A DNA stretch of 64,000 bases from Cetobacterium somerae (GTDB taxonomy: Bacteria; Fusobacteriota; Fusobacteriia; Fusobacteriales; Fusobacteriaceae). This document shows, piece by piece, positions 1 through 64,000 of the stretch. How positions within the stretch are numbered: the stretch's first letter is position 1; each line of letters begins with the position of its first letter. Location of the stretch: positions 1,676,454 through 1,740,453 of the forward strand of contig NZ_CP092519.1 of the NCBI RefSeq assembly GCF_022430525.1, in the 5' to 3' direction. The position numbers were made by a program, and so were the translations under genes. The notes beneath the pieces are model-generated. The model was not told the DNA's origin, did not search any database, and saw only the letters and a program-made list of their open reading frames with translations.

Positions 1-996
1 TTTAGGTCTTAAATGTGCAAATGGACCTATTGTTACTTTGCATTCAACAATACTGTCCTCTAATACAGAGCTTTCTATTCTTACTTCATCACCTATTTGG
101 CAATTAATAACTCTTGTATTTCCTAAAATTTCACAATTTTTTCCAATTTTAGTGCTACCTTGTAGTAGAACACCTGGATATACAACTGTATCTTGTCCAA
201 TCTCTACACTTTCTTCTATATAGGTATTATTTTTATCAATGAAAATAACACCATTTTCCATATGAGCTATATTTATTCTATCTCTCATTATTGAGTTAGC
301 TTTTTCCAATTCAATTTTAGAGTTTATTCCTAATATTTCATCATTATCTTCTAATAAAAAAGCTTCAACTTTCTTGTTATCTTTAACATTTATTCCAATA
401 ACATCTGTTAAATAATATTCACCTTTTTCATTTTTATTATCAATTCTTTTTAATGCTGACAATAATTCTTGAGCTTCAAAGCAATAAACACCTGCATTTA
501 CCTCTTTTATAGCTTTTATTTCATCTGTTGCTTCTTTTTCTTCAACAATCCCTACAACTCTTCCATCTTCTTTTACAATTCTTCCATATCCAAACGGATT
601 TTCATAAATAGATGTTAATATTGTTGTTGTCGCTTTTGAATTTTTATGATAGTCATATAATTTTTTTAAAGTTTCTTCTCTCAGTAAAGGAGTATCTCCA
701 CATAATATCATCACTGTTCCTTCAAAACTTTCAAGCTTATCTTTTGCTTGAATAACAGCATGTCCTGTTCCTAATTGCTCTTCTTGAACTACATACTCAA
801 TATTTGGAAGTACTTTTAAAACTTCTTCTTTTTTATGTCCTAATATTAATATATTTTCAGTTGAACCAATTTTACTACATGTATCTACAATTTTTTGTAC
901 CATTGGTACTCCACAAACTTTATGTAAAACTTTTGGCAGCTCTGATTTCATTCTTGTTCCTTTTCCAGCTGCTAAAATTAGTGTCTTTAAACTCAT
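1..996 (-). CDS. glmU: Bifunctional UDP-GlcNAc pyrophosphorylase / GlcN-1-P acetyltransferase, 3' end outside window
   Basis: Makes UDP-GlcNAc, the precursor of peptidoglycan and lipopolysaccharide: the C-terminal domain acetylates glucosamine-1-phosphate and the N-terminal domain adds UMP. The sequence shows the N-terminal nucleotidyltransferase signature (LAAGKGTRM near residue 8, then a conserved Lys-Pro), an EEQLGTGHAV segment, a GYGRIV segment and the start of the left-handed beta-helix hexapeptide repeats. 332 codons are visible; a full protein is usually about 450, so most of the acetyltransferase half lies beyond position 1. Two ATGs sit side by side (999 and 996); 996 is preferred because GGAGG at 1002-1006 is then about 5 bases away rather than 2. 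A promoter-like sequence lies just upstream. Confidence 0.95.
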   Translation of the reverse strand, partial: MSLKTLILAAGKGTRMKSELPKVLHKVCGVPMVQKIVDTCSKIGSTENILILGHKKEEVLKVLPNIEYVVQEEQLGTGHAVIQAKDKLESFEGTVMILCGDTPLLREETLKKLYDYHKNSKATTTILTSIYENPFGYGRIVKEDGRVVGIVEEKEATDEIKAIKEVNAGVYCFEAQELLSALKRIDNKNEKGEYYLTDVIGINVKDNKKVEAFLLEDNDEILGINSKIELEKANSIMRDRINIAHMENGVIFIDKNNTYIEESVEIGQDTVVYPGVLLQGSTKIGKNCEILGNTRVINCQIGDEVRIESSVLEDSIVECKVTIGPFAHLRPK

Positions 997-1024
997 CATA
1001 CCCTCCATTTTATTCAACTTTTAC

Positions 1025-1054
1025 ATTGTACCATAAGATTTAACATTTTTGCAA
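1025..1054 (-). promoter_or_regulatory. Candidate sigma70-type promoter for glmU
   Basis: On the minus strand TTGCAA (1049-1054) and TACAAT (1025-1030) are 18 bases apart, about 30 bases upstream of the glmU start. This is pattern match only. Confidence 0.5.
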
Positions 1055-1072
1055 AATAATTTAATTATAATT

Positions 1073-1594
1073 TTATTGAAGTTTTTCGTAGGCTTCATTT
1101 ATTTCTTTAAACTTTTTTTCGTGCATCTCTCTTATTTCAGGTTCAGCATTTGCATATCTATCTGGATGATGCTTTTTAGCCAATTCTCTATATGCTTTTT
1201 TTAACTCTTCTGGAGTTACACCTTCTTGAACCCCTAAAATTTTATAATATTTACTTTTATCTTCAAAAGTTCCAAAAGGATTGTTTTGATAACTACCTTG
1301 ATAATTCCCTCCATATTGGTTACCTTGATTTCTAAACATATCTTCAAAATCTTTTTGAGTATATGTTCTATAGTAAAAATTTCCTTTCCTTGGATTTTTT
1401 TTATTCATAAAATATCTAATTACTAAAAATATTAGAATAACTGGAAAGAATTGTATTACTATAAATCCAAAAAAAGAAACTAGTAACATTATAAAAAAAA
1501 GTGCTGGTAAAGCTGAAATAGCTCTATTCATACCAAATAGTAGCGCTATTATTAAAAAAATAGCTACTGTTAAAACTAATGCTATTGATATCAT
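1073..1594 (-). CDS. Membrane-anchored J-domain protein
   Basis: A 173-residue protein with two or three hydrophobic segments in the first 60 residues, a short basic and Gly/Asn/Gln-rich linker, and a C-terminal J domain (about 113-173) containing the HPD tripeptide near residue 143 that stimulates the DnaK ATPase. It lacks the Gly/Phe region and zinc fingers of true DnaJ (the full dnaJ is at 11928-13097), so it is a membrane-tethered J protein that probably recruits DnaK to the inner membrane. The domain order (membrane first, J domain last) resembles DjlA only loosely and I do not assign that name. It is co-directional with glmU but separated by about 75 bases and a promoter. Confidence 0.85.
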
Positions 1595-1620
1595 TATTTT
1601 CTCCTTGATTCTTAACTGTA

Positions 1621-1653
1621 TTATAAAATAAGGGAATAGATTTTCTATCCCCT
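1621..1653 (-). terminator. Intrinsic terminator after the TPR gene
   Basis: On the minus strand GGGGATAG (1652-1645) pairs with CTATTCCC (1639-1632) across a 5-base loop, followed by TTATTTTAT. It lies directly downstream of the stop at 1668. Confidence 0.65.
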
Positions 1654-1667
1654 ATTTTTGAATTAAC

Positions 1668-2222
1668 CTAAATTTTTTCTCTTAAATATTTAATTTTCTC
1701 TTTAATTTCTTTATCTCTCGGATCGATTTCATAAGCTGCAATATATTCATTTAAAGCTTTTTTATATCTTCCCAAAAACTCATACTCTCTAGCAAAATCT
1801 AAATGAGCACTATATATATCTAAATCCAAAAATATAGCAAAATCATAACTATTTATTGCTTCTACTATTTTCCCTGCTCTCGAGTAGGCATTTCCTAATA
1901 AAAAGTATACAAAAGCATCTCCAGGTTTATTATCTAAAAACATATTAAAATATTTTATACTCTTAGTATAATTACCTAATTCATAGTTTAAGTATCCTAA
2001 AAATCCTATTGTATCGCTATCCTTTTTCCCTAAAGCTCTAAGTTTTTCATAAATTTCTAGAGCACCTTCACAGTCTCTTTTATAAAAAAGAATTGTCCCT
2101 AATTTTTTTAAATTATCAATGTCATTTGCTTTTGTTAAAAGTTCAAATCTTATTTCTTGCTCTTGATTCAATAAATCTTCTTTACTTACGTCTATTCTCT
2201 TTAGTATTTTTTTTCTTAGCAT
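1668..2222 (-). CDS. Tetratricopeptide-repeat protein
   Basis: A 184-residue soluble protein of helical repeats. Several TPR-like units are visible, for example ALEIYEKLRALG, SIKYFNMFLDNKP and AINSYDFAIFLD, each ending in the short polar turn typical of the fold; the segment KALNEYIAAYEIDPRD is the clearest. No signal peptide or membrane segment is seen. TPR proteins act as protein-protein scaffolds; the partner cannot be told from sequence. A strong Shine-Dalgarno (AAGGGGG) sits before the ATG. It is downstream of the rplT terminator, so it is probably an independent single-gene unit. Confidence 0.8.
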   Translation of the reverse strand: MLRKKILKRIDVSKEDLLNQEQEIRFELLTKANDIDNLKKLGTILFYKRDCEGALEIYEKLRALGKKDSDTIGFLGYLNYELGNYTKSIKYFNMFLDNKPGDAFVYFLLGNAYSRAGKIVEAINSYDFAIFLDLDIYSAHLDFAREYEFLGRYKKALNEYIAAYEIDPRDKEIKEKIKYLREKI

Positions 2223-2301
2223 TTTAATCCCCCTTAGGTTTTTTAAAACTACTCTCTTGAAAATTATATCATATTTTTCCTTTTTATTTAAGATTTTTTA
2301 A

Positions 2302-2327
2302 AATAAAAAAAAGAGCCTAAGCTCTTT
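2302..2327 (-). terminator. Intrinsic terminator of the infC-rpmI-rplT operon
   Basis: A 7-bp stem AAAGAGC/GCTCTTT with a 4-base loop (2310-2327), followed on the minus strand by a run of eight T. It begins 10 bases after the rplT stop. Confidence 0.9.
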
Positions 2328-2336
2328 TTGATATAA

Positions 2337-2687
2337 TTATAATGCTGCTTTTGCAGTTTCTGCTAATTTAGCGAACTCAGCTGCATTGTTTAAAGCGATA
2401 TCTGCTAAAACTTTTCTATCTAACTCGATTCCTGCTCTCTTTAATCCGTTCATTAAAGTTGAGTAAGTTAATCCGTTGATTCTTGCAGCAGCGTTTATTC
2501 TGATGATCCATAATTGTCTCATCTTTCTCTTTCTAACTTTTCTATCTCTTGTAGAGAAAGCTTCTGCTCTCATTACAGCTTGCTTAGCTTGCTTAAATAC
2601 GTCACCTGACGCACCTCTAAATCCTTTAGCAGCTTTTAAAACTTTTTTATGTCTTCTTCTTCTAACTATTCCAGTCTTAACTCTCAT
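2337..2687 (-). CDS. rplT: 50S ribosomal protein L20
   Basis: 116 residues, the normal length for L20. It has the basic N-terminal extension that threads into 23S rRNA ([18 protein letters not shown]) and the family segment [14 protein letters not shown]20 is needed early in large-subunit assembly; in Firmicutes and enterobacteria it also represses its own operon by binding the mRNA leader. It is the last gene of infC-rpmI-rplT, 51 bases after rpmI, and is followed by a terminator. The autoregulatory role here is inferred from the leader found upstream of infC. Confidence 0.98.
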
Positions 2688-2738
2688 TTACTTCTCCTCC
2701 TATAATTGGTCCTTTAACAATAATATTCCTAAGAATTA

Positions 2739-2945
2739 TTATCTTCCTACTCCGTATGGTAATAATCCTTTTAAGTGCTTCTCTAATGTTGAAGTGATTA
2801 CTGTATCCTTCTTTAATCTGTTCTTTCTTTTTCTTGTTTTCTTTGTTAAGATATGGCTCTTTCCTGGCTTTTTAACAACGAATTTCCCTGTTCCAGTAAC
2901 TTTAATTCTCTTTTTAGCACCTCTATGAGTTTTCATTTTTGGCAT
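2739..2945 (-). CDS. rpmI: 50S ribosomal protein L35
   Basis: 68 residues, very basic, beginning [20 protein letters not shown] as expected for L35, with the typical [14 protein letters not shown] core. Middle gene of the infC-rpmI-rplT operon, 27 bases after infC, with an AGGAGG-type ribosome binding site just before the ATG. It is a structural component of the large subunit. Confidence 0.98.
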
Positions 2946-2972
2946 TGTAATGTTCCTCCTCTCAAATCTTCA

Positions 2973-3479
2973 CTATTTTTTTGGCGATAAGATTAAATAC
3001 TTTTGCTTATCATTATATTTTTTATCAACATCTGCGATTTCTACAAATCTATCAGATATCTGATCTAGCATTCCAATTCCTTGATCAGCGTACATTCTTT
3101 CTCTTCCGTACTGAACAAGAGTTATCTTTACTTTGTTATCTTTTTCTAAAAACTTTTTAACTTGAGCTATTTTTGTATCCATATCGTGCTGATCTATTCT
3201 AGCTCTAAATTTTACCTCTTTAACAATAACTTGTTTTTGGTTCTTCTTAGCATCTTTAGCTTTTCTAGTCTGCTCATATTTGTACTTTCCATAATCCATT
3301 ATTTTACATACTGGTGGCGTAGCATTTGGTGATATTTCAACTAAATCTAATTCTTTTTGTACAGCAATTTCTAATGCTTCCATCGCTGACATTATTCCTA
3401 ACTGCTCTCCAGTTTCAGAGATAATTCTTAACTCTCTACCTCTTATCTTCTCATTAATTCTAACTTTGTCCGAAATAAT
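2973..3479 (-). CDS. infC: Translation initiation factor IF-3, AUU start proposed
   Basis: IF-3 binds the 30S subunit, blocks premature 50S joining and proofreads the start codon. About 168 residues, with the two IF-3 domains joined by a lysine-rich helix; RINEKIRGRELRIISETGEQ and CKIMDYGKYKYEQTRK are family signatures. Start choice: the longest frame opens with a GTG at 3485, but that GTG is part of the Shine-Dalgarno itself (AGGAGGTG). The next codons are TCT, ATT, ATT. ATT at 3479-3477 is 5 bases, and ATT at 3476-3474 is 8 bases, from AGGAGG. IF-3 genes classically start at AUU, which lets IF-3 repress its own synthesis, so an AUU start is proposed. The second ATT would give a protein one residue shorter. 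Confidence 0.93.
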   Translation of the reverse strand: MISDKVRINEKIRGRELRIISETGEQLGIMSAMEALEIAVQKELDLVEISPNATPPVCKIMDYGKYKYEQTRKAKDAKKNQKQVIVKEVKFRARIDQHDMDTKIAQVKKFLEKDNKVKITLVQYGRERMYADQGIGMLDQISDRFVEIADVDKKYNDKQKYLILSPKK

Positions 3480-3485
3480 AGACAC

Positions 3486-3655
3486 CTCCTATTAACTATC
3501 AAATAAAAAAAACAGGACGTAAAATTCCTGTTTAACTCAAATAATTATTAGGGCTCGCCCTAAACAAAAATTTAATGTAACCTTTATGTAGGTCTTTGCC
3601 CCATAAGGTGAGAAACAGGAAGTCTCTTCTTAATAAATCTTTTTCATTGTCTTTA
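3486..3655 (-). promoter_or_regulatory. Long structured 5' leader of infC-rpmI-rplT (L20-leader-like)
   Basis: About 160 bases of untranslated leader from the predicted start of transcription to infC. Reading the minus strand, it contains TTCCTGTTT (3621-3613), a possible hairpin around ACCTTATG/CATAAAGGT, a GC-rich hairpin TTAGGG-CGAG-CCCTAA (3563-3548), and the terminator at 3501-3533. TTCCTGTTT is perfectly complementary over 9 bases to the terminator's 5' arm, so an antiterminator and the terminator exclude each other. In Bacillus the same operon is controlled by L20 through leader termination; the analogy is inferred and no conserved L20-binding motif was verified. Confidence 0.7.
3501..3533 (-). 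terminator. Terminator/attenuator in the infC leader
   Basis: On the minus strand AAACAGGA (3533-3526) and TCCTGTTT (3517-3510) form a perfect 8-bp stem with an 8-base loop, followed by a T-rich tract. It sits before the infC Shine-Dalgarno, not after a gene, so it would terminate leader transcription prematurely. Its 5' arm is also perfectly complementary to an upstream leader segment, which makes it a conditional terminator candidate. Confidence 0.8.
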
Positions 3656-3658
3656 ATT

Positions 3659-3686
3659 ATTATAACACGATCTTACAAAAAGTCAA
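3659..3686 (-). promoter_or_regulatory. Promoter of the infC operon
   Basis: On the minus strand TTGACT (3686-3681) and TATAAT (3664-3659) with 16-base spacing, a near-consensus sigma70/sigmaA promoter. Confidence 0.85.
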
Positions 3687-3708
3687 CTGAATTTTTTATT
3701 GATTTTAT

Positions 3709-3738
3709 TGAGGTCCTCTTATAATTAGAGGACCTTTT
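3709..3738 (+). terminator. Strong hairpin between rpsA and infC with its T-run on the plus strand
   Basis: AGGTCCTCT and AGAGGACCT form a 9-bp stem. The T tract follows on the plus strand; on the minus strand, the direction of rpsA, the stem is followed by CAATAAAATC with no useful U-run. As written it is a better terminator for antisense transcription than for rpsA, though it may still stop or stabilise the rpsA mRNA 3' end. Confidence 0.6.
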
Positions 3739-3746
3739 TAACTTTA

Positions 3747-5369
3747 TTACTCTTCGCTTGAAGAAACTCCATACTTTTCAATTAACTCTTTGTTTTCATT
3801 TTTTTCTTTTTCTAATTGAACTTTTTTTATAGAAAGTTTTATTCTTTTCTTTTCAGAATCAATTTCAACAATCTCAGCTAAAACAACTTCTCCAAGCTTA
3901 AATGTATCTCTTAAATTCTTTATAAAATCTCTAGAAGCTAATTGAGTCGGAATAAATCCATCTACTCCCTCTTCTAATTTTACAAACATTCCGAAATCTT
4001 GAATATTTTTTATCTCTTTTTCCACTCTGTCTCCAACTTTATAATTCTCTAAAGCTGTTTCCCAAGGGCTCTTTGTTAGCTCCTTAATACTACCTTTTAT
4101 CTTTTGATCCTCTAAGTTTAACTCAACTACTTTAAACTCTATCTTATCTCCCTTAGAATATCTTTTATTTCCTGACCATGTAAAGTCTGAATTATGAATA
4201 AATCCATCTACTCCCTCTTCAACTTGCACAAATATTCCAAATGGTTTAACCTCTACAACTGTACCAGTTAAAATTGTTCCCACTGCAAATTTATTTTCAG
4301 CATCTTCCCATGGATTAGAACTTAATTGCTTTATTCCTAACTTTAACTTTCTTTCTTTAGGTGATAAGTCTGTAATAACAACTTTAACTTCATCTCCTAC
4401 TTTAACAAAGTTATTAACATTTACTTTTTTACTTGTCCAAGAAAAATCTGAACTATGAATTAATCCTTCAACACCCGGTAATAACTCTACAAAAGCTCCA
4501 TAATTTACTATTCTTGTCACTTTACCAGTTACCTCTTGACCTATACTATTGTTTTCAGCAACTATATCCCAAGGATTTTTTGTTAAAGATTTTATAGATA
4601 ACTTTACATTTCTTTTATCTCTTTCAATTTCTATAATTTTCGCTTCAATTACATCTCCTGCTTTATACAATTTGTGTAAATCTGAAGTTTTTTTCCAATC
4701 TACTTCTGAAATATGAATAAATCCTCTAGCTTCATCTAATTTTACTGTCAATCCAAAGTCTAACACTTCTAAAACAGTAGCTTTTACTACTTCTCCTAAA
4801 GTTAACTTATCAATTGCTTCTAATTCTTTCGCAACAACAATTTCTTTTCTTGATAAAAGAATTTTCTTTCCTTTTTTATCTTCTTTTACCTCTTTTACAG
4901 CAAGTGGTAATTCTTTTCCAATAAATGAATCTCCTTGATCTGCAGGAATTTCTGATAACGAGTTAGGTAAGAACCCTTGTTGATGATATACTTCAACAAT
5001 ATATCCACCTTTTACTCTTTTTAAAATTTTTCCAGTTATAATCTCATGATTTTGAAGTGCTTTTTCTAATTTTTCAGCTCCAATTTCCATATCAATTCTT
5101 TTTTTAGAACCAATTAAAACTAAAGAATCCTCTTCTTCAGCTTGAGACACTATTAGAACTTCAACTTCGTCTCCTACAGCATATCCTGTTAACTCTTCTG
5201 TTCTTACTCTTACAGCCTTTGGCTCTCCAGGTACTTCTAAATATGTAAAGTTTCTATCCATATTTACAATTGTTCCAGTCACTTTAGTTTTTATTTCTTC
5301 ATCCTCTTTTACTGGCATGTACTCGTTTAATAATGCTTCAAAATCTTCGTAGTAATCAAAGTTAGACAT
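3747..5369 (-). CDS. rpsA: 30S ribosomal protein S1, six S1 domains
   Basis: 540 residues. I count six S1/OB-fold repeats starting at about residues 28, 108, 190, 275, 360 and 445; repeats 3 to 6 are the most alike and each contains a G-F/A-F-V/I-x-L/V pattern followed by GFIH or GLIH, with NPW or SPW linkers between them. Six domains is the arrangement of proteobacterial S1, which delivers mRNA to the 30S subunit. The N-terminal repeat is the most divergent. Its ATG overlaps the end of ispH by 8 bases, indicating translational coupling. In some clostridia ispH and rpsA are fused; here they are separate but overlapping. Confidence 0.95.
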   Translation of the reverse strand: MSNFDYYEDFEALLNEYMPVKEDEEIKTKVTGTIVNMDRNFTYLEVPGEPKAVRVRTEELTGYAVGDEVEVLIVSQAEEEDSLVLIGSKKRIDMEIGAEKLEKALQNHEIITGKILKRVKGGYIVEVYHQQGFLPNSLSEIPADQGDSFIGKELPLAVKEVKEDKKGKKILLSRKEIVVAKELEAIDKLTLGEVVKATVLEVLDFGLTVKLDEARGFIHISEVDWKKTSDLHKLYKAGDVIEAKIIEIERDKRNVKLSIKSLTKNPWDIVAENNSIGQEVTGKVTRIVNYGAFVELLPGVEGLIHSSDFSWTSKKVNVNNFVKVGDEVKVVITDLSPKERKLKLGIKQLSSNPWEDAENKFAVGTILTGTVVEVKPFGIFVQVEEGVDGFIHNSDFTWSGNKRYSKGDKIEFKVVELNLEDQKIKGSIKELTKSPWETALENYKVGDRVEKEIKNIQDFGMFVKLEEGVDGFIPTQLASRDFIKNLRDTFKLGEVVLAEIVEIDSEKKRIKLSIKKVQLEKEKNENKELIEKYGVSSSEE

Positions 5370-6228
5370 TAAAGTTCCCCCTTATTTTATTTTCTATTTT
5401 TTTTATTATATCTTCTGGTGTTGATGCTCCAGCTGTTATACCTATTTTCATGCTTTCAGAAAATATAGACATATCTAATTCTTCATCATTTTGAACCAAA
5501 TAACTATTTGGATTTTCAGCTTTTGCTACTTCCAGAAGTTTTTTGCTATTTGAGCTTTTTAAGTCACCAATTACAATTATTATATCGCAATTGTTTGCTA
5601 ACTTTTTAGTAGCCTCTTGTCTTTCGCTAGTCGCTCCACATATCCTATCAAATATCTGAGCATTTGAATAGTATTTTTCTAAATATTCTTTTATCTCTAA
5701 AAATTTACTTTTATTTAGTGTTGTTTGAGTTAGTACCGAATATCTTTTACTCTTATCTAATGAACTTTCTTTTAATTCTTCTAAATTTTTTAAAACATTA
5801 ACTTTTTTTCCAAAGGAAATAATCCCCTTAACTTCTGGGTGTTCTTTATCTCCTATAAAAATTATTTCATCCCCAAGATTTTCTCTTTCAATTAATATCT
5901 CTTTTATCTTATCTACAAAAATACATGTTGCATCATATATTTCCACTTCTTTTTTTTCTAATATATTTATAATTTGAGAAGTTGTTCCATGGGCTCTTAT
6001 AACTATTGTATCCCCTTTTTTTAAAGGGTCTGTTCCTTCTAATATATCTTTTTCATCAACTATTATAAAACCTATATTCTCCATCTCTTTCACAACATCT
6101 TTATTGTGAACTACCATTCCGAGAATATATTTTTTAGATATATCTTTTCTAGATATCTTATAACAAGTTTCAACAGCTTTTTTGACACCGAAACAAAATC
6201 CCATTTTTTCAGCTCTTATTATCTCCAC
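5362..6228 (-). CDS. ispH: 4-hydroxy-3-methylbut-2-enyl diphosphate reductase
   Basis: Last enzyme of the MEP isoprenoid pathway: reduces HMBPP to IPP and DMAPP with a [4Fe-4S] cluster. 288 residues, normal length. The three cluster cysteines are visible in GFCFGVKKAV (Cys12), DATCIFV (near 96) and ICGATSERQ (near 197). The TQTTL segment and the HGT/HPE histidine motifs are also present. It lies 9 bases after ptsH and overlaps rpsA, so it is likely in a ptsI-ptsH-ispH-rpsA operon. The first gene of the same pathway, dxs, is at 30747-32570. Confidence 0.96.
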   Translation of the reverse strand: MEIIRAEKMGFCFGVKKAVETCYKISRKDISKKYILGMVVHNKDVVKEMENIGFIIVDEKDILEGTDPLKKGDTIVIRAHGTTSQIINILEKKEVEIYDATCIFVDKIKEILIERENLGDEIIFIGDKEHPEVKGIISFGKKVNVLKNLEELKESSLDKSKRYSVLTQTTLNKSKFLEIKEYLEKYYSNAQIFDRICGATSERQEATKKLANNCDIIIVIGDLKSSNSKKLLEVAKAENPNSYLVQNDEELDMSIFSESMKIGITAGASTPEDIIKKIENKIRGNFNV

Positions 6229-6237
6229 TTTTTATTT

Positions 6238-6507
6238 TTACTCCTCGTTAAATTTTTTTACTTCAATTAAGTCAATTAAATCAGCTATCATTTCTTCTTC
6301 GTCTTCTCCATCACACTCTAAAGTTAATACTCTTCCTTGTTCTGCTGCAAGAAGCATCAATCCCATAATACTTTTTCCATTTATAACCTCATCATCAAAT
6401 ATTACATTTATATCTGAATCATATTTACTTGCTGTTTGGACAAATAACGATGATGGTCTTGCGTGTAATCCAGCCTTATTTTTAATAGTTACTTCCACTT
6501 TTTTCAT
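6238..6507 (-). CDS. ptsH: Phosphocarrier protein HPr
   Basis: 89 residues. His15 in AGLHARPSS is the phosphate-accepting residue that receives phosphate from enzyme I and passes it to sugar-specific EIIA proteins. Ser46 lies in NGKSIMGLM, the regulatory serine that HPr kinase/phosphorylase phosphorylates in Firmicutes. Whether this organism has that kinase cannot be seen here. Located 2 bases after ptsI and 9 bases before ispH, with an AGGGAGA-type ribosome binding site overlapping the end of ptsI. Confidence 0.97.
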   Translation of the reverse strand: MKKVEVTIKNKAGLHARPSSLFVQTASKYDSDINVIFDDEVINGKSIMGLMLLAAEQGRVLTLECDGEDEEEMIADLIDLIEVKKFNEE

Positions 6508-6509
6508 TT

Positions 6510-8261
6510 TTAATTTCTCCCTTCAATTATTTCTAAATACTCATTTAAGATATTCTTTACCTCTTGAGAATCTTTAGATTTTAATAATTTTATTTTAATT
6601 TCTTTCAATTCTGATATTTTTATTTTTCTAATTAAATTTCTTACTTTTGGAATATATGCTGGTGCCATACTTAAATCTCTTATTCCCAAACTTAGTAAAG
6701 CTATAACAGCTTGATTTTCACCAGCCATTTCTCCACATACTGAAACTTTTTTATTTTTTTTAATCCCTGCACTAGAAACCATATCAATCGCTCTTATCAC
6801 TGCCGGGTCATAACAATCATAAAGTTTTTCAGCTATTGGACTATAACGATCTGTTGCAAGTATATATTGTGTCAAATCATTTGTTCCAATGGAAAAAAAA
6901 TCTACATAATCAATAAAAACATCTGCTAGCATAACATTTGATGGTACCTCTACCATCATTCCAACTTCTATATTTTCTTTAAATTCTTTCCCTTCAAACG
7001 CAAGTTCTTTTTTACACTCTTCTACTAAATCTTTAGCTTCAATTATTTCTTTTAAATTTGTTATCATCGGATACATCATCTTTATATTATGATGTGTAGC
7101 AGCTCTTAAAATTCCTTTAATTTGATTTTTAAAAAGATTCTTATCTGCTAAAGTTAATCTCATTCCTCTACATCCTAAAGATGGATTTTCTTCATCAACC
7201 ATTTTATAATAAGATAGTTTCTTATCTGCCCCAATATCCAAAGTTCTTATAACTATTGGTTTACTTGGTTGACTCTCTTCAAACTCTCTTGCTATATTTT
7301 CATATATTTTTTTTTGTTTTTCCTCATTTGGAAATTCAATAGCATCCATATATATAAGTTCTGTTCTTAGTAATCCAATACCATCAGGTCTTTTTCGACT
7401 GACTTGGGTTATATCCAACCTACCACCTATATTTAAATACAAATAAACTCTTTCTCCATCTAAAGTAATCGTTTCTTTATCAATAGATTCCTCTATCTCT
7501 TTCATCCTATTTCTATATCTATTTTTTTCTTCATCATATCTATTTAATGTTTTTACATCTGGATTAGTTACAACTTTACCTTCCATAGCTGTTGTATCTA
7601 AAATTATTTTATCTCCCCAATCTATAGAAAAAATATCATTTCCACCCATTAGTGTCGGTATTTCTAATGCCTTTGCTAATATTGCAGTATGAGAAGTCTC
7701 TCCCATATATTCCATTATTATTCCACTTAAATTTATTCCACTATAATAAATCTTTAAAAGTTCAGATGGTAGTAATTCTCTAATTACTAAAATTTTACCA
7801 TTTAAATTCGAATCTATATCATCTTCATGTGTTAGATTCATTATTATTCTTTCGCTTATATCCTTTATATCTAATGCTCTTTGCTTATAAATTGGATCTG
7901 CTATTTTTTCAAACATCTCTATATATTTATTAGATACTTTCTTTACAACCGCTTCTGCATTATTCTCTTCTTTTTTTATACCTTTTTTTATATCACTTAT
8001 AAATTGAGGATCATCTAACATCATTATATGTACTGTTAGAATTTGTAAGTCCTCCTTATTTATTTTACCCTCTAAATTTCCCTTAATTTGTTTTATATCA
8101 TTTTTAGCTTTTTGTACACTTTCTAAAAATCGGCCTATTTCTTCTTCGACTTTTTCAGAAGAAATCTTATAATTTTCAATATCTAACTTTTTTTTTCTTT
8201 CTATATAGGGTTGACCTATAACTATTCCTGGGAAAATACTTTTACCTATAATAACTCCCAT
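6510..8261 (-). CDS. ptsI: Phosphoenolpyruvate-protein phosphotransferase (enzyme I)
   Basis: Takes phosphate from PEP and hands it to HPr, starting the sugar phosphotransferase system. About 583 residues, the normal size. The active histidine is in GETSHTAIL (about residue 191); the PEP-binding barrel shows GIGLLRTEL, GCRGMRLTL, FFSIGTNDLTQY and VSVCGEMAG. The longest frame opens at GTG 8270, but that codon lies inside the ribosome binding site (AAGGGGTG); ATG at 8261 has ideal spacing and fits the family's N-terminus. First gene of ptsI-ptsH-ispH-rpsA and divergent from hrcA. Confidence 0.97.
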   Translation of the reverse strand: MGVIIGKSIFPGIVIGQPYIERKKKLDIENYKISSEKVEEEIGRFLESVQKAKNDIKQIKGNLEGKINKEDLQILTVHIMMLDDPQFISDIKKGIKKEENNAEAVVKKVSNKYIEMFEKIADPIYKQRALDIKDISERIIMNLTHEDDIDSNLNGKILVIRELLPSELLKIYYSGINLSGIIMEYMGETSHTAILAKALEIPTLMGGNDIFSIDWGDKIILDTTAMEGKVVTNPDVKTLNRYDEEKNRYRNRMKEIEESIDKETITLDGERVYLYLNIGGRLDITQVSRKRPDGIGLLRTELIYMDAIEFPNEEKQKKIYENIAREFEESQPSKPIVIRTLDIGADKKLSYYKMVDEENPSLGCRGMRLTLADKNLFKNQIKGILRAATHHNIKMMYPMITNLKEIIEAKDLVEECKKELAFEGKEFKENIEVGMMVEVPSNVMLADVFIDYVDFFSIGTNDLTQYILATDRYSPIAEKLYDCYDPAVIRAIDMVSSAGIKKNKKVSVCGEMAGENQAVIALLSLGIRDLSMAPAYIPKVRNLIRKIKISELKEIKIKLLKSKDSQEVKNILNEYLEIIEGRN

Positions 8262-8296
8262 TTTACTCACCCCTTGACCATTAATTGATATAAAAA

Positions 8297-8324
8297 ATTA
8301 TACCGTATTTCTATTCATTTTTAA
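8297..8324 (-). promoter_or_regulatory. Candidate promoter for ptsI
   Basis: On the minus strand TATAAT (8302-8297) with a weak -35 TTTAAA 17 bases upstream. A further TATAAT-like motif lies higher in the intergenic region, so the exact promoter is uncertain. Confidence 0.45.
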
Positions 8325-8381
8325 ACTATTATTTGATTATAATTACTTTTTTAAAAAAAATAATTTTTTTCAAAAAAAGTA

Positions 8382-8410
8382 TTGACATTTTTTTTTTTTT
8401 ATATTATATT
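8382..8410 (+). promoter_or_regulatory. Promoter of the hrcA heat-shock operon
   Basis: Consensus TTGACA (8382-8387), a 17-base spacer that is mostly a 13-base T run, and TATATT (8405-8410). The CIRCE operator begins about 10 bases downstream, overlapping the expected transcription start. Confidence 0.88.
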
Positions 8411-8420
8411 AATTGCAAGA

Positions 8421-8447
8421 TTAGCACTCTACCATGATGAGTGCTAA
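8421..8447 (+). promoter_or_regulatory. CIRCE operator (HrcA binding site)
   Basis: A perfect inverted repeat TTAGCACTC (8421-8429), nine-base spacer, GAGTGCTAA (8439-8447). This equals the CIRCE consensus. HrcA bound here represses transcription of hrcA-grpE-dnaK-dnaJ until heat or misfolded protein relieves it. It is placed at the promoter's start site and 25 bases before the hrcA ATG. Confidence 0.98.
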
Positions 8448-8471
8448 TAAAAAGTTAAAAAGGGTGATTTT

Positions 8472-9467
8472 ATGGTTGTCAGTGATAGAGAAAAGCTCGT
8501 TCTTAGTGCCATTATAGATTTTTATCTTCTTTCAGGAGAAACAATCGGTTCTAGAACTCTTGTTAAAAAATATAATATAGATCTATCCTCTGCAACAATA
8601 AGAAATGTAATGTCTGATTTAGAGGATATGGGATTTATTTCAAAAACTCATACTTCTTCCGGAAGAATACCCACAGATAAAGGTTATAAATTTTATTTAG
8701 AAGAGCTTCTAAAAATTGAAAAACTTTCAAGAGAAGAACAAGCTAGAATAAATTCTGTTTATGATATTAAAATGAGAGAATTAGATTCTGTCTTGAAAAA
8801 AACTTCAATGCTTTTATCTAAATTAACTAATTATGTTGGAATTGTTATTGAACCTACGCATAAAAAGGAAAAAATAAAAAAAGTTGAACTAGTTCATATT
8901 GATGACTATATGGCTATGGCCGTTATCGTCATGGAAAATAAAAGTGTTCGAACTAAAAAAATTTTTTTCGAAGAGGTGTGTAGCCAGAGTGAGCTCTTAA
9001 AGTTATCACAACGAATTAATAACGAAATAAGAAATAGTTCTGTTGAATCACACGAAATTGAAAAAATTATTGATTTTGTTTATAGCGAAGTAGAAGGAAA
9101 GCTTTTTCTAGAAAATTCATCTGAAATATTTAGAGATAAACAAGTCAATGAAATTAGTGACGTTTTAGATATTTTTTCTAAAAGAGAAAAAATAAAAGAA
9201 CTTTTCGAAGAGGCAATTAAATCTAGACCTTTTAAAGAGGGTGAAGTCAACGTTATTTTTGGCGAAGAATTAGCCGTAAAGGGATTAGAAGATTATAGCT
9301 TTGTATATTCTGTTTATAATATGGATAATTCTCCAGGTATAATTGGTGTTATGGGACCTAAACGAATGTCTTATTCGAAAACTATGGGTCTTATACAGCA
9401 TGTTACAAAAGAGGTTAACAAAGTTATAAAAGAAATAAGTAATGAAGGAGATAGTGATGGCAGATAA
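8472..9467 (+). CDS. hrcA: Heat-inducible transcription repressor HrcA
   Basis: 331 residues, normal length. The N-terminus is the winged-helix DNA-binding domain (SDREKLVLSAIIDFYLLSGE, then LSSATIRNVMSDLEDMG and the wing TSSGRIPTDKGYKFY), which is nearly diagnostic of HrcA; the rest is the GAF-like dimer and inserted domains. It represses its own operon through the CIRCE element immediately upstream. Its stop overlaps the start of grpE by 11 bases, so the two are translationally coupled. Confidence 0.97.
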   Translation: MVVSDREKLVLSAIIDFYLLSGETIGSRTLVKKYNIDLSSATIRNVMSDLEDMGFISKTHTSSGRIPTDKGYKFYLEELLKIEKLSREEQARINSVYDIKMRELDSVLKKTSMLLSKLTNYVGIVIEPTHKKEKIKKVELVHIDDYMAMAVIVMENKSVRTKKIFFEEVCSQSELLKLSQRINNEIRNSSVESHEIEKIIDFVYSEVEGKLFLENSSEIFRDKQVNEISDVLDIFSKREKIKELFEEAIKSRPFKEGEVNVIFGEELAVKGLEDYSFVYSVYNMDNSPGIIGVMGPKRMSYSKTMGLIQHVTKEVNKVIKEISNEGDSDGR

Positions 9468-9999
9468 AGAAATAAAAGAAGAAATAGTTGAAGAAATAAT
9501 TAACGATACAGAAAATAAAAATGAAAATATAGAGACTATGTCTCAAGAAGATGAAATCAAAAAATTAAAGGGTGAAGTTGAAGATTGGAAAAATTCTTAC
9601 TTAAGAAAACAAGCTGATTTCCAAAACTTTACAAAAAGAAAAGAGAAAGAATTTGATGATTTAAAAGCTTTTGCTTCTGAAAAGGTAGTAGTAAAAGTTT
9701 TAGATATAATTGATAATCTTGAAAGAGCTATCGCCGCTTCTTCTGAAACAAAAGATTTTGATTCTCTTGTTAAAGGTGTTGAATTAACTCTTTCTCAAAT
9801 GAAAAGCACTGTCGCTAGTGAAGGTGTTGAAGCTATAGAAACTGAAAAAGCTACATTTGATCCTCATTTACATATGGCTGTTTCTGTTGAAGACTCAGCA
9901 GATTATGCTAATGACGAGATTATAGCAGAATTTCAAAAAGGTTATAAAATGAAGGGAAAAGTTATTAGACCCTCAATGGTTAAAGTTTGTAAAAAATAA
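9457..9999 (+). CDS. grpE: Nucleotide exchange factor GrpE
   Basis: Releases ADP from DnaK. About 180 residues: an acidic, Glu/Lys-rich coiled-coil N-terminus followed by the GrpE core (LRKQADFQNFTKRKEKE and, near the C-terminus, VIRPSMVKVCKK). The open frame starts at ATG 9442, but AAGGAG at 9445-9450 lies downstream of that codon and 6 bases before ATG 9457, so 9457 (MADKEIKEE) is the start. Second gene of the CIRCE operon. Confidence 0.96.
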   Translation: MADKEIKEEIVEEIINDTENKNENIETMSQEDEIKKLKGEVEDWKNSYLRKQADFQNFTKRKEKEFDDLKAFASEKVVVKVLDIIDNLERAIAASSETKDFDSLVKGVELTLSQMKSTVASEGVEAIETEKATFDPHLHMAVSVEDSADYANDEIIAEFQKGYKMKGKVIRPSMVKVCKK

Positions 10000-10035
10000 A
10001 ATTAAAAAATTCAGATATATTAGGAGGTTTTTTAA

Positions 10036-11847
<1,812 letters not shown>

Positions 11848-11874
11848 TATTAGTAATTAATATATACTTTACTT

Positions 11875-11905
11875 AAGGGATAGAGATGACTCTATCCCTT
11901 ATTTT
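11875..11905 (+). terminator. Hairpin between dnaK and dnaJ (partial terminator or mRNA stabiliser)
   Basis: AAGGGATAGAG and CTCTATCCCTT form an 11-bp perfect stem with the 4-base loop ATGA, followed only by ATTTT. The weak U-run suggests incomplete termination, so that dnaJ is made at a lower level than dnaK, or 3' end protection after processing. Confidence 0.65.
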
Positions 11906-11927
11906 AAGAAATGGAGGATTTTTGTAA

Positions 11928-13097
11928 ATGGCTAAAAGAGACTTTTATGAAGTTTTAGGGGTTGCTAAGGGGGCATCTGATACTGAAATAAAAAAAGCAT
12001 ATAGAAAAGCTGCTATGAAGTATCACCCAGATAAATTTAGTGGTGCTAGTGATACTGAAAAAAAAGAAGCTGAGGATAAATTTAAAGAGGTTAATGAAGC
12101 ATACCAAGTTCTTTCGGATGAAAATAAAAGAGCTCAATATGATAGATTTGGTCACGCTGCTTTTGAAAACGGTGGCGGTACTGGTGCCGGTGGCTTTGGT
12201 GGCTTCGGTGGTGGCTTTGAAGATTTAGGAGATATTTTCGGATCATTTTTTGGTGGAAGTGGTGGCTTCGGTGGTTTTGGTGGCTTCGGTGGTTCTCGTC
12301 AAAGAGGTCCAGAACCTGGTGAAGATTTAAGATATAATCTTGAACTAACTTTAGAGGAAGCAGCAAAAGGTGTAGAAAAAACATTAAAATATAAAAGAAC
12401 TGGAACTTGTGAAACTTGTCATGGTACTGGAGCTCAAGATGGTTCTAAAATGACTAAATGTTCTAAATGTAATGGTACTGGAACTATAAACGTTACTCAA
12501 AGAACTGTTTTTGGAAATTTTCAAACAACACAAGAATGTGATGCTTGTCATGGTAAAGGCGAAGTTCCTGAAAAAAAATGTAAAAAATGTCATGGTACTG
12601 GAATTGATACAGAAACTGTTGAAAAAACAATTAAGATTCCTGCTGGTATTGATGATGGGCAAAAACTTAGACTTTCTGGAATGGGTAATGCTAGTACAGA
12701 AGGTGGTCCTAATGGTGATTTATATGTCTATATAACTGTTAAACATCACCCATTCTTCGAGAGAAATGGGGAGGATATAATTTGTAATGTACCAATTACT
12801 TTTGCTCAAGCAGCTCTTGGGGGAGATATCGAAATCCCTACACTAAATGGTAAGAAAACAATTAAGATTCCTGCTGGAACTCAGAATGATAAAATGTTCA
12901 GATTAAAAGGAGAAGGAATTAAAAATCCTAGAAGTCCTTACACTGGTGATCAAATTGTTAGAATTAAAATTGAAGTTCCTGTTAATTTAAATACTGACCA
13001 ACAAGAGCTTTTAAAGAAATTCGACGAAAGTCTAAAAGATAAAAATCATAAAGATAATAAAAACTTCTTTGATAAACTAAAAGATTTCTTCGCTTAA
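11928..13097 (+). CDS. dnaJ: Chaperone protein DnaJ (type I Hsp40)
   Basis: 389 residues with all type I parts: J domain with YHPDK near residue 33, a long Gly/Phe-rich region of repeated GGFGG units (about 75-122), four CxxCxGxG zinc motifs ([32 protein letters not shown]), and the C-terminal client-binding domain. It delivers unfolded proteins to DnaK and stimulates its ATPase. The Gly/Phe region is encoded by repetitive GGTGGCTTCGGT-like DNA, which creates spurious open frames on the other strand. Fourth gene of the CIRCE operon. Confidence 0.99.
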
Positions 13098-13108
13098 AAA
13101 TTATTGAA

Positions 13109-13137
13109 AAGTATACCACCTTGTGGTATACTTGTCT
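13109..13137 (+). terminator. Strong hairpin after dnaJ
   Basis: AAGTATACCAC/GTGGTATACTT is an 11-bp perfect stem with a CTT loop, followed by a poor T tract (TTGTCTT). Probably a weak terminator closing the heat-shock genes, allowing some read-through to yajC. Confidence 0.65.
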
Positions 13138-13170
13138 TAGAAAAATTATATTATCTAAGGGGGCTATAAG

Positions 13171-13443
13171 ATGAACGAATTATTTGCTAAATATGGTGGA
13201 ATGATACTTACTTTTGCTATTTGGGCGGCTGTATTCTATTTTCTACTTATTTTACCAAACAAAAAGAAGCAAAAGAAACATCAAGAAATGTTGGACTCAT
13301 TAAAAGAGGGAGCTGAAGTTGTTACTAATGGTGGTATCAAAGGTACTATATCTAGTATTGGCCCTGAGTTCTTAACTATTAGAGTTGATAAAGGTGTTAA
13401 CATCCAAGTGCTTAAGAATTCTATTTCAAGAGTTTTAAAATAA
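13171..13443 (+). CDS. yajC: Preprotein translocase accessory subunit YajC
   Basis: 90 residues: one N-terminal membrane helix (about 10-29) ending in the family pattern LPNKKKQKKHQEML, then a small soluble domain with VVTNGGIKGTI. YajC associates with SecDF-YidC at the inner membrane. secD and secF are not adjacent here, unlike in many genomes. AAGGGGG ribosome binding site, and its own terminator-like hairpin follows. Confidence 0.93.
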   Translation: MNELFAKYGGMILTFAIWAAVFYFLLILPNKKKQKKHQEMLDSLKEGAEVVTNGGIKGTISSIGPEFLTIRVDKGVNIQVLKNSISRVLK

Positions 13444-13456
13444 AAATATTTACAAA

Positions 13457-13490
13457 AGGATGGAATTGGTATACTTTTCCATCCTATTTT
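13457..13490 (+). terminator. Intrinsic terminator after yajC
   Basis: GGATGGAA (13458-13465) and TTCCATCC (13477-13484) form an 8-bp stem with an 11-base loop, followed by TATTTTATTATT. Its position also argues against the amidase starting at 13460. Confidence 0.75.
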
Positions 13491-13516
13491 ATTATTCTAG
13501 ATCAATGGAGAAATTT

Positions 13517-14548
13517 ATGAAAAAATACCTTATATTTTTTATCTTTTGTTTATTTTCATTAACTATATTTGCTAATAGCACAATAAAAAAAGTTAGACTT
13601 AATAATAATCCTCCACAATTAGTCTTTGATATTTCTAGCACTGTTAAACCTAAATATAATTCTAGTTATGATGAATATAATCGATTAATTTTTCTTGAAA
13701 TTGAAAAAGTTAAAATGGGAACAAAACTAAATAGTTCAAGTCTTTCTGGTAAAAATATTGAAAAAATAGATATGATTGACTATGGTTCAAATGTTGGATT
13801 TTTTATAAAATTAAAAAAAGGATCAGGTCATAAAGTTTACTCTTTATCTAATCCACATAGAATTGTTATAGATTTAAAAGCTACTAACTCTTCTAAAAAA
13901 GAGTTTACTGTAGCTATTGATGCAGGACATGGTGGGAAAGATCCAGGAGCAATCGGATTTAATAAGTATAAAGAAAAAGAGATTGCTTTAGCTGTAGCAA
14001 AGAAATTACAAAGTAAACTCTCTAAAGATTTTAATGTTATCATGACTAGAAGTAACGATACTTTTATTAGTCTTTCTGAAAGAAGTCGAATTGCTAATCG
14101 AGGAAAGGCAGATATTTTTGTAAGTTTACATTTAAATGCATCTAAAAATTCATCAGCTCAAGGAATGGAAATATTTTATTTTTCAAAAAAATCATCTCCT
14201 TATGCTGAAAAAATTGCATCTTACGAAAATAGCTTTGGCGAAAAATATGGAGAAAAAACAACTAGTATAGCTCAAATTATGGGAGAACTTGCATATAACA
14301 AAAATATGGAAAAATCTATAACTATTGCTAGGCCATTAAATTCATCTCTTTCTAAAAGATTAGGTATGAGGGATAGAGGAATCTACGGAGCTAACTTTGC
14401 TGTTCTAAGAGGATTTAACGGCCCTGGTATCCTTGTTGAGCTTGGATTTATAACAAATAAATCTGACGTAACTAAGCTCTCTAGAGATGCAAATCAAAAT
14501 ATTATGGCAGATGAACTAGCAAATAAAATTAGATCATTTTTCTATTAG
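13517..14548 (+). CDS. N-acetylmuramoyl-L-alanine amidase with AMIN-like N-terminus
   Basis: Zinc amidase (Amidase_3) that cuts the stem peptide from peptidoglycan, as in daughter-cell separation. 343 residues: signal peptide KYLIFFIFCLFSLTIFAN, an AMIN-like beta domain (about 24-125), and the catalytic domain with zinc ligands in DAGHGGKDPGA, KEKEIAL and SLHLNAS and the catalytic Glu in VELGFITN. The frame is open from 13460, but that stretch is the yajC terminator; ATG 13517 has GGAG 6 bases upstream and gives a clean signal peptide. Likely periplasmic. Resembles AmiC; I leave the symbol blank. Confidence 0.92.
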   Translation: MKKYLIFFIFCLFSLTIFANSTIKKVRLNNNPPQLVFDISSTVKPKYNSSYDEYNRLIFLEIEKVKMGTKLNSSSLSGKNIEKIDMIDYGSNVGFFIKLKKGSGHKVYSLSNPHRIVIDLKATNSSKKEFTVAIDAGHGGKDPGAIGFNKYKEKEIALAVAKKLQSKLSKDFNVIMTRSNDTFISLSERSRIANRGKADIFVSLHLNASKNSSAQGMEIFYFSKKSSPYAEKIASYENSFGEKYGEKTTSIAQIMGELAYNKNMEKSITIARPLNSSLSKRLGMRDRGIYGANFAVLRGFNGPGILVELGFITNKSDVTKLSRDANQNIMADELANKIRSFFY

Positions 14549-14556
14549 GAGGTTTT

Positions 14557-15096
14557 ATGTCACATAAATTAAAAATTTTTTTAGTCATTTTAATAGCTCT
14601 TGCTATCACTACTGGAGTATATTCAAATAAAGTAAACAAAACAAGTGAAACAGTAACAAATATATCTACTCCTACTTTAGAGACTATTCAAAAGACAGAA
14701 ATTACTACCCCAATTTTTTTCCCTAATTTAAAACAAGGAAAATTATCAAAAGAAGATATTATTTTAAATTCTAATCTATCTAATAAAGAAGATATTTTAA
14801 AAGATATCATATCTCAACTTTTAAAAAAGTTAGAAGAGAAAAACATCTTAAAAAAAGAAAATTTTAAATATGAAGTATACATAAAAAATAGAACTCTTTA
14901 CTTAGATTTAGATTCTAAAATTTTATCTTCTGCAAAAACTCCACAGGAAGAATTACTTTTAATTTATTCTTTTGTAAATAGTTTATTAACTCCTGGTGGA
15001 GCAGATCATATAGTTTTACTTATTAATGGTTCGACTACTGAAAAAGTTAATTTTATTAATATAAGTAAAAGCTATAAACTAAACAGTAATATATAA
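14557..15096 (+). CDS. GerMN-domain exported protein
   Basis: 179 residues. An N-terminal hydrophobic anchor (LKIFLVILIALAITTGVY), a linker, and a C-terminal GerMN-like domain recognisable from EELLLIYSFVNSLLTPGGADHIVLLINGS. GerMN domains occur in the spore germination protein GerM and in envelope lipoproteins of non-sporulating bacteria; no enzymatic activity is known. It follows the amidase by 8 bases with its own AGGAGG site, so a joint role in peptidoglycan remodelling is plausible (inference from adjacency only). Confidence 0.75.
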   Translation: MSHKLKIFLVILIALAITTGVYSNKVNKTSETVTNISTPTLETIQKTEITTPIFFPNLKQGKLSKEDIILNSNLSNKEDILKDIISQLLKKLEEKNILKKENFKYEVYIKNRTLYLDLDSKILSSAKTPQEELLLIYSFVNSLLTPGGADHIVLLINGSTTEKVNFINISKSYKLNSNI

Positions 15097-15102
15097 AATT
15101 TT

Positions 15103-15133
15103 GGGGAGTTTCTATTTTCAGAAACTCCTTTTT
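15103..15133 (+). terminator. Intrinsic terminator between the GerMN gene and yqeK
   Basis: GGAGTTTCT/AGAAACTCC, a 9-bp stem with a 6-base loop, followed by TTTTT. Confidence 0.85.
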
Positions 15134-15152
15134 AAAAATTTGGAGGAATATT

Positions 15153-15716
15153 ATGAATATAGATTTTTTTAAAAAGGAATTAGACGGCATTCTTTCTAAA
15201 AAAAGATATGAACACTCTATAAGAGTTTTAGAAACAGCTCTATCTTTAGGAAAAATTTATAATGCCGATTTAAACAAAATAGCATTAGCTTCTCTTTTAC
15301 ATGATTATGCTAAGGAATTTACAAAAGAAGAACTCCTTAAAATATCTAATGATTATTTTAGAGATGAAACAAAAGATTACTTAACTAATGTTGAGATTTT
15401 ACATAGTTATGTAGCTTCTTACATTGCAAAAGAAAAATTTAAAATTTATGACGATGAAATTTTAAATGCTATAAAATTTCATACAACTGGTCGAAAAAAT
15501 ATGAGTTTAATTGAAAAAATTGTTTATATAGCTGATGCTATTGAACCAAAGAGAAATTATCCTCATGTAGAAAAAATTAGAGATTTAGCTCTAGTAGACT
15601 TAAACAAAGCCATTCTACTAGAAGTTAATAAAAAAATAGAGTATCTTATAAAAGGAGATTACGTCATTCATGTAAACTCTATAGAGATGCGAAATTGGCT
15701 TTTAAAAATAAGCTAA
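15153..15716 (+). CDS. yqeK: YqeK-type HD-domain phosphohydrolase (symmetrical Ap4A hydrolase family)
   Basis: 187 residues. Metal-binding HD residues are seen in HSIRVLETA (His20 region), LLHDYAKEF, and the distal HTTGRKNMS and DAIEP segments, matching the YqeK family, whose studied members hydrolyse Ap4A to two ADP. The usual neighbours (nadD, rsfS) are absent; here it precedes rnr by 12 bases, suggesting co-transcription with rnr-smpB. Confidence 0.88.
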   Translation: MNIDFFKKELDGILSKKRYEHSIRVLETALSLGKIYNADLNKIALASLLHDYAKEFTKEELLKISNDYFRDETKDYLTNVEILHSYVASYIAKEKFKIYDDEILNAIKFHTTGRKNMSLIEKIVYIADAIEPKRNYPHVEKIRDLALVDLNKAILLEVNKKIEYLIKGDYVIHVNSIEMRNWLLKIS

Positions 15717-15728
15717 TAGGAGGATTTT

Positions 15729-17879
15729 ATGAAAACAAGTACAAAATTAGATAAACAACTTGATAAATTAAAAAATATATTAAAAAATAGCAAAGCTTTA
15801 ACTCTTGATGAAATAACTAAAGCTATGGGATGGTCTCCAAAATTTAAAAAAGAAAATAGAGAAATTCTTGAAATTTGGATTAATTCTGGAGAGATTATGA
15901 AAAATAAAAGAAACAAATATAATATTCCTGAAAATTTAGGTTTTATCAAAGGAAAATTTTCCAATATTAAAGGAAAGTTCGGTTTTGTTGATACTGATAC
16001 TGAGGGATACTTTATCCCTAGAAGTAAATTTGGAACAGCTTTAGATGGAGATACTGTTTTAATAAATGTTACAACACCTGAAGGAAAAGGAAAAAAAGAA
16101 GGAGAAATTGTTGAAGTTCTTGTAAGAGAAAAAAACACAATTATAGGAATCTTTGAAAAAAAAGAAAATTTTGGTTTTGTAAGACCAACACAATCTTTTG
16201 GTAGAGATATATATATTCCTAAAAACTTTTTCAATAAAGCTAAGGATGGAGAATTAGTTGTTGTTGACGTAACTTTTTGGGGAAGCGATGAAAAAAAACC
16301 TGAAGGAAAAATTCTCGAATCAATTGGTAACCCTTTCGATACAGACAACATGATTAAAGCTTTAATTCTTAGAGAAGGGTTATCAGAAGAATTTCCAGAT
16401 GATGTTATTGCAGAGGCTCGTCAAATCCCAACTGTAATATCTGAGGATGAAATAAAGAAAAGAAAAGATTTAAGACACCTTCCAATAATAACAATTGATG
16501 GTGACGATGCTAAAGACTTAGATGATGCTGTTTATGTTGAGAAATTAGATAATGGATATTATAAACTTATTGTAGCTATTGCTGATGTTTCTCACTATAT
16601 CCCAACTGGATCTAAATTAGATAAAGAAGCTGAAAAAAGAGGAAATTCTGTTTATTTAGTTGACAGAGTTTTACCAATGTTCCCTAAAGAAATTTCAAAT
16701 GGAATATGCTCTTTAAATCCACATGAAGATAAACTTACATTCTCTGTTGAACTTCTTATTGATCCTCATGGAAGAGCTATCGATGTTCAAACATATAAAT
16801 CAGTTATTAAAACTGCTCACAGAATGACTTATGGAAATGTTAATAAAATTATTGCTAAGGATCCTGAAACTACTGAAAAATATAGTGATATCGCAGATAT
16901 GCTATTTACTATGTTAGAACTTTCTAAGATTATAAGAGCTATCAAATATAACAGAGGTTCTATTGATTTTGATCTTCCTGAAGTTAAAGTTATTTTAGAT
17001 GAAAATAAAAAAGTTAAATACTTAAAAAATATTGAAAGAGGAGAATCAGAAAGAATCATCGAAGACTTTATGATTATGGCTAATGAAGCTGTTGCAGAAA
17101 AACTTTTCTGGTTAGAAATACCTTCTGTTTACAGAGTTCATGAAACTCCTGACCCAGAAAGAGTAAAAACTTTAAGTGAAACTCTTTCTAGATTTGGATA
17201 TAGACTTCACTCTTTTGAAGATATTCATCCTAAAAAATTCCAATCAATTATTGAAGATTCTGAAGCCAGAGGTATCAATATGATTGTACACAAAATGATT
17301 TTAATGTCTCTTAAACAAGCTAGATACGGTGTTGAAAACTTAGGACATTTTGGCCTATCATCTAATTATTATACACATTTTACATCTCCTATTAGAAGAT
17401 ACGCTGATTTACTAATACATAGAATTTTAAATATTGCTATACATGGTTATCCAACTAAAAAGCAATTTGGAACTCTTATAAACTATTTACCAGAGGTTAC
17501 ACAACATATCTCTCAAACAGAAAGAAAAGCTATGAAAGTAGAAGATGAAAGTATTAAAATTAAAATAGTTGAATATATGCTTGATAAAATTGGAGATGAA
17601 TTTAAAGCTACTATAGTTGGATTTAACAATAAAAAAATATTCTTTGAAACAGAAGAACATGTAGAATGTTTCTGGGATGTAACTACAGCTAAAAACTTCT
17701 ATGAATTTGATGAAAATAATTATGTTATGAAAGATTTAGATACAAATAGAGAGTTTCATTTGGGAGATAAAATGGATATTTTAATAGTTAGATCTGATTT
17801 ACAAATGCTTGAAATAGAAGTTGTCCCAACTGAATTTTGTAATGAATATACAGGGAGAAGAAAAGAGGGGAGATTTTAA
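15729..17879 (+). CDS. rnr: Ribonuclease R
   Basis: 716-residue 3'-5' exoribonuclease that digests structured RNA. Order: N-terminal helix-turn-helix-like region, two cold-shock/OB domains (about 75-200), the RNB catalytic domain starting at TIDGDDAKDLDDAVYVE (Asp cluster that binds magnesium), and a C-terminal S1-like domain. RNase R works with tmRNA/SmpB in degrading stalled messages, and its stop overlaps the smpB start by one base (TAATG). Confidence 0.97.
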   Translation: MKTSTKLDKQLDKLKNILKNSKALTLDEITKAMGWSPKFKKENREILEIWINSGEIMKNKRNKYNIPENLGFIKGKFSNIKGKFGFVDTDTEGYFIPRSKFGTALDGDTVLINVTTPEGKGKKEGEIVEVLVREKNTIIGIFEKKENFGFVRPTQSFGRDIYIPKNFFNKAKDGELVVVDVTFWGSDEKKPEGKILESIGNPFDTDNMIKALILREGLSEEFPDDVIAEARQIPTVISEDEIKKRKDLRHLPIITIDGDDAKDLDDAVYVEKLDNGYYKLIVAIADVSHYIPTGSKLDKEAEKRGNSVYLVDRVLPMFPKEISNGICSLNPHEDKLTFSVELLIDPHGRAIDVQTYKSVIKTAHRMTYGNVNKIIAKDPETTEKYSDIADMLFTMLELSKIIRAIKYNRGSIDFDLPEVKVILDENKKVKYLKNIERGESERIIEDFMIMANEAVAEKLFWLEIPSVYRVHETPDPERVKTLSETLSRFGYRLHSFEDIHPKKFQSIIEDSEARGINMIVHKMILMSLKQARYGVENLGHFGLSSNYYTHFTSPIRRYADLLIHRILNIAIHGYPTKKQFGTLINYLPEVTQHISQTERKAMKVEDESIKIKIVEYMLDKIGDEFKATIVGFNNKKIFFETEEHVECFWDVTTAKNFYEFDENNYVMKDLDTNREFHLGDKMDILIVRSDLQMLEIEVVPTEFCNEYTGRRKEGRF

Positions 17880-18322
17880 TGATATTAGCTAATAACAAAA
17901 AAGCTTTTTTTGACTACTTTATTGAAGACAGATTTGAGGCTGGAATTGAACTAGTTGGTAGTGAGGTTAAATCTATAAAAGCTGGGAAAACCAGTATTAA
18001 AGAGTCTTTTATTAGAATAATAAACAATGAAATTTTTATCATGGGTATGACTGTTGTTCCATGGTCTTTTGGTAGTGTTTATAATCCCGATGAAAGAAGA
18101 GTTAGAAAATTGCTTTTACATAAAGGAGAGATTAAAAAATTACACGAAAAAGTTATGCAAAAAGGATATACAATAGTCCCACTAAATATACATTTATCTA
18201 AGGGATTTGTCAAAGTAGAAATTGCTTTAGCTAGAGGTAAGAAAAATTATGATAAACGTGACTCTTTAGCAAAAAAAGATCAACAAAGAAGTATTGAGAG
18301 AGAAGTAAAAGAAAGATATTAA
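17879..18322 (+). CDS. smpB: SsrA-binding protein SmpB
   Basis: 147 residues, normal length. Family segments: ANNKKAFFDYFIEDRFEAGIE-like N-terminus, GSEVKSIKAGK, and the basic C-terminal tail GKKNYDKRDSLAKKD. It carries alanyl-tmRNA into the A site of stalled ribosomes. Translationally coupled to rnr. Its RNA partner ssrA is encoded about 35 kb away at 53184-53531. Confidence 0.98.
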   Translation: MILANNKKAFFDYFIEDRFEAGIELVGSEVKSIKAGKTSIKESFIRIINNEIFIMGMTVVPWSFGSVYNPDERRVRKLLLHKGEIKKLHEKVMQKGYTIVPLNIHLSKGFVKVEIALARGKKNYDKRDSLAKKDQQRSIEREVKERY

Positions 18323-18323
18323 T

Positions 18324-18355
18324 AAAAAAAGCAGATAAATTATCTGCTTTTTTTG
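18324..18355 (+). terminator. Bidirectional terminator between smpB and fadL-like gene
   Basis: GCAGATA/TATCTGC 7-bp stem, extended by AAAAAAA on the left and TTTTTTT on the right, so it can end transcription from both converging genes. Confidence 0.9.
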
Positions 18356-18360
18356 TTCTA

Positions 18361-19662
18361 TTAAAATTTATAAATCAATCCTAATCCAAAGGCGTCTACA
18401 TGCTTACTATATCTTATATTTTTAATATTTTTATCATTTATATAATCTACATATGAGTATGTTGCCATTAATTCAAGTTGAGAGCTATATTTGTATTTAA
18501 CTCCTGCTGAATACATATTTGCATCTAAAACATAATCAGTGTCCGTGTATGTTTTTTCATTAGCTCCTGTATCTGTATACTGGTAACCTGTCATTAAAGT
18601 CCACTTTTCATTTAATTGATAATCTAAACCAACTGCTACCTCATATCCATTATCATAATGATCAAAGTTTCCTAAGTCATCGCTTGCTTCTTTTATGAAA
18701 TAATAGTTTCCAGAAGCTAATAGCGTCAATTTATCTGTTGCTCTGTAAGAAGCTCCAATCGCTGCCATTGCTGGCAAGTTTCTTTTTCCACTTCCCTCTG
18801 ACATCCATTGTTTAATTGAAGGATCTTTTATAATAGTATTATAAAATGCATTTCCTATAAGATTACTTCCTGTTGAATTTACAAATCCTTTTTTTAAATT
18901 ATGTTCTTTATTATCAAAATCAAGAACCGTTTCGGTTTCATATCTCATTCCTAAATTAAATCTATCATTTGGATGATAGTTTAATCCAAATATTCCAGCC
19001 ACTCCAAAAGCTGTTCTTTCTGAATCTATATCAAATTTGGCTTTTCCAGATCCTAATTTTCCTCCCAAATTATTATATTCAAAATTTCCTTCACCTTTAA
19101 ATTTTCTTTCAGCATCAATTAATCTAAGCCCAACTGCTCCACTCCAAGCTTCATTAAATTTTCTAGCTATTCCACCTTGAAAAGCTACATAATATGATTT
19201 CCCATGGATTGTAGATCCGCCTACATATTTTGCTCCAATCACTTCAAACATTGGATTGCTAGTTATTATTTGTGGAAAAGTTGCTATTCCTCCACTATAT
19301 GCTACACTTCCTCCACCTGCTATCGCTCCAGCGTGAAAGAAAAATGCTGTATCTCCTTTTTTCTTTACAATTTGTAAACTTGGAACTACTGGTGATGGTT
19401 TATCACTTTTAAATTTATAATCTCCATGTTCCATGCTATATTCTTTCAAATGTGTTTGATTATTTACTTGTATATAAGTTCCATCTTCTAACCATACCGT
19501 TCCAGCTGGATTATAGTATGCTCCCGATACTCCAATTTTTCCAACCATAGCTGGATGTGCTAAATACTCTGCATCTTGTTGTGAAAGATAGTCTATACTT
19601 CCCCCCATAGCATTAGCCGATAAAACTATCCCTAATAACATTAATTGTTGCTTAAACTTCAT
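18361..19662 (-). CDS. OmpP1/FadL/TodX family outer-membrane transport protein
   Basis: 433 residues. Signal peptide FKQQLMLLGIVLSANAMG, then a hatch-like N-terminus with the family's YYNPAGTVWL segment (about 50-60), then alternating beta strands typical of a long-chain fatty acid or hydrophobic-compound channel, ending in Phe (GLGLIYKF) as outer-membrane barrels do. It implies a diderm envelope. The ATG overlaps the end of the tetR gene by 11 bases, so the two are co-expressed. Substrate unknown; fatty acids are the family default. Confidence 0.9.
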   Translation of the reverse strand: MKFKQQLMLLGIVLSANAMGGSIDYLSQQDAEYLAHPAMVGKIGVSGAYYNPAGTVWLEDGTYIQVNNQTHLKEYSMEHGDYKFKSDKPSPVVPSLQIVKKKGDTAFFFHAGAIAGGGSVAYSGGIATFPQIITSNPMFEVIGAKYVGGSTIHGKSYYVAFQGGIARKFNEAWSGAVGLRLIDAERKFKGEGNFEYNNLGGKLGSGKAKFDIDSERTAFGVAGIFGLNYHPNDRFNLGMRYETETVLDFDNKEHNLKKGFVNSTGSNLIGNAFYNTIIKDPSIKQWMSEGSGKRNLPAMAAIGASYRATDKLTLLASGNYYFIKEASDDLGNFDHYDNGYEVAVGLDYQLNEKWTLMTGYQYTDTGANEKTYTDTDYVLDANMYSAGVKYKYSSQLELMATYSYVDYINDKNIKNIRYSKHVDAFGLGLIYKF

Positions 19663-20245
19663 TATCCCTCTCCTTTGTCATTTCTAAAGCTTTTTCTATC
19701 AATACATTTCCCATTTCAATAACTTCCTTTTTAAAAGTTTCAAACTCTATATCAATATAAAATCCTGTGCATATTAAAGTTGCATATCCATGAGAAAAAT
19801 ACCATCCTTTTTTTATAACCCATTCTATTATATCTTCTGGAAATTGATTATACTCTCTCTTATTATTAAATCCACTATATATTAAATTTCTAAAATCATC
19901 CATAATCTGATCCATAAATTCTCTAGGTAAGCCTTCTCTTAAAAAAATTGTTCTAAATAATGCTTTTTCTTCTTTTGCAAAAAGACATATTCCTATCCCT
20001 ATATTTAAAATTGATAAATCAGTATAATCACGCTTTGTATATTCAAAAAGTTTTGTTTTAGCTTTTTTAGCTAATTCATTTTTTAGTTCATCCATTGATT
20101 TAAAAGCTGAATATATAGCTATTGTCGATACCCCCAACTTTTTTGCTATATTTCTTGCTGTTACATCTTTTAAGCTTTCATTATTTAAAATTTCAAATGC
20201 ACTATTCAAAATTTCTTCTCTAGTAAAATTAGGTTTTCTTCCCAT
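19652..20245 (-). CDS. TetR family transcriptional regulator
   Basis: 197 residues. N-terminal helix-turn-helix (about 9-55) with the pattern EEILNSAFEILNNESL and ARNIAKKLGVSTIAIYSAFKSMDEL; the C-terminal ligand-binding half is variable. First gene of a two-gene operon with the FadL-type porin, so it most likely controls that porin and itself. Repeats in the upstream region are candidate operators. Confidence 0.92.
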   Translation of the reverse strand: MGRKPNFTREEILNSAFEILNNESLKDVTARNIAKKLGVSTIAIYSAFKSMDELKNELAKKAKTKLFEYTKRDYTDLSILNIGIGICLFAKEEKALFRTIFLREGLPREFMDQIMDDFRNLIYSGFNNKREYNQFPEDIIEWVIKKGWYFSHGYATLICTGFYIDIEFETFKKEVIEMGNVLIEKALEMTKERDNEV

Positions 20246-20259
20246 TTTTTCTCCTATAT

Positions 20260-20381
20260 GTTATGTTATTTTTTAAACATGTTTTATATTATATCTCACT
20301 ATACATACAAATTCAACATTTTTATTGTATACCACTGTTATGAAATTATCGTTTTTTTACACAACAGCGTTATGAAATTAT
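20260..20381. repeat. Direct repeats upstream of tetR-fadL
   Basis: GTTATGAAATTAT occurs twice exactly, at 20337-20349 and 20369-20381, 32 bases apart (about three helical turns). A degenerate third copy, GTTATGTTATT, is at 20260-20270, and the palindrome AAACATGTTT is at 20276-20285. The exact copies lie upstream of the promoter's -35 and the palindrome lies downstream of the -10. They are candidate regulator sites; none is proven. Confidence 0.55.
20288..20316 (-). promoter_or_regulatory. Promoter of tetR-fadL
   Basis: On the minus strand TTGAAT (20316-20311) and TATAAT (20293-20288), spacing 17. Confidence 0.75.
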
Positions 20382-20385
20382 TTAT

Positions 20386-20420
20386 ATAAATAGAAAAAGA
20401 GGCTATTGAATAGCCTCTTT
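20386..20420 (-). terminator. Intrinsic terminator after the M20 amidohydrolase gene
   Basis: AAAGAGGCTAT/ATAGCCTCTTT, an 11-bp stem with a 3-base loop, then TTCTATTTAT on the minus strand. Confidence 0.85.
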
Positions 20421-20451
20421 CTATGAGAAAATTATTAAAAATAAGTTATTA

Positions 20452-21768
20452 TTAAGCTTTTATAACTTTATCATTTGACTCCATAAAAGTTAAATACTCT
20501 TCCTTAGTCATAACTGGTTTAAAATTATCTAAAATTTCTTTTGCTTTTTTTCCTTGAGCAAATAATAAATCAACAACTGTTAATGCCAAAGCTTTTGCTG
20601 GCATTAATATTGCAATTTCATCATCTACAGTTTTGAAATCTCTTGTATGAAGAGCTCCATTTATTCCACCAAACATTGGATGAAGAGTAGGCATTATATG
20701 AGATACATCTCCAAAATCAAAAGACCCTGTAAAATCCCCACCTTTAATCATATCATCTTTTAACCCTAAATACTCTAAGTTTCCTTCTAAAACATCTTCC
20801 ATAGAATCATGTTTTAAAATTGGTAAATATCCTGGAATCTCAGTTATTTCTATTTCAGCACCAACTGCATAAGCACCTGCCGTTAAACCTCTATTTACTT
20901 TTTTATTAGCATCAATCATACCTTCAATTGTTCTAGCTCTTACATAAGCTTCCATTCTTACATCAGCTGGAACTGAATTTACAATATCTCCACCTTTTGT
21001 TATAATCGGATGGAATCTTACTCTATCACTATCTTTAAATGTTTCTCTTTGAGCATGCACATTATTTATTCCTAACATTGCTGCATTTAAAGCATTTATC
21101 CCTTCGTGCGGTGCCGAACCAGCATGAGCTTCTTTTCCTATAAACTTAACAGTTTTTCCTATAAATCCATTACTTACAGGCCCTGTTAAAACTTTTTTAT
21201 CACCTAAATCCAAAGCATGGAACATAACTGCCATATCAACATCATCAAACGTTCCATTGTATATCATCTCTTGTTTTCCACCAAAGTATTTAATTTTTCC
21301 ATCAGCTCTTAATTGAGTTCTGTATCCTAATTCAACAAACTCTTCTGCTGGAGTAGCCATAAAATCTACTTTTCCTCCAAGCTCACTTAATATTCCTGAT
21401 TTTACTAATCCTGTAGCTGCTCCTAACATACCTGCAATTTGTATATGGTGTCCACATGCATGAACTGCTCCTAATTCATTAGAATCTAAATGATCACTAC
21501 AAGAGATTGCATCTAGCTCACCTAATATTGCAACTTTAGGTCCTTCAGCATTCTCATTTGCTCTTGCTCTACAACCTGTATATGCAATTCCTTCTTCTAC
21601 ATCTAGTCCTAATTCATTTTTAAAATAGTTCGAAACAATTTCTGTTCCTTTAAACTCTTTATATCCAAATTCAGGATTATCATACATTGCTTGTCCTGCT
21701 TTTAATATTAACTCTCTATTTTCATCAATAGCTTTTATTACTCTCTCTTTAATTTCATTTATATTCAT
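20452..21768 (-). CDS. M20 family metallo-amidohydrolase (AbgB-like)
   Basis: 438 residues. Zinc-binding and catalytic motifs of the M20D group: GELDAISCSDH, HACGHHIQIAGMLGAA, TPAEEFVELG and the late HTRDFKT; an internal lid/dimerisation domain (about 195-310) starts at FIGKTVKFIGKEAHAGSAPHEG. Relatives hydrolyse N-acyl or p-aminobenzoyl-glutamate type amides. It is the last gene of an operon with two membrane proteins, so it probably acts on a compound they import. The exact substrate is unknown. Confidence 0.88.
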   Translation of the reverse strand: MNINEIKERVIKAIDENRELILKAGQAMYDNPEFGYKEFKGTEIVSNYFKNELGLDVEEGIAYTGCRARANENAEGPKVAILGELDAISCSDHLDSNELGAVHACGHHIQIAGMLGAATGLVKSGILSELGGKVDFMATPAEEFVELGYRTQLRADGKIKYFGGKQEMIYNGTFDDVDMAVMFHALDLGDKKVLTGPVSNGFIGKTVKFIGKEAHAGSAPHEGINALNAAMLGINNVHAQRETFKDSDRVRFHPIITKGGDIVNSVPADVRMEAYVRARTIEGMIDANKKVNRGLTAGAYAVGAEIEITEIPGYLPILKHDSMEDVLEGNLEYLGLKDDMIKGGDFTGSFDFGDVSHIMPTLHPMFGGINGALHTRDFKTVDDEIAILMPAKALALTVVDLLFAQGKKAKEILDNFKPVMTKEEYLTFMESNDKVIKA

Positions 21769-21799
21769 AGTTCTCTCCTTGAATCTATTTAAGTATTAA

Positions 21800-22267
21800 T
21801 TAAATTGCTCCTTGTAATCTCAATACTCCTTGAGCTATTAAAGCACATGCAAAGAAAATTGTTGTAAATACAACTAATGCTATTATTACTATTTTCCAAG
21901 ACATTGCCTTCAGTTGTTCAATTTTATCCCCTACAGATATTCCTGCAAAAGCAAGTAACGGTGTACATAATGGCATAAATTCAACTGTTCCTATCTCTGG
22001 TGCAAAGAATTTAGATATTGATAATGCTGGTATACTTACTATCATTCCAACTATAGTTGATAATGCATATGCAGGTAATGGAAATTTTGGAAAAGCATCC
22101 TTAACAGCAAAACATCCTAGTGCTAAAACAATTATTAAAAACATTCCTGGAATAGCTCCTATAAATTGTTTTTGTAATCCAATAGCTTGTCCTGCTAAAA
22201 CCATAACTCCTGTCATTGACATTAATATAAAATACAATACATATTTTTTCATATCTAAACTACGCAT
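21800..22267 (-). CDS. Small integral membrane protein, likely second subunit of a carrier
   Basis: 155 residues with four or five hydrophobic helices and few charged residues; a GDKIEQLKAMSWK loop precedes the last helix. No family I can name with confidence. Its ATG overlaps the stop of the preceding membrane gene by 8 bases and is followed by the M20 gene 31 bases later, so the two membrane proteins are likely made together and form a single transporter feeding the amidohydrolase (inference). Confidence 0.6.
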   Translation of the reverse strand: MRSLDMKKYVLYFILMSMTGVMVLAGQAIGLQKQFIGAIPGMFLIIVLALGCFAVKDAFPKFPLPAYALSTIVGMIVSIPALSISKFFAPEIGTVEFMPLCTPLLAFAGISVGDKIEQLKAMSWKIVIIALVVFTTIFFACALIAQGVLRLQGAI

Positions 22268-23069
22268 TTTGCTTCACTTCCTTTTTTGAAAACTTTGGAG
22301 ATAATTTCTTATAATACCATTCTGTAAATGGCAGTGATATAAATACAAGAATATTTACTCCCGTCAATCCTGATAACATATTACTTGTTGATGCATAAGC
22401 AAAAACTTGATCTGCATATTGTGGTCCTACAACTTCTGCTAAAGATGAAGCTGCTGCTGTCATCATACTTCCACTTCCAACTCCACATGCCATTCCTAAT
22501 GCTAATGGGTGAATCCCTGTGTATATAGCTAATGATCCTAATACTCCAAAATAAATTGTTCCCACAATTGTTCCAGCTAAATAAACTCCAAGTACTCCAC
22601 TTCCTTCTAAAGATGAAATACCATATTTTTCTCCTATTACTCCTAGAGAAGCTTCTCTACTTATACTTGATCCAGCTCCTATAGCCTCTCTTGTTAACCC
22701 TAACTTAAGTGCTAAAGGAACAGCCACTACTGGTGCTAGCACATGCCCAAATTCCTGTGCTAAAAATGCTGGACCAGCTTGAATAATTTTATCTAGATTA
22801 GGTCCTACAAATGTTCCTAATTTTATTCCAAGCATTAAAAGAATTAACATAACCATGTCACTGGCTATTTTCATCTCTTTTTCTCCAATAATCTCTCTTA
22901 ATTTCTGAATTTTTTTTCCTAATAAATCCGGTGTTAATATCATTCCAATAACTACAGCAAATAACATCGGGAATAATGCTACTTTTCCCAATTGAATTTT
23001 TCCAACTTTTTCACAAGCTAGCGAAATAATTGTTACAACTAAAAATACATTAATTGTGTTTTTGTTCAT
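22260..23069 (-). CDS. Integral membrane protein, DUF3100-like carrier subunit
   Basis: About 269 residues, eight or so membrane helices. The glycine/serine-rich stretch CGVGSGSMMTAAASSLAEVVG and the ending NMLSGLTGVNILVFISLP resemble, from memory, the DUF3100 family, which is often next to M20 peptidases; this is not verified. The frame is open from GTG 23078, two or three bases after AAGGAAG; ATG 23069 is used here as a more usual codon, but the GTG cannot be excluded. First gene of the operon behind a consensus promoter. Confidence 0.6.
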   Translation of the reverse strand: MNKNTINVFLVVTIISLACEKVGKIQLGKVALFPMLFAVVIGMILTPDLLGKKIQKLREIIGEKEMKIASDMVMLILLMLGIKLGTFVGPNLDKIIQAGPAFLAQEFGHVLAPVVAVPLALKLGLTREAIGAGSSISREASLGVIGEKYGISSLEGSGVLGVYLAGTIVGTIYFGVLGSLAIYTGIHPLALGMACGVGSGSMMTAAASSLAEVVGPQYADQVFAYASTSNMLSGLTGVNILVFISLPFTEWYYKKLSPKFSKKEVKQNA

Positions 23070-23144
23070 AGTGCTCACTCTTCCTTAATATAATTTTTTA
23101 CATACGCCCTCTTGTCTCAAATAGGACTTTAATTTACATTAGAA

Positions 23145-23173
23145 ATAATACTATTTTTTTACTATTATGTCAA
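23145..23173 (-). promoter_or_regulatory. Promoter of the carrier-M20 operon
   Basis: On the minus strand a perfect TTGACA (23173-23168), 17 bases, TATTAT (23150-23145). About 67 bases of leader follow before the first start codon. Confidence 0.85.
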
Positions 23174-23249
23174 GGTTTTTTTCGAATTTTTTATTTCTTT
23201 TTAAATTGTATTGTTCTATTTAAGAACTGTTAACATAGATTATACAAAA

Positions 23250-23282
23250 AATATAAAAAGAGATGAATTTTTTCATCTCTTT
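23250..23282 (-). terminator. Intrinsic terminator after the sensor-regulator gene
   Basis: AAAGAGATGAA/TTCATCTCTTT, an 11-bp stem with a TTTT (AAAA) loop, followed on the minus strand by TTATATTTTTT. Confidence 0.85.
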
Positions 23283-23287
23283 AATAT

Positions 23288-24574
23288 TTAAAAGTTAAAT
23301 TTTATAACTCTTCTTGGACGACCTGCGCTTGTACAAACTTCATACTCTATTATTTCTGCATAACCACTTGAAATAATAGGCTTAATTATTCGATTCACAC
23401 TTCTTTCAGTTATTTCTAAAATCTCAGAAAGTTCTTTACTTGTAAACTCTCTTTTCCCAAAAGTTTCATGTAACGCTCTCAATTTAGATAAATATTTTGG
23501 TGTTATTCCTATTTTTTTAGCTTCTTTTTCAAAATTTTCACTTATTTTGGTTGAATAATCAAATCTAGTTTTTTTATAAAGAGGTCCTCTTATTTTATTA
23601 TCTGAAAATAGAAAAATTTCTCCCTTATCATTTACTAAACTTATATTCAAAGCTTTTTTAGCATTTATTGTGGCTCCTTGAATATTTTCTGCATATCCAA
23701 TTCCAACTGCTACCTTAGCTCCTAAAGAATATATTTCATTTACTACTTTTAAAAAATTAATTTCATTTTCTTTAGTTTCTAATATTTTCTGAGTTGTAAA
23801 AAATATATATTCATCTTCTGAAAACTCTTGATAATTACCATGTATATTTTTAGAATATCTTAAAAATATTTCATTCAAACTCTTCTCAAAGACTATTCTA
23901 TCTTTTTCACTCTCTTCTTTTTTATTCTTTTTAATAATTTTTATTATTTTTATCCCAATTCTATTTTTAGAATTTTCATTAATTTTTATATCTTTTAGTA
24001 ATACTTTCATTTGATTACTAATTTCGTTTTTTGTTGACTGTAATCTATAAACTGGTTTTTTCTTACTTTTAAAATAATCATAAACATATCCAAAAGCTGT
24101 TAATATACAATGGACTTCACCTTTAGACAAATTTTTAATATGTTCATCTAAAAAATCTAATTCTGTTTTATCTTCTTTATATTCTTGAACATCAACTTTA
24201 TCTAATGCTATTCCGAATTCATCAAGAGTATCCAACAAAACTTCTTTTTCGACTATATCAAAACCAATTTTTAAATCATTTATATTCGAATAATTTTCTC
24301 TTACTTCCCAGAGAGCTTTTAAAATACTACCAGCTTCTCTATTTGAATAAACCATCGGTACATTTAACCCCAATTTGCTCACTATTTCTGAATGAACACC
24401 TATTCCCGTAGAAAACACTCCATCTACTCTCCCCTTTAAATCTTTTAGATTTTCTACAGAGTCCCTCAATTGTTTTATTTCATAAGGTAAAAATACTATG
24501 TGAGAATATTGTGGTTCTAGAGTTTTTAAAATTTTTTTTACTGAGTCTGGATAACCAATAATAGCAATTTTCAT
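23288..24574 (-). CDS. Transcriptional regulator with periplasmic-binding-like/PrpR-like sensor and C-terminal winged helix
   Basis: 428 residues. N-terminal about 180 residues form an alpha/beta sensor starting KIAIIGYPDSVKKIL and containing VDGVFSTGIGVHSEIV, reminiscent of PrpR-type sensor domains. The middle (about 240-330) looks like a degenerate GGDEF-type fold (AKVAVGIGYAENIQGATINAKKAL), as in several metabolite-responsive regulators. The C-terminus holds a helix-turn-helix (TSKELSEILEITERSVNRIIKPI) and ends with GRPRRVIKFNF. It sits just upstream of, and in the same direction as, the carrier-M20 operon and probably controls it. Domain names are tentative. Confidence 0.7.
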   Translation of the reverse strand: MKIAIIGYPDSVKKILKTLEPQYSHIVFLPYEIKQLRDSVENLKDLKGRVDGVFSTGIGVHSEIVSKLGLNVPMVYSNREAGSILKALWEVRENYSNINDLKIGFDIVEKEVLLDTLDEFGIALDKVDVQEYKEDKTELDFLDEHIKNLSKGEVHCILTAFGYVYDYFKSKKKPVYRLQSTKNEISNQMKVLLKDIKINENSKNRIGIKIIKIIKKNKKEESEKDRIVFEKSLNEIFLRYSKNIHGNYQEFSEDEYIFFTTQKILETKENEINFLKVVNEIYSLGAKVAVGIGYAENIQGATINAKKALNISLVNDKGEIFLFSDNKIRGPLYKKTRFDYSTKISENFEKEAKKIGITPKYLSKLRALHETFGKREFTSKELSEILEITERSVNRIIKPIISSGYAEIIEYEVCTSAGRPRRVIKFNF

Positions 24575-24600
24575 TCTCTACTCTCCCTAAATAATTTTTT

Positions 24601-25020
24601 TTATTTCCCACAACATTTTTTATATTTTTTTCCCGACCCGCAAGTACAAGGATCATTTCTTCCTATTTTTTCCTCTTTTACGATTGTTCCCTGAAGAGGT
24701 AACCAACCATAATATAGCCATTCATTATTTACTTTTATAAATTTACTTTTTTCATGATGAACAACTTCTTGTCCGTTCTCTTTATATAAAGCTTTAAATT
24801 CAACAATTCCCTCTAAGTCAGACTCAGTTCCAGCTTCAGTAGAAACTATCTCTAATCCTAACCATTCTGAATTTAATGCCCATTTTCTCGTTTCTTCAAT
24901 ATCCATATCCCCTTTAGTTTCTGGATGATGAGTTTCCACTATAAATTCTATATCACCATTTTCAAAAGCGTTATATCTTGCTCTCATTAATTCTTCAGCA
25001 GTTTTAAAATTATTTATCAT
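24601..25020 (-). CDS. YchJ-like protein with C-terminal SEC-C motif
   Basis: 139 residues. Begins with the YchJ-type helix [17 protein letters not shown] and a cystatin/NTF2-like body, and ends with the zinc-binding SEC-C motif [20 protein letters not shown] (CxCx8CC), also found at the SecA C-terminus. The function of YchJ proteins is unknown. Its start overlaps the preceding gene by 11 bases; last gene of the long minus-strand run. Confidence 0.85.
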
Positions 25021-25402
25021 CTTCTTTAAACTCCTCTATTTTTTTTAAGTTTTCTAACTCTTTTTCTATTTTTTTTACTTTTTTATAAATTTCATTTATC
25101 CTGAACTCTAAAGAGTTTAAAATCCAAAATTGAAAATGACTAGCCTTTTGTGATTCGTAAAACATCCATATTAATTTTATCACACTAAATAAAATAGCTA
25201 CTTGAACTGCTAGGGTTGAAGTTATTCTATTAAATACTCCACCAAAAATTAATAATGCTGCTATTATTACTATTAAAAGTGTATTTATAATTTTATTTTG
25301 CTTACTATTTGCTCCACCTATTTGACCTACAATATTTCTAATTCTTTCTTTTTCTTTTTGAAATTCCTGTAACTCTTCTCTTAATTGCTCTTCCCCTCTC
25401 AA
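25010..25402 (-). CDS. Two-helix membrane protein flanked by coiled coils
   Basis: 130 residues, not recognised. A charged N-terminal coiled coil (about 1-30), two hydrophobic helices ([17 protein letters not shown] and [19 protein letters not shown]) and a Lys/Glu-rich C-terminal coiled coil. Start is TTG at 25402, 7 bases after AAGGAGG. Overlaps the YchJ-like gene and follows nadE by 19 bases. Confidence 0.7.
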
Positions 25403-25421
25403 ATCTAACCCTCCTTTATGT

Positions 25422-26246
25422 TTATACTCCCCAATCTCTTGGATATCTAAACTCTCTTCCTATTGTTCTAGTAGATATCTTTGCTATTAAAGGAAGTTTT
25501 CTTTTATATTGAGACATTTTAATTTTCCAAATAACTTTATTAACAATATCTTCTGGATAACCATTTTTCACAATATCTTCTTTTTTCTCTCTTTTATCTA
25601 CTAAATCATATAAAATTTCATCTGCTAATTTATATGAAAATCCTAGTTCACTCTCGTCAGTTTGACCTTCCCATAAGTCAGCACTTGGCTTTTTATCTAT
25701 TAATGGTTGTGGTATTCCCATATGTTTTGATAATTCCCATACTTGAGTTTTATATAAATCTCCTATAGCATTAATAGCTGATGCTGCATCTCCAAATTGT
25801 GTACTATATCCTAATAACATCTCCGTTTTATTTGATGTTCCTAAAACTAAAGCTTTCTCTTTAGCAGAGTAATCAAATAAAATACACATTCTTTCTCTTG
25901 CCATTCTATTTCCTTTTCTTAATCCATCCATATCTGGATTCATTTGAAAATATGGTTCAACCATTGGAGTTATCTCTATTAACTTTGACTTTATTCCTAA
26001 ATCTTCTACTACTAGTTTAGCATGCTCAACACTTTCCTTACTTGAAGATTTATAAGGCATAAGTATACCTAAAACATTTTCTGGTCCAAAAGCTTTTGCA
26101 GCTAAATATGCTACTAATGCAGAATCTATACCTCCTGATAATCCAAGAACAACTTTAGAAAATCCAACTTTATTAGCTTCCTCTTTTAAAAAATTAACTA
26201 ATATCTGTTCAACCAAATTTAAATCTAAATCTAATTTGCAACTCAT
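25422..26246 (-). CDS. nadE: NH3-dependent NAD+ synthetase
   Basis: 274 residues, the size of the ammonia-dependent form (no glutaminase domain). ATP-PPi loop [13 protein letters not shown], then [20 protein letters not shown] and the [17 protein letters not shown] segment. Catalyses the last step of NAD synthesis, nicotinate adenine dinucleotide to NAD. Ten bases downstream of ylqF in the long operon. Confidence 0.96.
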
Positions 26247-26256
26247 CTTTTTTCTC

Positions 26257-27153
26257 CTACTTATATAAGTTTTTAATCTCTTCCGCTATATCCATATCCA
26301 AGCCAAACTTACCTAATTTACAAGCTCTATAATCTCTTAAAAGTGTATATGTTGCCTGTTGAACATTTAAGTGTCCCCCTTTTTGTAACATATTCATTCT
26401 AAGAGCTATTGACTCTATTATTGCACCACTAACTTGATCAAAATCTTCATCTAAAAGTTTATATTTTTCTTTTAAAATATGCTTCTTTCCCATTTTTAAC
26501 ATCTTTTCTATTAATACACAAGCAACTTCATCTATTGGAAGTATTTCATCTCTAATAGCTCCAGTTATTGCTAAATTATATCCAACCTCTTGGTTTTCAA
26601 ATTTTGGCCATAAAATTCCTGGAGTATCCAATAACTCTAATCCCTCTTTTATTCTAATCCATTGTTTTCCTCGAGTAAATCCAGGTTTATTTCCTACTCC
26701 AGCACTATTCTTTCCTACTATTCTATTGATTAATCTAGATTTTCCAACATTTGGTATTCCAGCTACCATTAATCTTGTATTAACTTTTCTTAATCCTTTT
26801 TTTAATAATCTTTCTTTTTTTTCTTTAGAAACTTTTTCTATAATTGTATAAAGAGTCTTCATATTAAAACCAGTTTCTGCTGATAATTCTAATACCTCAT
26901 CTGCAAAATTATTTTCTTTAAAAAACTTTTTCCAGAAATTAATCTCTTCTTTTGTAACCAAATCTGATTTATTTATTACAATTACTCTTTTTTTATTTTT
27001 TGCAAAACCAGCTATATCAGGATTTTTACTTGATAAAGGAATTCTTGCATCTACAACTTCAAGAACAATATCTATCAATGGCATATTTTCCTTAATTAAA
27101 TCTTTCGTTTTTTTCATATGCCCTGGATACCAGTTAATTTTTGTCATTGACAT
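26257..27153 (-). CDS. ylqF: Ribosome biogenesis GTPase YlqF/RbgA
   Basis: 298 residues. Circularly permuted GTPase: the G4 motif NKSD comes first, then G1 [12 protein letters not shown] and G3 DTPGILWP. N-terminus [15 protein letters not shown] is characteristic. It helps late 50S assembly in Firmicutes. Two ATGs six bases apart (27153, 27147); both are usable with AGAGGTGAG upstream. Confidence 0.96.
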
Positions 27154-27165
27154 TATCTCTCACCT

Positions 27166-27831
27166 CTATTTTTCATTACCCTTTATTAAAAGAACTATTT
27201 CTCCTTTTACAGGATTTTTTGAAAGTTTCTCTATTAATTCAGTGGTTGTTCCTCTTAATATTTCTTCATAAATCTTTGTAATCTCTCTTACTATTACAAC
27301 TTCTCTTATACCAATAAAAGTCTCTATATCTCTCAGTGTTTTTTCAATTCTATGAGGAGACTCAAATATTACAATAGTTCTCTCCTCAGTTGCTAAAGAC
27401 TTTAAAAGAGTTTGTCTACCTTTTTTCTTCGGTAAAAACCCTTCAAAACAAAATCTTCTAGTTGAAATTCCAGCAACTGAAGCTGCTGCTGTCATTGCAC
27501 TCGGTCCTGGAATTGGTATAACCTTTATTCCTCTTTTTAAAGCTTCATCAACTACTTCAAATCCAGGATCTGATATACAAGGAGTTCCTGCATCTGTTAC
27601 TAGCGCAATTTTATTGCCATTTTCTAACATATTTGCAATATTTGAGACTTGATGCATTTTTGTATGCTCATCATATCTATAAACGATTTTTTCTATTCCT
27701 AAATGATTTAATAACTTTTTTGTTACTCTCGTATCTTCTGCAAAAACAAAATCTACCTCTTCAAAAGTTTTTATAGCTCTTAAAGTTATATCATCTAAAT
27801 TTCCTATAGGTGTTGCTACTATATACAGCAT
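27166..27831 (-). CDS. rsmI: 16S rRNA (cytidine1402-2'-O)-methyltransferase
   Basis: 221 residues. Tetrapyrrole-methylase fold: IVATPIGNLDDITLRA, EDTRVTKKLLNHL, VTDAGTPCISDPG and IPIPGPSAMTAA are all diagnostic. Shorter than the roughly 280 residues of E. coli RsmI because the small C-terminal domain is absent. 12 bases before ylqF. Confidence 0.95.
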   Translation of the reverse strand: MLYIVATPIGNLDDITLRAIKTFEEVDFVFAEDTRVTKKLLNHLGIEKIVYRYDEHTKMHQVSNIANMLENGNKIALVTDAGTPCISDPGFEVVDEALKRGIKVIPIPGPSAMTAAASVAGISTRRFCFEGFLPKKKGRQTLLKSLATEERTIVIFESPHRIEKTLRDIETFIGIREVVIVREITKIYEEILRGTTTELIEKLSKNPVKGEIVLLIKGNEK

Positions 27832-27849
27832 TTTCTACCTCATTTCTTC

Positions 27850-29127
27850 CTATTTTTTCTCCAAAAGTTTATTCATCTCTTCAACTGCTTTATCTAGTTG
27901 AATATCTCCTTTTGAAATTATTTTTTTAGCTTCTTCTTCTCCTTTAACCTCTTTTATTATCTCATTTCTATTCTCTTTTGTTTCATCTTCATTTATATTT
28001 GTAACGAAACCATTAAAGAATAAGAAATCATCTTTTTCTTCTACTAAGATATCAGGCTCTATTCCTTTTCCATGAATAGATACTCCACTAGGAGTATAGT
28101 ATTTAGCTATTGTTAATTTTATTCCATCTCCATCTGGTAAAGGTAATAATGTTTGAACACTTCCTTTTCCAAATGATTTCTCTCCTATTAAAATACCTCT
28201 TTTATAATCTTTTATAGCACCTGAAACAATTTCAGACGCCGAGGCACTTCCTTCATTTATTAAAACTATTAGAGGAAAATCACCAAAATATTTCCCTTCC
28301 CTATATGCTATCTCTTCATCTCCTGTTTTTCCTTTTGTACTAACTATTTTTCCCTCTGGAATAAACATTGAAGATATCTTTACTGCTTGACCTAAAGATC
28401 CTCCTGGGTTACTTCTTAAATCGAGAATAATACCTTTAGCGCCTTTTTTGATTAAACCTTCCAAGTCTTTACGTACGTCTTTATATACATCTTCACCAAA
28501 TTGTGTTAATCTTAAATAACCAATATCTTTTCCAATCATTTTACTTTTTACATACTTTAACTGAATAATTGATCTTTTTAACTCAACATCTTTAGTTTCT
28601 TTTGCTTCCTCTCTATAAACTGTAAGTTTTACTGAAGTTCCTGGTTCTCCTTTTAACTTTTTAACACTTTGTTCACTTGTTAATTTATATGTACTTTCTC
28701 CATCAATTGCTATAATTTTATCTTTAGCTCTTATTCCAGCTAAATATGCTGGTGTATCTTCTATTGGTGAAACTACAATTAAAGGTTCATCTGCTTTTTT
28801 TTGAATTACCATTCCCACACCTGCATATTTACCTTCAATATCTTCTTTAAAACTTTCTAACTCCTCTTTTGTAAAATAATTAGAATGAGGATCATCTAGT
28901 GATTCCATCATTCCCTTTAATGCACCTTGCATAAGAGTTGTATTAGTTGGATCTTTTTCAGTTCCTACATGATTTTCTTTTATTATATTCATAATATCTG
29001 AAAGCTCTTTTAATTCTTTTATATTTGAAATAAATCCATTATCTACAGAATATGATGGAACTGTATTCACAATCATAATTCCAGATAAAAGTAGTGCTAC
29101 TCCAGTATTTCTTAACAGTTTTATCAT
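27850..29127 (-). CDS. ctpA: Carboxy-terminal processing protease (S41)
   Basis: 425 residues: signal peptide or anchor at the N-terminus, a PDZ domain (about 95-175, KYAGVGMVIQKK), and the S41 catalytic region with LRSNPGGSLGQAV, the nucleophile in NEGSASASEIVSGA and the general-base Lys in IGEKSFGKGSVQ. Probably processes periplasmic or envelope proteins. Overlaps tlyA by 4 bases. Gene symbol by family; its substrate is unknown. Confidence 0.93.
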   Translation of the reverse strand: MIKLLRNTGVALLLSGIMIVNTVPSYSVDNGFISNIKELKELSDIMNIIKENHVGTEKDPTNTTLMQGALKGMMESLDDPHSNYFTKEELESFKEDIEGKYAGVGMVIQKKADEPLIVVSPIEDTPAYLAGIRAKDKIIAIDGESTYKLTSEQSVKKLKGEPGTSVKLTVYREEAKETKDVELKRSIIQLKYVKSKMIGKDIGYLRLTQFGEDVYKDVRKDLEGLIKKGAKGIILDLRSNPGGSLGQAVKISSMFIPEGKIVSTKGKTGDEEIAYREGKYFGDFPLIVLINEGSASASEIVSGAIKDYKRGILIGEKSFGKGSVQTLLPLPDGDGIKLTIAKYYTPSGVSIHGKGIEPDILVEEKDDFLFFNGFVTNINEDETKENRNEIIKEVKGEEEAKKIISKGDIQLDKAVEEMNKLLEKK

Positions 29128-29930
29128 ATGGCTCCTCCCAAGTTCTTTCCTAGCTTTACAACTGATTCTATGTTGATATGCGACTCTTCATCTCCTATTT
29201 CAAATATAGAAATATATTCAACATTTCCTTTTGTACCTGTTATTGGTGAAAAATCTAGTGCTTTTAACCTAAGTCCAGATTTTTTAGCTTCTTCTATAAC
29301 CATTTCTATTGCCATTATGTGTTTCTTACTATCTTTTACTATTCCACCTTTTTCAATATTTTCTTTTCCTACTTCAAATTGTGGTTTTATTAATGCCATA
29401 AGTTTTGTATCATTTTTAAAAAATTTCACAAGATGTTCTATTACTTTTGTAATAGATATAAATGATACATCCATAACAATATAATCTACTTTTTCGTTAT
29501 CTAATTCATCTAAAGTTAAATCTTTAATATGAGTATTTTCTAACGATTTTACTCTGTTATCTGTTCTTAATTTCCAATCCAATTGATTTGTTCCTACATC
29601 TACAGCATATACAAAAGATGCTCCATTTTGTAGTGAACAATCTGTAAATCCACCTGTTGAAGATCCTACATCAAGAACTCTTTTACCTTGTAAGTCTAGG
29701 TTAAAAACATTTATTGCTTTTTCAAGTTTTAATCCACCACGACTAACATACTTACAAGCATCACCTTTAACTCTTATTATAGGTTCTTCATCTATTTTTA
29801 TAGATGTTCCAGGTTTATCTATTTTTTTATCATTTATTATAACTAACCCAGCCATAATTGCTCTTTTTGCTTTTTCTCTAGTTTCATAAAATCCTTTTTC
29901 AACTAGTAGAACATCTACTCTTTCTTTCAT
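29124..29930 (-). CDS. tlyA: TlyA family rRNA 2'-O-methyltransferase
   Basis: 268 residues. N-terminal S4 RNA-binding domain (RVDVLLVEKGFYETREKAKRA) followed by an FtsJ-like Rossmann methyltransferase: LDVGSSTGGFTDCSLQNGA is the SAM loop, with VDYIVMDVSF and ALIKPQFEVG. Homologues methylate 16S and 23S rRNA and were first called hemolysins. Overlaps its neighbours on both sides (1 and 4 bases). Confidence 0.94.
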   Translation of the reverse strand: MKERVDVLLVEKGFYETREKAKRAIMAGLVIINDKKIDKPGTSIKIDEEPIIRVKGDACKYVSRGGLKLEKAINVFNLDLQGKRVLDVGSSTGGFTDCSLQNGASFVYAVDVGTNQLDWKLRTDNRVKSLENTHIKDLTLDELDNEKVDYIVMDVSFISITKVIEHLVKFFKNDTKLMALIKPQFEVGKENIEKGGIVKDSKKHIMAIEMVIEEAKKSGLRLKALDFSPITGTKGNVEYISIFEIGDEESHINIESVVKLGKNLGGAI

Positions 29931-30760
29931 TAATTTCCTTCCTTTTCAAAAATCTTATCATCCTCTAAATAATTTAGTAATGGATTTTCTAAAATAAGAT
30001 TTTCAAACCCTAATCTATCAACAGCTTTTATTAATTTTTCAGTTTCTCTAACTCTTTTGGTAAAAAAATCATCTCCTATAGGGATTTTCTTTTTACTTTT
30101 ATAATAACCTAATAACTGCTTTGTATTTTTAAGTCTAAGTTCATGCTTTGCTCTTTTTAAACGATCTTTTATAACTCCAGTAGTACAGTTAAATTTTTTA
30201 GCTACCTCGTCAATATTTACACCTTCACTCATAAGCTTTAAAATTTTATCTGCACCAATTGGATTTATTCTATGATATTTAGCTGAATACATATCAGCTC
30301 TATGAACTATATGAGCTTCCTTTGTGTTTGGTTGGATTTTTCCCCATTTACCATGATGTGAGATTACAATATGAGTTATATTTTTCTTTATTTTATCTAC
30401 AATTTTTAAATTTAAAATCTCTTCTATTTCTGATAAAACTCTTTCAGCTTCTTTGATAATATATTCAGGTTTCTTTATCATCATTTGAGAATGAGAAAGT
30501 TTTTCATCAGCTTTTCTTATACTTCCCTTACTCAAATCATGAATTATTACACCAACTACAATAGAGAAAAAGTCTACTTTTTCTCTTGCTTCTTTTAAAT
30601 CTCTATAATCTCTTCTGATCTCTTCAAAAGATATTTTTAGTACATCATAAGTGTGAGTTGTTACTTTTACTCCTTGATCATCATGATGATCTAAATCTAA
30701 AACCATTTCATGGTTTAATAGAAGTTTTATAAACTTCAGTGCATTACTATTTTTCGCCAT
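29930..30760 (-). CDS. HD-domain phosphohydrolase with helix-turn-helix-like segment
   Basis: About 276 residues, unnamed. HD-type residues occur in HHDDQGV..., IIHDLSKGS and VISHHGKWG; the later segment VNIDEVAKKFNCTTGVIKDRLKRAKHEL looks like a helix-turn-helix. The frame is open to a TTG at 30775, but ATG 30760 has GAGGG at the right distance and only overlaps dxs by 14 bases. Located between dxs and tlyA, an arrangement that gives no clear functional clue; a nucleotide phosphohydrolase is the safest description. Confidence 0.75.
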   Translation of the reverse strand: MAKNSNALKFIKLLLNHEMVLDLDHHDDQGVKVTTHTYDVLKISFEEIRRDYRDLKEAREKVDFFSIVVGVIIHDLSKGSIRKADEKLSHSQMMIKKPEYIIKEAERVLSEIEEILNLKIVDKIKKNITHIVISHHGKWGKIQPNTKEAHIVHRADMYSAKYHRINPIGADKILKLMSEGVNIDEVAKKFNCTTGVIKDRLKRAKHELRLKNTKQLLGYYKSKKKIPIGDDFFTKRVRETEKLIKAVDRLGFENLILENPLLNYLEDDKIFEKEGN

Positions 30761-32570
30761 TAATGCTACCCTCAATTCTCTCTATTAGTTTTTTACCTCT
30801 TAGACCATAATCCTCTAACAGTACATTTCTTGACCCATGAGGTATTGCCACGCTATCTAAAGCTATTATATTTATATTAATTTTCATTTTTTTCTCATTT
30901 AAAAATCTCAATACTTCATTACCGAATCCACCTCTTTCATAACCATCTTCAAATGTGAATATATTTTCATATTTTGAAAATTCATTAAGAATAAAGTTTT
31001 CATCTAAAGGTCTTATAGATGAACAATTTACTATAGTTCCATCTAGTCCTTTTCTTAAAAGTTCTGCTTCTATATCAACAATTTCTTTTAACATTGCACC
31101 GGTTACTAAATAAAGATTTTTCTTTCCTTTTCTAACTTCTTTCCATATACCTAATTCAAATTTATCTCTTAAAATTCCATCCAACTCAAAAGCCTTTCCT
31201 CTTGGAAATCTAATAGCTAGAGGTCCATCTTTAAAATCCTTTGAAAATTCAAGTATCTCTTCTAATTCTGTTCCTGTTGTTGGAGCAAGTACTCGATAGT
31301 TTGGCATACTTAAAAACATATTTATATCATGTATACCTTGATGTGTTTTTCCATCTTCTCCAACTATTCCAGCTCTATCTATTATAAATTTGACTGGCAA
31401 ATTTTGTAACCCTACATCATGTATCAATTGATCTAAAGCTCTTTGAAAAAATGTTGAATATATCGCTACATAAGGTTTTTTATTTGATATTGCTAGTCCT
31501 GCTGAAAATGTTACTCCATGTCCTTCTGCTATACCCACATCTATACATCTATCTTCAAATTTATTCTGAAACTCTCCTAATCCTGTTCCTTTTACCATTG
31601 CTGCTGAAATAGCGTAAATATTTTTATCAACTTCAGCTAATTCAACTAATTTTGATCCAAAAATATTAGAATATGTTCTTCCACCTGATTCAACCTCTCC
31701 TGTTTCTGGATTAAACGGAGATATTCCATGAAATTTCTCTTTATTTTCTTCAGCTAATTGATAACCTTTACCTTTTTCTGTTTTTACATGCATAAAAACA
31801 GGTCCTTCCATTTCTTTTGCTACTATTAAAGTTTTTATTAATTCCTCTAAATTATGGCCATCTATTACGCCTAAAAATTGATATCCTAAAACTTCTGATA
31901 TGCTTGAAGGTAAAAAAAACTGTTTTACAGAGTGTTCTATTCTTTCTAACACACTTTTTACTTGATTTCCAACTTTTCCTTTACTTATAGCACTTCTTAC
32001 ATCTTTTCTTATATTCATATATGCATTACTAACCATTAATTTACCAAAAAATTTAGATAATGAACCTACATTTTTTCCTATAGACATTTCATTATCGTTC
32101 AATATAACTATCAAATTTTTAAGGTTTTCTCCAATATTATTTAATGCTTCTAAAGAATGTCCATTTGCTATTGATGCATCACCTATAACTACAATAACTT
32201 TATTTTCAGGATTTGCTTTAGCAATTCCTGCTCCAGCAGATAGAGCACTCCCTGCATGTCCTGCTATAAAAAAATCAAAATTACTTTCTTTTGGATCTGA
32301 AAAAGGACCTATTCCGCCCTTCGTTCGTAGTGTTTTAAATTTATCTTTTCTTCCTGTTAATAACTTATAAACATATGATTGATGTCCAACATCAAATAAA
32401 AGTTTATCTTTTGGTATATCAAAAACTTCAACTATTGATTGTGTTAATTCAACTACCCCTAAGTTTGGTGCTAAATGTCCACCATTTTTACTTGTAATTT
32501 CTACAAGAGTATCTCTAATTTCTTGGCTTTCCTTTTGTAACTTATTAATATATTCTTTATCTACCCTCAT
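30747..32570 (-). CDS. dxs: 1-deoxy-D-xylulose-5-phosphate synthase
   Basis: 607 residues. Thiamine-diphosphate enzyme that joins pyruvate and glyceraldehyde-3-phosphate, the first committed step of the MEP pathway that ispH (5362-6228) completes. Visible: FDVGHQSYVYKLLTGR, the GDASIANGHSLEALNN ThDP site with the asparagine NDNEMSIGKNVG, the transketolase pyrimidine-binding middle domain and a C-terminal domain (DGYERGGFGNEVL). Twelve bases after the PAP2-like gene. Confidence 0.97.
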   Translation of the reverse strand: MRVDKEYINKLQKESQEIRDTLVEITSKNGGHLAPNLGVVELTQSIVEVFDIPKDKLLFDVGHQSYVYKLLTGRKDKFKTLRTKGGIGPFSDPKESNFDFFIAGHAGSALSAGAGIAKANPENKVIVVIGDASIANGHSLEALNNIGENLKNLIVILNDNEMSIGKNVGSLSKFFGKLMVSNAYMNIRKDVRSAISKGKVGNQVKSVLERIEHSVKQFFLPSSISEVLGYQFLGVIDGHNLEELIKTLIVAKEMEGPVFMHVKTEKGKGYQLAEENKEKFHGISPFNPETGEVESGGRTYSNIFGSKLVELAEVDKNIYAISAAMVKGTGLGEFQNKFEDRCIDVGIAEGHGVTFSAGLAISNKKPYVAIYSTFFQRALDQLIHDVGLQNLPVKFIIDRAGIVGEDGKTHQGIHDINMFLSMPNYRVLAPTTGTELEEILEFSKDFKDGPLAIRFPRGKAFELDGILRDKFELGIWKEVRKGKKNLYLVTGAMLKEIVDIEAELLRKGLDGTIVNCSSIRPLDENFILNEFSKYENIFTFEDGYERGGFGNEVLRFLNEKKMKININIIALDSVAIPHGSRNVLLEDYGLRGKKLIERIEGSINGEK

Positions 32571-32582
32571 CTTTTTCCATCC

Positions 32583-33044
32583 TTAAGCTTGAATATAACC
32601 TTTAAACACAAAAGCTACAACCACTCCTAATATAGCCCCTACTAATACTTCTAACGGACTGTGTCCTAAAAGCTCTTTTAATTTCTCATCATGTAACTTT
32701 TCTCCAACTTTTGCTGCAAATCTATCTAATAGAGTATTTAAAAGTCCTGCATGTTTTCCTGCTGCTCTTCTAATTCCAGCAGCATCATACATTACTACTC
32801 CAGCTAAAACAAATGAAATAGCAAATATTGTGCTTTGTGTTCCATGAGCTAATCCTATAGCCGTACTTAATGATGCCATAGTTGAAGAGTGGGAACTTGG
32901 CATTCCTCCAGTTTCAAAAATTCTTTTTATATTTAGCTTTCTATCAATAAATATTGTAGTTATAACTTTATAAAACTGGGCTATAAACCAAGCTATAAAT
33001 ACTACATCTAGAATTCTATTTCCTAAAATTATTCCTTTTTCCAT
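32583..33044 (-). CDS. Divergent PAP2 family membrane protein (DUF212/YuiD-like)
   Basis: 153 residues. Contains the phosphatase-like motif GGMPSSHSSTMASLSTAIGL and a later YDAAGIRRAAGKHA segment, with hydrophobic helices at both ends. Related to acid phosphatase/vanadium haloperoxidase proteins; activity unproven, but a lipid-phosphate phosphatase role (for example undecaprenyl phosphate recycling) would suit neighbours dxs and PBP2. That link is inference. Confidence 0.85.
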   Translation of the reverse strand: MEKGIILGNRILDVVFIAWFIAQFYKVITTIFIDRKLNIKRIFETGGMPSSHSSTMASLSTAIGLAHGTQSTIFAISFVLAGVVMYDAAGIRRAAGKHAGLLNTLLDRFAAKVGEKLHDEKLKELLGHSPLEVLVGAILGVVVAFVFKGYIQA

Positions 33045-33069
33045 AGTTTCCCCACTCTCTTTTAATTTT

Positions 33070-33378
33070 TTATTTAACTGCTTTTAATTCTAGTGATATT
33101 GTTGGTTTATCTTGATTTTCTTTGTAGAATATTATTGTTCTTCCAATTATTCCTACAACTTCTGCTTCGATTATTTCAGCTATTTGGTAAGCTACTTCAT
33201 TTTTATCCGCTTCCGAATTTTGAAGTATTTTTACTTTAATAAGTTCTCTTGGAATTAATGCCTCTAAAACTCCTTGTGCTAATGTTTCAGAGAATCCCTC
33301 TTTCCCTATTCTAAATATTGGCTCCAAATTGTGAGCTCTCTTTCTTAAAAATGCTCTTTTTTTACTTGTTAAACTCAT
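33070..33378 (-). CDS. yhbY: CRM-domain RNA-binding protein YhbY
   Basis: 102 residues, a single CRM (KH-like) domain: LTSKKRAFLRKRAHNLEPIF and GFSETLAQGVLEAL, then VGIIGRTIIFYKEN. Associated with pre-50S ribosomal particles in studied bacteria. 34 bases after RNase J. Confidence 0.93.
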   Translation of the reverse strand: MSLTSKKRAFLRKRAHNLEPIFRIGKEGFSETLAQGVLEALIPRELIKVKILQNSEADKNEVAYQIAEIIEAEVVGIIGRTIIFYKENQDKPTISLELKAVK

Positions 33379-33412
33379 TTTATCTCCTCTTTATCTTTAA
33401 TTATATTTTTTA

Positions 33413-35344
33413 TTATACATCCATAATTATTGGTAGAATAACTGGTGTTCTTTTAATTCTATTATAGAAGAACTTTCCTGCTACATCTCTAACGCTATTT
33501 TTTATTACTGTCCAATCTTTTATTGCACTATTTTCAAACTCTTTTAGTTTTACTTTTATCTGTTCATTAGCTTCGTTTAATATTTCATCAGAATCTCTTG
33601 AGTATACAAATCCTCTAGTAACGATATCAGGACCACTTAATACTTTTCCTGTTTCCTTATCTAAAGCAAATACTACAATTACTACTCCATCTTGTGATAG
33701 CTGTTGTCTATCTTTTAGAACTATATGTCCAATATCTCCAACACCAAGACCATCAACCAATGTAGCTCCTGCATTAACTTTTCCTTTTATCTTTGCACTA
33801 GTTTTTGTTACTTCTACTTTACTTCCATTAGTTGCTATTACTATATTACTTTTAGGAATTCCAGTTTCTATAGCCGTTTCCTTATGAGCTTTTAGCATTT
33901 TAAACTCTCCATGAACAGGCATAAAATGTTTAGGTTTTATTAAGTTTAGCATTAATTTTTGTTCTTCTTTACTTGCGTGTCCTGAAACGTGTATTCCAGC
34001 TATTTTTTTAAATACAACTTCTGCTTCATATTTTAAAAGACTATTTATGTTATTTGAAACAGCTCTCTCGTTTCCTGGAATTGGAGTTGCTGAGATTATA
34101 ACAGTATCTCCCTCTTTTACTTTTGTATGTTTATGCATATTCTTAGCTATTCTTGATAGTGCTGCCATCGGCTCACCCTGAGTTCCTGTACATAGAATAA
34201 CAACTTTGTTATCTCTCATTTTATCAACATCTGATAAATTTATCATAATATTTTCAGGAAGTTTTAAATAACCTAAAGTAGCTGCTATATCAAAAACTTT
34301 AATTAAACTTCTTCCATCTATCGCAATTTTTCTTCCATGTTCATGAGCTATATTTACAATCTGTTGAAGTCTATGTACGTGAGATGCAAATGCAGCTATT
34401 ATAATTCTTCCTTTTGCTTTTGCAAATTCAACTTTAAAAGCTTCTCCTACACTTCTTTCAGATGGAGTAAATCCATCTATTTCTGAGTTTGTTGAATCTG
34501 AAAGTAATAAATCTACTCCCTCTTCACCAATTTGAGCAAGCCTTAAAAAATCTACGCCATCTCCATCAACTGGTGTTAAATCAATTTTAAAATCTCCTGT
34601 ATACATTACTCTTCCTGCTGGAGTTGTAACAACAACCGCATAAGCATCTGCTATCGAATGTGTAACACCTACAAATTCAATCTCAAAATATTTTCCGACT
34701 CTTATTTTATCTCTTCCCTTTACCTCTCTCATTTTAGGAAGAATTTTTGAAACTTCTCCACTTTCAAATTTAGCCTTTATTAATGCTAATGTTAACTTTC
34801 CTCCATGAAGAGGTACATTTTTATCTATTTTCTGATATAAATAAGGAACTGATCCAATATGATCTTCATGACCATGAGTTATAAATAACCCCTTTATTTT
34901 ATCTTTATTACTTTCAATATAGCTAAAATCTGGGATAACTAAATCTATTCCTAATAATCCATCATCTGGAAAAGTAACTCCAGAATCAATAATAATAATT
35001 TCATCTCTATATTGAACTAAAGTCATATTTTTTCCAATTTCATCTAATCCACCTAAAGGAATAACATACATTTTTTCCTCTTTTTCAGTTTTTAAAATCG
35101 GCTTTTTAACCTCTTCTTCAGTTTCAACTTTTTTTACTGGAACTCTTTTTTTAGGTGTTTGAGGTCTTTGTTGCTGAGTTGTTTTAACCTCAACAGTTTT
35201 CACATCATTAATTTTTTTAGTTTCATTTAAAACCTCAGTGTTTGGAGTCTTTTCTCCTTGCTTTGGTTTATTATAATATTTTCTTCGTCTTGTTTTTTTC
35301 TTTGTTGCTTCTTTCTCCTTTTCAACAATATTTTCTAAATTCAT
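33413..35344 (-). CDS. rnj: Ribonuclease J
   Basis: 643 residues. An extra basic, low-complexity N-terminal extension of about 85 residues (Lys/Thr/Val-rich) precedes the metallo-beta-lactamase core. The core shows THGHEDHIGSVPYLY (zinc ligands), YTGDFKIDLTPVDGDGVD and the beta-CASP part ATPIPGNERAV and HVSGHASKEEQ. RNase J has endo- and 5'-3' exonuclease activities in mRNA decay and rRNA maturation. Overlaps the PBP2 gene by 4 bases (ATGA). Confidence 0.95.
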   Translation of the reverse strand: MNLENIVEKEKEATKKKTRRRKYYNKPKQGEKTPNTEVLNETKKINDVKTVEVKTTQQQRPQTPKKRVPVKKVETEEEVKKPILKTEKEEKMYVIPLGGLDEIGKNMTLVQYRDEIIIIDSGVTFPDDGLLGIDLVIPDFSYIESNKDKIKGLFITHGHEDHIGSVPYLYQKIDKNVPLHGGKLTLALIKAKFESGEVSKILPKMREVKGRDKIRVGKYFEIEFVGVTHSIADAYAVVVTTPAGRVMYTGDFKIDLTPVDGDGVDFLRLAQIGEEGVDLLLSDSTNSEIDGFTPSERSVGEAFKVEFAKAKGRIIIAAFASHVHRLQQIVNIAHEHGRKIAIDGRSLIKVFDIAATLGYLKLPENIMINLSDVDKMRDNKVVILCTGTQGEPMAALSRIAKNMHKHTKVKEGDTVIISATPIPGNERAVSNNINSLLKYEAEVVFKKIAGIHVSGHASKEEQKLMLNLIKPKHFMPVHGEFKMLKAHKETAIETGIPKSNIVIATNGSKVEVTKTSAKIKGKVNAGATLVDGLGVGDIGHIVLKDRQQLSQDGVVIVVFALDKETGKVLSGPDIVTRGFVYSRDSDEILNEANEQIKVKLKEFENSAIKDWTVIKNSVRDVAGKFFYNRIKRTPVILPIIMDV

Positions 35345-37131
35345 TTCATCTCCTCATTGTAATATTCCAAATATTTGTCCACAAATTTTTTAGCAACTCC
35401 TCCAGCAACACGACCTCCTCCTCCAGCTCCTTCTAACAGAACTGTAAAGACAATCTTAGGTTGCTTGTCTGCTGGAAAATATCCTGCAACAAGAGCATGA
35501 GTCTCATCAAATCTCGAATTTTGAGATGATCCACTTTTTGCTCCTATAACCAATCCAGGGGTTCTTAATGCTTTTGTTGTTCCATTATCCTTTTCAACGG
35601 TATTTATTAATGCTTTATTTAAAACATCATAATACCAACTTGGATAATTTGTTTCATACAAAACCTCCGGTTTTATTTCTACTTTTTCATTACCATTTTC
35701 CATATAATCTACAACATGAGGCACATAAGCTTTTCCTCTATTTGCAAGCCCCATATATGATACTGCAACTTGCATAGGTGTAGCCAAAAGATATCCTTGC
35801 CCTATTGATAAAATTATCGTATCTCCTTTAAACCAACCTTGTTTAAATCTTTTCTTTTTCCATTTTTCACTTGGTAATATTCCTGCTCTCTCACCAAAAA
35901 CATCTATTTTAGATAACTTTCCATACCCAAAACTTCCTGCCACATCAATAATCGGTTCATGCCCAAATTGATCAGCATATTTATAATAATATGGATTTAC
36001 AGATTCCACTATAGATTTTTCAAAATCAACTGTTCCATGTCCACCTTTTTTCCAAGCTCTCCAACTCCATTTTCCAATACTATAAACACCATTATCAAAG
36101 ATTTTTGTTTTTGGATCTAGCCCATTATTAAAAAATGCAAATGCAGAAAATGGTTTAAATACAGATCCAGGTGGGTATTCTCCAGATATACTTTTATTTG
36201 TTAAAGGTTTTCTTGGATCGTTTGTTATTTGATTCCAATCTTCTTGAGAAATTTTAGAACTAAATGTTGTCAGTGAATATGTTGGGTAGCTTACTAATGT
36301 TAACACTTTTCCAGTTTGAGCTTCTATTGCTACTAAAGCTCCTGATAAGTTCTCCTCTTGAAAAACTTGTTCCATATACTTTTGCAATCTCATATCTAGA
36401 GATAAGTGTAAATTATATCCTGGGTCTGGATCTTTACTTTTCTCAATTTTTTGTGCTTTGTTTAAAGCATTAACCTCAATATAATCATATCCTGGTTTTC
36501 CTTTCATTTGAGAATCGTAAATTTTTTCAATTCCAGTTTTTCCAACAATATCTCTTGGAGAATATCCATCCTCCTTCAAACTTTCATACTCTTTTTCTGT
36601 TATTTTTTTTACATATCCAATTGTATGTGCTGCTAATGAGTCGTATATATATTTTCTTTTAGAGTAACTTTGAACTTCTAAATATGGATAATCTCCAATT
36701 TTTTCCATTAATTTGTGAGCTAGATCTAAATCTAAATCTTCCACTAAAATATTTTCTTTAGTATATGGTACTATTTCTCCATACTTTATCCTCTTTTGTA
36801 AATATTCTTCACTGTAACCAGTTACTTCACTCATCTCTTTTAATTGGTCATTACTTACTACTCTTTGATTCAAATATACTAACCTGTATCCTAATGTATT
36901 AGTAACTATTAATTCTCCATTAGAATCGTATATATTTCCTCTTTCTGCATCAATTTTTCTTAATTTAACTCTATTTTTTTGAGCTAAATAATTATATTTA
37001 TCTTTTTGTAAAATCTGTAAGTATGCCATTCTACTTCCTAATAATACAAATACTAAAAAAATAAATACTTTATATATTTCCCCTCTAAATTCGAAACTTT
37101 TCCCTAACTTTATTCCAAGATCTTTTTTCAC
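35341..37131 (-). CDS. mrdA: Penicillin-binding protein 2 (class B transpeptidase)
   Basis: 596 residues. One membrane helix (about 23-43), the pedestal with RGNIYDSNGELIVTNTLGYRL, and the transpeptidase domain with SxxK in PPGSVFKPF, SVN in IVESVNPYYYK and KSG in IGAKSGSSQN (usually KTG). Cross-links wall peptides during cell elongation. Sits directly after a MreD-like gene, the usual rod-complex order, with a 4-base overlap. Confidence 0.93.
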   Translation of the reverse strand: MKKDLGIKLGKSFEFRGEIYKVFIFLVFVLLGSRMAYLQILQKDKYNYLAQKNRVKLRKIDAERGNIYDSNGELIVTNTLGYRLVYLNQRVVSNDQLKEMSEVTGYSEEYLQKRIKYGEIVPYTKENILVEDLDLDLAHKLMEKIGDYPYLEVQSYSKRKYIYDSLAAHTIGYVKKITEKEYESLKEDGYSPRDIVGKTGIEKIYDSQMKGKPGYDYIEVNALNKAQKIEKSKDPDPGYNLHLSLDMRLQKYMEQVFQEENLSGALVAIEAQTGKVLTLVSYPTYSLTTFSSKISQEDWNQITNDPRKPLTNKSISGEYPPGSVFKPFSAFAFFNNGLDPKTKIFDNGVYSIGKWSWRAWKKGGHGTVDFEKSIVESVNPYYYKYADQFGHEPIIDVAGSFGYGKLSKIDVFGERAGILPSEKWKKKRFKQGWFKGDTIILSIGQGYLLATPMQVAVSYMGLANRGKAYVPHVVDYMENGNEKVEIKPEVLYETNYPSWYYDVLNKALINTVEKDNGTTKALRTPGLVIGAKSGSSQNSRFDETHALVAGYFPADKQPKIVFTVLLEGAGGGGRVAGGVAKKFVDKYLEYYNEEMK

Positions 37132-37529
37132 TTAGTTGCTCTCCTCATATATAATAAATTAATTATAAAATAAAATACTGAAAGAAATAAAATATTAACT
37201 ATTACAAATGGACTTTTTATAAAAAATTTCCATACTATTATTTGTAAAAGTGAAAGTATATAAAGATTTCCAATATTATAATCAAAATTTATAAAATATA
37301 GGTGGTAAAAAATTATATTTATTCCTATGAACAAAAAAGCAAATGCAGGTTCTCTCGAATGAAGAGCTAATATAATTGCCAATAATGGAAATAAAAATGC
37401 TATTTTTTTATCTTTTCTATAAGATAAATAAGCCAAATATGGCATTATTAAAAATCCTTTTGATGTTGTTTGAGGAATGTTATCCAATATAAAAATAAAT
37501 AAAATTGAGATAAAATCTAGCATTTCCAC
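37128..37529 (-). CDS. MreD-like rod-shape membrane protein
   Basis: 133 residues, nearly all hydrophobic, four or five helices. Sequence similarity to MreD is weak by eye; the assignment rests mainly on size, topology and position immediately before PBP2. No MreB or MreC is present nearby. Four-base overlap with the PBP2 gene. Confidence 0.6.
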   Translation of the reverse strand: MEMLDFISILFIFILDNIPQTTSKGFLIMPYLAYLSYRKDKKIAFLFPLLAIILALHSREPAFAFLFIGINIIFYHLYFINFDYNIGNLYILSLLQIIVWKFFIKSPFVIVNILFLSVFYFIINLLYMRRATK

Positions 37530-37540
37530 TCCTTTTAATT

Positions 37541-38551
37541 CTAATCTATTAAAATATTTATCTTATTGCTTAAACTGTTATTTTCTAACATATTACTAAT
37601 ATTTAATTTTTTTGCAATTTTTAATGCTGTATAATAATCTTCACCATTATACTCTATTACAGATTTATCTAACTTTTTAGAATCTTCTTTTAATATAACA
37701 TTCTTATATCCAGAACTTTCTAACTCTTTTAAAGCTGATTTAGCTTCTGCACTAGTACCTTTAATTTCAATTTTAAAATCAATATCCTTTTCTTTTCCAA
37801 GTATTAGAACAACACTTGCTAACGTTGGTATATCACTATCTTCTTTTATTTTAAAGTATTTTTCATTGACATTAGCCAATATATTTTCAACATTTTCTTT
37901 ACTAATTTCATTAATTTTAATCAAGCTATAGTTTGTATTTTTTTCATAGTTAGCTGCCGTATAAGTTAAAGCTAATTTATTCTTTAAATTCTCTCCGGTT
38001 TTTCTAGCATAACCTCCAACTCCATTTGCATTTAATATATCCACAACTAAATTTGTTGAACCTTTTAGTTCTCCACCATATAAATCAGCAAATAAAGATT
38101 GTGTTCCTGAAGTTAAAATATATTTTTTATCATCTATCACCATTTCAGGTATATTTCTTGCATTTTTTACATTTAAAGCTATCTCACTATATTTTATAAC
38201 CTTATAATTTTGAACTTTTTCAGGTAAAAAATTATTTATTGAGTCTATAACCATTTTATAGTTTTTAGAATCCACTAATTTTTTTATTGTTGTTTCCTTA
38301 TCTACTTGAACATCAAAGGGTATTTTCACTGCTAGCTTATCTTCGTATACTACAATAATATTATTTTTACCTATTATTGCATATCTTTCCCAATTCTCTA
38401 AATTTTTATTAGTCTTATTTAAATTATATGTTAAAAATACACCTAATATACCTATAACTATTATCGCTAATAGTAAGCCTCCTAGAGCTTTTCCTGCTTT
38501 TCTTGTTGTCTTCTTTTGTCTACTAAACCCTTTTTCCCTTCTCATTTCCAA
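37541..38551 (-). CDS. Single-pass membrane protein with LytR_C domain
   Basis: 336 residues. A basic N-terminus, one membrane helix (LGGLLLAIIVIGILGVFLTYNL), and extracytoplasmic domains; the LytR_C-type domain starts at STNLVVDILNANGVGGYARKTGENL (about 165-255). The catalytic LytR-CpsA-Psr domain is absent, so this is not a wall-polymer ligase; an envelope-assembly role is likely from its place next to the MreD-like and PBP2 genes. Start: TTG 38551 is 7 bases from AAGGAG; ATG 38545 is the alternative. It overlaps mtaB by up to 29 bases. Confidence 0.75.
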   Translation of the reverse strand: MEMRREKGFSRQKKTTRKAGKALGGLLLAIIVIGILGVFLTYNLNKTNKNLENWERYAIIGKNNIIVVYEDKLAVKIPFDVQVDKETTIKKLVDSKNYKMVIDSINNFLPEKVQNYKVIKYSEIALNVKNARNIPEMVIDDKKYILTSGTQSLFADLYGGELKGSTNLVVDILNANGVGGYARKTGENLKNKLALTYTAANYEKNTNYSLIKINEISKENVENILANVNEKYFKIKEDSDIPTLASVVLILGKEKDIDFKIEIKGTSAEAKSALKELESSGYKNVILKEDSKKLDKSVIEYNGEDYYTALKIAKKLNISNMLENNSLSNKINILID

Positions 38552-39845
38552 TTAGTAACTCCTTTTCTAAATTTGAAATTTCTACTTTTACTAATTCATT
38601 AACGCCAGCTGTTGCTTCTGAAGTTTTTACTCTTAAATAGTTTTGACTATATCCATATGAACATCCATCTTCTTTTATCTCTTCAACTAAAACTTCTAAA
38701 TCTTTTCCTATATATTTTTCTCTTCTCTCTTTTCCCATCTCTTTTCTTAAAGTTTCTAAAACTTCTGCTCTTTTCTTTTTTACATTTCCATCAATTTTAT
38801 CTGTAAATGTATTTGCTAAAGTTTTTTCTCTATCTGAGTATTGGAAAACATGTAAATCTGAAAATCCTATATTCTTTATTACTTTATACGTGTTATTAAA
38901 CATCTCATCTGTTTCTCCTGGGAATCCCACGATAACATCTGCTGTATATTCCATATTTTCAACATTTTCTCTAAGCTTTAATAATCTTTCTTGAATAAGT
39001 TCTGCACCATAATTTCTTCTCATTCTTTCTAAAACTGTGTTATCACAAGATTGTAATGATATATGTAAATGCGGCATTAATTTATCACTATTTTCTCTCA
39101 TAATCTCTATAAACCTATCAGATATCTTATCTGGATACATAGAACCTATTCTAACTCTTTCAACACCTTCTAACTTAACTACTGTTTCTAAAAGCGTTTC
39201 TAAATTAACATCAGAATCTAAATCTTCACCATAAGCACCTAAGTTTATTCCGATGATAATAAACTCTTTAAATCCCTCTTTTGTCAATACCTCTATCTCT
39301 TTGCAGATACTTTCTAAAGAACGAGATCTACTTTTCCCTCTACCAAATGGTATCTTACAATATGAACAAAAATTATTACATCCATCTTGTATTTTTATAT
39401 ATGCTCTTGACATCTCTCTTAAAGTAGCAAACTCATATTCTTCATAAGCTCTCTCTTCAAAAATATTTTCTGTTAATACCTTTGATTTTTTATTTTCAAT
39501 GTCTTGAATGAAATCTACTAAACCACTTTTATTACTATTTCCAACAACAAAATCAATCTCTTCAATTTCTAATAATTCCTTTGAGTTTGTTTGAGCATAA
39601 CAACCTGTAACAATAACAATTGATTCAGGATTCATTTTCTTAGCTCTTCTTAATACATTTCTTGTTTTTTTATCAGCTATACTTGTTACCGTACATGAAT
39701 TAACAATATAAATATCCGATTTATTTTCAAAATTTTCTTCTTCGTATCCTATTTTAATTAATTGATTCTTTATACTTTCACTTTCATATTGATTAACTTT
39801 ACATCCTAGTGTATAGAAAGCTACTTTTTTATTATCAAAATTCAT
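38523..39845 (-). CDS. mtaB: tRNA (N6-threonylcarbamoyladenosine37-C2)-methylthiotransferase MtaB
   Basis: 440 residues. UPF0004 N-terminus with its own cluster cysteines (YTLGCKVNQYES, SCTVT, TGCYAQ), radical-SAM CxxxCxxC in DGCNNFCSYCKIP, and a C-terminal TRAM domain. The TLGCKVNQYES start distinguishes MtaB from MiaB and RimO. It turns t6A37 into ms2t6A37 in tRNA. Overlaps rsmE by 11 bases. Confidence 0.95.
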   Translation of the reverse strand: MNFDNKKVAFYTLGCKVNQYESESIKNQLIKIGYEEENFENKSDIYIVNSCTVTSIADKKTRNVLRRAKKMNPESIVIVTGCYAQTNSKELLEIEEIDFVVGNSNKSGLVDFIQDIENKKSKVLTENIFEERAYEEYEFATLREMSRAYIKIQDGCNNFCSYCKIPFGRGKSRSRSLESICKEIEVLTKEGFKEFIIIGINLGAYGEDLDSDVNLETLLETVVKLEGVERVRIGSMYPDKISDRFIEIMRENSDKLMPHLHISLQSCDNTVLERMRRNYGAELIQERLLKLRENVENMEYTADVIVGFPGETDEMFNNTYKVIKNIGFSDLHVFQYSDREKTLANTFTDKIDGNVKKKRAEVLETLRKEMGKERREKYIGKDLEVLVEEIKEDGCSYGYSQNYLRVKTSEATAGVNELVKVEISNLEKELLIGNEKGKRV

Positions 39846-40545
39846 TTACTAATATTCCTCCTACTATAATTGAGGCAGTTTCAGCTCTTAATATTCTCTT
39901 CCCCAAAGATACAGGCATAACACCTTTCTCAGTTAAGAACTCAATCTCCTCCTTATCAAATCCCCCCTCTGGACCAATTATATACAAAACTTTCTTAGGT
40001 TTATTTTCAAATCTATTTAAAGTGTTTCTCAGCGAATTTTTATCCTCACACTCATATGGAACAAACATTAAATCATACTCTTCATAATTTAATTCTGTTA
40101 ACTTTTTTGGTTCTCCAATTTCCACTAGCTTAACTGCTTGACACTGTTTTGTAGCCTCTTTTACTATCAAATCCCATTTATCTTTTTTCTCAGTAATTTT
40201 AGCCACACCTCTTTTTGTTAATAGTGGTGTTATTTTACTTATTCCAATCTCTGTTAATTTTTGAATTGTTAAATCCATTTTATCATTTTTTAAAATTCCT
40301 ATAGCTGCTTCTATATAAACTTCAGAAGAAAATCTATCTCCATTTCTTTCTAAAATTTTAGCTTCAATTATTTTTTTCTCTATACTTAAAACTTCACATA
40401 TATACTCATATTCGCCATCTACAGCTCTTATTATTTCTCCAACTTTTATTCTAAAAGCATTTTTTAAATGATTTATATCATTTTTATCAACTATTTCTAT
40501 TATTTCATTTGCTATATTGTCTTTAGATATTATAACACTTATCAC
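39835..40545 (-). CDS. rsmE: 16S rRNA (uracil1498-N3)-methyltransferase
   Basis: 236 residues. SPOUT-class knot: IIGPEGGFDKEEIEFL and LGKRILRAETASIIV are diagnostic, and the N-terminal PUA-like region includes HLKNAFRIKVGEIIRAVDG. Start codon is GTG at 40545 with AGGAG 6 bases upstream. Between an Rrf2 regulator and mtaB. Confidence 0.95.
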   Translation of the reverse strand: MISVIISKDNIANEIIEIVDKNDINHLKNAFRIKVGEIIRAVDGEYEYICEVLSIEKKIIEAKILERNGDRFSSEVYIEAAIGILKNDKMDLTIQKLTEIGISKITPLLTKRGVAKITEKKDKWDLIVKEATKQCQAVKLVEIGEPKKLTELNYEEYDLMFVPYECEDKNSLRNTLNRFENKPKKVLYIIGPEGGFDKEEIEFLTEKGVMPVSLGKRILRAETASIIVGGILVNEF

Positions 40546-40554
40546 TATAAACTC

Positions 40555-40980
40555 CTATATCATATCCTTATTTTTTATCAATTCTGCTAAAGTTGTATCC
40601 TCTAAAATTTTGGTCATAGCTATATCTAACTTACTCCAAATACAAGTTGTTGAGCACTCATCGTCTACACAAGAACAATTTTTACTTTTATTATTCTCAT
40701 TACAATCAATAACTTTAACTTCATCATCTAATATTTTATACAATTCATGTAATGTTATATCCTCTGGCTCCATTGAAAGTTTATATCCTCCATTTGGTCC
40801 TCTCTTACCTTGAATTATATTTTCATTTTTTAATTTAAATAAAATTTGTTCTAAATATTGAACTGAAATATCTTCTGATTCTGATATCTCTTTTATTCGA
40901 GCTAAATTCCCTTTTTGAGAAGCTTCAGCTATATATACTAACGCTTTTACACCATATCTAACTTTTGTACTTATTTTCAT
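40555..40980 (-). CDS. Rrf2 family transcriptional regulator
   Basis: 141 residues. Winged helix MKISTKVRYGVKALVYIAE, then IKEISESEDISVQYLEQILFKLKN and GPNGGYKLS, all typical. A cysteine cluster (CNENNKSKNCSCVDDEC, then CIWSKL) could hold an Fe-S cluster as in IscR, so it may sense iron-sulfur or redox status. No isc/suf genes are adjacent. Immediately follows ruvB (4 bases). Confidence 0.9.
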   Translation of the reverse strand: MKISTKVRYGVKALVYIAEASQKGNLARIKEISESEDISVQYLEQILFKLKNENIIQGKRGPNGGYKLSMEPEDITLHELYKILDDEVKVIDCNENNKSKNCSCVDDECSTTCIWSKLDIAMTKILEDTTLAELIKNKDMI

Positions 40981-40984
40981 CCTC

Positions 40985-41974
40985 TTACTCCTTTATCTCA
41001 AAATGATTATAAGCCTTTTCTGTAACCATTCTACCACGACTAGTTCTTTTAATATAACCAATTTTAACTAAATAGGGTTCATACACTTCTTCAATTGTTC
41101 TTCTGTCTTCTCCCAACATTAAGGCTAACGTTTCAACGCCTACCGGACCACCACCATAATTTTCTATTATAGCTTTTATAATATCTCTGTCTAATTCGTC
41201 TAATCCTTGCTTATCTACCCCTAAAATGCTCAGCGCCTTTATTGCACTATTTAAATCAACAACTCCATTTCCTTTAATTTCACAATAATCTCTAACTCTT
41301 TTTAATAATCTATTTGCAATTCTAGGAGTTCCTCTACTTCTTAGTGCAATCTCTTTTGCTCCGTCCTCTTCAACCTTAACCCCTAAAATAGCTCCACCTC
41401 TTTTTACTATTCCTTCAAGTTCATCTTCTTTATAATAATCCATTCTATGAACCACACCAAATCTGTCTCTAAGAGGTGAACTTAAAAGTCCAGCTCTTGT
41501 TGTAGCTCCAATCAATGTAAATGGCGGTAACTCTATTCTTATTGATCTTGCTGAAGGTCCCTTTCCAATAATAATATCTAACTCTCCATCTTCCATAGCT
41601 GGATATAAAATCTCCTCTACCGACGTATTCAATCTATGAATTTCATCAATAAATAATATATCATTCTCTTCTAATGATGTTAAAATAGCTGCTAAATCTC
41701 CAGCTTTATCTAATATTGGGCCTGAAGTTATTTTTAAGTTAACTCCCATCTCTGTAGCTATTACTCCTGCTAAAGTTGTTTTTCCTAATCCCGGTGGTCC
41801 ATATAAAAGAATATGGTCTATACATCCACCTCTTTTTTTTGCAGCTTCTATAAAAATACTCATTTTTTCTTTTAGTGATTCTTGACCGATATATTCAGCT
41901 AATCTTTTTGGTCTAAGATTTTTTTGAACTTCTCCTTCAAATTCCAACTCTTCATTAGAAACTATCCTATCCAT
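40985..41974 (-). CDS. ruvB: Holliday junction DNA helicase RuvB
   Basis: 329 residues. AAA+ motor: [12 protein letters not shown], Walker [10 protein letters not shown], Walker [10 protein letters not shown], sensor [18 protein letters not shown], and the C-terminal winged helix [18 protein letters not shown]. Drives branch migration with RuvA, which is not in this window. Second gene of the long operon. Confidence 0.98.
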
Positions 41975-41983
41975 TTTTTCTCC

Positions 41984-42586
41984 TTAAATAAAAACTGTTA
42001 TTACAAATTGTACAACTCCAATAAGTCCACCTAAAATAGCTCCAATTATTTCTATATGTTTCAATTCTTTCTTTGCTAAAGAAAAAGTTATTCTCTCTAG
42101 CTCTTCCAAAGAAAATCCATCTACTTTTTCAACTATAATCTCTTTAAAATCAACATTTTTTTCTAAAGTTTCAAATAACATTCCAATTATTTGATCTTTA
42201 TTTTCCATTATCGATCCTTTTATAGCATCTTTTATTTTATTTAAAGCTGATTCATTTAAAAACATAGCTATCATTGGAAATCTCGTTGTTATCTCTGATG
42301 CTAACTTTTTTTCTAATATACTATCAATTACTCTTTCCATTTCAACGTCTAAATTTGCATTTTCTAATTTTTTTGTTATATCATCTAATGATATTAGTTC
42401 ATTTTGAATTGTATCTGCTAAAGTTATTCCTATTTCATGTCTTCTTTTAGGAATTAAACCTTGGATTTTAAAAAACCCTAAATTTATCTCTTTATATGGT
42501 CTAAATAACATCTTTATTGCAATATAGTTTGTAACCCATCCAATCATTGATCCAATAACAATTAAAAGTAACGCTTTTACTAACAT
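41984..42586 (-). CDS. DUF445 family membrane protein
   Basis: 200 residues. Hydrophobic ends (VKALLLIVIGSMIGWVTNYIAIKMLF and GAILGGLIGVVQFVITVFI) flank a helical middle; WVTNYIAIKMLFRPYK and GLIPKRRHEIG are the family hallmarks. DUF445 proteins (YheB/YjiN-like) have no settled function. First gene after the promoter at 42632-42660, so it heads the long minus-strand run. Confidence 0.85.
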   Translation of the reverse strand: MLVKALLLIVIGSMIGWVTNYIAIKMLFRPYKEINLGFFKIQGLIPKRRHEIGITLADTIQNELISLDDITKKLENANLDVEMERVIDSILEKKLASEITTRFPMIAMFLNESALNKIKDAIKGSIMENKDQIIGMLFETLEKNVDFKEIIVEKVDGFSLEELERITFSLAKKELKHIEIIGAILGGLIGVVQFVITVFI

Positions 42587-42631
42587 CTTCTCACCTTTTC
42601 AATTCCTTATCAGTTTTATAAATTATTATTT

Positions 42632-42660
42632 ATTATACCATTTTATACCTATATATCCAA
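42632..42660 (-). promoter_or_regulatory. Promoter heading the long minus-strand operon
   Basis: On the minus strand TTGGAT (42660-42655), 17 bases, TATAAT (42637-42632). About 45 bases before the DUF445 ATG. Confidence 0.75.
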
Positions 42661-42712
42661 TACATTTTTTGGGCTTTTACTTCTAAAAAAATCACTAACC
42701 TTGATTTTTTTC

Positions 42713-42740
42713 TTGTATTATTTTTTATTTGTGTTATAAT
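42713..42740 (+). promoter_or_regulatory. Promoter of the tyrosine-leader/symporter unit
   Basis: A perfect -10 TATAAT at 42735-42740 with a weak -35 TTGTAT at 42713-42718 (spacing 16). It is divergent from the promoter at 42632-42660. Confidence 0.7.
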
Positions 42741-42768
42741 ACTTCAAATAATTATGAGGAGGAAAGTA

Positions 42769-42825
42769 ATGAAACAAAAAATAGTTTTTAATACAAATGC
42801 ATATTACTACTATTATTTAACCTAG
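42769..42825 (+). CDS. Tyrosine-rich leader peptide, MKQKIVFNTNAYYYYYLT
   Basis: An 18-codon ORF with a near-perfect ribosome binding site (GAGGAGGAAA at 42757-42766) and an ATG, ending in TAG. Codons 12-16 are TAT TAC TAC TAT TAT (42802-42816): five consecutive tyrosines. It lies about 25 bases downstream of the -10 and is followed by alternative hairpins and a terminator before a transporter gene. The peptide itself is unlikely to have a function; a run of one amino acid at this place is the signature of a ribosome-stalling attenuator that measures charged tRNA, here tRNA-Tyr. Mixed TAT/TAC use argues against simple repeat slippage. Confidence 0.85.
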   Translation: MKQKIVFNTNAYYYYYLT

Positions 42826-42949
42826 GATTGGTATTTTTGTTTCATGAAAAAATACGAATCCATTTTGCGTTACTTTAATAGTAGTGAGTGGATTTGTTAC
42901 ATAGAACTGGTAAATTACAGCCTGTGGATAAAATCCACAGGCTTTTTTG
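42802..42949 (+). promoter_or_regulatory. Tyrosine attenuator: mutually exclusive leader hairpins
   Basis: Elements seen: hairpin B, GGATT-G-GTATTTTT (42825-42838) with AAAAATAC-G-AATCC (42848-42861), 13 pairs with one G-G mismatch; hairpin C, AATCCA (42857-42862) with TGGATT (42889-42894) and inside it CGTTACT/AGTAGTG; the Tyr-codon segment ACTACTATTA (42806-42815), perfectly complementary over 10 bases to TAATAGTAGT (42876-42885); GTGGATTT (42888-42895), complementary over 8 bases to AAATCCAC (42931-42938) in the terminator's 3' arm. B and C share AATCC, so only one forms. Stalling at the Tyr codons would favour B, free GTGGATTT and disturb the terminator; ribosome release at the stop codon would mask B's 5' arm, let C form and permit termination. 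The model is inference. Confidence 0.7.
42919..42949 (+). terminator. Terminator at the end of the tyrosine leader
   Basis: AGCCTGTGGAT (42919-42929) and ATCCACAGGCT (42933-42943) give an 11-bp perfect stem with an AAA loop, followed by TTTTT, G and TTTTTTT. It lies 33 bases before the symporter ATG and after no full-length gene, so it is an attenuator terminator. Confidence 0.92.
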
Positions 42950-42981
42950 TTTTTTTAAAAAATTTTTAGGAGGAGTTTATT

Positions 42982-44322
42982 ATGTTTATTTTAGAAAGTA
43001 TCGTTAATTTTTTAAATTCAATTCTTTGGGGAAAAAATATACTAGTTGTTTTACTTATTTTTTCAGGTGTTTTCTTTACAGTAAAAACCAATTTTGTTCA
43101 ACTTCGTTTTTTAAAGCATATGGTCAAGCTTTTAACGGATAAATCAAATAGTGATTCTGAAAATCTTTCACCTTTTCAAGCCTTTTGTATAAGTACTGCA
43201 ACTAGAGTTGGAGCTGGTAATTTAGCGGGTGTTGTCAGTGCAATTTCTATTGGTGGTGCAGGTTCAATTTTCTGGATGTGGGTTGTTGCTTTTTTAGGTT
43301 CTGCTACAGCATTTGTAGAAACTACTTTAGCTATGATATTTAGAGAAAAAGATAAAACTGGTCATTTTTATGGTGGTCCTTGCTTTTTTTTAAAAAATGG
43401 TCTTGGTAAAAAAAGTTGGGGTATTGCTTTTGTAATAACTGGTATTATTTGTTGGGCAGGAGTTTTACAAGTTGTTTCAAACTCTGTTACCGAATCATTT
43501 AATGTAGCTTTTAATATTAGTCCAATGGTTATTTCTGCTCTTTTAACACTATTAGCAGCTATTGTAATCTTTGGAAAAACAGATAAAACAGCTAAAGTTT
43601 TAGATAAAGTAGTTCCTATTATGGCTGTAATGTACCTTGTTATTGTCTTTTTTATAATCATTAAAAACTTCGCTCTTTTACCTCAAGTTTTTTCTCAAAT
43701 ATTCTCAGAAGCTTTTGGAATTAGACAAGGAGTTGGAGGAACTATTGGAGCTATTATTATGCAAGGAGTTAAAAGAGGGTTGTTTTCTAACGAGGCTGGA
43801 ACAGGTAGTGCCCCTTGTGCTGCGGCTAGTGCTACAGTTTCTCATCCAGTTCAGCAAGGATTAATTCAAAGCTTAGGAGTTTTCGTAGATACTTTTATAA
43901 TCTGTACAGCTACAGCTTTAGTTATGCTACTTACTAAAGCCTCTGTTATAGATGGATTAAATGGTATGGAGTTATTACAAAAATCATTCAATTACCATCT
44001 GGGTTCAACTTTCGGTGAAATATTTGTAGCTATAATACTTTTTCTTTTCTGTTTCTCTACTCTTTTAGGAATCTGCTTCTACGGAAAAGTTAATGTTAAA
44101 TTTTTAACTGATAAAGAGTTTGGACAAATACTTTTTAAAATCTTTGCTCTTTCAATGATCTTTATAGGAGGAATACAACAAAATTTCTTTATGTGGAATC
44201 TTGCTGATCTTGGTTTAGCTCTTATGACTATTATTAATTTATCTGGTGTATTCCCTCTATCAAAATTTGCATTTGATTCATTAAAGGATTACCAGTCTAG
44301 ATTTAATCCTATAAAGGCATAA
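42982..44322 (+). CDS. AGCS family amino acid:cation symporter, probable tyrosine-responsive
   Basis: 446 residues, about ten membrane helices. Family signatures: SPFQAFCISTATRVGAGNLAGVV (the conserved loop), FWMWVVAFLGSATAFVETTLA, KRGLFSNEAGTGSAPCAAASA. The known AGCS members carry alanine or glycine with Na+ (AlsT, DagA). The leader peptide with five Tyr codons in front of it suggests the physiological signal, and perhaps the substrate, is tyrosine or another aromatic amino acid; nothing in the protein alone proves this. Good AGGAGG site. Single-gene unit closed by a terminator. Confidence 0.92.
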   Translation: MFILESIVNFLNSILWGKNILVVLLIFSGVFFTVKTNFVQLRFLKHMVKLLTDKSNSDSENLSPFQAFCISTATRVGAGNLAGVVSAISIGGAGSIFWMWVVAFLGSATAFVETTLAMIFREKDKTGHFYGGPCFFLKNGLGKKSWGIAFVITGIICWAGVLQVVSNSVTESFNVAFNISPMVISALLTLLAAIVIFGKTDKTAKVLDKVVPIMAVMYLVIVFFIIIKNFALLPQVFSQIFSEAFGIRQGVGGTIGAIIMQGVKRGLFSNEAGTGSAPCAAASATVSHPVQQGLIQSLGVFVDTFIICTATALVMLLTKASVIDGLNGMELLQKSFNYHLGSTFGEIFVAIILFLFCFSTLLGICFYGKVNVKFLTDKEFGQILFKIFALSMIFIGGIQQNFFMWNLADLGLALMTIINLSGVFPLSKFAFDSLKDYQSRFNPIKA

Positions 44323-44323
44323 T

Positions 44324-44362
44324 AAAAAAGGAGAAAAACATTGTTTTTCTCCTTTTTTTATT
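44324..44362 (+). terminator. Bidirectional terminator between the symporter and rny
   Basis: AAAAAGGAGAAAAA/TTTTTCTCCTTTTT stem around CATTG, with A- and T-runs on both sides, serving both converging genes. Confidence 0.88.
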
Positions 44363-45928
44363 TTATTTAGCGTACTCTACAGCTCTAGTTTCTCTTAATA
44401 TTGTTACTTTTATTTGTCCTGGATACTGCATAGTCTCTTCTATTCTCTTAGCTATGTCTCTAGCCATTTTTGTAGCTGCATCATCTGATACAATTTCTGG
44501 ATTTATTATAATTCTTATCTCTCTACCAGCTTGAATTGCATAAGAAGATTCCACTCCATCAAATGAAGTTGCTATCTCTTCTAATCCTTCTAATCTTTTT
44601 AGATATGTTGATAATGTTTCTCTTCTTGCTCCTGGTCTTGAAGCTGATATTGCATCTGATGCTTGAACTAAAATAGCCTCTACACTTTCAAATTCAACTT
44701 CGTTATGATGAGCCATAACAGCATTTATAACTGCTGGTTTTTCACCAAATTTTTTCAAGAACTCTCCTCCAATTATTGCATGAGAAGCTTCTATATCATG
44801 ATCTAAAACTTTTCCTACGTCATGTAGAAGTCCAGCTCTTTTTGCTAACTTAGTATCTGCACCTAACTCAGCTGCTAGATTTGCAGCTAATTTAGCTACC
44901 TCTATCGAGTGAGTTAAAACATTTTGACCATAACTTGTTCTATATTTCAACTTACCTAATGTTTTAATAATTTCCATATGCATTCCTGGAATTCCTAACT
45001 CTAAAAGAGCCTGTTCTCCAGCTTCGATAATATCTTTATCAATTTCTTTTCTAGATTTATTAACAACCTCTTCTATCTTACCTGGATGAATTCTTCCATC
45101 ATTTATAAGTTTTTCAATTGCTCTTCTAGCAACTTCTCTTTTTACACCATCAAAACTTGATAAAACAACAGCTTCTGGAGTATCATCTATTATTATATCT
45201 ACACCTGTTAAAGCCTCTATCGTTCTTATGTTTCTTCCTTCTCTACCTATAATTCTACCTTTCATTTCATCATTTGGTAAATTTACAACTGATACAGTAG
45301 CATCTGCAACGAATTCTGAAGAAGCCTTTCCTATTGCTGTTGATAGAATTCTTTTTGACAATCTATCTTTTTCATCTTCTAATTTATTCTCATATTCTCT
45401 TATTGCTAAAGCAGTCTCATGAACTAAATCATCTTTTAATTTAGAAATTAACATCTCTTTAGCTTCATTTCTTGTCATTTCTGAAATTCTTTCTAAAGTT
45501 TCCTCTTGAACCTTTTTTAAGTCTTCTATTTCAGTTTTCTTATTTTCTAAGTGTTGGTTAATCTCTTCTAACTCTACAGCTCTGCTTTCAACTTTTTCTA
45601 TTTTAGACTCTAAAGTTTCCTCTTTTTTAGCTAATCTTCCCTCTTTTTGTAACAACTCATTTTTCGCTATCTTTATCTCTTTTTCAGCTTCCTCTTTCAT
45701 TTGGTAAACTGTTTCTTTCGCTTTTATTTCTATCTCTTTACTTTTTGCTAAAGATTCTTTTTCTGCTCTTTCTAATATTTCTTTAGCTTTTATTTTAGCT
45801 TTTAACTTTTCATCTTCTAAGTTATTAAGCTCCTCTATCTTCTTATCTATAGTAGATTTTTTATACATAATACTAAATATTATTGCAAACCCAACTATAG
45901 CTAATCCAACTCCTAACATTAAGTTCAT
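44363..45928 (-). CDS. rny: Ribonuclease Y
   Basis: 521 residues. N-terminal membrane anchor ([18 protein letters not shown]), a long charged coiled coil (about 25-200), a KH domain ([20 protein letters not shown]) and an HD domain ([19 protein letters not shown]) with the C-terminal extension. Membrane-bound endonuclease that starts mRNA decay; it complements RNase J (33413) and RNase R (15729) also encoded here. 21 bases after the STAS gene. Confidence 0.97.
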
Positions 45929-45949
45929 AGTCTCTCCTTTTTGTAAATA

Positions 45950-46297
45950 TTATCTAAAACTAGCTATTGCTTCCTCTTCTGTTGCATAAATATCAAATAA
46001 CTCATCTAATCCAATCATTTCAAATATAGTTTTTATATGATCATTTAATCCCACTAATTTTATATCTCCACCTAAATCTCTTACAACTCTTAACTTTCCT
46101 CTTAATATACCCATAGCTAAGCTGTTTATATGAACTAAATCACTAAAATCTATTACAAATTTATTTATATCAAGCTCTATTTGCTTTGCTATTCTCTCTT
46201 TTAATTTTGGTGCTACTAATGCATCTAATTCTCCACATACCTTTATTACTCTTACATCATCCACTGTTTTTTCAATTATTTCAAAATTTGTAGTCAT
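45950..46297 (-). CDS. STAS-domain anti-sigma factor antagonist (RsbV/SpoIIAA-like)
   Basis: About 115 residues. STAS fold: VIKVCGELDALVAPKLKERI then NKFVIDFSDLVHINSLAMGIL, with a serine at the usual phosphorylation site in HINSLAMG. The frame is open from 46327, but AAGGAGG is 9 bases before ATG 46297 (MTTNFEIIE). Next to the RsbW-like kinase it should bind or be phosphorylated by it. Unlike sigmaB operons, no sigma factor gene is adjacent. Confidence 0.9.
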   Translation of the reverse strand: MTTNFEIIEKTVDDVRVIKVCGELDALVAPKLKERIAKQIELDINKFVIDFSDLVHINSLAMGILRGKLRVVRDLGGDIKLVGLNDHIKTIFEMIGLDELFDIYATEEEAIASFR

Positions 46298-46298
46298 G

Positions 46299-46691
46299 TT
46301 AAATTTCCTCCTTAACTCTCTTTTCAACTTTTATTTTTGTTCCATTAATCTTCTTTTCTACTTTAAAATTATCTGCCATAGCTTTTGCTAAAAAAAGCCC
46401 CATTCCGCCTTCATCTTTACTAATTTTAGACTCATCAAATCCAACTCCATTATCCTCAACTACTAAATGAATAATATCATTATTTTTTTGAAGCTCTATA
46501 ATTATATCACCAGATTTATATTCATAGCCATGTTCTATAACATTTGTTGCTAGTTCATCAACAATAGATAAAATTTTCATTATATCCTTCTGTTCAACCT
46601 TTTGATGTTCTAAATATGTTTTAGTCATTGCTCTAATGATAGAAAGATTTTTTAAAGAGGATGGAACATACAGCTTTATTTCATTCTGCAT
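46299..46691 (-). CDS. RsbW/SpoIIAB-like serine kinase (HATPase_c)
   Basis: 130 residues. GHKL ATPase motifs: N-box DELATNVIEHGYEY, G1 VVEDNGVGFDESK, G2 EGGMGLFLAKAMAD. Such small kinases phosphorylate STAS partners and can sequester sigma factors. It lies one base before the STAS gene and 4 bases after a lipoprotein gene. Its target is unknown here. Confidence 0.9.
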   Translation of the reverse strand: MQNEIKLYVPSSLKNLSIIRAMTKTYLEHQKVEQKDIMKILSIVDELATNVIEHGYEYKSGDIIIELQKNNDIIHLVVEDNGVGFDESKISKDEGGMGLFLAKAMADNFKVEKKINGTKIKVEKRVKEEI

Positions 46692-46695
46692 TTTT

Positions 46696-47082
46696 TCACC
46701 TTCTCTCTGTAAATTTGGTTATTTTCCAATCACCATTTAAATATTTATACTCTACATTAAAGTAAAGAACTTCTTCACCAAGCCTAATTCCTATAGTATT
46801 TTCTCCCAAATTTCTAGTAATTTTTGGTTTTGTAAAGTACAACTTTACTTTAGACAAGTCATATTCTGAAAGTTTATTTATAGCATATCTCTCTCTAAAT
46901 GAGACATCTAAGCTTTCTTTTAATCTTGTCACATTGTTCACCTGTAAATCTTTTTGAATAAGCTCTAATTTAGATACTAACTTTTCGTCAACATTTGATA
47001 AATTTTCATTATATCCTTTATCTAAATTTGAACAAGAAGCAGTCAAAATCATTAAAAATATAACATAAATCTTCTTTATCAT
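46696..47082 (-). CDS. Small lipoprotein of unknown function
   Basis: 128 residues. Signal sequence KKIYVIFLMILTASC with a lipobox (LTAS-Cys), so it is probably lipidated and exported; the mature part (about 110 residues) has a cystatin/NTF2-like look with FRERYAINKLSEYDL and VLYFNVEYKYLNGDWKITKF at its end. The frame is open to 47142, but AAGGAAG 6 bases before ATG 47082 and the clean signal peptide fix the start. First gene after the promoter at 47114; likely co-transcribed with the RsbW/STAS pair and rny. Confidence 0.8.
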   Translation of the reverse strand: MIKKIYVIFLMILTASCSNLDKGYNENLSNVDEKLVSKLELIQKDLQVNNVTRLKESLDVSFRERYAINKLSEYDLSKVKLYFTKPKITRNLGENTIGIRLGEEVLYFNVEYKYLNGDWKITKFTERR

Positions 47083-47113
47083 CCAACACTTCCTTTTAAA
47101 GCTTTTCTGTACA

Positions 47114-47142
47114 ATAATACCATACGAATACTTTTTTATCAA
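47114..47142 (-). promoter_or_regulatory. Promoter of the lipoprotein-RsbW-STAS-rny unit
   Basis: On the minus strand TTGATA (47142-47137), 17 bases, TATTAT (47119-47114). Confidence 0.8.
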
Positions 47143-47189
47143 GACTATTATTTTCGGTAATTTTATGAAATAGTAGAGTAATTAAACCT

Positions 47190-48086
47190 TTATAAGGCAT
47201 TAAACCTTTGTAAAATATCTGAAAAAATTTCATCTTGGGTCATTTTATCTAAATCGTACCAAATATACTCATGATCATTTTTAAACCATGTAAATTGTCT
47301 TTTAGCATAATTTCTTGAATTTTTCTTTATTAACTCTTTAGCATCTTCTAAAGTTATCTCTTCATTTATATACGAAATTAACTCTGAATAACCTATGATA
47401 TTTATTTTTTTTAATATATCTCCATACTTTTTATAAAGATATTTCACCTCTTCCAAAAGTCCATTTTCCATCATTATCTCTACTCTTAAATTTATTCTAT
47501 CATATAGATGTTCTCTATCTCTTTCTAAAGCAACTTTTAAAAATTTAAAATTATTTCCTTTTATATTCTTTTTAGATAAAATCGAAAATTTCTCTCCAGT
47601 TTGATAGAAAACTTCTACTGCTCTTTCAACTCTTCTTTTGTTATTAGGATGAATACTCTCAGCACTTTCTGGATCAATTTCTTTTAAAATTTCAAAAAGT
47701 TTATCTCCATCTTCATTCATTAATTTCTCTCTTATAGCTAAATCACTTTCTGGTAAAGCAGATAGTCCTCTTACTACTGAATCTATATAAAGTCCAGTTC
47801 CTCCTACTAATAGAATATTTTTTTCTTCATTAGAATTTAATATTTCATCAACTTTTCTCTGATAATCACCAACACTATATTTTTTTACAGGTTCAACAAC
47901 ATCAATCATGTGATGTATAATCCCTTGCATCTCATTCTCTTCTATTTTAGCTGTTCCTATATTCATCTCTTCATACACTTGTGCAGAATCTGCCGAGATA
48001 ATTTCAGCATTTAAAGCTTTTGCTAATTTTATTGATAATTCTGTTTTTCCTACTCCTGTAGGTCCGGCTATAACTATCCCTTTCAA
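47190..48086 (-). CDS. miaA: tRNA dimethylallyltransferase
   Basis: 298 residues. P-loop GPTGVGKTELS, SADSAQVYEEMNIGTAKI, the DMAPP-site stretch VGGTGLYIDSVVRG and the tRNA-binding KKNSRNYAKRQFTWFKND. Transfers an isopentenyl group from DMAPP to A37 of tRNAs reading UNN codons, so it uses the product of the MEP pathway found elsewhere in this window. Downstream of obg; no hairpin seen after it. Confidence 0.97.
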   Translation of the reverse strand: MKGIVIAGPTGVGKTELSIKLAKALNAEIISADSAQVYEEMNIGTAKIEENEMQGIIHHMIDVVEPVKKYSVGDYQRKVDEILNSNEEKNILLVGGTGLYIDSVVRGLSALPESDLAIREKLMNEDGDKLFEILKEIDPESAESIHPNNKRRVERAVEVFYQTGEKFSILSKKNIKGNNFKFLKVALERDREHLYDRINLRVEIMMENGLLEEVKYLYKKYGDILKKINIIGYSELISYINEEITLEDAKELIKKNSRNYAKRQFTWFKNDHEYIWYDLDKMTQDEIFSDILQRFNAL

Positions 48087-48114
48087 TTTTTCACCTCTAA
48101 AATTTTTAAATAGA

Positions 48115-48143
48115 TAAAAAAGCTGAACCTAATGGCTCAGCTT
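48115..48143 (-). terminator. Terminator after obg
   Basis: On the minus strand AAGCTGA-GCC and GG-TTCAGCTT form a stem of about 10 bp with one bulge, followed by TTTTTTAT. Confidence 0.8.
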
Positions 48144-48159
48144 AATAAACAATTCTTCA

Positions 48160-49467
<1,308 letters not shown>

Positions 49468-49516
49468 TCAATCTATAATATTAAATTCTAATTCATTTCA
49501 ATGCGTTAATTGTTAT

Positions 49517-49545
49517 ATTCTACACCTTTTTCTAATATTTTGCAA
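49517..49545 (-). promoter_or_regulatory. Promoter of obg
   Basis: On the minus strand TTGCAA (49545-49540), 17 bases, TAGAAT (49522-49517). Confidence 0.6.
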
Positions 49546-49631
49546 TTAAATTTACTATGTTTTTATTTAATATTTCTCATGTTTTGTGCTAAAATTAAAT
49601 TATACACATTATTTTAATTTAGGAGGATTTT

Positions 49632-50633
49632 ATGAATAGTTTTGGTTCTCTTTTTAGAGTACACATTTATGGAGAATCTCACGGTTCTGGTATCGGAGTT
49701 TTAATTGATGGTGTTCCATCTGGAATAAAGCTTACTCTTGAAGATTTTACTAAAGATCTTTCTAAAAGAAAATCTGGAAAAATAGGTACTACTCCTAGGA
49801 AAGAGGATGATATTCCTAATATTATTTCAGGAGTTTTTAATGATTTTACAACTGGAGCTCCTATTAATATTTTTTTTGAGAATAAAAACACTGATTCTAA
49901 AGTTTATACTGACTTTAAATCGCACCCTAGACCTGGTCATGCTGACTTTTCTGCTACTAAAAAATATTCAGGTTTTAATGATATTCGCGGTGGTGGTCAT
50001 TTTTCAGGTAGATTAACGCTTGCTCTTGTTGCCGCTGGGGTCATTGCAAAAAAAATATTAAATGATTTTATTTTTTTTAGTGAAATTGAATCGATTGGTA
50101 TTTTAAATAAGTTAGAGTTTGATAAAAAACTAGAAAATTACTTGCTTGAAACTACACATTCTGGTGATTCTTTAGGAGGAATAATCTCTTTAACTATTAA
50201 AAATGTTCCTATCGGTTTGGGAGAACCTTTTTTTGATTCTGTAGAATCTGTTCTTTCATCTATAATTTTTTCAATTCCAGGGATTAAAGGAGTTGAATTT
50301 GGTGCTGGATTTAAAGGAACGGAATTTTTAGGTAGTAAATTTAATGACTGTTTTATTGATAAAAGTGGAAAAACTTCGTCTAACAATAACGGAGGTATTA
50401 ATGGTGGAATTACAAATGGAAACGATATATTTTTAAAAGTTGCTGTTAAGCCAACCTCTAGCATTTTCAAATCTCAAGAAACCTTTAATTTTAAAGATAA
50501 CAATATTCAATCTTTAAAAATTAATGGAAGGCATGATGTCGCATTTCTTCTTAGAGTTCCTATTGTTTTAGAAAATGCTGTGGCTATTGCCCTTGCGGAT
50601 TTATATTTACAAAATAAAAAAATATTTTTTTAA
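49632..50633 (+). CDS. aroC: Chorismate synthase
   Basis: Converts EPSP to chorismate, the branch point to Tyr, Phe, Trp and folate. 333 residues, a little short for the family (about 350-390). N-terminus SFGSLFRVHIYGESHG and the central RPGHADFSATKKY are clear; the usual SSARET motif is replaced by the GGGHFSGRLTLALVAAG form, as I recall from clostridial enzymes. C-terminus LRVPIVLENAVAIALAD. Followed 14 bases later by the deaminase gene. Confidence 0.94.
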   Translation: MNSFGSLFRVHIYGESHGSGIGVLIDGVPSGIKLTLEDFTKDLSKRKSGKIGTTPRKEDDIPNIISGVFNDFTTGAPINIFFENKNTDSKVYTDFKSHPRPGHADFSATKKYSGFNDIRGGGHFSGRLTLALVAAGVIAKKILNDFIFFSEIESIGILNKLEFDKKLENYLLETTHSGDSLGGIISLTIKNVPIGLGEPFFDSVESVLSSIIFSIPGIKGVEFGAGFKGTEFLGSKFNDCFIDKSGKTSSNNNGGINGGITNGNDIFLKVAVKPTSSIFKSQETFNFKDNNIQSLKINGRHDVAFLLRVPIVLENAVAIALADLYLQNKKIFF

Positions 50634-50647
50634 TTTAGGAGGATAAA

Positions 50648-51139
50648 ATGTCAAAAAGAGCTAATTATATTGATTGGGATGAATACTTCATGGGAGTTGC
50701 AATTCTCTCTGCTAAACGTAGTAAAGATCCTGGAACACAAGTTGGAGCATGTATTGTAACTCCTGATAAAAGAATTGTAGGTGTTGGATACAATGGCCTT
50801 CCCGCAGGATGTTCTGATGATGAATTTCCTTGGGATAGAGACGGGGATTTTTTAAATAGTAAATACGCATATGTTTGTCATGCTGAATTAAATGCTATTT
50901 TAAATAGTACTAAAACTTTAAAAGGATGTACTATTTATGTTGATCTTTTCCCATGTAACGAATGTGCTAAAAGTATTATCCAAAGCGGAATAAGTGAAAT
51001 AGTTTATCTTTCAGATAAGTATGATAATACGGATTCTAATATAGCATCTAAAAAGCTTTTAAATGCTGCCAATATAAAATTAAGACAATTAGATCCTAAG
51101 TTTGATGAACTTGTTTTAAACTTTAGAAAGAACGGATAG
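50648..51139 (+). CDS. dCMP/cytidine deaminase family protein (ComE-type)
   Basis: 163 residues. Zinc motif HAELNAIL and PCNECAKSIIQSG (HAE...PCxxC), plus SKDPGTQVGACIV and GYNGLPAGCSDDEFPWDR, which mark the dCMP deaminase group rather than cytidine deaminase. Makes dUMP for thymidylate synthesis. AGGAGG site; 11 bases before the next gene. Confidence 0.92.
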   Translation: MSKRANYIDWDEYFMGVAILSAKRSKDPGTQVGACIVTPDKRIVGVGYNGLPAGCSDDEFPWDRDGDFLNSKYAYVCHAELNAILNSTKTLKGCTIYVDLFPCNECAKSIIQSGISEIVYLSDKYDNTDSNIASKKLLNAANIKLRQLDPKFDELVLNFRKNG

Positions 51140-51150
51140 GAGGTATCTAT

Positions 51151-51780
51151 ATGAATAATACACTTACTAGATTAGAAGAATGGGTTAACTCTATGACTCA
51201 CTACTTTGGCGCTGTTTTAGCACTTATTGGAACTGGAGCTCTTTTAGTTCACTCTTTAAAAACAGGTAATATTGGTTATGTCATTGGATCTATGGTATTT
51301 TGTTTCTCACTTGTTTTACTTTACACTATGTCAGGAACTTACCATATACTTTATGTTGGAAAAATTAAAAAACTTTTTAAAATACTTGACCACTCAGCTA
51401 TTTATATTTTAATTTCTGGGTCATATACTCCATATCTTCTAGGAGTTTTTGATGGGACAACAAAATGGGTTCTTTTCTTTGTCCAATGGGGAATGACTCT
51501 TTTAGGAATTCTTTTTAAAGTTTTCTTTGTAGGTAGATTCAATTTTGTTTCTACTTTAATTTACCTTTTCATGGGATGGATGGTTATGTTTGTATTTAAA
51601 GATTTACAAATGCTTGCTTCACCACTATCTTTAAAATTACTAATTTGGGGTGGTGTTAGCTATTCTGTTGGAACTATTTTCTATCTAATGAAAAATAAAA
51701 AATTTGCTCATGGTATTTGGCACCTTTTTGTTTTAGCAGGTAGTGTTTTTAATTATTTTTCAGTATATTTCTTAATATAA
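51151..51780 (+). CDS. Hemolysin III / PAQR family membrane protein
   Basis: 209 residues with seven predicted helices. Family residues: NSMTHYFGAVLALIG, SGTYHI, and KILDHSAIYILISGSYTPYLL (the conserved DH...S and TP), ending with FAHGIWHLFVLAGSVFNYFS (HxxxH). Homologues were named for haemolytic activity; a membrane hydrolase role is suspected but unproven. Confidence 0.92.
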   Translation: MNNTLTRLEEWVNSMTHYFGAVLALIGTGALLVHSLKTGNIGYVIGSMVFCFSLVLLYTMSGTYHILYVGKIKKLFKILDHSAIYILISGSYTPYLLGVFDGTTKWVLFFVQWGMTLLGILFKVFFVGRFNFVSTLIYLFMGWMVMFVFKDLQMLASPLSLKLLIWGGVSYSVGTIFYLMKNKKFAHGIWHLFVLAGSVFNYFSVYFLI

Positions 51781-51801
51781 TATTTTTACAGGGGGAGTAT
51801 T

Positions 51802-53139
51802 TTGCAAGATTTAAGTTTAAAGTTTGAAAAACAGAGTACCTTAACCACCATTTTAAAATTTAGTATTCCATCTTCATTTGGTGCTATTATAGGTATGCTT
51901 TGTGTTTTAACTGACAGGTATTTCATCGGTCAGGTAGCAGGAAGAGAGGGCATGGCAGCTATTGCCCTCGTTTTTCCTTACGCTATGATTATAAATAGTT
52001 TTAATTTTGCCTTTTCTGGAATAGCTATTATAATTGGAGTTAAGTTAGGATCTAAAGATAGGGAAGGTGCTGAAAAAGTTTTATGCACTGGATTTTTATG
52101 GATTTTTATTATAGGTATTCTTTTAACTATTTTTCTTTTTCTTTTTAATATTCCAATTTTAAAAATTTTGGGAGCTAGTTCTTCTAACATTAAATCAGCT
52201 ATAGAATATACAAATTTTCTAATTCCAATTGCAACTTTTCAAATTATTTTAGGACAAAGTACTCTTGTTAGAGGAATTGGAGACTCTGTTACAGCAATGG
52301 CCGTAAATATTTTTACAGGTGTTTTCAATGTTATTTTAGATTATCTTTTTATTATTAAATTTGATATGGGAATTGGTGGAGCTGCATTGGCTACTTTAAT
52401 TGCTACAGCTTTAAGTGCTTTTTATATTCTTTTTTATTTTTTCAAATCAGATATTATTACCTTTTCTAAAAAGTATTTTTCTCTTGATTTAAAAATCTTA
52501 AAAGAAATCTTTAAAATAGGGAGTCCTCGTTTTTACAATCAACTTTTACAATCCTCAGTTATTACTGTTACTAATAGACAAGCAGGAGTTTATGGAGGAG
52601 ATATTGCTACTGCTGCAATCGGAATTATCTCAATTTGTAGAAGTGTTATGAATACAAGTTTACAAGGTTTTAACCAAGGAACGGCAGCTATAATCTCATA
52701 TACGTTCGGATCTAAAAACTACGAACGTGTAAAAGAAGTTCTAAAGATACAACTTTATACAGTTATTAGTGTTTCAACTATTTTAGTTCTTCTTATGCTT
52801 TTTAACACTGAAAAGATAGTTTCGTTTTTTATAAAAAATGATCCTCCTCTAGTTGAATTTACAGTTTCAGCTATGAGATTAAATCTTTTTTTAATGCCTT
52901 TTACTGCAATGTTTTTAGCATGTAATAACTTTTTTCAATCTATTAAAGATAGTATTATTGCCACACGATTTTTTATGTTAAGAATTGTTATTTTAAATAT
53001 TCCTCTTGTTTATATTTTAGGATATTTTTTCAAAGAGATTGGTGTTTGGCTAGCATTTCCAATATCTGATACAATAGTAGCCATAGTTATGTTTTTCCTA
53101 ACAATAAAAAAAATGAGAAAGATCTCGTTAGATAATTGA
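51802..53139 (+). CDS. MATE family efflux transporter
   Basis: 445 residues, twelve helices in two similar halves (LKFSIPSSFGAIIGMLCVLTDRYFIG and FKIGSPRFYNQLLQSSVITVTNRQAG, quoted in part). Na+- or H+-driven export of drugs or metabolites; substrate unknown. Start is TTG, 4 bases after GGGGGAG, with no nearby ATG in frame. The ssrA promoter -35 overlaps its stop codon. Confidence 0.9.
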   Translation: MQDLSLKFEKQSTLTTILKFSIPSSFGAIIGMLCVLTDRYFIGQVAGREGMAAIALVFPYAMIINSFNFAFSGIAIIIGVKLGSKDREGAEKVLCTGFLWIFIIGILLTIFLFLFNIPILKILGASSSNIKSAIEYTNFLIPIATFQIILGQSTLVRGIGDSVTAMAVNIFTGVFNVILDYLFIIKFDMGIGGAALATLIATALSAFYILFYFFKSDIITFSKKYFSLDLKILKEIFKIGSPRFYNQLLQSSVITVTNRQAGVYGGDIATAAIGIISICRSVMNTSLQGFNQGTAAIISYTFGSKNYERVKEVLKIQLYTVISVSTILVLLMLFNTEKIVSFFIKNDPPLVEFTVSAMRLNLFLMPFTAMFLACNNFFQSIKDSIIATRFFMLRIVILNIPLVYILGYFFKEIGVWLAFPISDTIVAIVMFFLTIKKMRKISLDN

Positions 53140-53164
53140 GTTTAAGAAAAATTTGTGTTATAAT
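53136..53164 (+). promoter_or_regulatory. Promoter of ssrA
   Basis: TTGAGT (53136-53141), 17 bases, TATAAT (53159-53164). The -35 overlaps the stop codon of the MATE gene. Mature RNA begins about 20 bases downstream. Confidence 0.82.
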
Positions 53165-53183
53165 AATCTATAATTTAATAATT

Positions 53184-53531
53184 GGGGATGCAAAGGTTTC
53201 GACAGGGTTGTGAGGTTATAGGTAGCAGGCCAGGTTGATCGCTGTGAGAGATCAACTCATCGTTTAGATGGAAACAGAAATTACGCTTTAGCTGCATAAT
53301 GTCAGCTCACCTCTGAACATTCTCTTCTGTAGGAGCGTTCAATCAAGGTGTCACTTAAATACAGATTACCCTAAACAATTTCTCTAAGTTATAGGGGACA
53401 TTTTAGAGGATAGCTTTAGTTAGCCCTGTTTGCGGGAGTAATTATTGCGAATTCAAATAGCAAACTAAGCTTGTAGAAGCTTATGGCGCTTGCAATTTTG
53501 GACACGGGTTCGATTCCCGTCATCTCCACCA
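53184..53531 (+). ncRNA. ssrA: tmRNA (10Sa RNA), tag GNRNYALAA
   Basis: One-piece tmRNA of about 348 bases. The 5' GGGGATG pairs with CATCTCC before the encoded 3' ACCA; the 3' tRNA-like part has a T-arm GGGTTCGATTCCC. The tag reading frame is at 53270-53299: GGA AAC AGA AAT TAC GCT TTA GCT GCA TAA, giving GNRNYALAA after the charged alanine. Tagged proteins are degraded, and the stalled ribosome is freed with SmpB (17879-18322) and RNase R (15729-17879). Ends verified only by base-pairing. Confidence 0.97.
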
Positions 53532-53568
53532 ATGAATCCACCAACTAAAATTTAGTTGTTGAAATAGT

Positions 53569-53609
53569 AAGACCGTATTGAAAAATTCAATACGGTCTTT
53601 TTATTTTAA
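53569..53609 (+). terminator. Terminator of ssrA
   Basis: AAGACCGTATTGAA/TTCAATACGGTCTT, a 14-bp perfect stem with an AAA loop, followed by TTTATTTT. A smaller palindrome, CAACTAAA/TTTAGTTG, lies upstream at 53542-53558. Confidence 0.93.
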
Positions 53610-53612
53610 TAT

Positions 53613-54437
53613 CTAAAATGTTATTTCATCAGGATCAGGACCTATTCTCTCCTCTTTATTTAATGAATCAATATATTTCATATCATCTTCATCTAAAATA
53701 AAATTCAATTGAAAATTCTCTATAATTCTAGATGGTGTAACTGATTTAGGTAATGGTAATAATCCTTTTTGTAAATGCCATTTTAAAACTATTTGAGCTA
53801 CAGTTTTTCTATTCTTTTCAGCTATCTTCTTTAAACCTTCATGATCTAAAGCTCCCTGCATTAATGGACTCCAAGCTTCTACTACAATTCCATTTTCATC
53901 ACAGAATTTTTTTAATTCTCTTTGTTGTAAATATGGATGTAACTCAATTTGATTTACTGCAGGCACTATTTCAAAATTATTCATTATATATTTCAAATGG
54001 TGTTCTTTCATATTACATACACCAATAGCTTTAACCTTACCACTTTTATAAAGTGTTTCTAAAGCTCTCCACGTCTCCCAAGTTTTATTTAAATCTTTAG
54101 GTTGTGGCCAATGAACTAAATACATATCTATATAATCTAATCCTAACTTTTTTAAAGATTCTTCATAAGCTTTTAAAGTTGTATCATAACCTTGTTCAGT
54201 ATTCCAAACTTTAGTTACAATAAAAAGTTCTTCTCTTGAAACATTATTATTTTTTAAAAATTCAGCAATTCCCTCTCCTACAGCATCTTCATTTCCATAA
54301 ATAGCAGCTGTATCAATATGTCTGTATCCTATTTCTAAAGCTGTTTTCACTGCATTTTTACACTGCTCTTTATCAGTTGCTTTCCATGTTCCAAATCCTA
54401 CTTTTGGGATCTTTAAACCATTATTTAATAAATACAT
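53613..54437 (-). CDS. Aldo/keto reductase
   Basis: 274 residues. TIM-barrel family with the catalytic Asp/Tyr in IDTAAIYGNEDAVGEGI, Lys in FIVTKVWN, His in LVHWPQP, and the NADP-binding PLPKSVTPSRIIEN. Prokaryotic AKR5-like (2,5-diketogluconate reductase type). Substrate unknown. 22 bases after the RlmI-like gene, so probably co-transcribed with it. Confidence 0.93.
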   Translation of the reverse strand: MYLLNNGLKIPKVGFGTWKATDKEQCKNAVKTALEIGYRHIDTAAIYGNEDAVGEGIAEFLKNNNVSREELFIVTKVWNTEQGYDTTLKAYEESLKKLGLDYIDMYLVHWPQPKDLNKTWETWRALETLYKSGKVKAIGVCNMKEHHLKYIMNNFEIVPAVNQIELHPYLQQRELKKFCDENGIVVEAWSPLMQGALDHEGLKKIAEKNRKTVAQIVLKWHLQKGLLPLPKSVTPSRIIENFQLNFILDEDDMKYIDSLNKEERIGPDPDEITF

Positions 54438-54459
54438 ATTTCCCCACTCCCCTTTTATT

Positions 54460-55626
54460 TTAAATTATTCTTATTAAAAAACCTTTTAAATACTCAGTTT
54501 CAGGAACTGCTACTGATATTGGATGACATGGACTTTGGTGTAGTTGATTTACTATTACCGCTTTTACTCCTGCGTCTTTAACAGCATAAGCCAAAGCCAT
54601 TCTTAAATCTGCACTTGTAACTGCTCCACTACAGCTATAAATTGAAAGTAATCCGCCTTTTTTTGTAAGTTTTATTCCATTTAAAATTATGTCCTTATAC
54701 GCTTTTAAAGCTTTATCTAAATCTCTTCTATTTGGTGCCAATTTTGGTGGATCTAGATTTACTACATCCCATTGACGTCCTTCTTTTACTAAATCTCTTA
54801 AAACATTAAATATATTCCCCTTTATAAACTCAACATTTTTATATTTTATTAAATTCTTTCTAGCAACATTCAAAACATCTTCACTAACATCTATTAAAGT
54901 TGATGAATTTGCTTCATTTACCATAGCATGAAGTGAAAAACCTCCAGTATAACTACATACATCTAAAAAATCTTTATCTTTCGATAGAGAACCCATTAAA
55001 ATTCTATTATCTCTTTGATCTGAGTAAAATCCTGTTTTTTGTCCTTTTAAATCTATTGTGAACTTAGCCTCTCCTTCAAAAATTTCAATCTCATCTGGAA
55101 CTTCACCAAAAAGAACTCCTGAAACTTCAGGAAGTCCTTCTAACTTTCTTCCATCACCTTCGCTCTTTTCATATATTCCCTTTAAATTTGGAATCTCTTT
55201 TTTTAAAGCTTCTATTAAAAGTTCTTTATCTTTTTCCATCCCTAAAGTCGAAGCCTGAACTACTAAGTAATCTCCAAAACGATCTACTATAACTCCTGGT
55301 AGAGAATCTGATTCACTATGAATTAATCTATATCCATTACTATTAATATTTATCATTTCTCTTAAAGCATATGCTTCCTTTACTTTTTCAGAATACCAAT
55401 TTAAATCTATTTTTTTATTGATATCTTTTTCTAGCATACGCACCATAATTTTTGAATTTTTATTATAATGACCATATCCAATAAACTCTTTTTTCCAATT
55501 ATATACCTCTATAACTGATCCTGCTTCTGGGTTTCCTTCTATCTTTTCCACTGCTCCAGAATACATCCAAGGGTGTCCACTCTGCCACATTCTTTCTCTA
55601 TCTTTTTTTATAAAAATTTTACTCAA
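54460..55626 (-). CDS. rlmI: 23S rRNA (cytosine1962-C5)-methyltransferase family protein
   Basis: 388 residues. N-terminal PUA-like domain (KKDRERMWQSGHPWMYSGAVEK, in part) and a C-terminal methyltransferase with the family mark GQKTGFYSDQRDNR, LDVCSYTGGFSLHA (SAM loop) and NLDPPKLAP. Closely resembles RlmI/YccW. The exact modified base is not proven by sequence. Confidence 0.9.
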   Translation of the reverse strand: MSKIFIKKDRERMWQSGHPWMYSGAVEKIEGNPEAGSVIEVYNWKKEFIGYGHYNKNSKIMVRMLEKDINKKIDLNWYSEKVKEAYALREMININSNGYRLIHSESDSLPGVIVDRFGDYLVVQASTLGMEKDKELLIEALKKEIPNLKGIYEKSEGDGRKLEGLPEVSGVLFGEVPDEIEIFEGEAKFTIDLKGQKTGFYSDQRDNRILMGSLSKDKDFLDVCSYTGGFSLHAMVNEANSSTLIDVSEDVLNVARKNLIKYKNVEFIKGNIFNVLRDLVKEGRQWDVVNLDPPKLAPNRRDLDKALKAYKDIILNGIKLTKKGGLLSIYSCSGAVTSADLRMALAYAVKDAGVKAVIVNQLHQSPCHPISVAVPETEYLKGFLIRII

Positions 55627-55700
55627 CTTTTCACGTCCTTTTAGTTTTTAAAAACTAATATATTATATTACATTCTATAACTATATCTAAAAAAATACAA

Positions 55701-57095
55701 TTAGTTTTGTGAAAATAGAAGAGTATCTCCCATCAAAAGTGTTACATCTCCTTTTGGAGTTATATAATTTTCATCTCTTTTTATAGATACAATTAGCATT
55801 CCTTGAGGTAATTCAAGTTCTCTAATCTTTTTATTAACATATTCTGATTGCTCATCTAATATCATCTTCTTCAAAGCAAGTTCTTCTAATTCCTCTATTT
55901 CTATAAATTTGTCTTCCTCTTGATCCTCTTCGAATAAATTTAATTTTTTCCCTACATATTTTAAAGTCATTCCTTGAAGAAGAACTGAAAATACAACAAT
56001 ATAAAAAGTTAGATTAAACATTCCTTGAGCATTAGGCAACCCTTCTGTTATAGCCATTGTAGCAAAAATTATAGGAACTGCTCCCTTTAATCCTGCCCAT
56101 GATATAAAAAATTTCTCTTTATAATTAAACTTAAATGGCCATAATAAACTATAAACAACAAGCATTCTTATAACTATTATCATGATTACAGACAATAAAC
56201 TTCCTATAAATATATATCCTAACAATTGACTAGGAAAAACTAATAATCCTAACATTACAAACATCCCTATTTGCATAAACCACGTTATCAGTCTCATATT
56301 TCTAATTGAGTTTAACTTATAGTTAAACTTCTTATTTCCAATCATTATTCCAGCAATATATATTGCCAAAAATCCATTTCCATCTAAAACTGTTGCCAGT
56401 CCAAAACAGATAAACAATATGGCAATTAAGTGTATAGTTAAAAACTCTTCCCTCACTATTTTTATATAATTAGCTAGCGGTAAAGTTACCACTCCAAATA
56501 TATACCCTATAATTGCTCCTAGGGTTATTTGTTTTAAAAGAAAAATTATCCCTGTTACAATCGATGTACTTTCTCCCTCTTTAAAAAATGATAATAAAAA
56601 AAGAATTAAAGCATAGGCCATTGGATCATTACTTCCTGATTCTATTTCAACAACTGATTTTATATCCTTCTTTAGCTTTGAGTCTCCTAAGATAGACATA
56701 ACTGCTGCTGCATCTGTTGATGATACCATAGCACTAAATAGTAAAGCTTCTTTTAAGGTAAAATCTGTTAAATAATATACAGCTACTCCAGATAGACCGG
56801 CAGTTAACAAAACACCTAAAGTTGCTAATGTTCCACTTGGATAAAGAGACTTTTTTACATCCTCTTTTTTAGTTTCTAATCCTCCTGAAAAAATTATAAA
56901 CATTAGAGCTATTGTTCCTAAGTTTTGAGCAACTAGGGCATTATCGAAATAAATTCTACCTATTCCCTCTGATCCTGCTAACATTCCAACTAATAAAAAC
57001 ATTATCAATAAAGGTATCTCTAATTTCTTAGATATCCTTATTGAAAATAAACTTAATAATATAATTATTCCAGCAATTAATATCTCTACTCCCAT
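55701..57095 (-). CDS. K+/H+ antiporter, NhaP2/CvrA type
   Basis: 464 residues: about twelve helices of the CPA1 family (VSSTDAAAVMSILGDSKLK and ESGSNDPMAYALILFLLSF contain the transport aspartates), followed by a cytoplasmic RCK-C-like domain (LPQGMLIVSIKRDENYITPKG). Related proteins exchange K+ or Na+ for H+. 8 bases after a small membrane protein gene. Confidence 0.92.
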   Translation of the reverse strand: MGVEILIAGIIILLSLFSIRISKKLEIPLLIMFLLVGMLAGSEGIGRIYFDNALVAQNLGTIALMFIIFSGGLETKKEDVKKSLYPSGTLATLGVLLTAGLSGVAVYYLTDFTLKEALLFSAMVSSTDAAAVMSILGDSKLKKDIKSVVEIESGSNDPMAYALILFLLSFFKEGESTSIVTGIIFLLKQITLGAIIGYIFGVVTLPLANYIKIVREEFLTIHLIAILFICFGLATVLDGNGFLAIYIAGIMIGNKKFNYKLNSIRNMRLITWFMQIGMFVMLGLLVFPSQLLGYIFIGSLLSVIMIIVIRMLVVYSLLWPFKFNYKEKFFISWAGLKGAVPIIFATMAITEGLPNAQGMFNLTFYIVVFSVLLQGMTLKYVGKKLNLFEEDQEEDKFIEIEELEELALKKMILDEQSEYVNKKIRELELPQGMLIVSIKRDENYITPKGDVTLLMGDTLLFSQN

Positions 57096-57103
57096 ATATT
57101 CAC

Positions 57104-57280
57104 CTACCCTGAAATACCATATTTTATTATATGCTCCAATAGTTTAAAAGTAGTCACTCCTACTAACATTAAATATGATCCTACAAACATCATTAAAAAT
57201 AACACTTTAAAAACTTTATCAAAAAAGCTTTCTTTCTCTCTTAAAATTTCATTCTCTTCAGTTAATAATAGTTTTTTCAT
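57104..57280 (-). CDS. Small membrane protein
   Basis: 58 residues, not recognised. Charged N-terminus, then one or two hydrophobic helices (VFKVLFLMMFVGSYLMLVGVTTF). Start ATG 57280 lies 5 bases after GGAGG; the frame is open to a TTG at 57292 inside that site. It directly precedes the antiporter gene and may be an accessory peptide, but adjacency is the only evidence. Confidence 0.65.
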   Translation of the reverse strand: MKKLLLTEENEILREKESFFDKVFKVLFLMMFVGSYLMLVGVTTFKLLEHIIKYGISG

Positions 57281-57324
57281 TTTTTCCTCCAATTTTATTT
57301 TAATATCATTGAAAAAACTATTTT

Positions 57325-57702
57325 TTAAATTCTTAACACTCTATTTTCATATCTATTTAAAATTGTATATATTAAATTATTATTTGGATAAAAATTAAAA
57401 AATGGAATTTCTTTTAAATTAATTCTAAAAATTGGAGAAAAACTAGAATTAATAAGATAAGTTACACTATCATCATTTCCTAAATCATCATCTTTTTTAT
57501 CTCTACTAGATGTTGTTATTATTTTAATATCTTTATTCGATACATTTAAAAGTATATGTTTATCATTTCTGTTATTTTTCGACTCTTTTATTTCTGAGTT
57601 AACAAAAGTATATAGGTGGGATCTATCTTTAATCTCCTCCCTAATACTTCCAAAAATTGAAATAATAGAAAGAAGTAAAAATAGAGATAATTTTTTTCTC
57701 AT
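57325..57702 (-). CDS. Small exported protein of unknown function
   Basis: 125 residues. N-terminal signal-like segment RKKLSLFLLLSIISIFGS, then a Lys/Asp/Asn-rich body with no family I know. ATG 57702 has AGAGGTG upstream; the frame is open to GTG 57711, inside that site. Gap of 44 bases to the small membrane protein gene. Confidence 0.6.
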   Translation of the reverse strand: MRKKLSLFLLLSIISIFGSIREEIKDRSHLYTFVNSEIKESKNNRNDKHILLNVSNKDIKIITTSSRDKKDDDLGNDDSVTYLINSSFSPIFRINLKEIPFFNFYPNNNLIYTILNRYENRVLRI

Positions 57703-57808
57703 TTTTTTCACCTCTTAAGCTTATTCTACAAGTTTAAATTTATTCTTTTTTTATCTATAAATTTAATTAGATATTATACATGTTTTTTAACTACTTTCCA
57801 ATAAAAAA

Positions 57809-57843
57809 TAAAAACCATGCAAACTATTTGCATGGTTTTTTAA
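57809..57843 (-). terminator. Terminator after the thioredoxin-like gene
   Basis: AAAAACCATGCAAA/TTTGCATGGTTTTT, a 14-bp stem with a 3-base loop, flanked by A- and T-runs; usable on the minus strand. Confidence 0.88.
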
Positions 57844-58107
57844 TTAATGACCGCAGCTACATCCACATCCACCTGATGAATGTCCATTTTCATCAACGAA
57901 TTTAGCGATTTGATCTAAGCCTATATATGTTTTTGTTCCGCTACACTTTTCCACAATTAAGCACGGTACAGATCTGATCCCATACATTCCTGCTAACTCT
58001 TGATTTTCCATAGCATTTATAATCTCTACACCTTCAGTATCTGCTAAAAGCTCTTTTGCTGGACCACAATATTGACAAGTTGGTGTTGTAAATAACATAA
58101 TTCTCAT
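57844..58107 (-). CDS. Thioredoxin/glutaredoxin-like protein with Cys-rich tail
   Basis: 87 residues. Thioredoxin fold with active-site CQYC in TTPTCQYCGPAKEL and the cis-proline in IRSVPCLIVE. The last ten residues (SSGGCGCSCGH) form an unusual Gly/Cys tail that could bind a metal. Probably a small thiol-disulfide or electron carrier; partner unknown. Single gene with its own promoter and terminator. Confidence 0.85.
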   Translation of the reverse strand: MRIMLFTTPTCQYCGPAKELLADTEGVEIINAMENQELAGMYGIRSVPCLIVEKCSGTKTYIGLDQIAKFVDENGHSSGGCGCSCGH

Positions 58108-58146
58108 TTTTATACCTCCATTTATACTTTTTCTGTATATATTAAT

Positions 58147-58175
58147 ATCATATAAAACTTTAGTATAAAAGTCAA
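58147..58175 (-). promoter_or_regulatory. Promoter of the thioredoxin-like gene
   Basis: On the minus strand TTGACT (58175-58170), 17 bases, TATGAT (58152-58147). Confidence 0.78.
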
Positions 58176-58251
58176 GAATTTTTATATCTTTAATTTTTTT
58201 TGTATTTAATATATAATAGACAGATATTATTTTATTTGAGGAGAATATATT

Positions 58252-58701
58252 ATGAAAAATTTTATAGCTTTTATTTTTATTTTTTTAACACTTTGCTCTA
58301 CTCAAATTTTAGCTAACCCTGGTAAAGGAAAGGCTAAAGGTCATGCACACAAAAATATTAATACCGATACTAACTGGGGACATAATAAAGAATTTATTGA
58401 GTGGTTAAATCTGAATCCATCCTTTAAACATAAAGATAGAAAAAATGTTGAAAAATTTTATAAGGAACAACTTAAAGAGGAAAAACGATTACGTAAAGCT
58501 TTTGCTAAATATAATAGAGAAATCTCATCATTTCCTGCATACAAAAATTATAACGACCCTTTAAAATATTTCATCAATGATTTATTGTACCATCCAAATA
58601 GATTAAATAATTATAATTTCTCTTCAAACTTTAAACAGACATTAACAAAAGAAGAGAAAATTGCAATGGATTTTCTTAGATTACTTGATAATTTCAAATA
58701 A
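58252..58701 (+). CDS. Exported basic protein of unknown function
   Basis: 149 residues. Signal peptide MKNFIAFIFIFLTLCSTQILANP, a His/Lys/Gly-rich segment (GKGKAKGHAHKNIN) and an amphipathic Lys/Tyr-rich body without a family I recognise. TGAGGAG site before the ATG and a TATAAT at 58212-58217. Isolated plus-strand gene between two minus-strand ones; likely periplasmic. Confidence 0.7.
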   Translation: MKNFIAFIFIFLTLCSTQILANPGKGKAKGHAHKNINTDTNWGHNKEFIEWLNLNPSFKHKDRKNVEKFYKEQLKEEKRLRKAFAKYNREISSFPAYKNYNDPLKYFINDLLYHPNRLNNYNFSSNFKQTLTKEEKIAMDFLRLLDNFK

Positions 58702-58733
58702 AAAAGTGGATTTAATCCACTTTTTTTTACTTT
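58698..58733 (+). terminator. Bidirectional terminator between the exported protein gene and pgl
   Basis: AAAAAAGTGGATT/AATCCACTTTTTT stem with a short loop, with A- and T-runs on the outside. It overlaps the very end of pgl. Confidence 0.85.
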
Positions 58734-59371
58734 TCATATTCCATTAAAACTATGGGATTATCTATAAAAAATGCTGGACATTTAAATTTAGGTAAATTCT
58801 CTAATACCTCAGCTTTTTCTTTTGTTGCTATTACTATTTTCTTTTCAGCTTTATTTATCGTTTCCATACTTAAAGTTATTCTTTTGTGGGGATGGTTTGA
58901 ACTTTCCGTTATAAGAGTTGGTTCTAATACTTCTATATCATCCATAGTAAATATCGATCCTGTATGACCATCGTCTCCTATTCCTAAATAAACTGCATCG
59001 AATCTTATGTCACCTTTAAAATATTTTAATAATCTTTTTTCATAATCAATTTTTGAATCTAAAGGAGTTTTTAATATTTCTATTTTATGTATATTTTTTT
59101 CAGGAATATCAATTTTATCCAAAAGGTTTTTCTTTAAAAGATTATAATTACTACTGTCACTATTTAATGATACAAATCTTTCATCCACTAAAAAAATATT
59201 TATTTTTTCCCACTCTATATCTTCTTTTGATAATTTAGTGAAAAATTCTTTTGGAGTTCTACCACCTGAAAATGCAATATTAACAACATCCTTCCCATAA
59301 GTTGTCTCTTTAAATATATCAATTGCTTTTTTAAAAAGATCACTTTTTTTAGAAACTTTTATTAATCTCAT
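58727..59371 (-). CDS. pgl: 6-phosphogluconolactonase
   Basis: 214 residues. SOL/DevB family: IAFSGGRTPKEFFTKLS, FLVDERFVSLNSDSSNYN and YLGIGDDGHTGSIF are diagnostic. Second step of the oxidative pentose phosphate pathway. Overlaps ppk by 4 bases, an unusual pairing of sugar and polyphosphate metabolism; zwf and gnd are not in view. Confidence 0.93.
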   Translation of the reverse strand: MRLIKVSKKSDLFKKAIDIFKETTYGKDVVNIAFSGGRTPKEFFTKLSKEDIEWEKINIFLVDERFVSLNSDSSNYNLLKKNLLDKIDIPEKNIHKIEILKTPLDSKIDYEKRLLKYFKGDIRFDAVYLGIGDDGHTGSIFTMDDIEVLEPTLITESSNHPHKRITLSMETINKAEKKIVIATKEKAEVLENLPKFKCPAFFIDNPIVLMEYEK

Positions 59372-61428
59372 ATTGTACCCTCCTTTTTTATTTCACTAGA
59401 TTTTTCTCTATAGTATTCTTGATAATTAAATTTTAGTGTCGTTTTTTTTATTTTTTGATTTATCAAAGAATAACTGCCATCTTTATTTTGAATTCTTAAT
59501 TTAACATTATCTTTTAAAATATCTTTTATGAGTTGAATAACTTTTTTTCTATCTTCTTTATTTTCCAAAGGAAACATTGTTTCTACTCTGCCATCTAAAT
59601 TTCTTCTCATACAATCTGCACTTCCTAGATATAACTCTTCTTCTCCATTATTTTCAAAATAGTATATTCTATCATGTTCTAAGAAACGTCCAACTAAGCT
59701 ATAAACCTTTATATTTTCACTTAGTCCAATTATTCCACTTTTTAAGCAACATGCTCCTCTAACAATTAAAGTGACTTCAACCCCTGCTTTAGATGCATCG
59801 TAAAGTTTTTCTATTACTCCTTGATCTGTTAAACCATTTACTTTAATAACTATTTTTCCTAGTCCACCTTTTGAAGTATTTTCAATCTCTCTATCTATAA
59901 ATCTATATAATGTATCTCTTAAATGAGTTGGTGCGACTATTAATTTTTTCCAATCATCTATCTTTGAAAACCCAGTTAATTTATTGAAAAGATAACTAGC
60001 ATCTATTCCCATCTCCTCATCCATAGTAAAAAATGAATAATCTACATATAATTTTGCCGTTGAATCATTATAATTTCCAGTTCCTAAGTGGACATACCTT
60101 TTTATACCATCCTCTTCTTTTCTAATTATCAATAAACACTTAGCATGAGTTTTTAATCCGCTTAATCCATAAATTACATGACACCCTGCTTCTTCTAACT
60201 CTCGCGCCCATTTAACATTTCTTGCCTCATCAAATCTAGCCTTTAGTTCTACTAATACTGTTACTTGTTTTCCATTTTCAGCAGCTTTTTTTAAATATTT
60301 TATTATAGGTGAATCACCACTTACTCTGTATAAAGTTTGTTTTATAGCCAAAACTTTAGGATCTTGAGCAGAGACTTTTACCAAATCAACCACATGATCA
60401 AAACTTTCAAAAGGATGTCTGAGTAAAATATTTCTTTTTGACAAAATTTTAAATATATTTTCACCAGATAACTCTTTATAATACCTCGGAATATTTTTTT
60501 CAAATTTTAATCCTTCTACTCCATCAACATCTGTCATTCCCCATAAAAAAGTCAAATCTAGAGGTCCTAAAACTGGATAAAAATTTTCTTCTTCAAGTTC
60601 TATTTGTTCTTTTAAAAACTCTAAACTTTTATTTGAAACTCCACGAATATATTCAACTCTAACTGGATTTCCCCATTTTCTATTTTTTACTTCTTTTTCT
60701 ATTTCAACTAATAAATCCTCTGCTCCACTATTTTCATCGATACCTAAATCCTCATCTCTTGTTATTCTAAAGTATCCTATATCTATTATTTCGTAACCAT
60801 TAAATAATTTATTCAAATTGTTCTTTATAACTTCTTCCAATAATATAAAATTATTTCCACCTGGTAACTTGATTAATCTATTTACAACTCTTGGAATTTC
60901 AACTATAGCAAAAGATATCCCATCCTTTTCTTTTACATTTAAAATCAAATTTATGGCTCCACTATTTAAGTGCGGAAAAGGTCTAAACGTATCAATTGCC
61001 ATTGGTGTCAGTATTGGAAATAAAGTTTCACTATAATAATTTTCTATAAATCTCAATTCTTTTCCTGCTAATTCATCATATGTCTTTATAGAAATTTTCC
61101 CTTCAAGTTTTATCTTATCCATAATTGAAGAATAAAGTTTATATTGCTTATCTATAATCTTAGTAACATCTTTTTTTATCATAGATAATTGTTCTTTTGG
61201 AAGTAAACCTGCTATATCTCTTAATTCTAAATTTGATTCGTCTTGAGCTTTTAACCCTGCAACTCTTACTTTAAAAAACTCATCAAAATTTGAGCTTACA
61301 ATTGCCAAAAATTTTATTTTTTCTAAAAGTGGATTATCCACTGTTTCTGCCTCTGATAATACCCTTTTATTAAACTCTATCCAACTTATCTCTCTATTAT
61401 AGAAGTCTTTTCCAGTATAGGGACTCAT
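59368..61428 (-). CDS. ppk: Polyphosphate kinase 1
   Basis: 686 residues, normal for PPK1. N-terminal domain (NREISWIEFNKRVLSEA), head domain, then the two PLD-like halves with the catalytic histidines in THAKCLLIIRKE, RYVHLGTGNYN and HDRIYYFEN. Reversibly polymerises ATP phosphate into polyphosphate. Overlaps both pgl and the upstream Ppx-like gene by 4 bases, so the set is translationally coupled. Confidence 0.97.
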   Translation of the reverse strand: MSPYTGKDFYNREISWIEFNKRVLSEAETVDNPLLEKIKFLAIVSSNFDEFFKVRVAGLKAQDESNLELRDIAGLLPKEQLSMIKKDVTKIIDKQYKLYSSIMDKIKLEGKISIKTYDELAGKELRFIENYYSETLFPILTPMAIDTFRPFPHLNSGAINLILNVKEKDGISFAIVEIPRVVNRLIKLPGGNNFILLEEVIKNNLNKLFNGYEIIDIGYFRITRDEDLGIDENSGAEDLLVEIEKEVKNRKWGNPVRVEYIRGVSNKSLEFLKEQIELEEENFYPVLGPLDLTFLWGMTDVDGVEGLKFEKNIPRYYKELSGENIFKILSKRNILLRHPFESFDHVVDLVKVSAQDPKVLAIKQTLYRVSGDSPIIKYLKKAAENGKQVTVLVELKARFDEARNVKWARELEEAGCHVIYGLSGLKTHAKCLLIIRKEEDGIKRYVHLGTGNYNDSTAKLYVDYSFFTMDEEMGIDASYLFNKLTGFSKIDDWKKLIVAPTHLRDTLYRFIDREIENTSKGGLGKIVIKVNGLTDQGVIEKLYDASKAGVEVTLIVRGACCLKSGIIGLSENIKVYSLVGRFLEHDRIYYFENNGEEELYLGSADCMRRNLDGRVETMFPLENKEDRKKVIQLIKDILKDNVKLRIQNKDGSYSLINQKIKKTTLKFNYQEYYREKSSEIKKEGTI

Positions 61429-62951
61429 TCTCCAAACCTCCTATTTATTTTAAGCTCTATATCTAAATCAAACAAATATTTAAATAGTTTTGATTGTTTT
61501 TCAAAACTACTTTTTTCCATATAAAAATCCTCATTTGTTTCCATTTCTATTATTAAATTATTTTTATTAAGACTTATTTTTTCATTTTGTAATCGTCTTT
61601 TTTTCCCTCGGTCTAAAGATGTCGCTATTTTTATAATTGCTATAATTTTTAATAATTTTATTAATTCCTCTCCTTTAAAACCATAGTTATAAAGTGATTC
61701 TAATTTGGTATTTGATGTATGAGCTCTAATTATAAACCCAACTTTTTCAATCATTTCTCTATTTAAACCAAATATTGTTGTATTTTCAAGTATATAAGCT
61801 GAATGTTTACTATGATTTTCAAAATCTATTGCTTTTCCAATATCATGTAAATAAGCAGCTATTATAAAATATTTATAATCCTTTAACCCTAAGGAGTGGT
61901 ACCCTTTTAATTTATCAAGTAATTTTATACCTATTTTTTTTACAAATTCAGAATGCTCTTTATCAAAATCAAATTTTTCTCCCAAATCTATAACTGAATC
62001 TAATGTTATTTTCCATAAAGTTTCTTCAAAACAATATCTTATATCAGGATAAAACTTTTCTAATGCACATAAATCCTTTATATTAAAATCTAAAAATTTA
62101 ATCTCCTTTATTTCAAAATAATCTATAAAGCTTATTATTAAACAAATAGATATAACTATTAATTTTGCTATAGGAACACTACATTTATATTTTATAGAAA
62201 TTTCATTGTATGAGTGCTCTTGTAAAAATTTCAATTTTTCTTTTAATTCATTTAGTGTTATATTTTTTAAATCTTTTTTTCCAAAAACTAACTTTAAAAG
62301 CTTTTCCTCTAACTCACCTTCTAAAATTAATTTTTTTATAACTTTTCTTCCTATATCTCTTTTTATAAACTCAACATAACTTTCCATATAATCACAAATA
62401 AAATCAAAAGCTTTTTTAGAATTTATATTATTTTCTTCAAGAATTAAATATAACTTTTCTGTTCCTAGATTTATATGTTCATTTATACATAATTCCCCTT
62501 TATAAAATAGATATACTCCTGAACTAAATGATTTTAAATTAAAAAACAATCTACTTTCTTTTTTTGAAAAAATTTCTTTTTCTAAATGAATTAATTTTTT
62601 TATAGAGTAGTATGTTTTCTCACTCAAATCTATATTTTCTACTGACAAATTTACCTTTAGTTTTATTTGATCTAATACCATTGGAAAATTGGTTATTGTT
62701 TTAAAAAATTCACTAAATATAATTTTCTTTTCTATAACTCCATAATCTCTTAATAAATTGTCCATTTTTTTCAATATCTCACACAATTTCCTCATTTTTT
62801 CTAAAGAGATTTCATCTTTATCTCTAATATCTTTAAAAAGATTTATATCCTCTGTTACTTTCTCTAAAATTTTGTATCCAATTTCCTTTTTTTCATATAT
62901 TTTCATCTCTATAAAAGTAGAGTTAACTTCTATCACTGCGTAAGTCCCCAT
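61425..62951 (-). CDS. Divergent Ppx/GppA-like protein with HD domain
   Basis: 508 residues. The first 250 or so align in pattern with the Ppx/GppA (sugar kinase/actin) fold (MGTYAVIEVNSTFIEMKIYE), but the usual phosphate-binding glycine motif (DxGGGS) reads FNLKSFSSG, so polyphosphatase activity is doubtful. The C-terminal part is an HD domain: AAYLHDIGKAIDFENHSKHSAYIL and IIRAHTSN. May sense or hydrolyse a nucleotide such as (p)ppGpp; unproven. Overlaps ppk by 4 bases and follows the next gene by 12. Confidence 0.75.
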   Translation of the reverse strand: MGTYAVIEVNSTFIEMKIYEKKEIGYKILEKVTEDINLFKDIRDKDEISLEKMRKLCEILKKMDNLLRDYGVIEKKIIFSEFFKTITNFPMVLDQIKLKVNLSVENIDLSEKTYYSIKKLIHLEKEIFSKKESRLFFNLKSFSSGVYLFYKGELCINEHINLGTEKLYLILEENNINSKKAFDFICDYMESYVEFIKRDIGRKVIKKLILEGELEEKLLKLVFGKKDLKNITLNELKEKLKFLQEHSYNEISIKYKCSVPIAKLIVISICLIISFIDYFEIKEIKFLDFNIKDLCALEKFYPDIRYCFEETLWKITLDSVIDLGEKFDFDKEHSEFVKKIGIKLLDKLKGYHSLGLKDYKYFIIAAYLHDIGKAIDFENHSKHSAYILENTTIFGLNREMIEKVGFIIRAHTSNTKLESLYNYGFKGEELIKLLKIIAIIKIATSLDRGKKRRLQNEKISLNKNNLIIEMETNEDFYMEKSSFEKQSKLFKYLFDLDIELKINRRFGE

Positions 62952-62963
62952 ATCGTCTCCATT

Positions 62964-64000
62964 CTATTTATTCATTTTAAACCTTAATTTTTTATCAAAA
63001 GTATTAACAAATTTTTTTTGAGATATAAATAAATCAATAATTTTTAAATCCTCCTCATCTTTTTCTTTTATAAAAAATATAATCTCATCTTTTGCTATTT
63101 CAATTTCAAAGTTTTCTTCCTCCAAAAGTAAATCATCATAAAATATATTAGTTATATTCAATATTTTAGAAAGCATCATCAATTCTTCTATCTCACTCTC
63201 TTTAAACATCTCTTTATATTTTTCTAAACCTTTATACTTTTTATTTCCTCTTGCTATGATTAGAGCTGATGCTACAAGATCCTTTTGCTCAATAGCTTTT
63301 ATCCCCAAATTTAATATCATATAAGCTGAATGGAGTGGATAATTTACAAAATTAATACTTTTTCCAATATCATATAAATAAGTTACTATTTTTATTATTT
63401 TTTCATTTATTCCTTTTATCTTGTATTCTTCATCTAATGCTAAACATATTTTTTTAAAAATTTTATATTGTTTTTCTTTTATTTTTGTATTAATATCTAA
63501 AATTTCTAAAATTTCTTTAAAGCCATCCTCAAATGGATCTTTTATAACTTTTCCACACTCACTAAGTCTCTCATATAAAACACCTTCTCTTATTCCATAA
63601 CCACTTATTATCAACTCTTTTAAATTGAAATATGCTAATACTTCTTCTACAGCAATAGCTGCTCCTATAAATACATCTGCTCTGGCTTTAGATAATCCTT
63701 GTACATCTTGCTTTTCTTTATAATCTTTTTCTTTTATAAAATTCACTACCTCTTCTACACCATCTATACTTACCTTATAATTATGTAATAATTCTAAAGG
63801 ATAGTTATTTAAATATAAATTTACTCCTCCAATATTTCTAACAGTTCCTCCAACTCCAATTAAAGGTAATCCTTTTATTTTCTCTTTCCACTGAACTATT
63901 TTAAATTGTTCTCTTATAAACTCCCTTAATATTTCTTCATCTTTTTTACTTAATTTATCTTTTAAATTTACGATTTCTGATAAAGTTACTGCTCCAAAAT
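62964..64000 (-). CDS. Exopolyphosphatase / pppGpp phosphatase (Ppx/GppA) with HD-like C-terminus, 5' end outside window
   Basis: The reading frame stays open to 64000, so the start lies outside; 345 codons are visible. Conserved Ppx/GppA features: GAVTLSE, LIGVGGTVRNI, GLSKARADVFIGAAIAVEEVL and SGYGIREGVL. The C-terminal part is a reduced HD-like helical domain (YLYDIGKSINFVNYPLHSAYMI). The GTG at 63746 is internal, not a start. Heads a ppx-(ppx-like)-ppk-pgl run; degrades polyphosphate from its ends or pppGpp. Confidence 0.88.
   Translation of the reverse strand, partial: FGAVTLSEIVNLKDKLSKKDEEILREFIREQFKIVQWKEKIKGLPLIGVGGTVRNIGGVNLYLNNYPLELLHNYKVSIDGVEEVVNFIKEKDYKEKQDVQGLSKARADVFIGAAIAVEEVLAYFNLKELIISGYGIREGVLYERLSECGKVIKDPFEDGFKEILEILDINTKIKEKQYKIFKKICLALDEEYKIKGINEKIIKIVTYLYDIGKSINFVNYPLHSAYMILNLGIKAIEQKDLVASALIIARGNKKYKGLEKYKEMFKESEIEELMMLSKILNITNIFYDDLLLEEENFEIEIAKDEIIFFIKEKDEEDLKIIDLFISQKKFVNTFDKKLRFKMNK

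Follow-up and report, generated by a model that had tools for sequence, protein, structure and literature searches.

The enterobacterial trp, his, phe and leu leaders combine a ribosome binding site, a short open reading frame (ORF) in which codons for the sensed amino acid stand in a row, mutually exclusive helices and an intrinsic terminator upstream of the regulated gene. A homopolymeric codon run marks starvation sensing in the trp, his and phe leaders, while tyrosine genes are known to be regulated by TyrR and by T-boxes. The tyrosine T-box (RF00230), as upstream of Bacillus tyrS, controls this gene through tRNA-Tyr charging and a terminator, with the tRNA contacting the RNA directly and without a leader peptide. 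Among the RNA motifs reported by Breaker and co-workers, ilvB-II and uORFC-8-2 (cysS) were explained, later or immediately, as attenuators with upstream ORFs (PMC10272879, PMC8632094). The trpB motif (RF04312, SRC-39-1) was published in 2024 as a strong riboswitch candidate from Firmicutes and Fusobacteria; it mostly precedes the gene of an uncharacterised ABC transporter for amino acids, in some cases trpB, and its authors noted that a classic attenuator could not be ruled out (PMC11109978). The sequence-only reading of the locus described here knew of no tyrosine-only leader of this type in front of an AGCS transporter, and the open-access literature that we searched likewise does not describe a leader-peptide attenuator for tyrosine alone; older comparative-genomics work may predict Trp or Tyr cases.

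Here we analyze a 64,000-nucleotide stretch of Cetobacterium somerae DNA (the window), in which a candidate element of this kind (42713-42956) is flanked by a divergent gene and, downstream, the gene of an AGCS symporter. As judged from the leader anatomy, the conservation of the Tyr run, the exclusion and conservation of the helices and the linkage to tyrosine genes, the element is very probably a ribosome-mediated transcription attenuator with charged tRNA-Tyr as its signal and the symporter, probably a tyrosine importer, as its target. It is of the same kind as the trp, his, leu and phe leaders, though not exactly their plan as had been proposed: it senses tyrosine alone, has a chain of four alternating helices in which the terminator's 5' arm is a partner of segment C, and in our model the stalled ribosome leaves segment A uncovered. 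Unlike the tyrosine T-box, it would use a leader peptide to link tRNA-Tyr charging to the terminator, and ilvB-II and uORFC-8-2 differ from the Tyr leaders in amino acid, lineage and structure. None of the Rfam leader families matches the element above threshold. Its parts are as follows.

42713..42740 (+), promoter, recognized from sequence: -35 TTGTAT, 16-bp spacer and extended -10 (TG 42732-42733, TATAAT 42735-42740)
42756..42763 (+), Shine-Dalgarno sequence of the leader ORF, GAGGAGGA, also recognized from sequence
42769..42825 (+), leader peptide ORF of 18 codons plus stop (ATG 42769, TAG 42823-42825), encoding MKQKIVFNTNAYYYYYLT
42802..42816 (+), sensor, the five Tyr codons TAT TAC TAC TAT TAT
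42825..42838 (+), segment A (GGATT.GTATTTTT), beginning inside the stop codon; partner B
42848..42864 (+), segment B; alternative partners A (via 42848-42861) and C (via 42854-42864)
42887..42904 (+), segment C, the antiterminator strand; partners B (via 42887-42897) and D (via 42893-42904)
42919..42932 (+), segment D, made up of the terminator's 5' arm (42919-42929) and the loop; when the RNA reads through, C pairs with 42922-42932
42933..42956 (+), segment D' (42933-42943) and U tract (42943-42948, 42950-42956), completing the intrinsic terminator
42982..44322 (+), AGCS family amino acid:Na+ symporter of 446 aa with Pfam and NCBIfam matches; the regulated gene, a putative tyrosine transporter

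The strong ribosome binding site, the 18-residue ORF with five Tyr codons, the stop, the 11-bp terminator and the U tract that the sequence-only reading had reported are all present at their positions. So are its two hairpins sharing the arm 42857-42861 and its five GGAT/ATCC repeats, with GGATT at 42825-42829, AATCC at 42857-42861 and GTGGATTT at 42888-42895. Computed duplex energies are -12.4 kcal/mol for A:B, -14.0 kcal/mol for B:C and -17.7 kcal/mol for the terminator (42919-42929 with 42933-42943). The C:D helix consists of 42893-42898 with 42927-42932 and 42900-42904 with 42922-42926. As computed, mutually exclusive helices connect the end of the ORF to the intrinsic terminator. Only one other RBS-preceded short ORF in the window contains four identical residues in a row, which argues against a chance occurrence of the leader pattern. 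Other Cetobacterium leaders have a promoter closely similar to that at 42713-42740, and an SD-like sequence is also found in related leaders.

In the mechanism that we infer, a ribosome would translate the leader during its transcription by RNA polymerase. Under tyrosine scarcity it would stall within the five-Tyr run with its leading edge short of segment A; A:B could then form, leaving C free to pair with the emerging D, so that the terminator is blocked and the transporter gene is transcribed. With plentiful tyrosine the ribosome would reach the stop codon and, since this codon overlaps A, mask that segment; B:C would form, D would stay free and the D:D' terminator would end transcription. 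Starvation would thus switch the gene on. Since a stalled ribosome is predicted to leave A free and a ribosome at the stop to mask it, an untranslated leader should read through, which sets the element apart from E. coli trp.

Folding with ribosome masks, a check suggested by the sequence-only reading, reproduces this switch in the model, with read-through inside the Tyr run and termination at the stop codon. The ribosome was advanced codon by codon with an assumed footprint of 12 nt downstream of the A site, and helix-core probabilities served as the final measure. With the A site at Tyr4, P(A:B) is 0.97, P(B:C) 0.02 and P(C:D) 0.90 in the window, as compared to 0.00, 0.95 and 0.56 with the ribosome at the stop. 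In the leaders at loci L107, L129, L153, L155 and L180 the switch also falls close to where the Tyr run ends, less cleanly so in other units, and in L129 P(C:D) falls from 0.96 to 0.00 at the flip. Note that the mask itself forces A:B to be lost at the stop, but not the gain of B:C or, in L129, the loss of C:D. At Tyr1 and Tyr2 equilibrium folding of the window prefers B:C (0.78 and 0.69). A small competing hairpin in the unmasked stretch before A is the probable cause, and the model requires stalling at Tyr3-Tyr4 or a kinetic preference for the earlier-formed A:B. Similarly, C:D (-8.2 kcal/mol) is weaker than D:D' (-17.7 kcal/mol) and would therefore have to act kinetically.

A DNA search of the family in 61 genomes yielded 14 homologous leaders besides the window's own, and further leaders came from scanning 98 Fusobacteriota genomes for an RBS followed by a start and five Tyr codons, and for a looser form of this pattern. 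The RBS-ORF-Tyr5 pattern matched in 35 of the 98 genomes before the removal of false positives and the reversed control pattern in none. Some raw matches were false positives in the Leu frame or within genes, among the latter one in a chloramphenicol acetyltransferase gene (L163), and were not counted as leaders. Curated Tyr leaders, defined by a near-continuous run (four or more Tyr, or Tyr-Tyr-Tyr-Cys), occur in 35 of the 98 genomes and 10 genera, often with a different RNA sequence; this is a tally separate from that of the raw pattern, and the equal number is a coincidence. Outside the phylum, 193 assorted genomes gave a single match, in the Leu frame.

Tyr5 leaders precede orthologous AGCS genes in 16 genomes from 5 genera. 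An alignment of homologous leaders, proposed earlier as a check, shows that the run and the ORF are kept: all homologous AGCS leaders found retain Tyr5, with changes confined to synonymous TAT/TAC third positions. In 4 of the 16 genomes (genera g13 and g14) the AGCS gene is preceded by tandem attenuators, Tyr5 followed by Tyr6 or Tyr7, both complete with terminator. Tyr leaders of different RNA sequence stand upstream of tyrS in 13 genomes, and a second, distant TyrRS type likewise carries one in 6 genomes (runs YYYC, YYYCY, YYYCN or YYYYC). The recurrence of the same leader kind upstream of tyrosyl-tRNA synthetase genes supports the tyrosine-sensing interpretation. TrpX-like ABC substrate-binding proteins have a Tyr leader upstream in 4 genomes, again of different RNA sequence. 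Those of genus g12 (L149, L150, L249) encode FAYW or STYW plus Tyr6-7 and contain, near the end of the ORF, AAUAAUAAGCAG (L149, L150) or UAUAAUAAGCAG (L249), complementary to a second terminator located downstream (CUGCUUAUUAUU in L149 and L150, CUGCUUAUUUUU in L249); this complementarity suggests a different, longer-range switch. In genus g25 (L181, L183, L185, L189) a conserved RBS-preceded short ORF (e.g. MKRSVFLNLELPLFVPLFSDTWDDL) with no Tyr run lies upstream of tyrS, and no terminator was noticed there. The flanks of the leader loci also contain, above the Rfam cut-off, a c-di-GMP-I riboswitch aptamer and a group II intron domain (L129:1713-1788 and L107:2946-3030, both on the minus strand).

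The sequences of segments A to D vary between leader groups. Nevertheless, the same four helices recur among leaders of strongly differing RNA sequence: A:B, with A at the stop codon, B:C, C:D and D:D'. We compared the duplex energy of each unit's own segment pair with that of segments swapped between units. For 19 Tyr units the cognate pairs were favored for A:B (z -5.1), B:C (z -4.8), C:D (z -6.7, p at the permutation limit) and D:D' (z -8.8), the permutation sets containing related, not fully independent units, which dilutes rather than inflates the scores. The A:D and B:D controls showed no excess over permuted partners in these units. A second set of 22 His, Pro, Trp and aromatic units replicated the result (A:B z -8.5, B:C z -8.4, C:D z -4.5; controls null). 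Examples of C:D are GUAUCCUAAA/UUUAGGAUAU in L129, CUAUGAGA/UCUCAUAG in L180 and GUAUUGAUAG/CUAUUGAUAC in L211. Because the A/B/C core hardly varies inside the AGCS group, the compensatory evidence comes chiefly from the comparison between groups; the A:B helix is unclear in the g12 TrpX leaders as well as in the second units of the tandems. In many units a U-rich, UUUUGU-like motif lies just 3' of the A:B hairpin and may be a hairpin-dependent polymerase pause site.

These comparisons identify C:D as the conserved antiterminator, with 42893-42904 pairing to 42922-42932 on the 5' side of the terminator. The sequence-only reading had instead let C (42888-42895) pair with the 3' arm (42931-42938) as the switch. 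This 8-bp pairing does exist in the window, and nested on part of C:D it would add stability, for a combined -17.4 kcal/mol. As a conserved antiterminator, however, we reject C:D': it shows no cognate excess in the 19 Tyr units (p 0.85), is missing from the first units of L107-L111 and reaches a weak excess (p 0.009) only in the 22 independent units, making it an unlikely switch.

The regulated gene encodes an AGCS protein (PF01235, 454 bits in Pfam; TIGR00835, 443.6 bits in NCBIfam) whose substrate we infer from its relatives. A segment of the protein occurs at 100% identity in an uncultured Cetobacterium MAG. In a phylogenetic tree a supported branch (95/87) separates the AGCS genes with leaders from same-genome paralogues and outgroups. 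Elsewhere in the window's genome (L007, G000:C1:1340921-1344580) a tyrosine phenol-lyase (TPL) gene (TIGR02618, 838 bits; cut-off 720.7) is directly followed by an AGCS gene with an in-frame internal deletion. This remnant is 51-58% identical to the leader-bearing clade, and the other paralogues tested reach at most 49%, so the clade probably handles tyrosine, an indirect assignment for which the TPL-linked relative is the best support. Downstream genes are part of tyrosine metabolism in the case of tyrS and the second TyrRS, and indirectly in that of AGCS.

A permissive Rfam scan matched RF04312 to the window end-to-end over the B:C hairpin and the terminator (model positions 1-107; 34.7 bits against a cut-off of 59, E 0.0015), and other Tyr units score 41-43 bits. 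At E<=0.001 the model matches 38 of the 98 Fusobacteriota genomes, all under the cut-off; none of the 98 reaches 59 bits. Outside the phylum 0 of 80 genomes matched, and a Bacillota sample gave 4 of 399, of which at least 1-2 resemble chance terminators. Among the genomes around G538, a center with an above-threshold match, 52 of 298 exceed the cut-off; its order is apparently Lactobacillales, as guessed from Lactococcus being the sole responding control genome.

Nearly all of the 22 Fusobacteriota matches listed have a short ORF with a sensor run ending 13-39 nt upstream. At these below-threshold matches the runs are mostly His4-5, but also Pro, Trp and FWYFYYF, and the downstream genes encode HisZ-like proteins and amino-acid substrate-binding proteins (His), PutP (Pro), TrpX (Trp) and DAHP synthase (aromatic run). 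In the best-scoring 30 above-threshold loci, which are not a random sample, a Trp-containing leader ORF lies just upstream in all 30 and two Trp stand close together in 27, compared with 6.3% and 1.9% at random positions in the same loci. These Trp leaders are mostly of the form WQ(S/N)W(R/H) and mostly upstream of TrpX or trpB. Two Pro-codon leaders, at L274 (NPTVPR) and L286 (QPIPPR), precede the sodium/proline symporter gene putP and are candidate proline-sensing attenuators. The window's genome has a second RF04312-like match at G000:C1:409409-409517 and, at L275 (G000:C1:853418-853533, minus strand), a His4 leader, MSQLFVVLNSLHHHHRY, of the same architecture upstream of an amino-acid ABC substrate-binding protein.

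The window shares with RF04312 the B:C hairpin and the terminator, whereas the Rfam model omits the leader ORF and segment A, and the above-threshold members read carry Trp leaders where the window has Tyr. If the element were an outlying trpB-motif member and a metabolite riboswitch, with B:C as a ligand-binding P1 hairpin and the upstream ORF incidental, this match would be accounted for, in line with the discoverers' proposal of a riboswitch (PMC11109978). Yet the score lies below the cut-off, the ORF keeps its Tyr run through synonymous changes whereas the sequences of B, C and D vary between groups, leaving no evident conserved ligand pocket, and the leader residue follows the gene (His with hisZ, Pro with putP), with Trp in all above-threshold loci read; we regard a riboswitch as very improbable. 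Based on the upstream sensor ORFs and the helix tests repeated in 22 units, RF04312 probably corresponds to the 3' half of a leader-peptide attenuator whose ORF and segment A lie just outside the model. It is likely that the elements form a modular four-helix class whose codon sensors (Tyr, His, Pro, Trp, mixed aromatic) can be exchanged and which acts on transporter genes, biosynthesis genes and genes of aminoacyl-tRNA synthetases, both in Fusobacteriota and in one Bacillota order (apparently Lactobacillales), the trpB motif being its truncated description.

The leader could also work with the opposite sign, an excess of tyrosine causing an arrest-peptide-like stall, as in TnaC, and switching the gene on for export or catabolism. 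The read-through state was deduced from footprint geometry and the direction of AGCS transport is a putative one, which leaves room for this reading. However, the same leader kind precedes tyrosyl-tRNA synthetase genes, expected to be induced by uncharged tRNA, the sequence outside the Tyr run varies between groups, unlike in arrest peptides, and a homopolymeric codon run is a hallmark of starvation sensing; taken together, these make the opposite sign highly unlikely. The sequence-only reading had named a T-box or metabolite riboswitch as alternative structures; a T-box or known riboswitch was rejected, as Rfam covariance models gave no above-threshold match at the locus and RF00230 none there or elsewhere in the window's genome. 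Matches to manA-II, Thr_leader, OmrA-B and HrrF were far under the cut-off and were taken as chance.

For the trpB motif, with more than 900 reported members, a leader-peptide attenuator class would offer a translation-dependent and directly testable mechanism instead of a hunt for a ligand. For transporters of unknown specificity the class would also supply probable substrates, tyrosine in the case of the AGCS clade and histidine in that of an ABC system. In Fusobacteriota, a phylum with human-associated members, it would provide a readable amino-acid starvation regulon.
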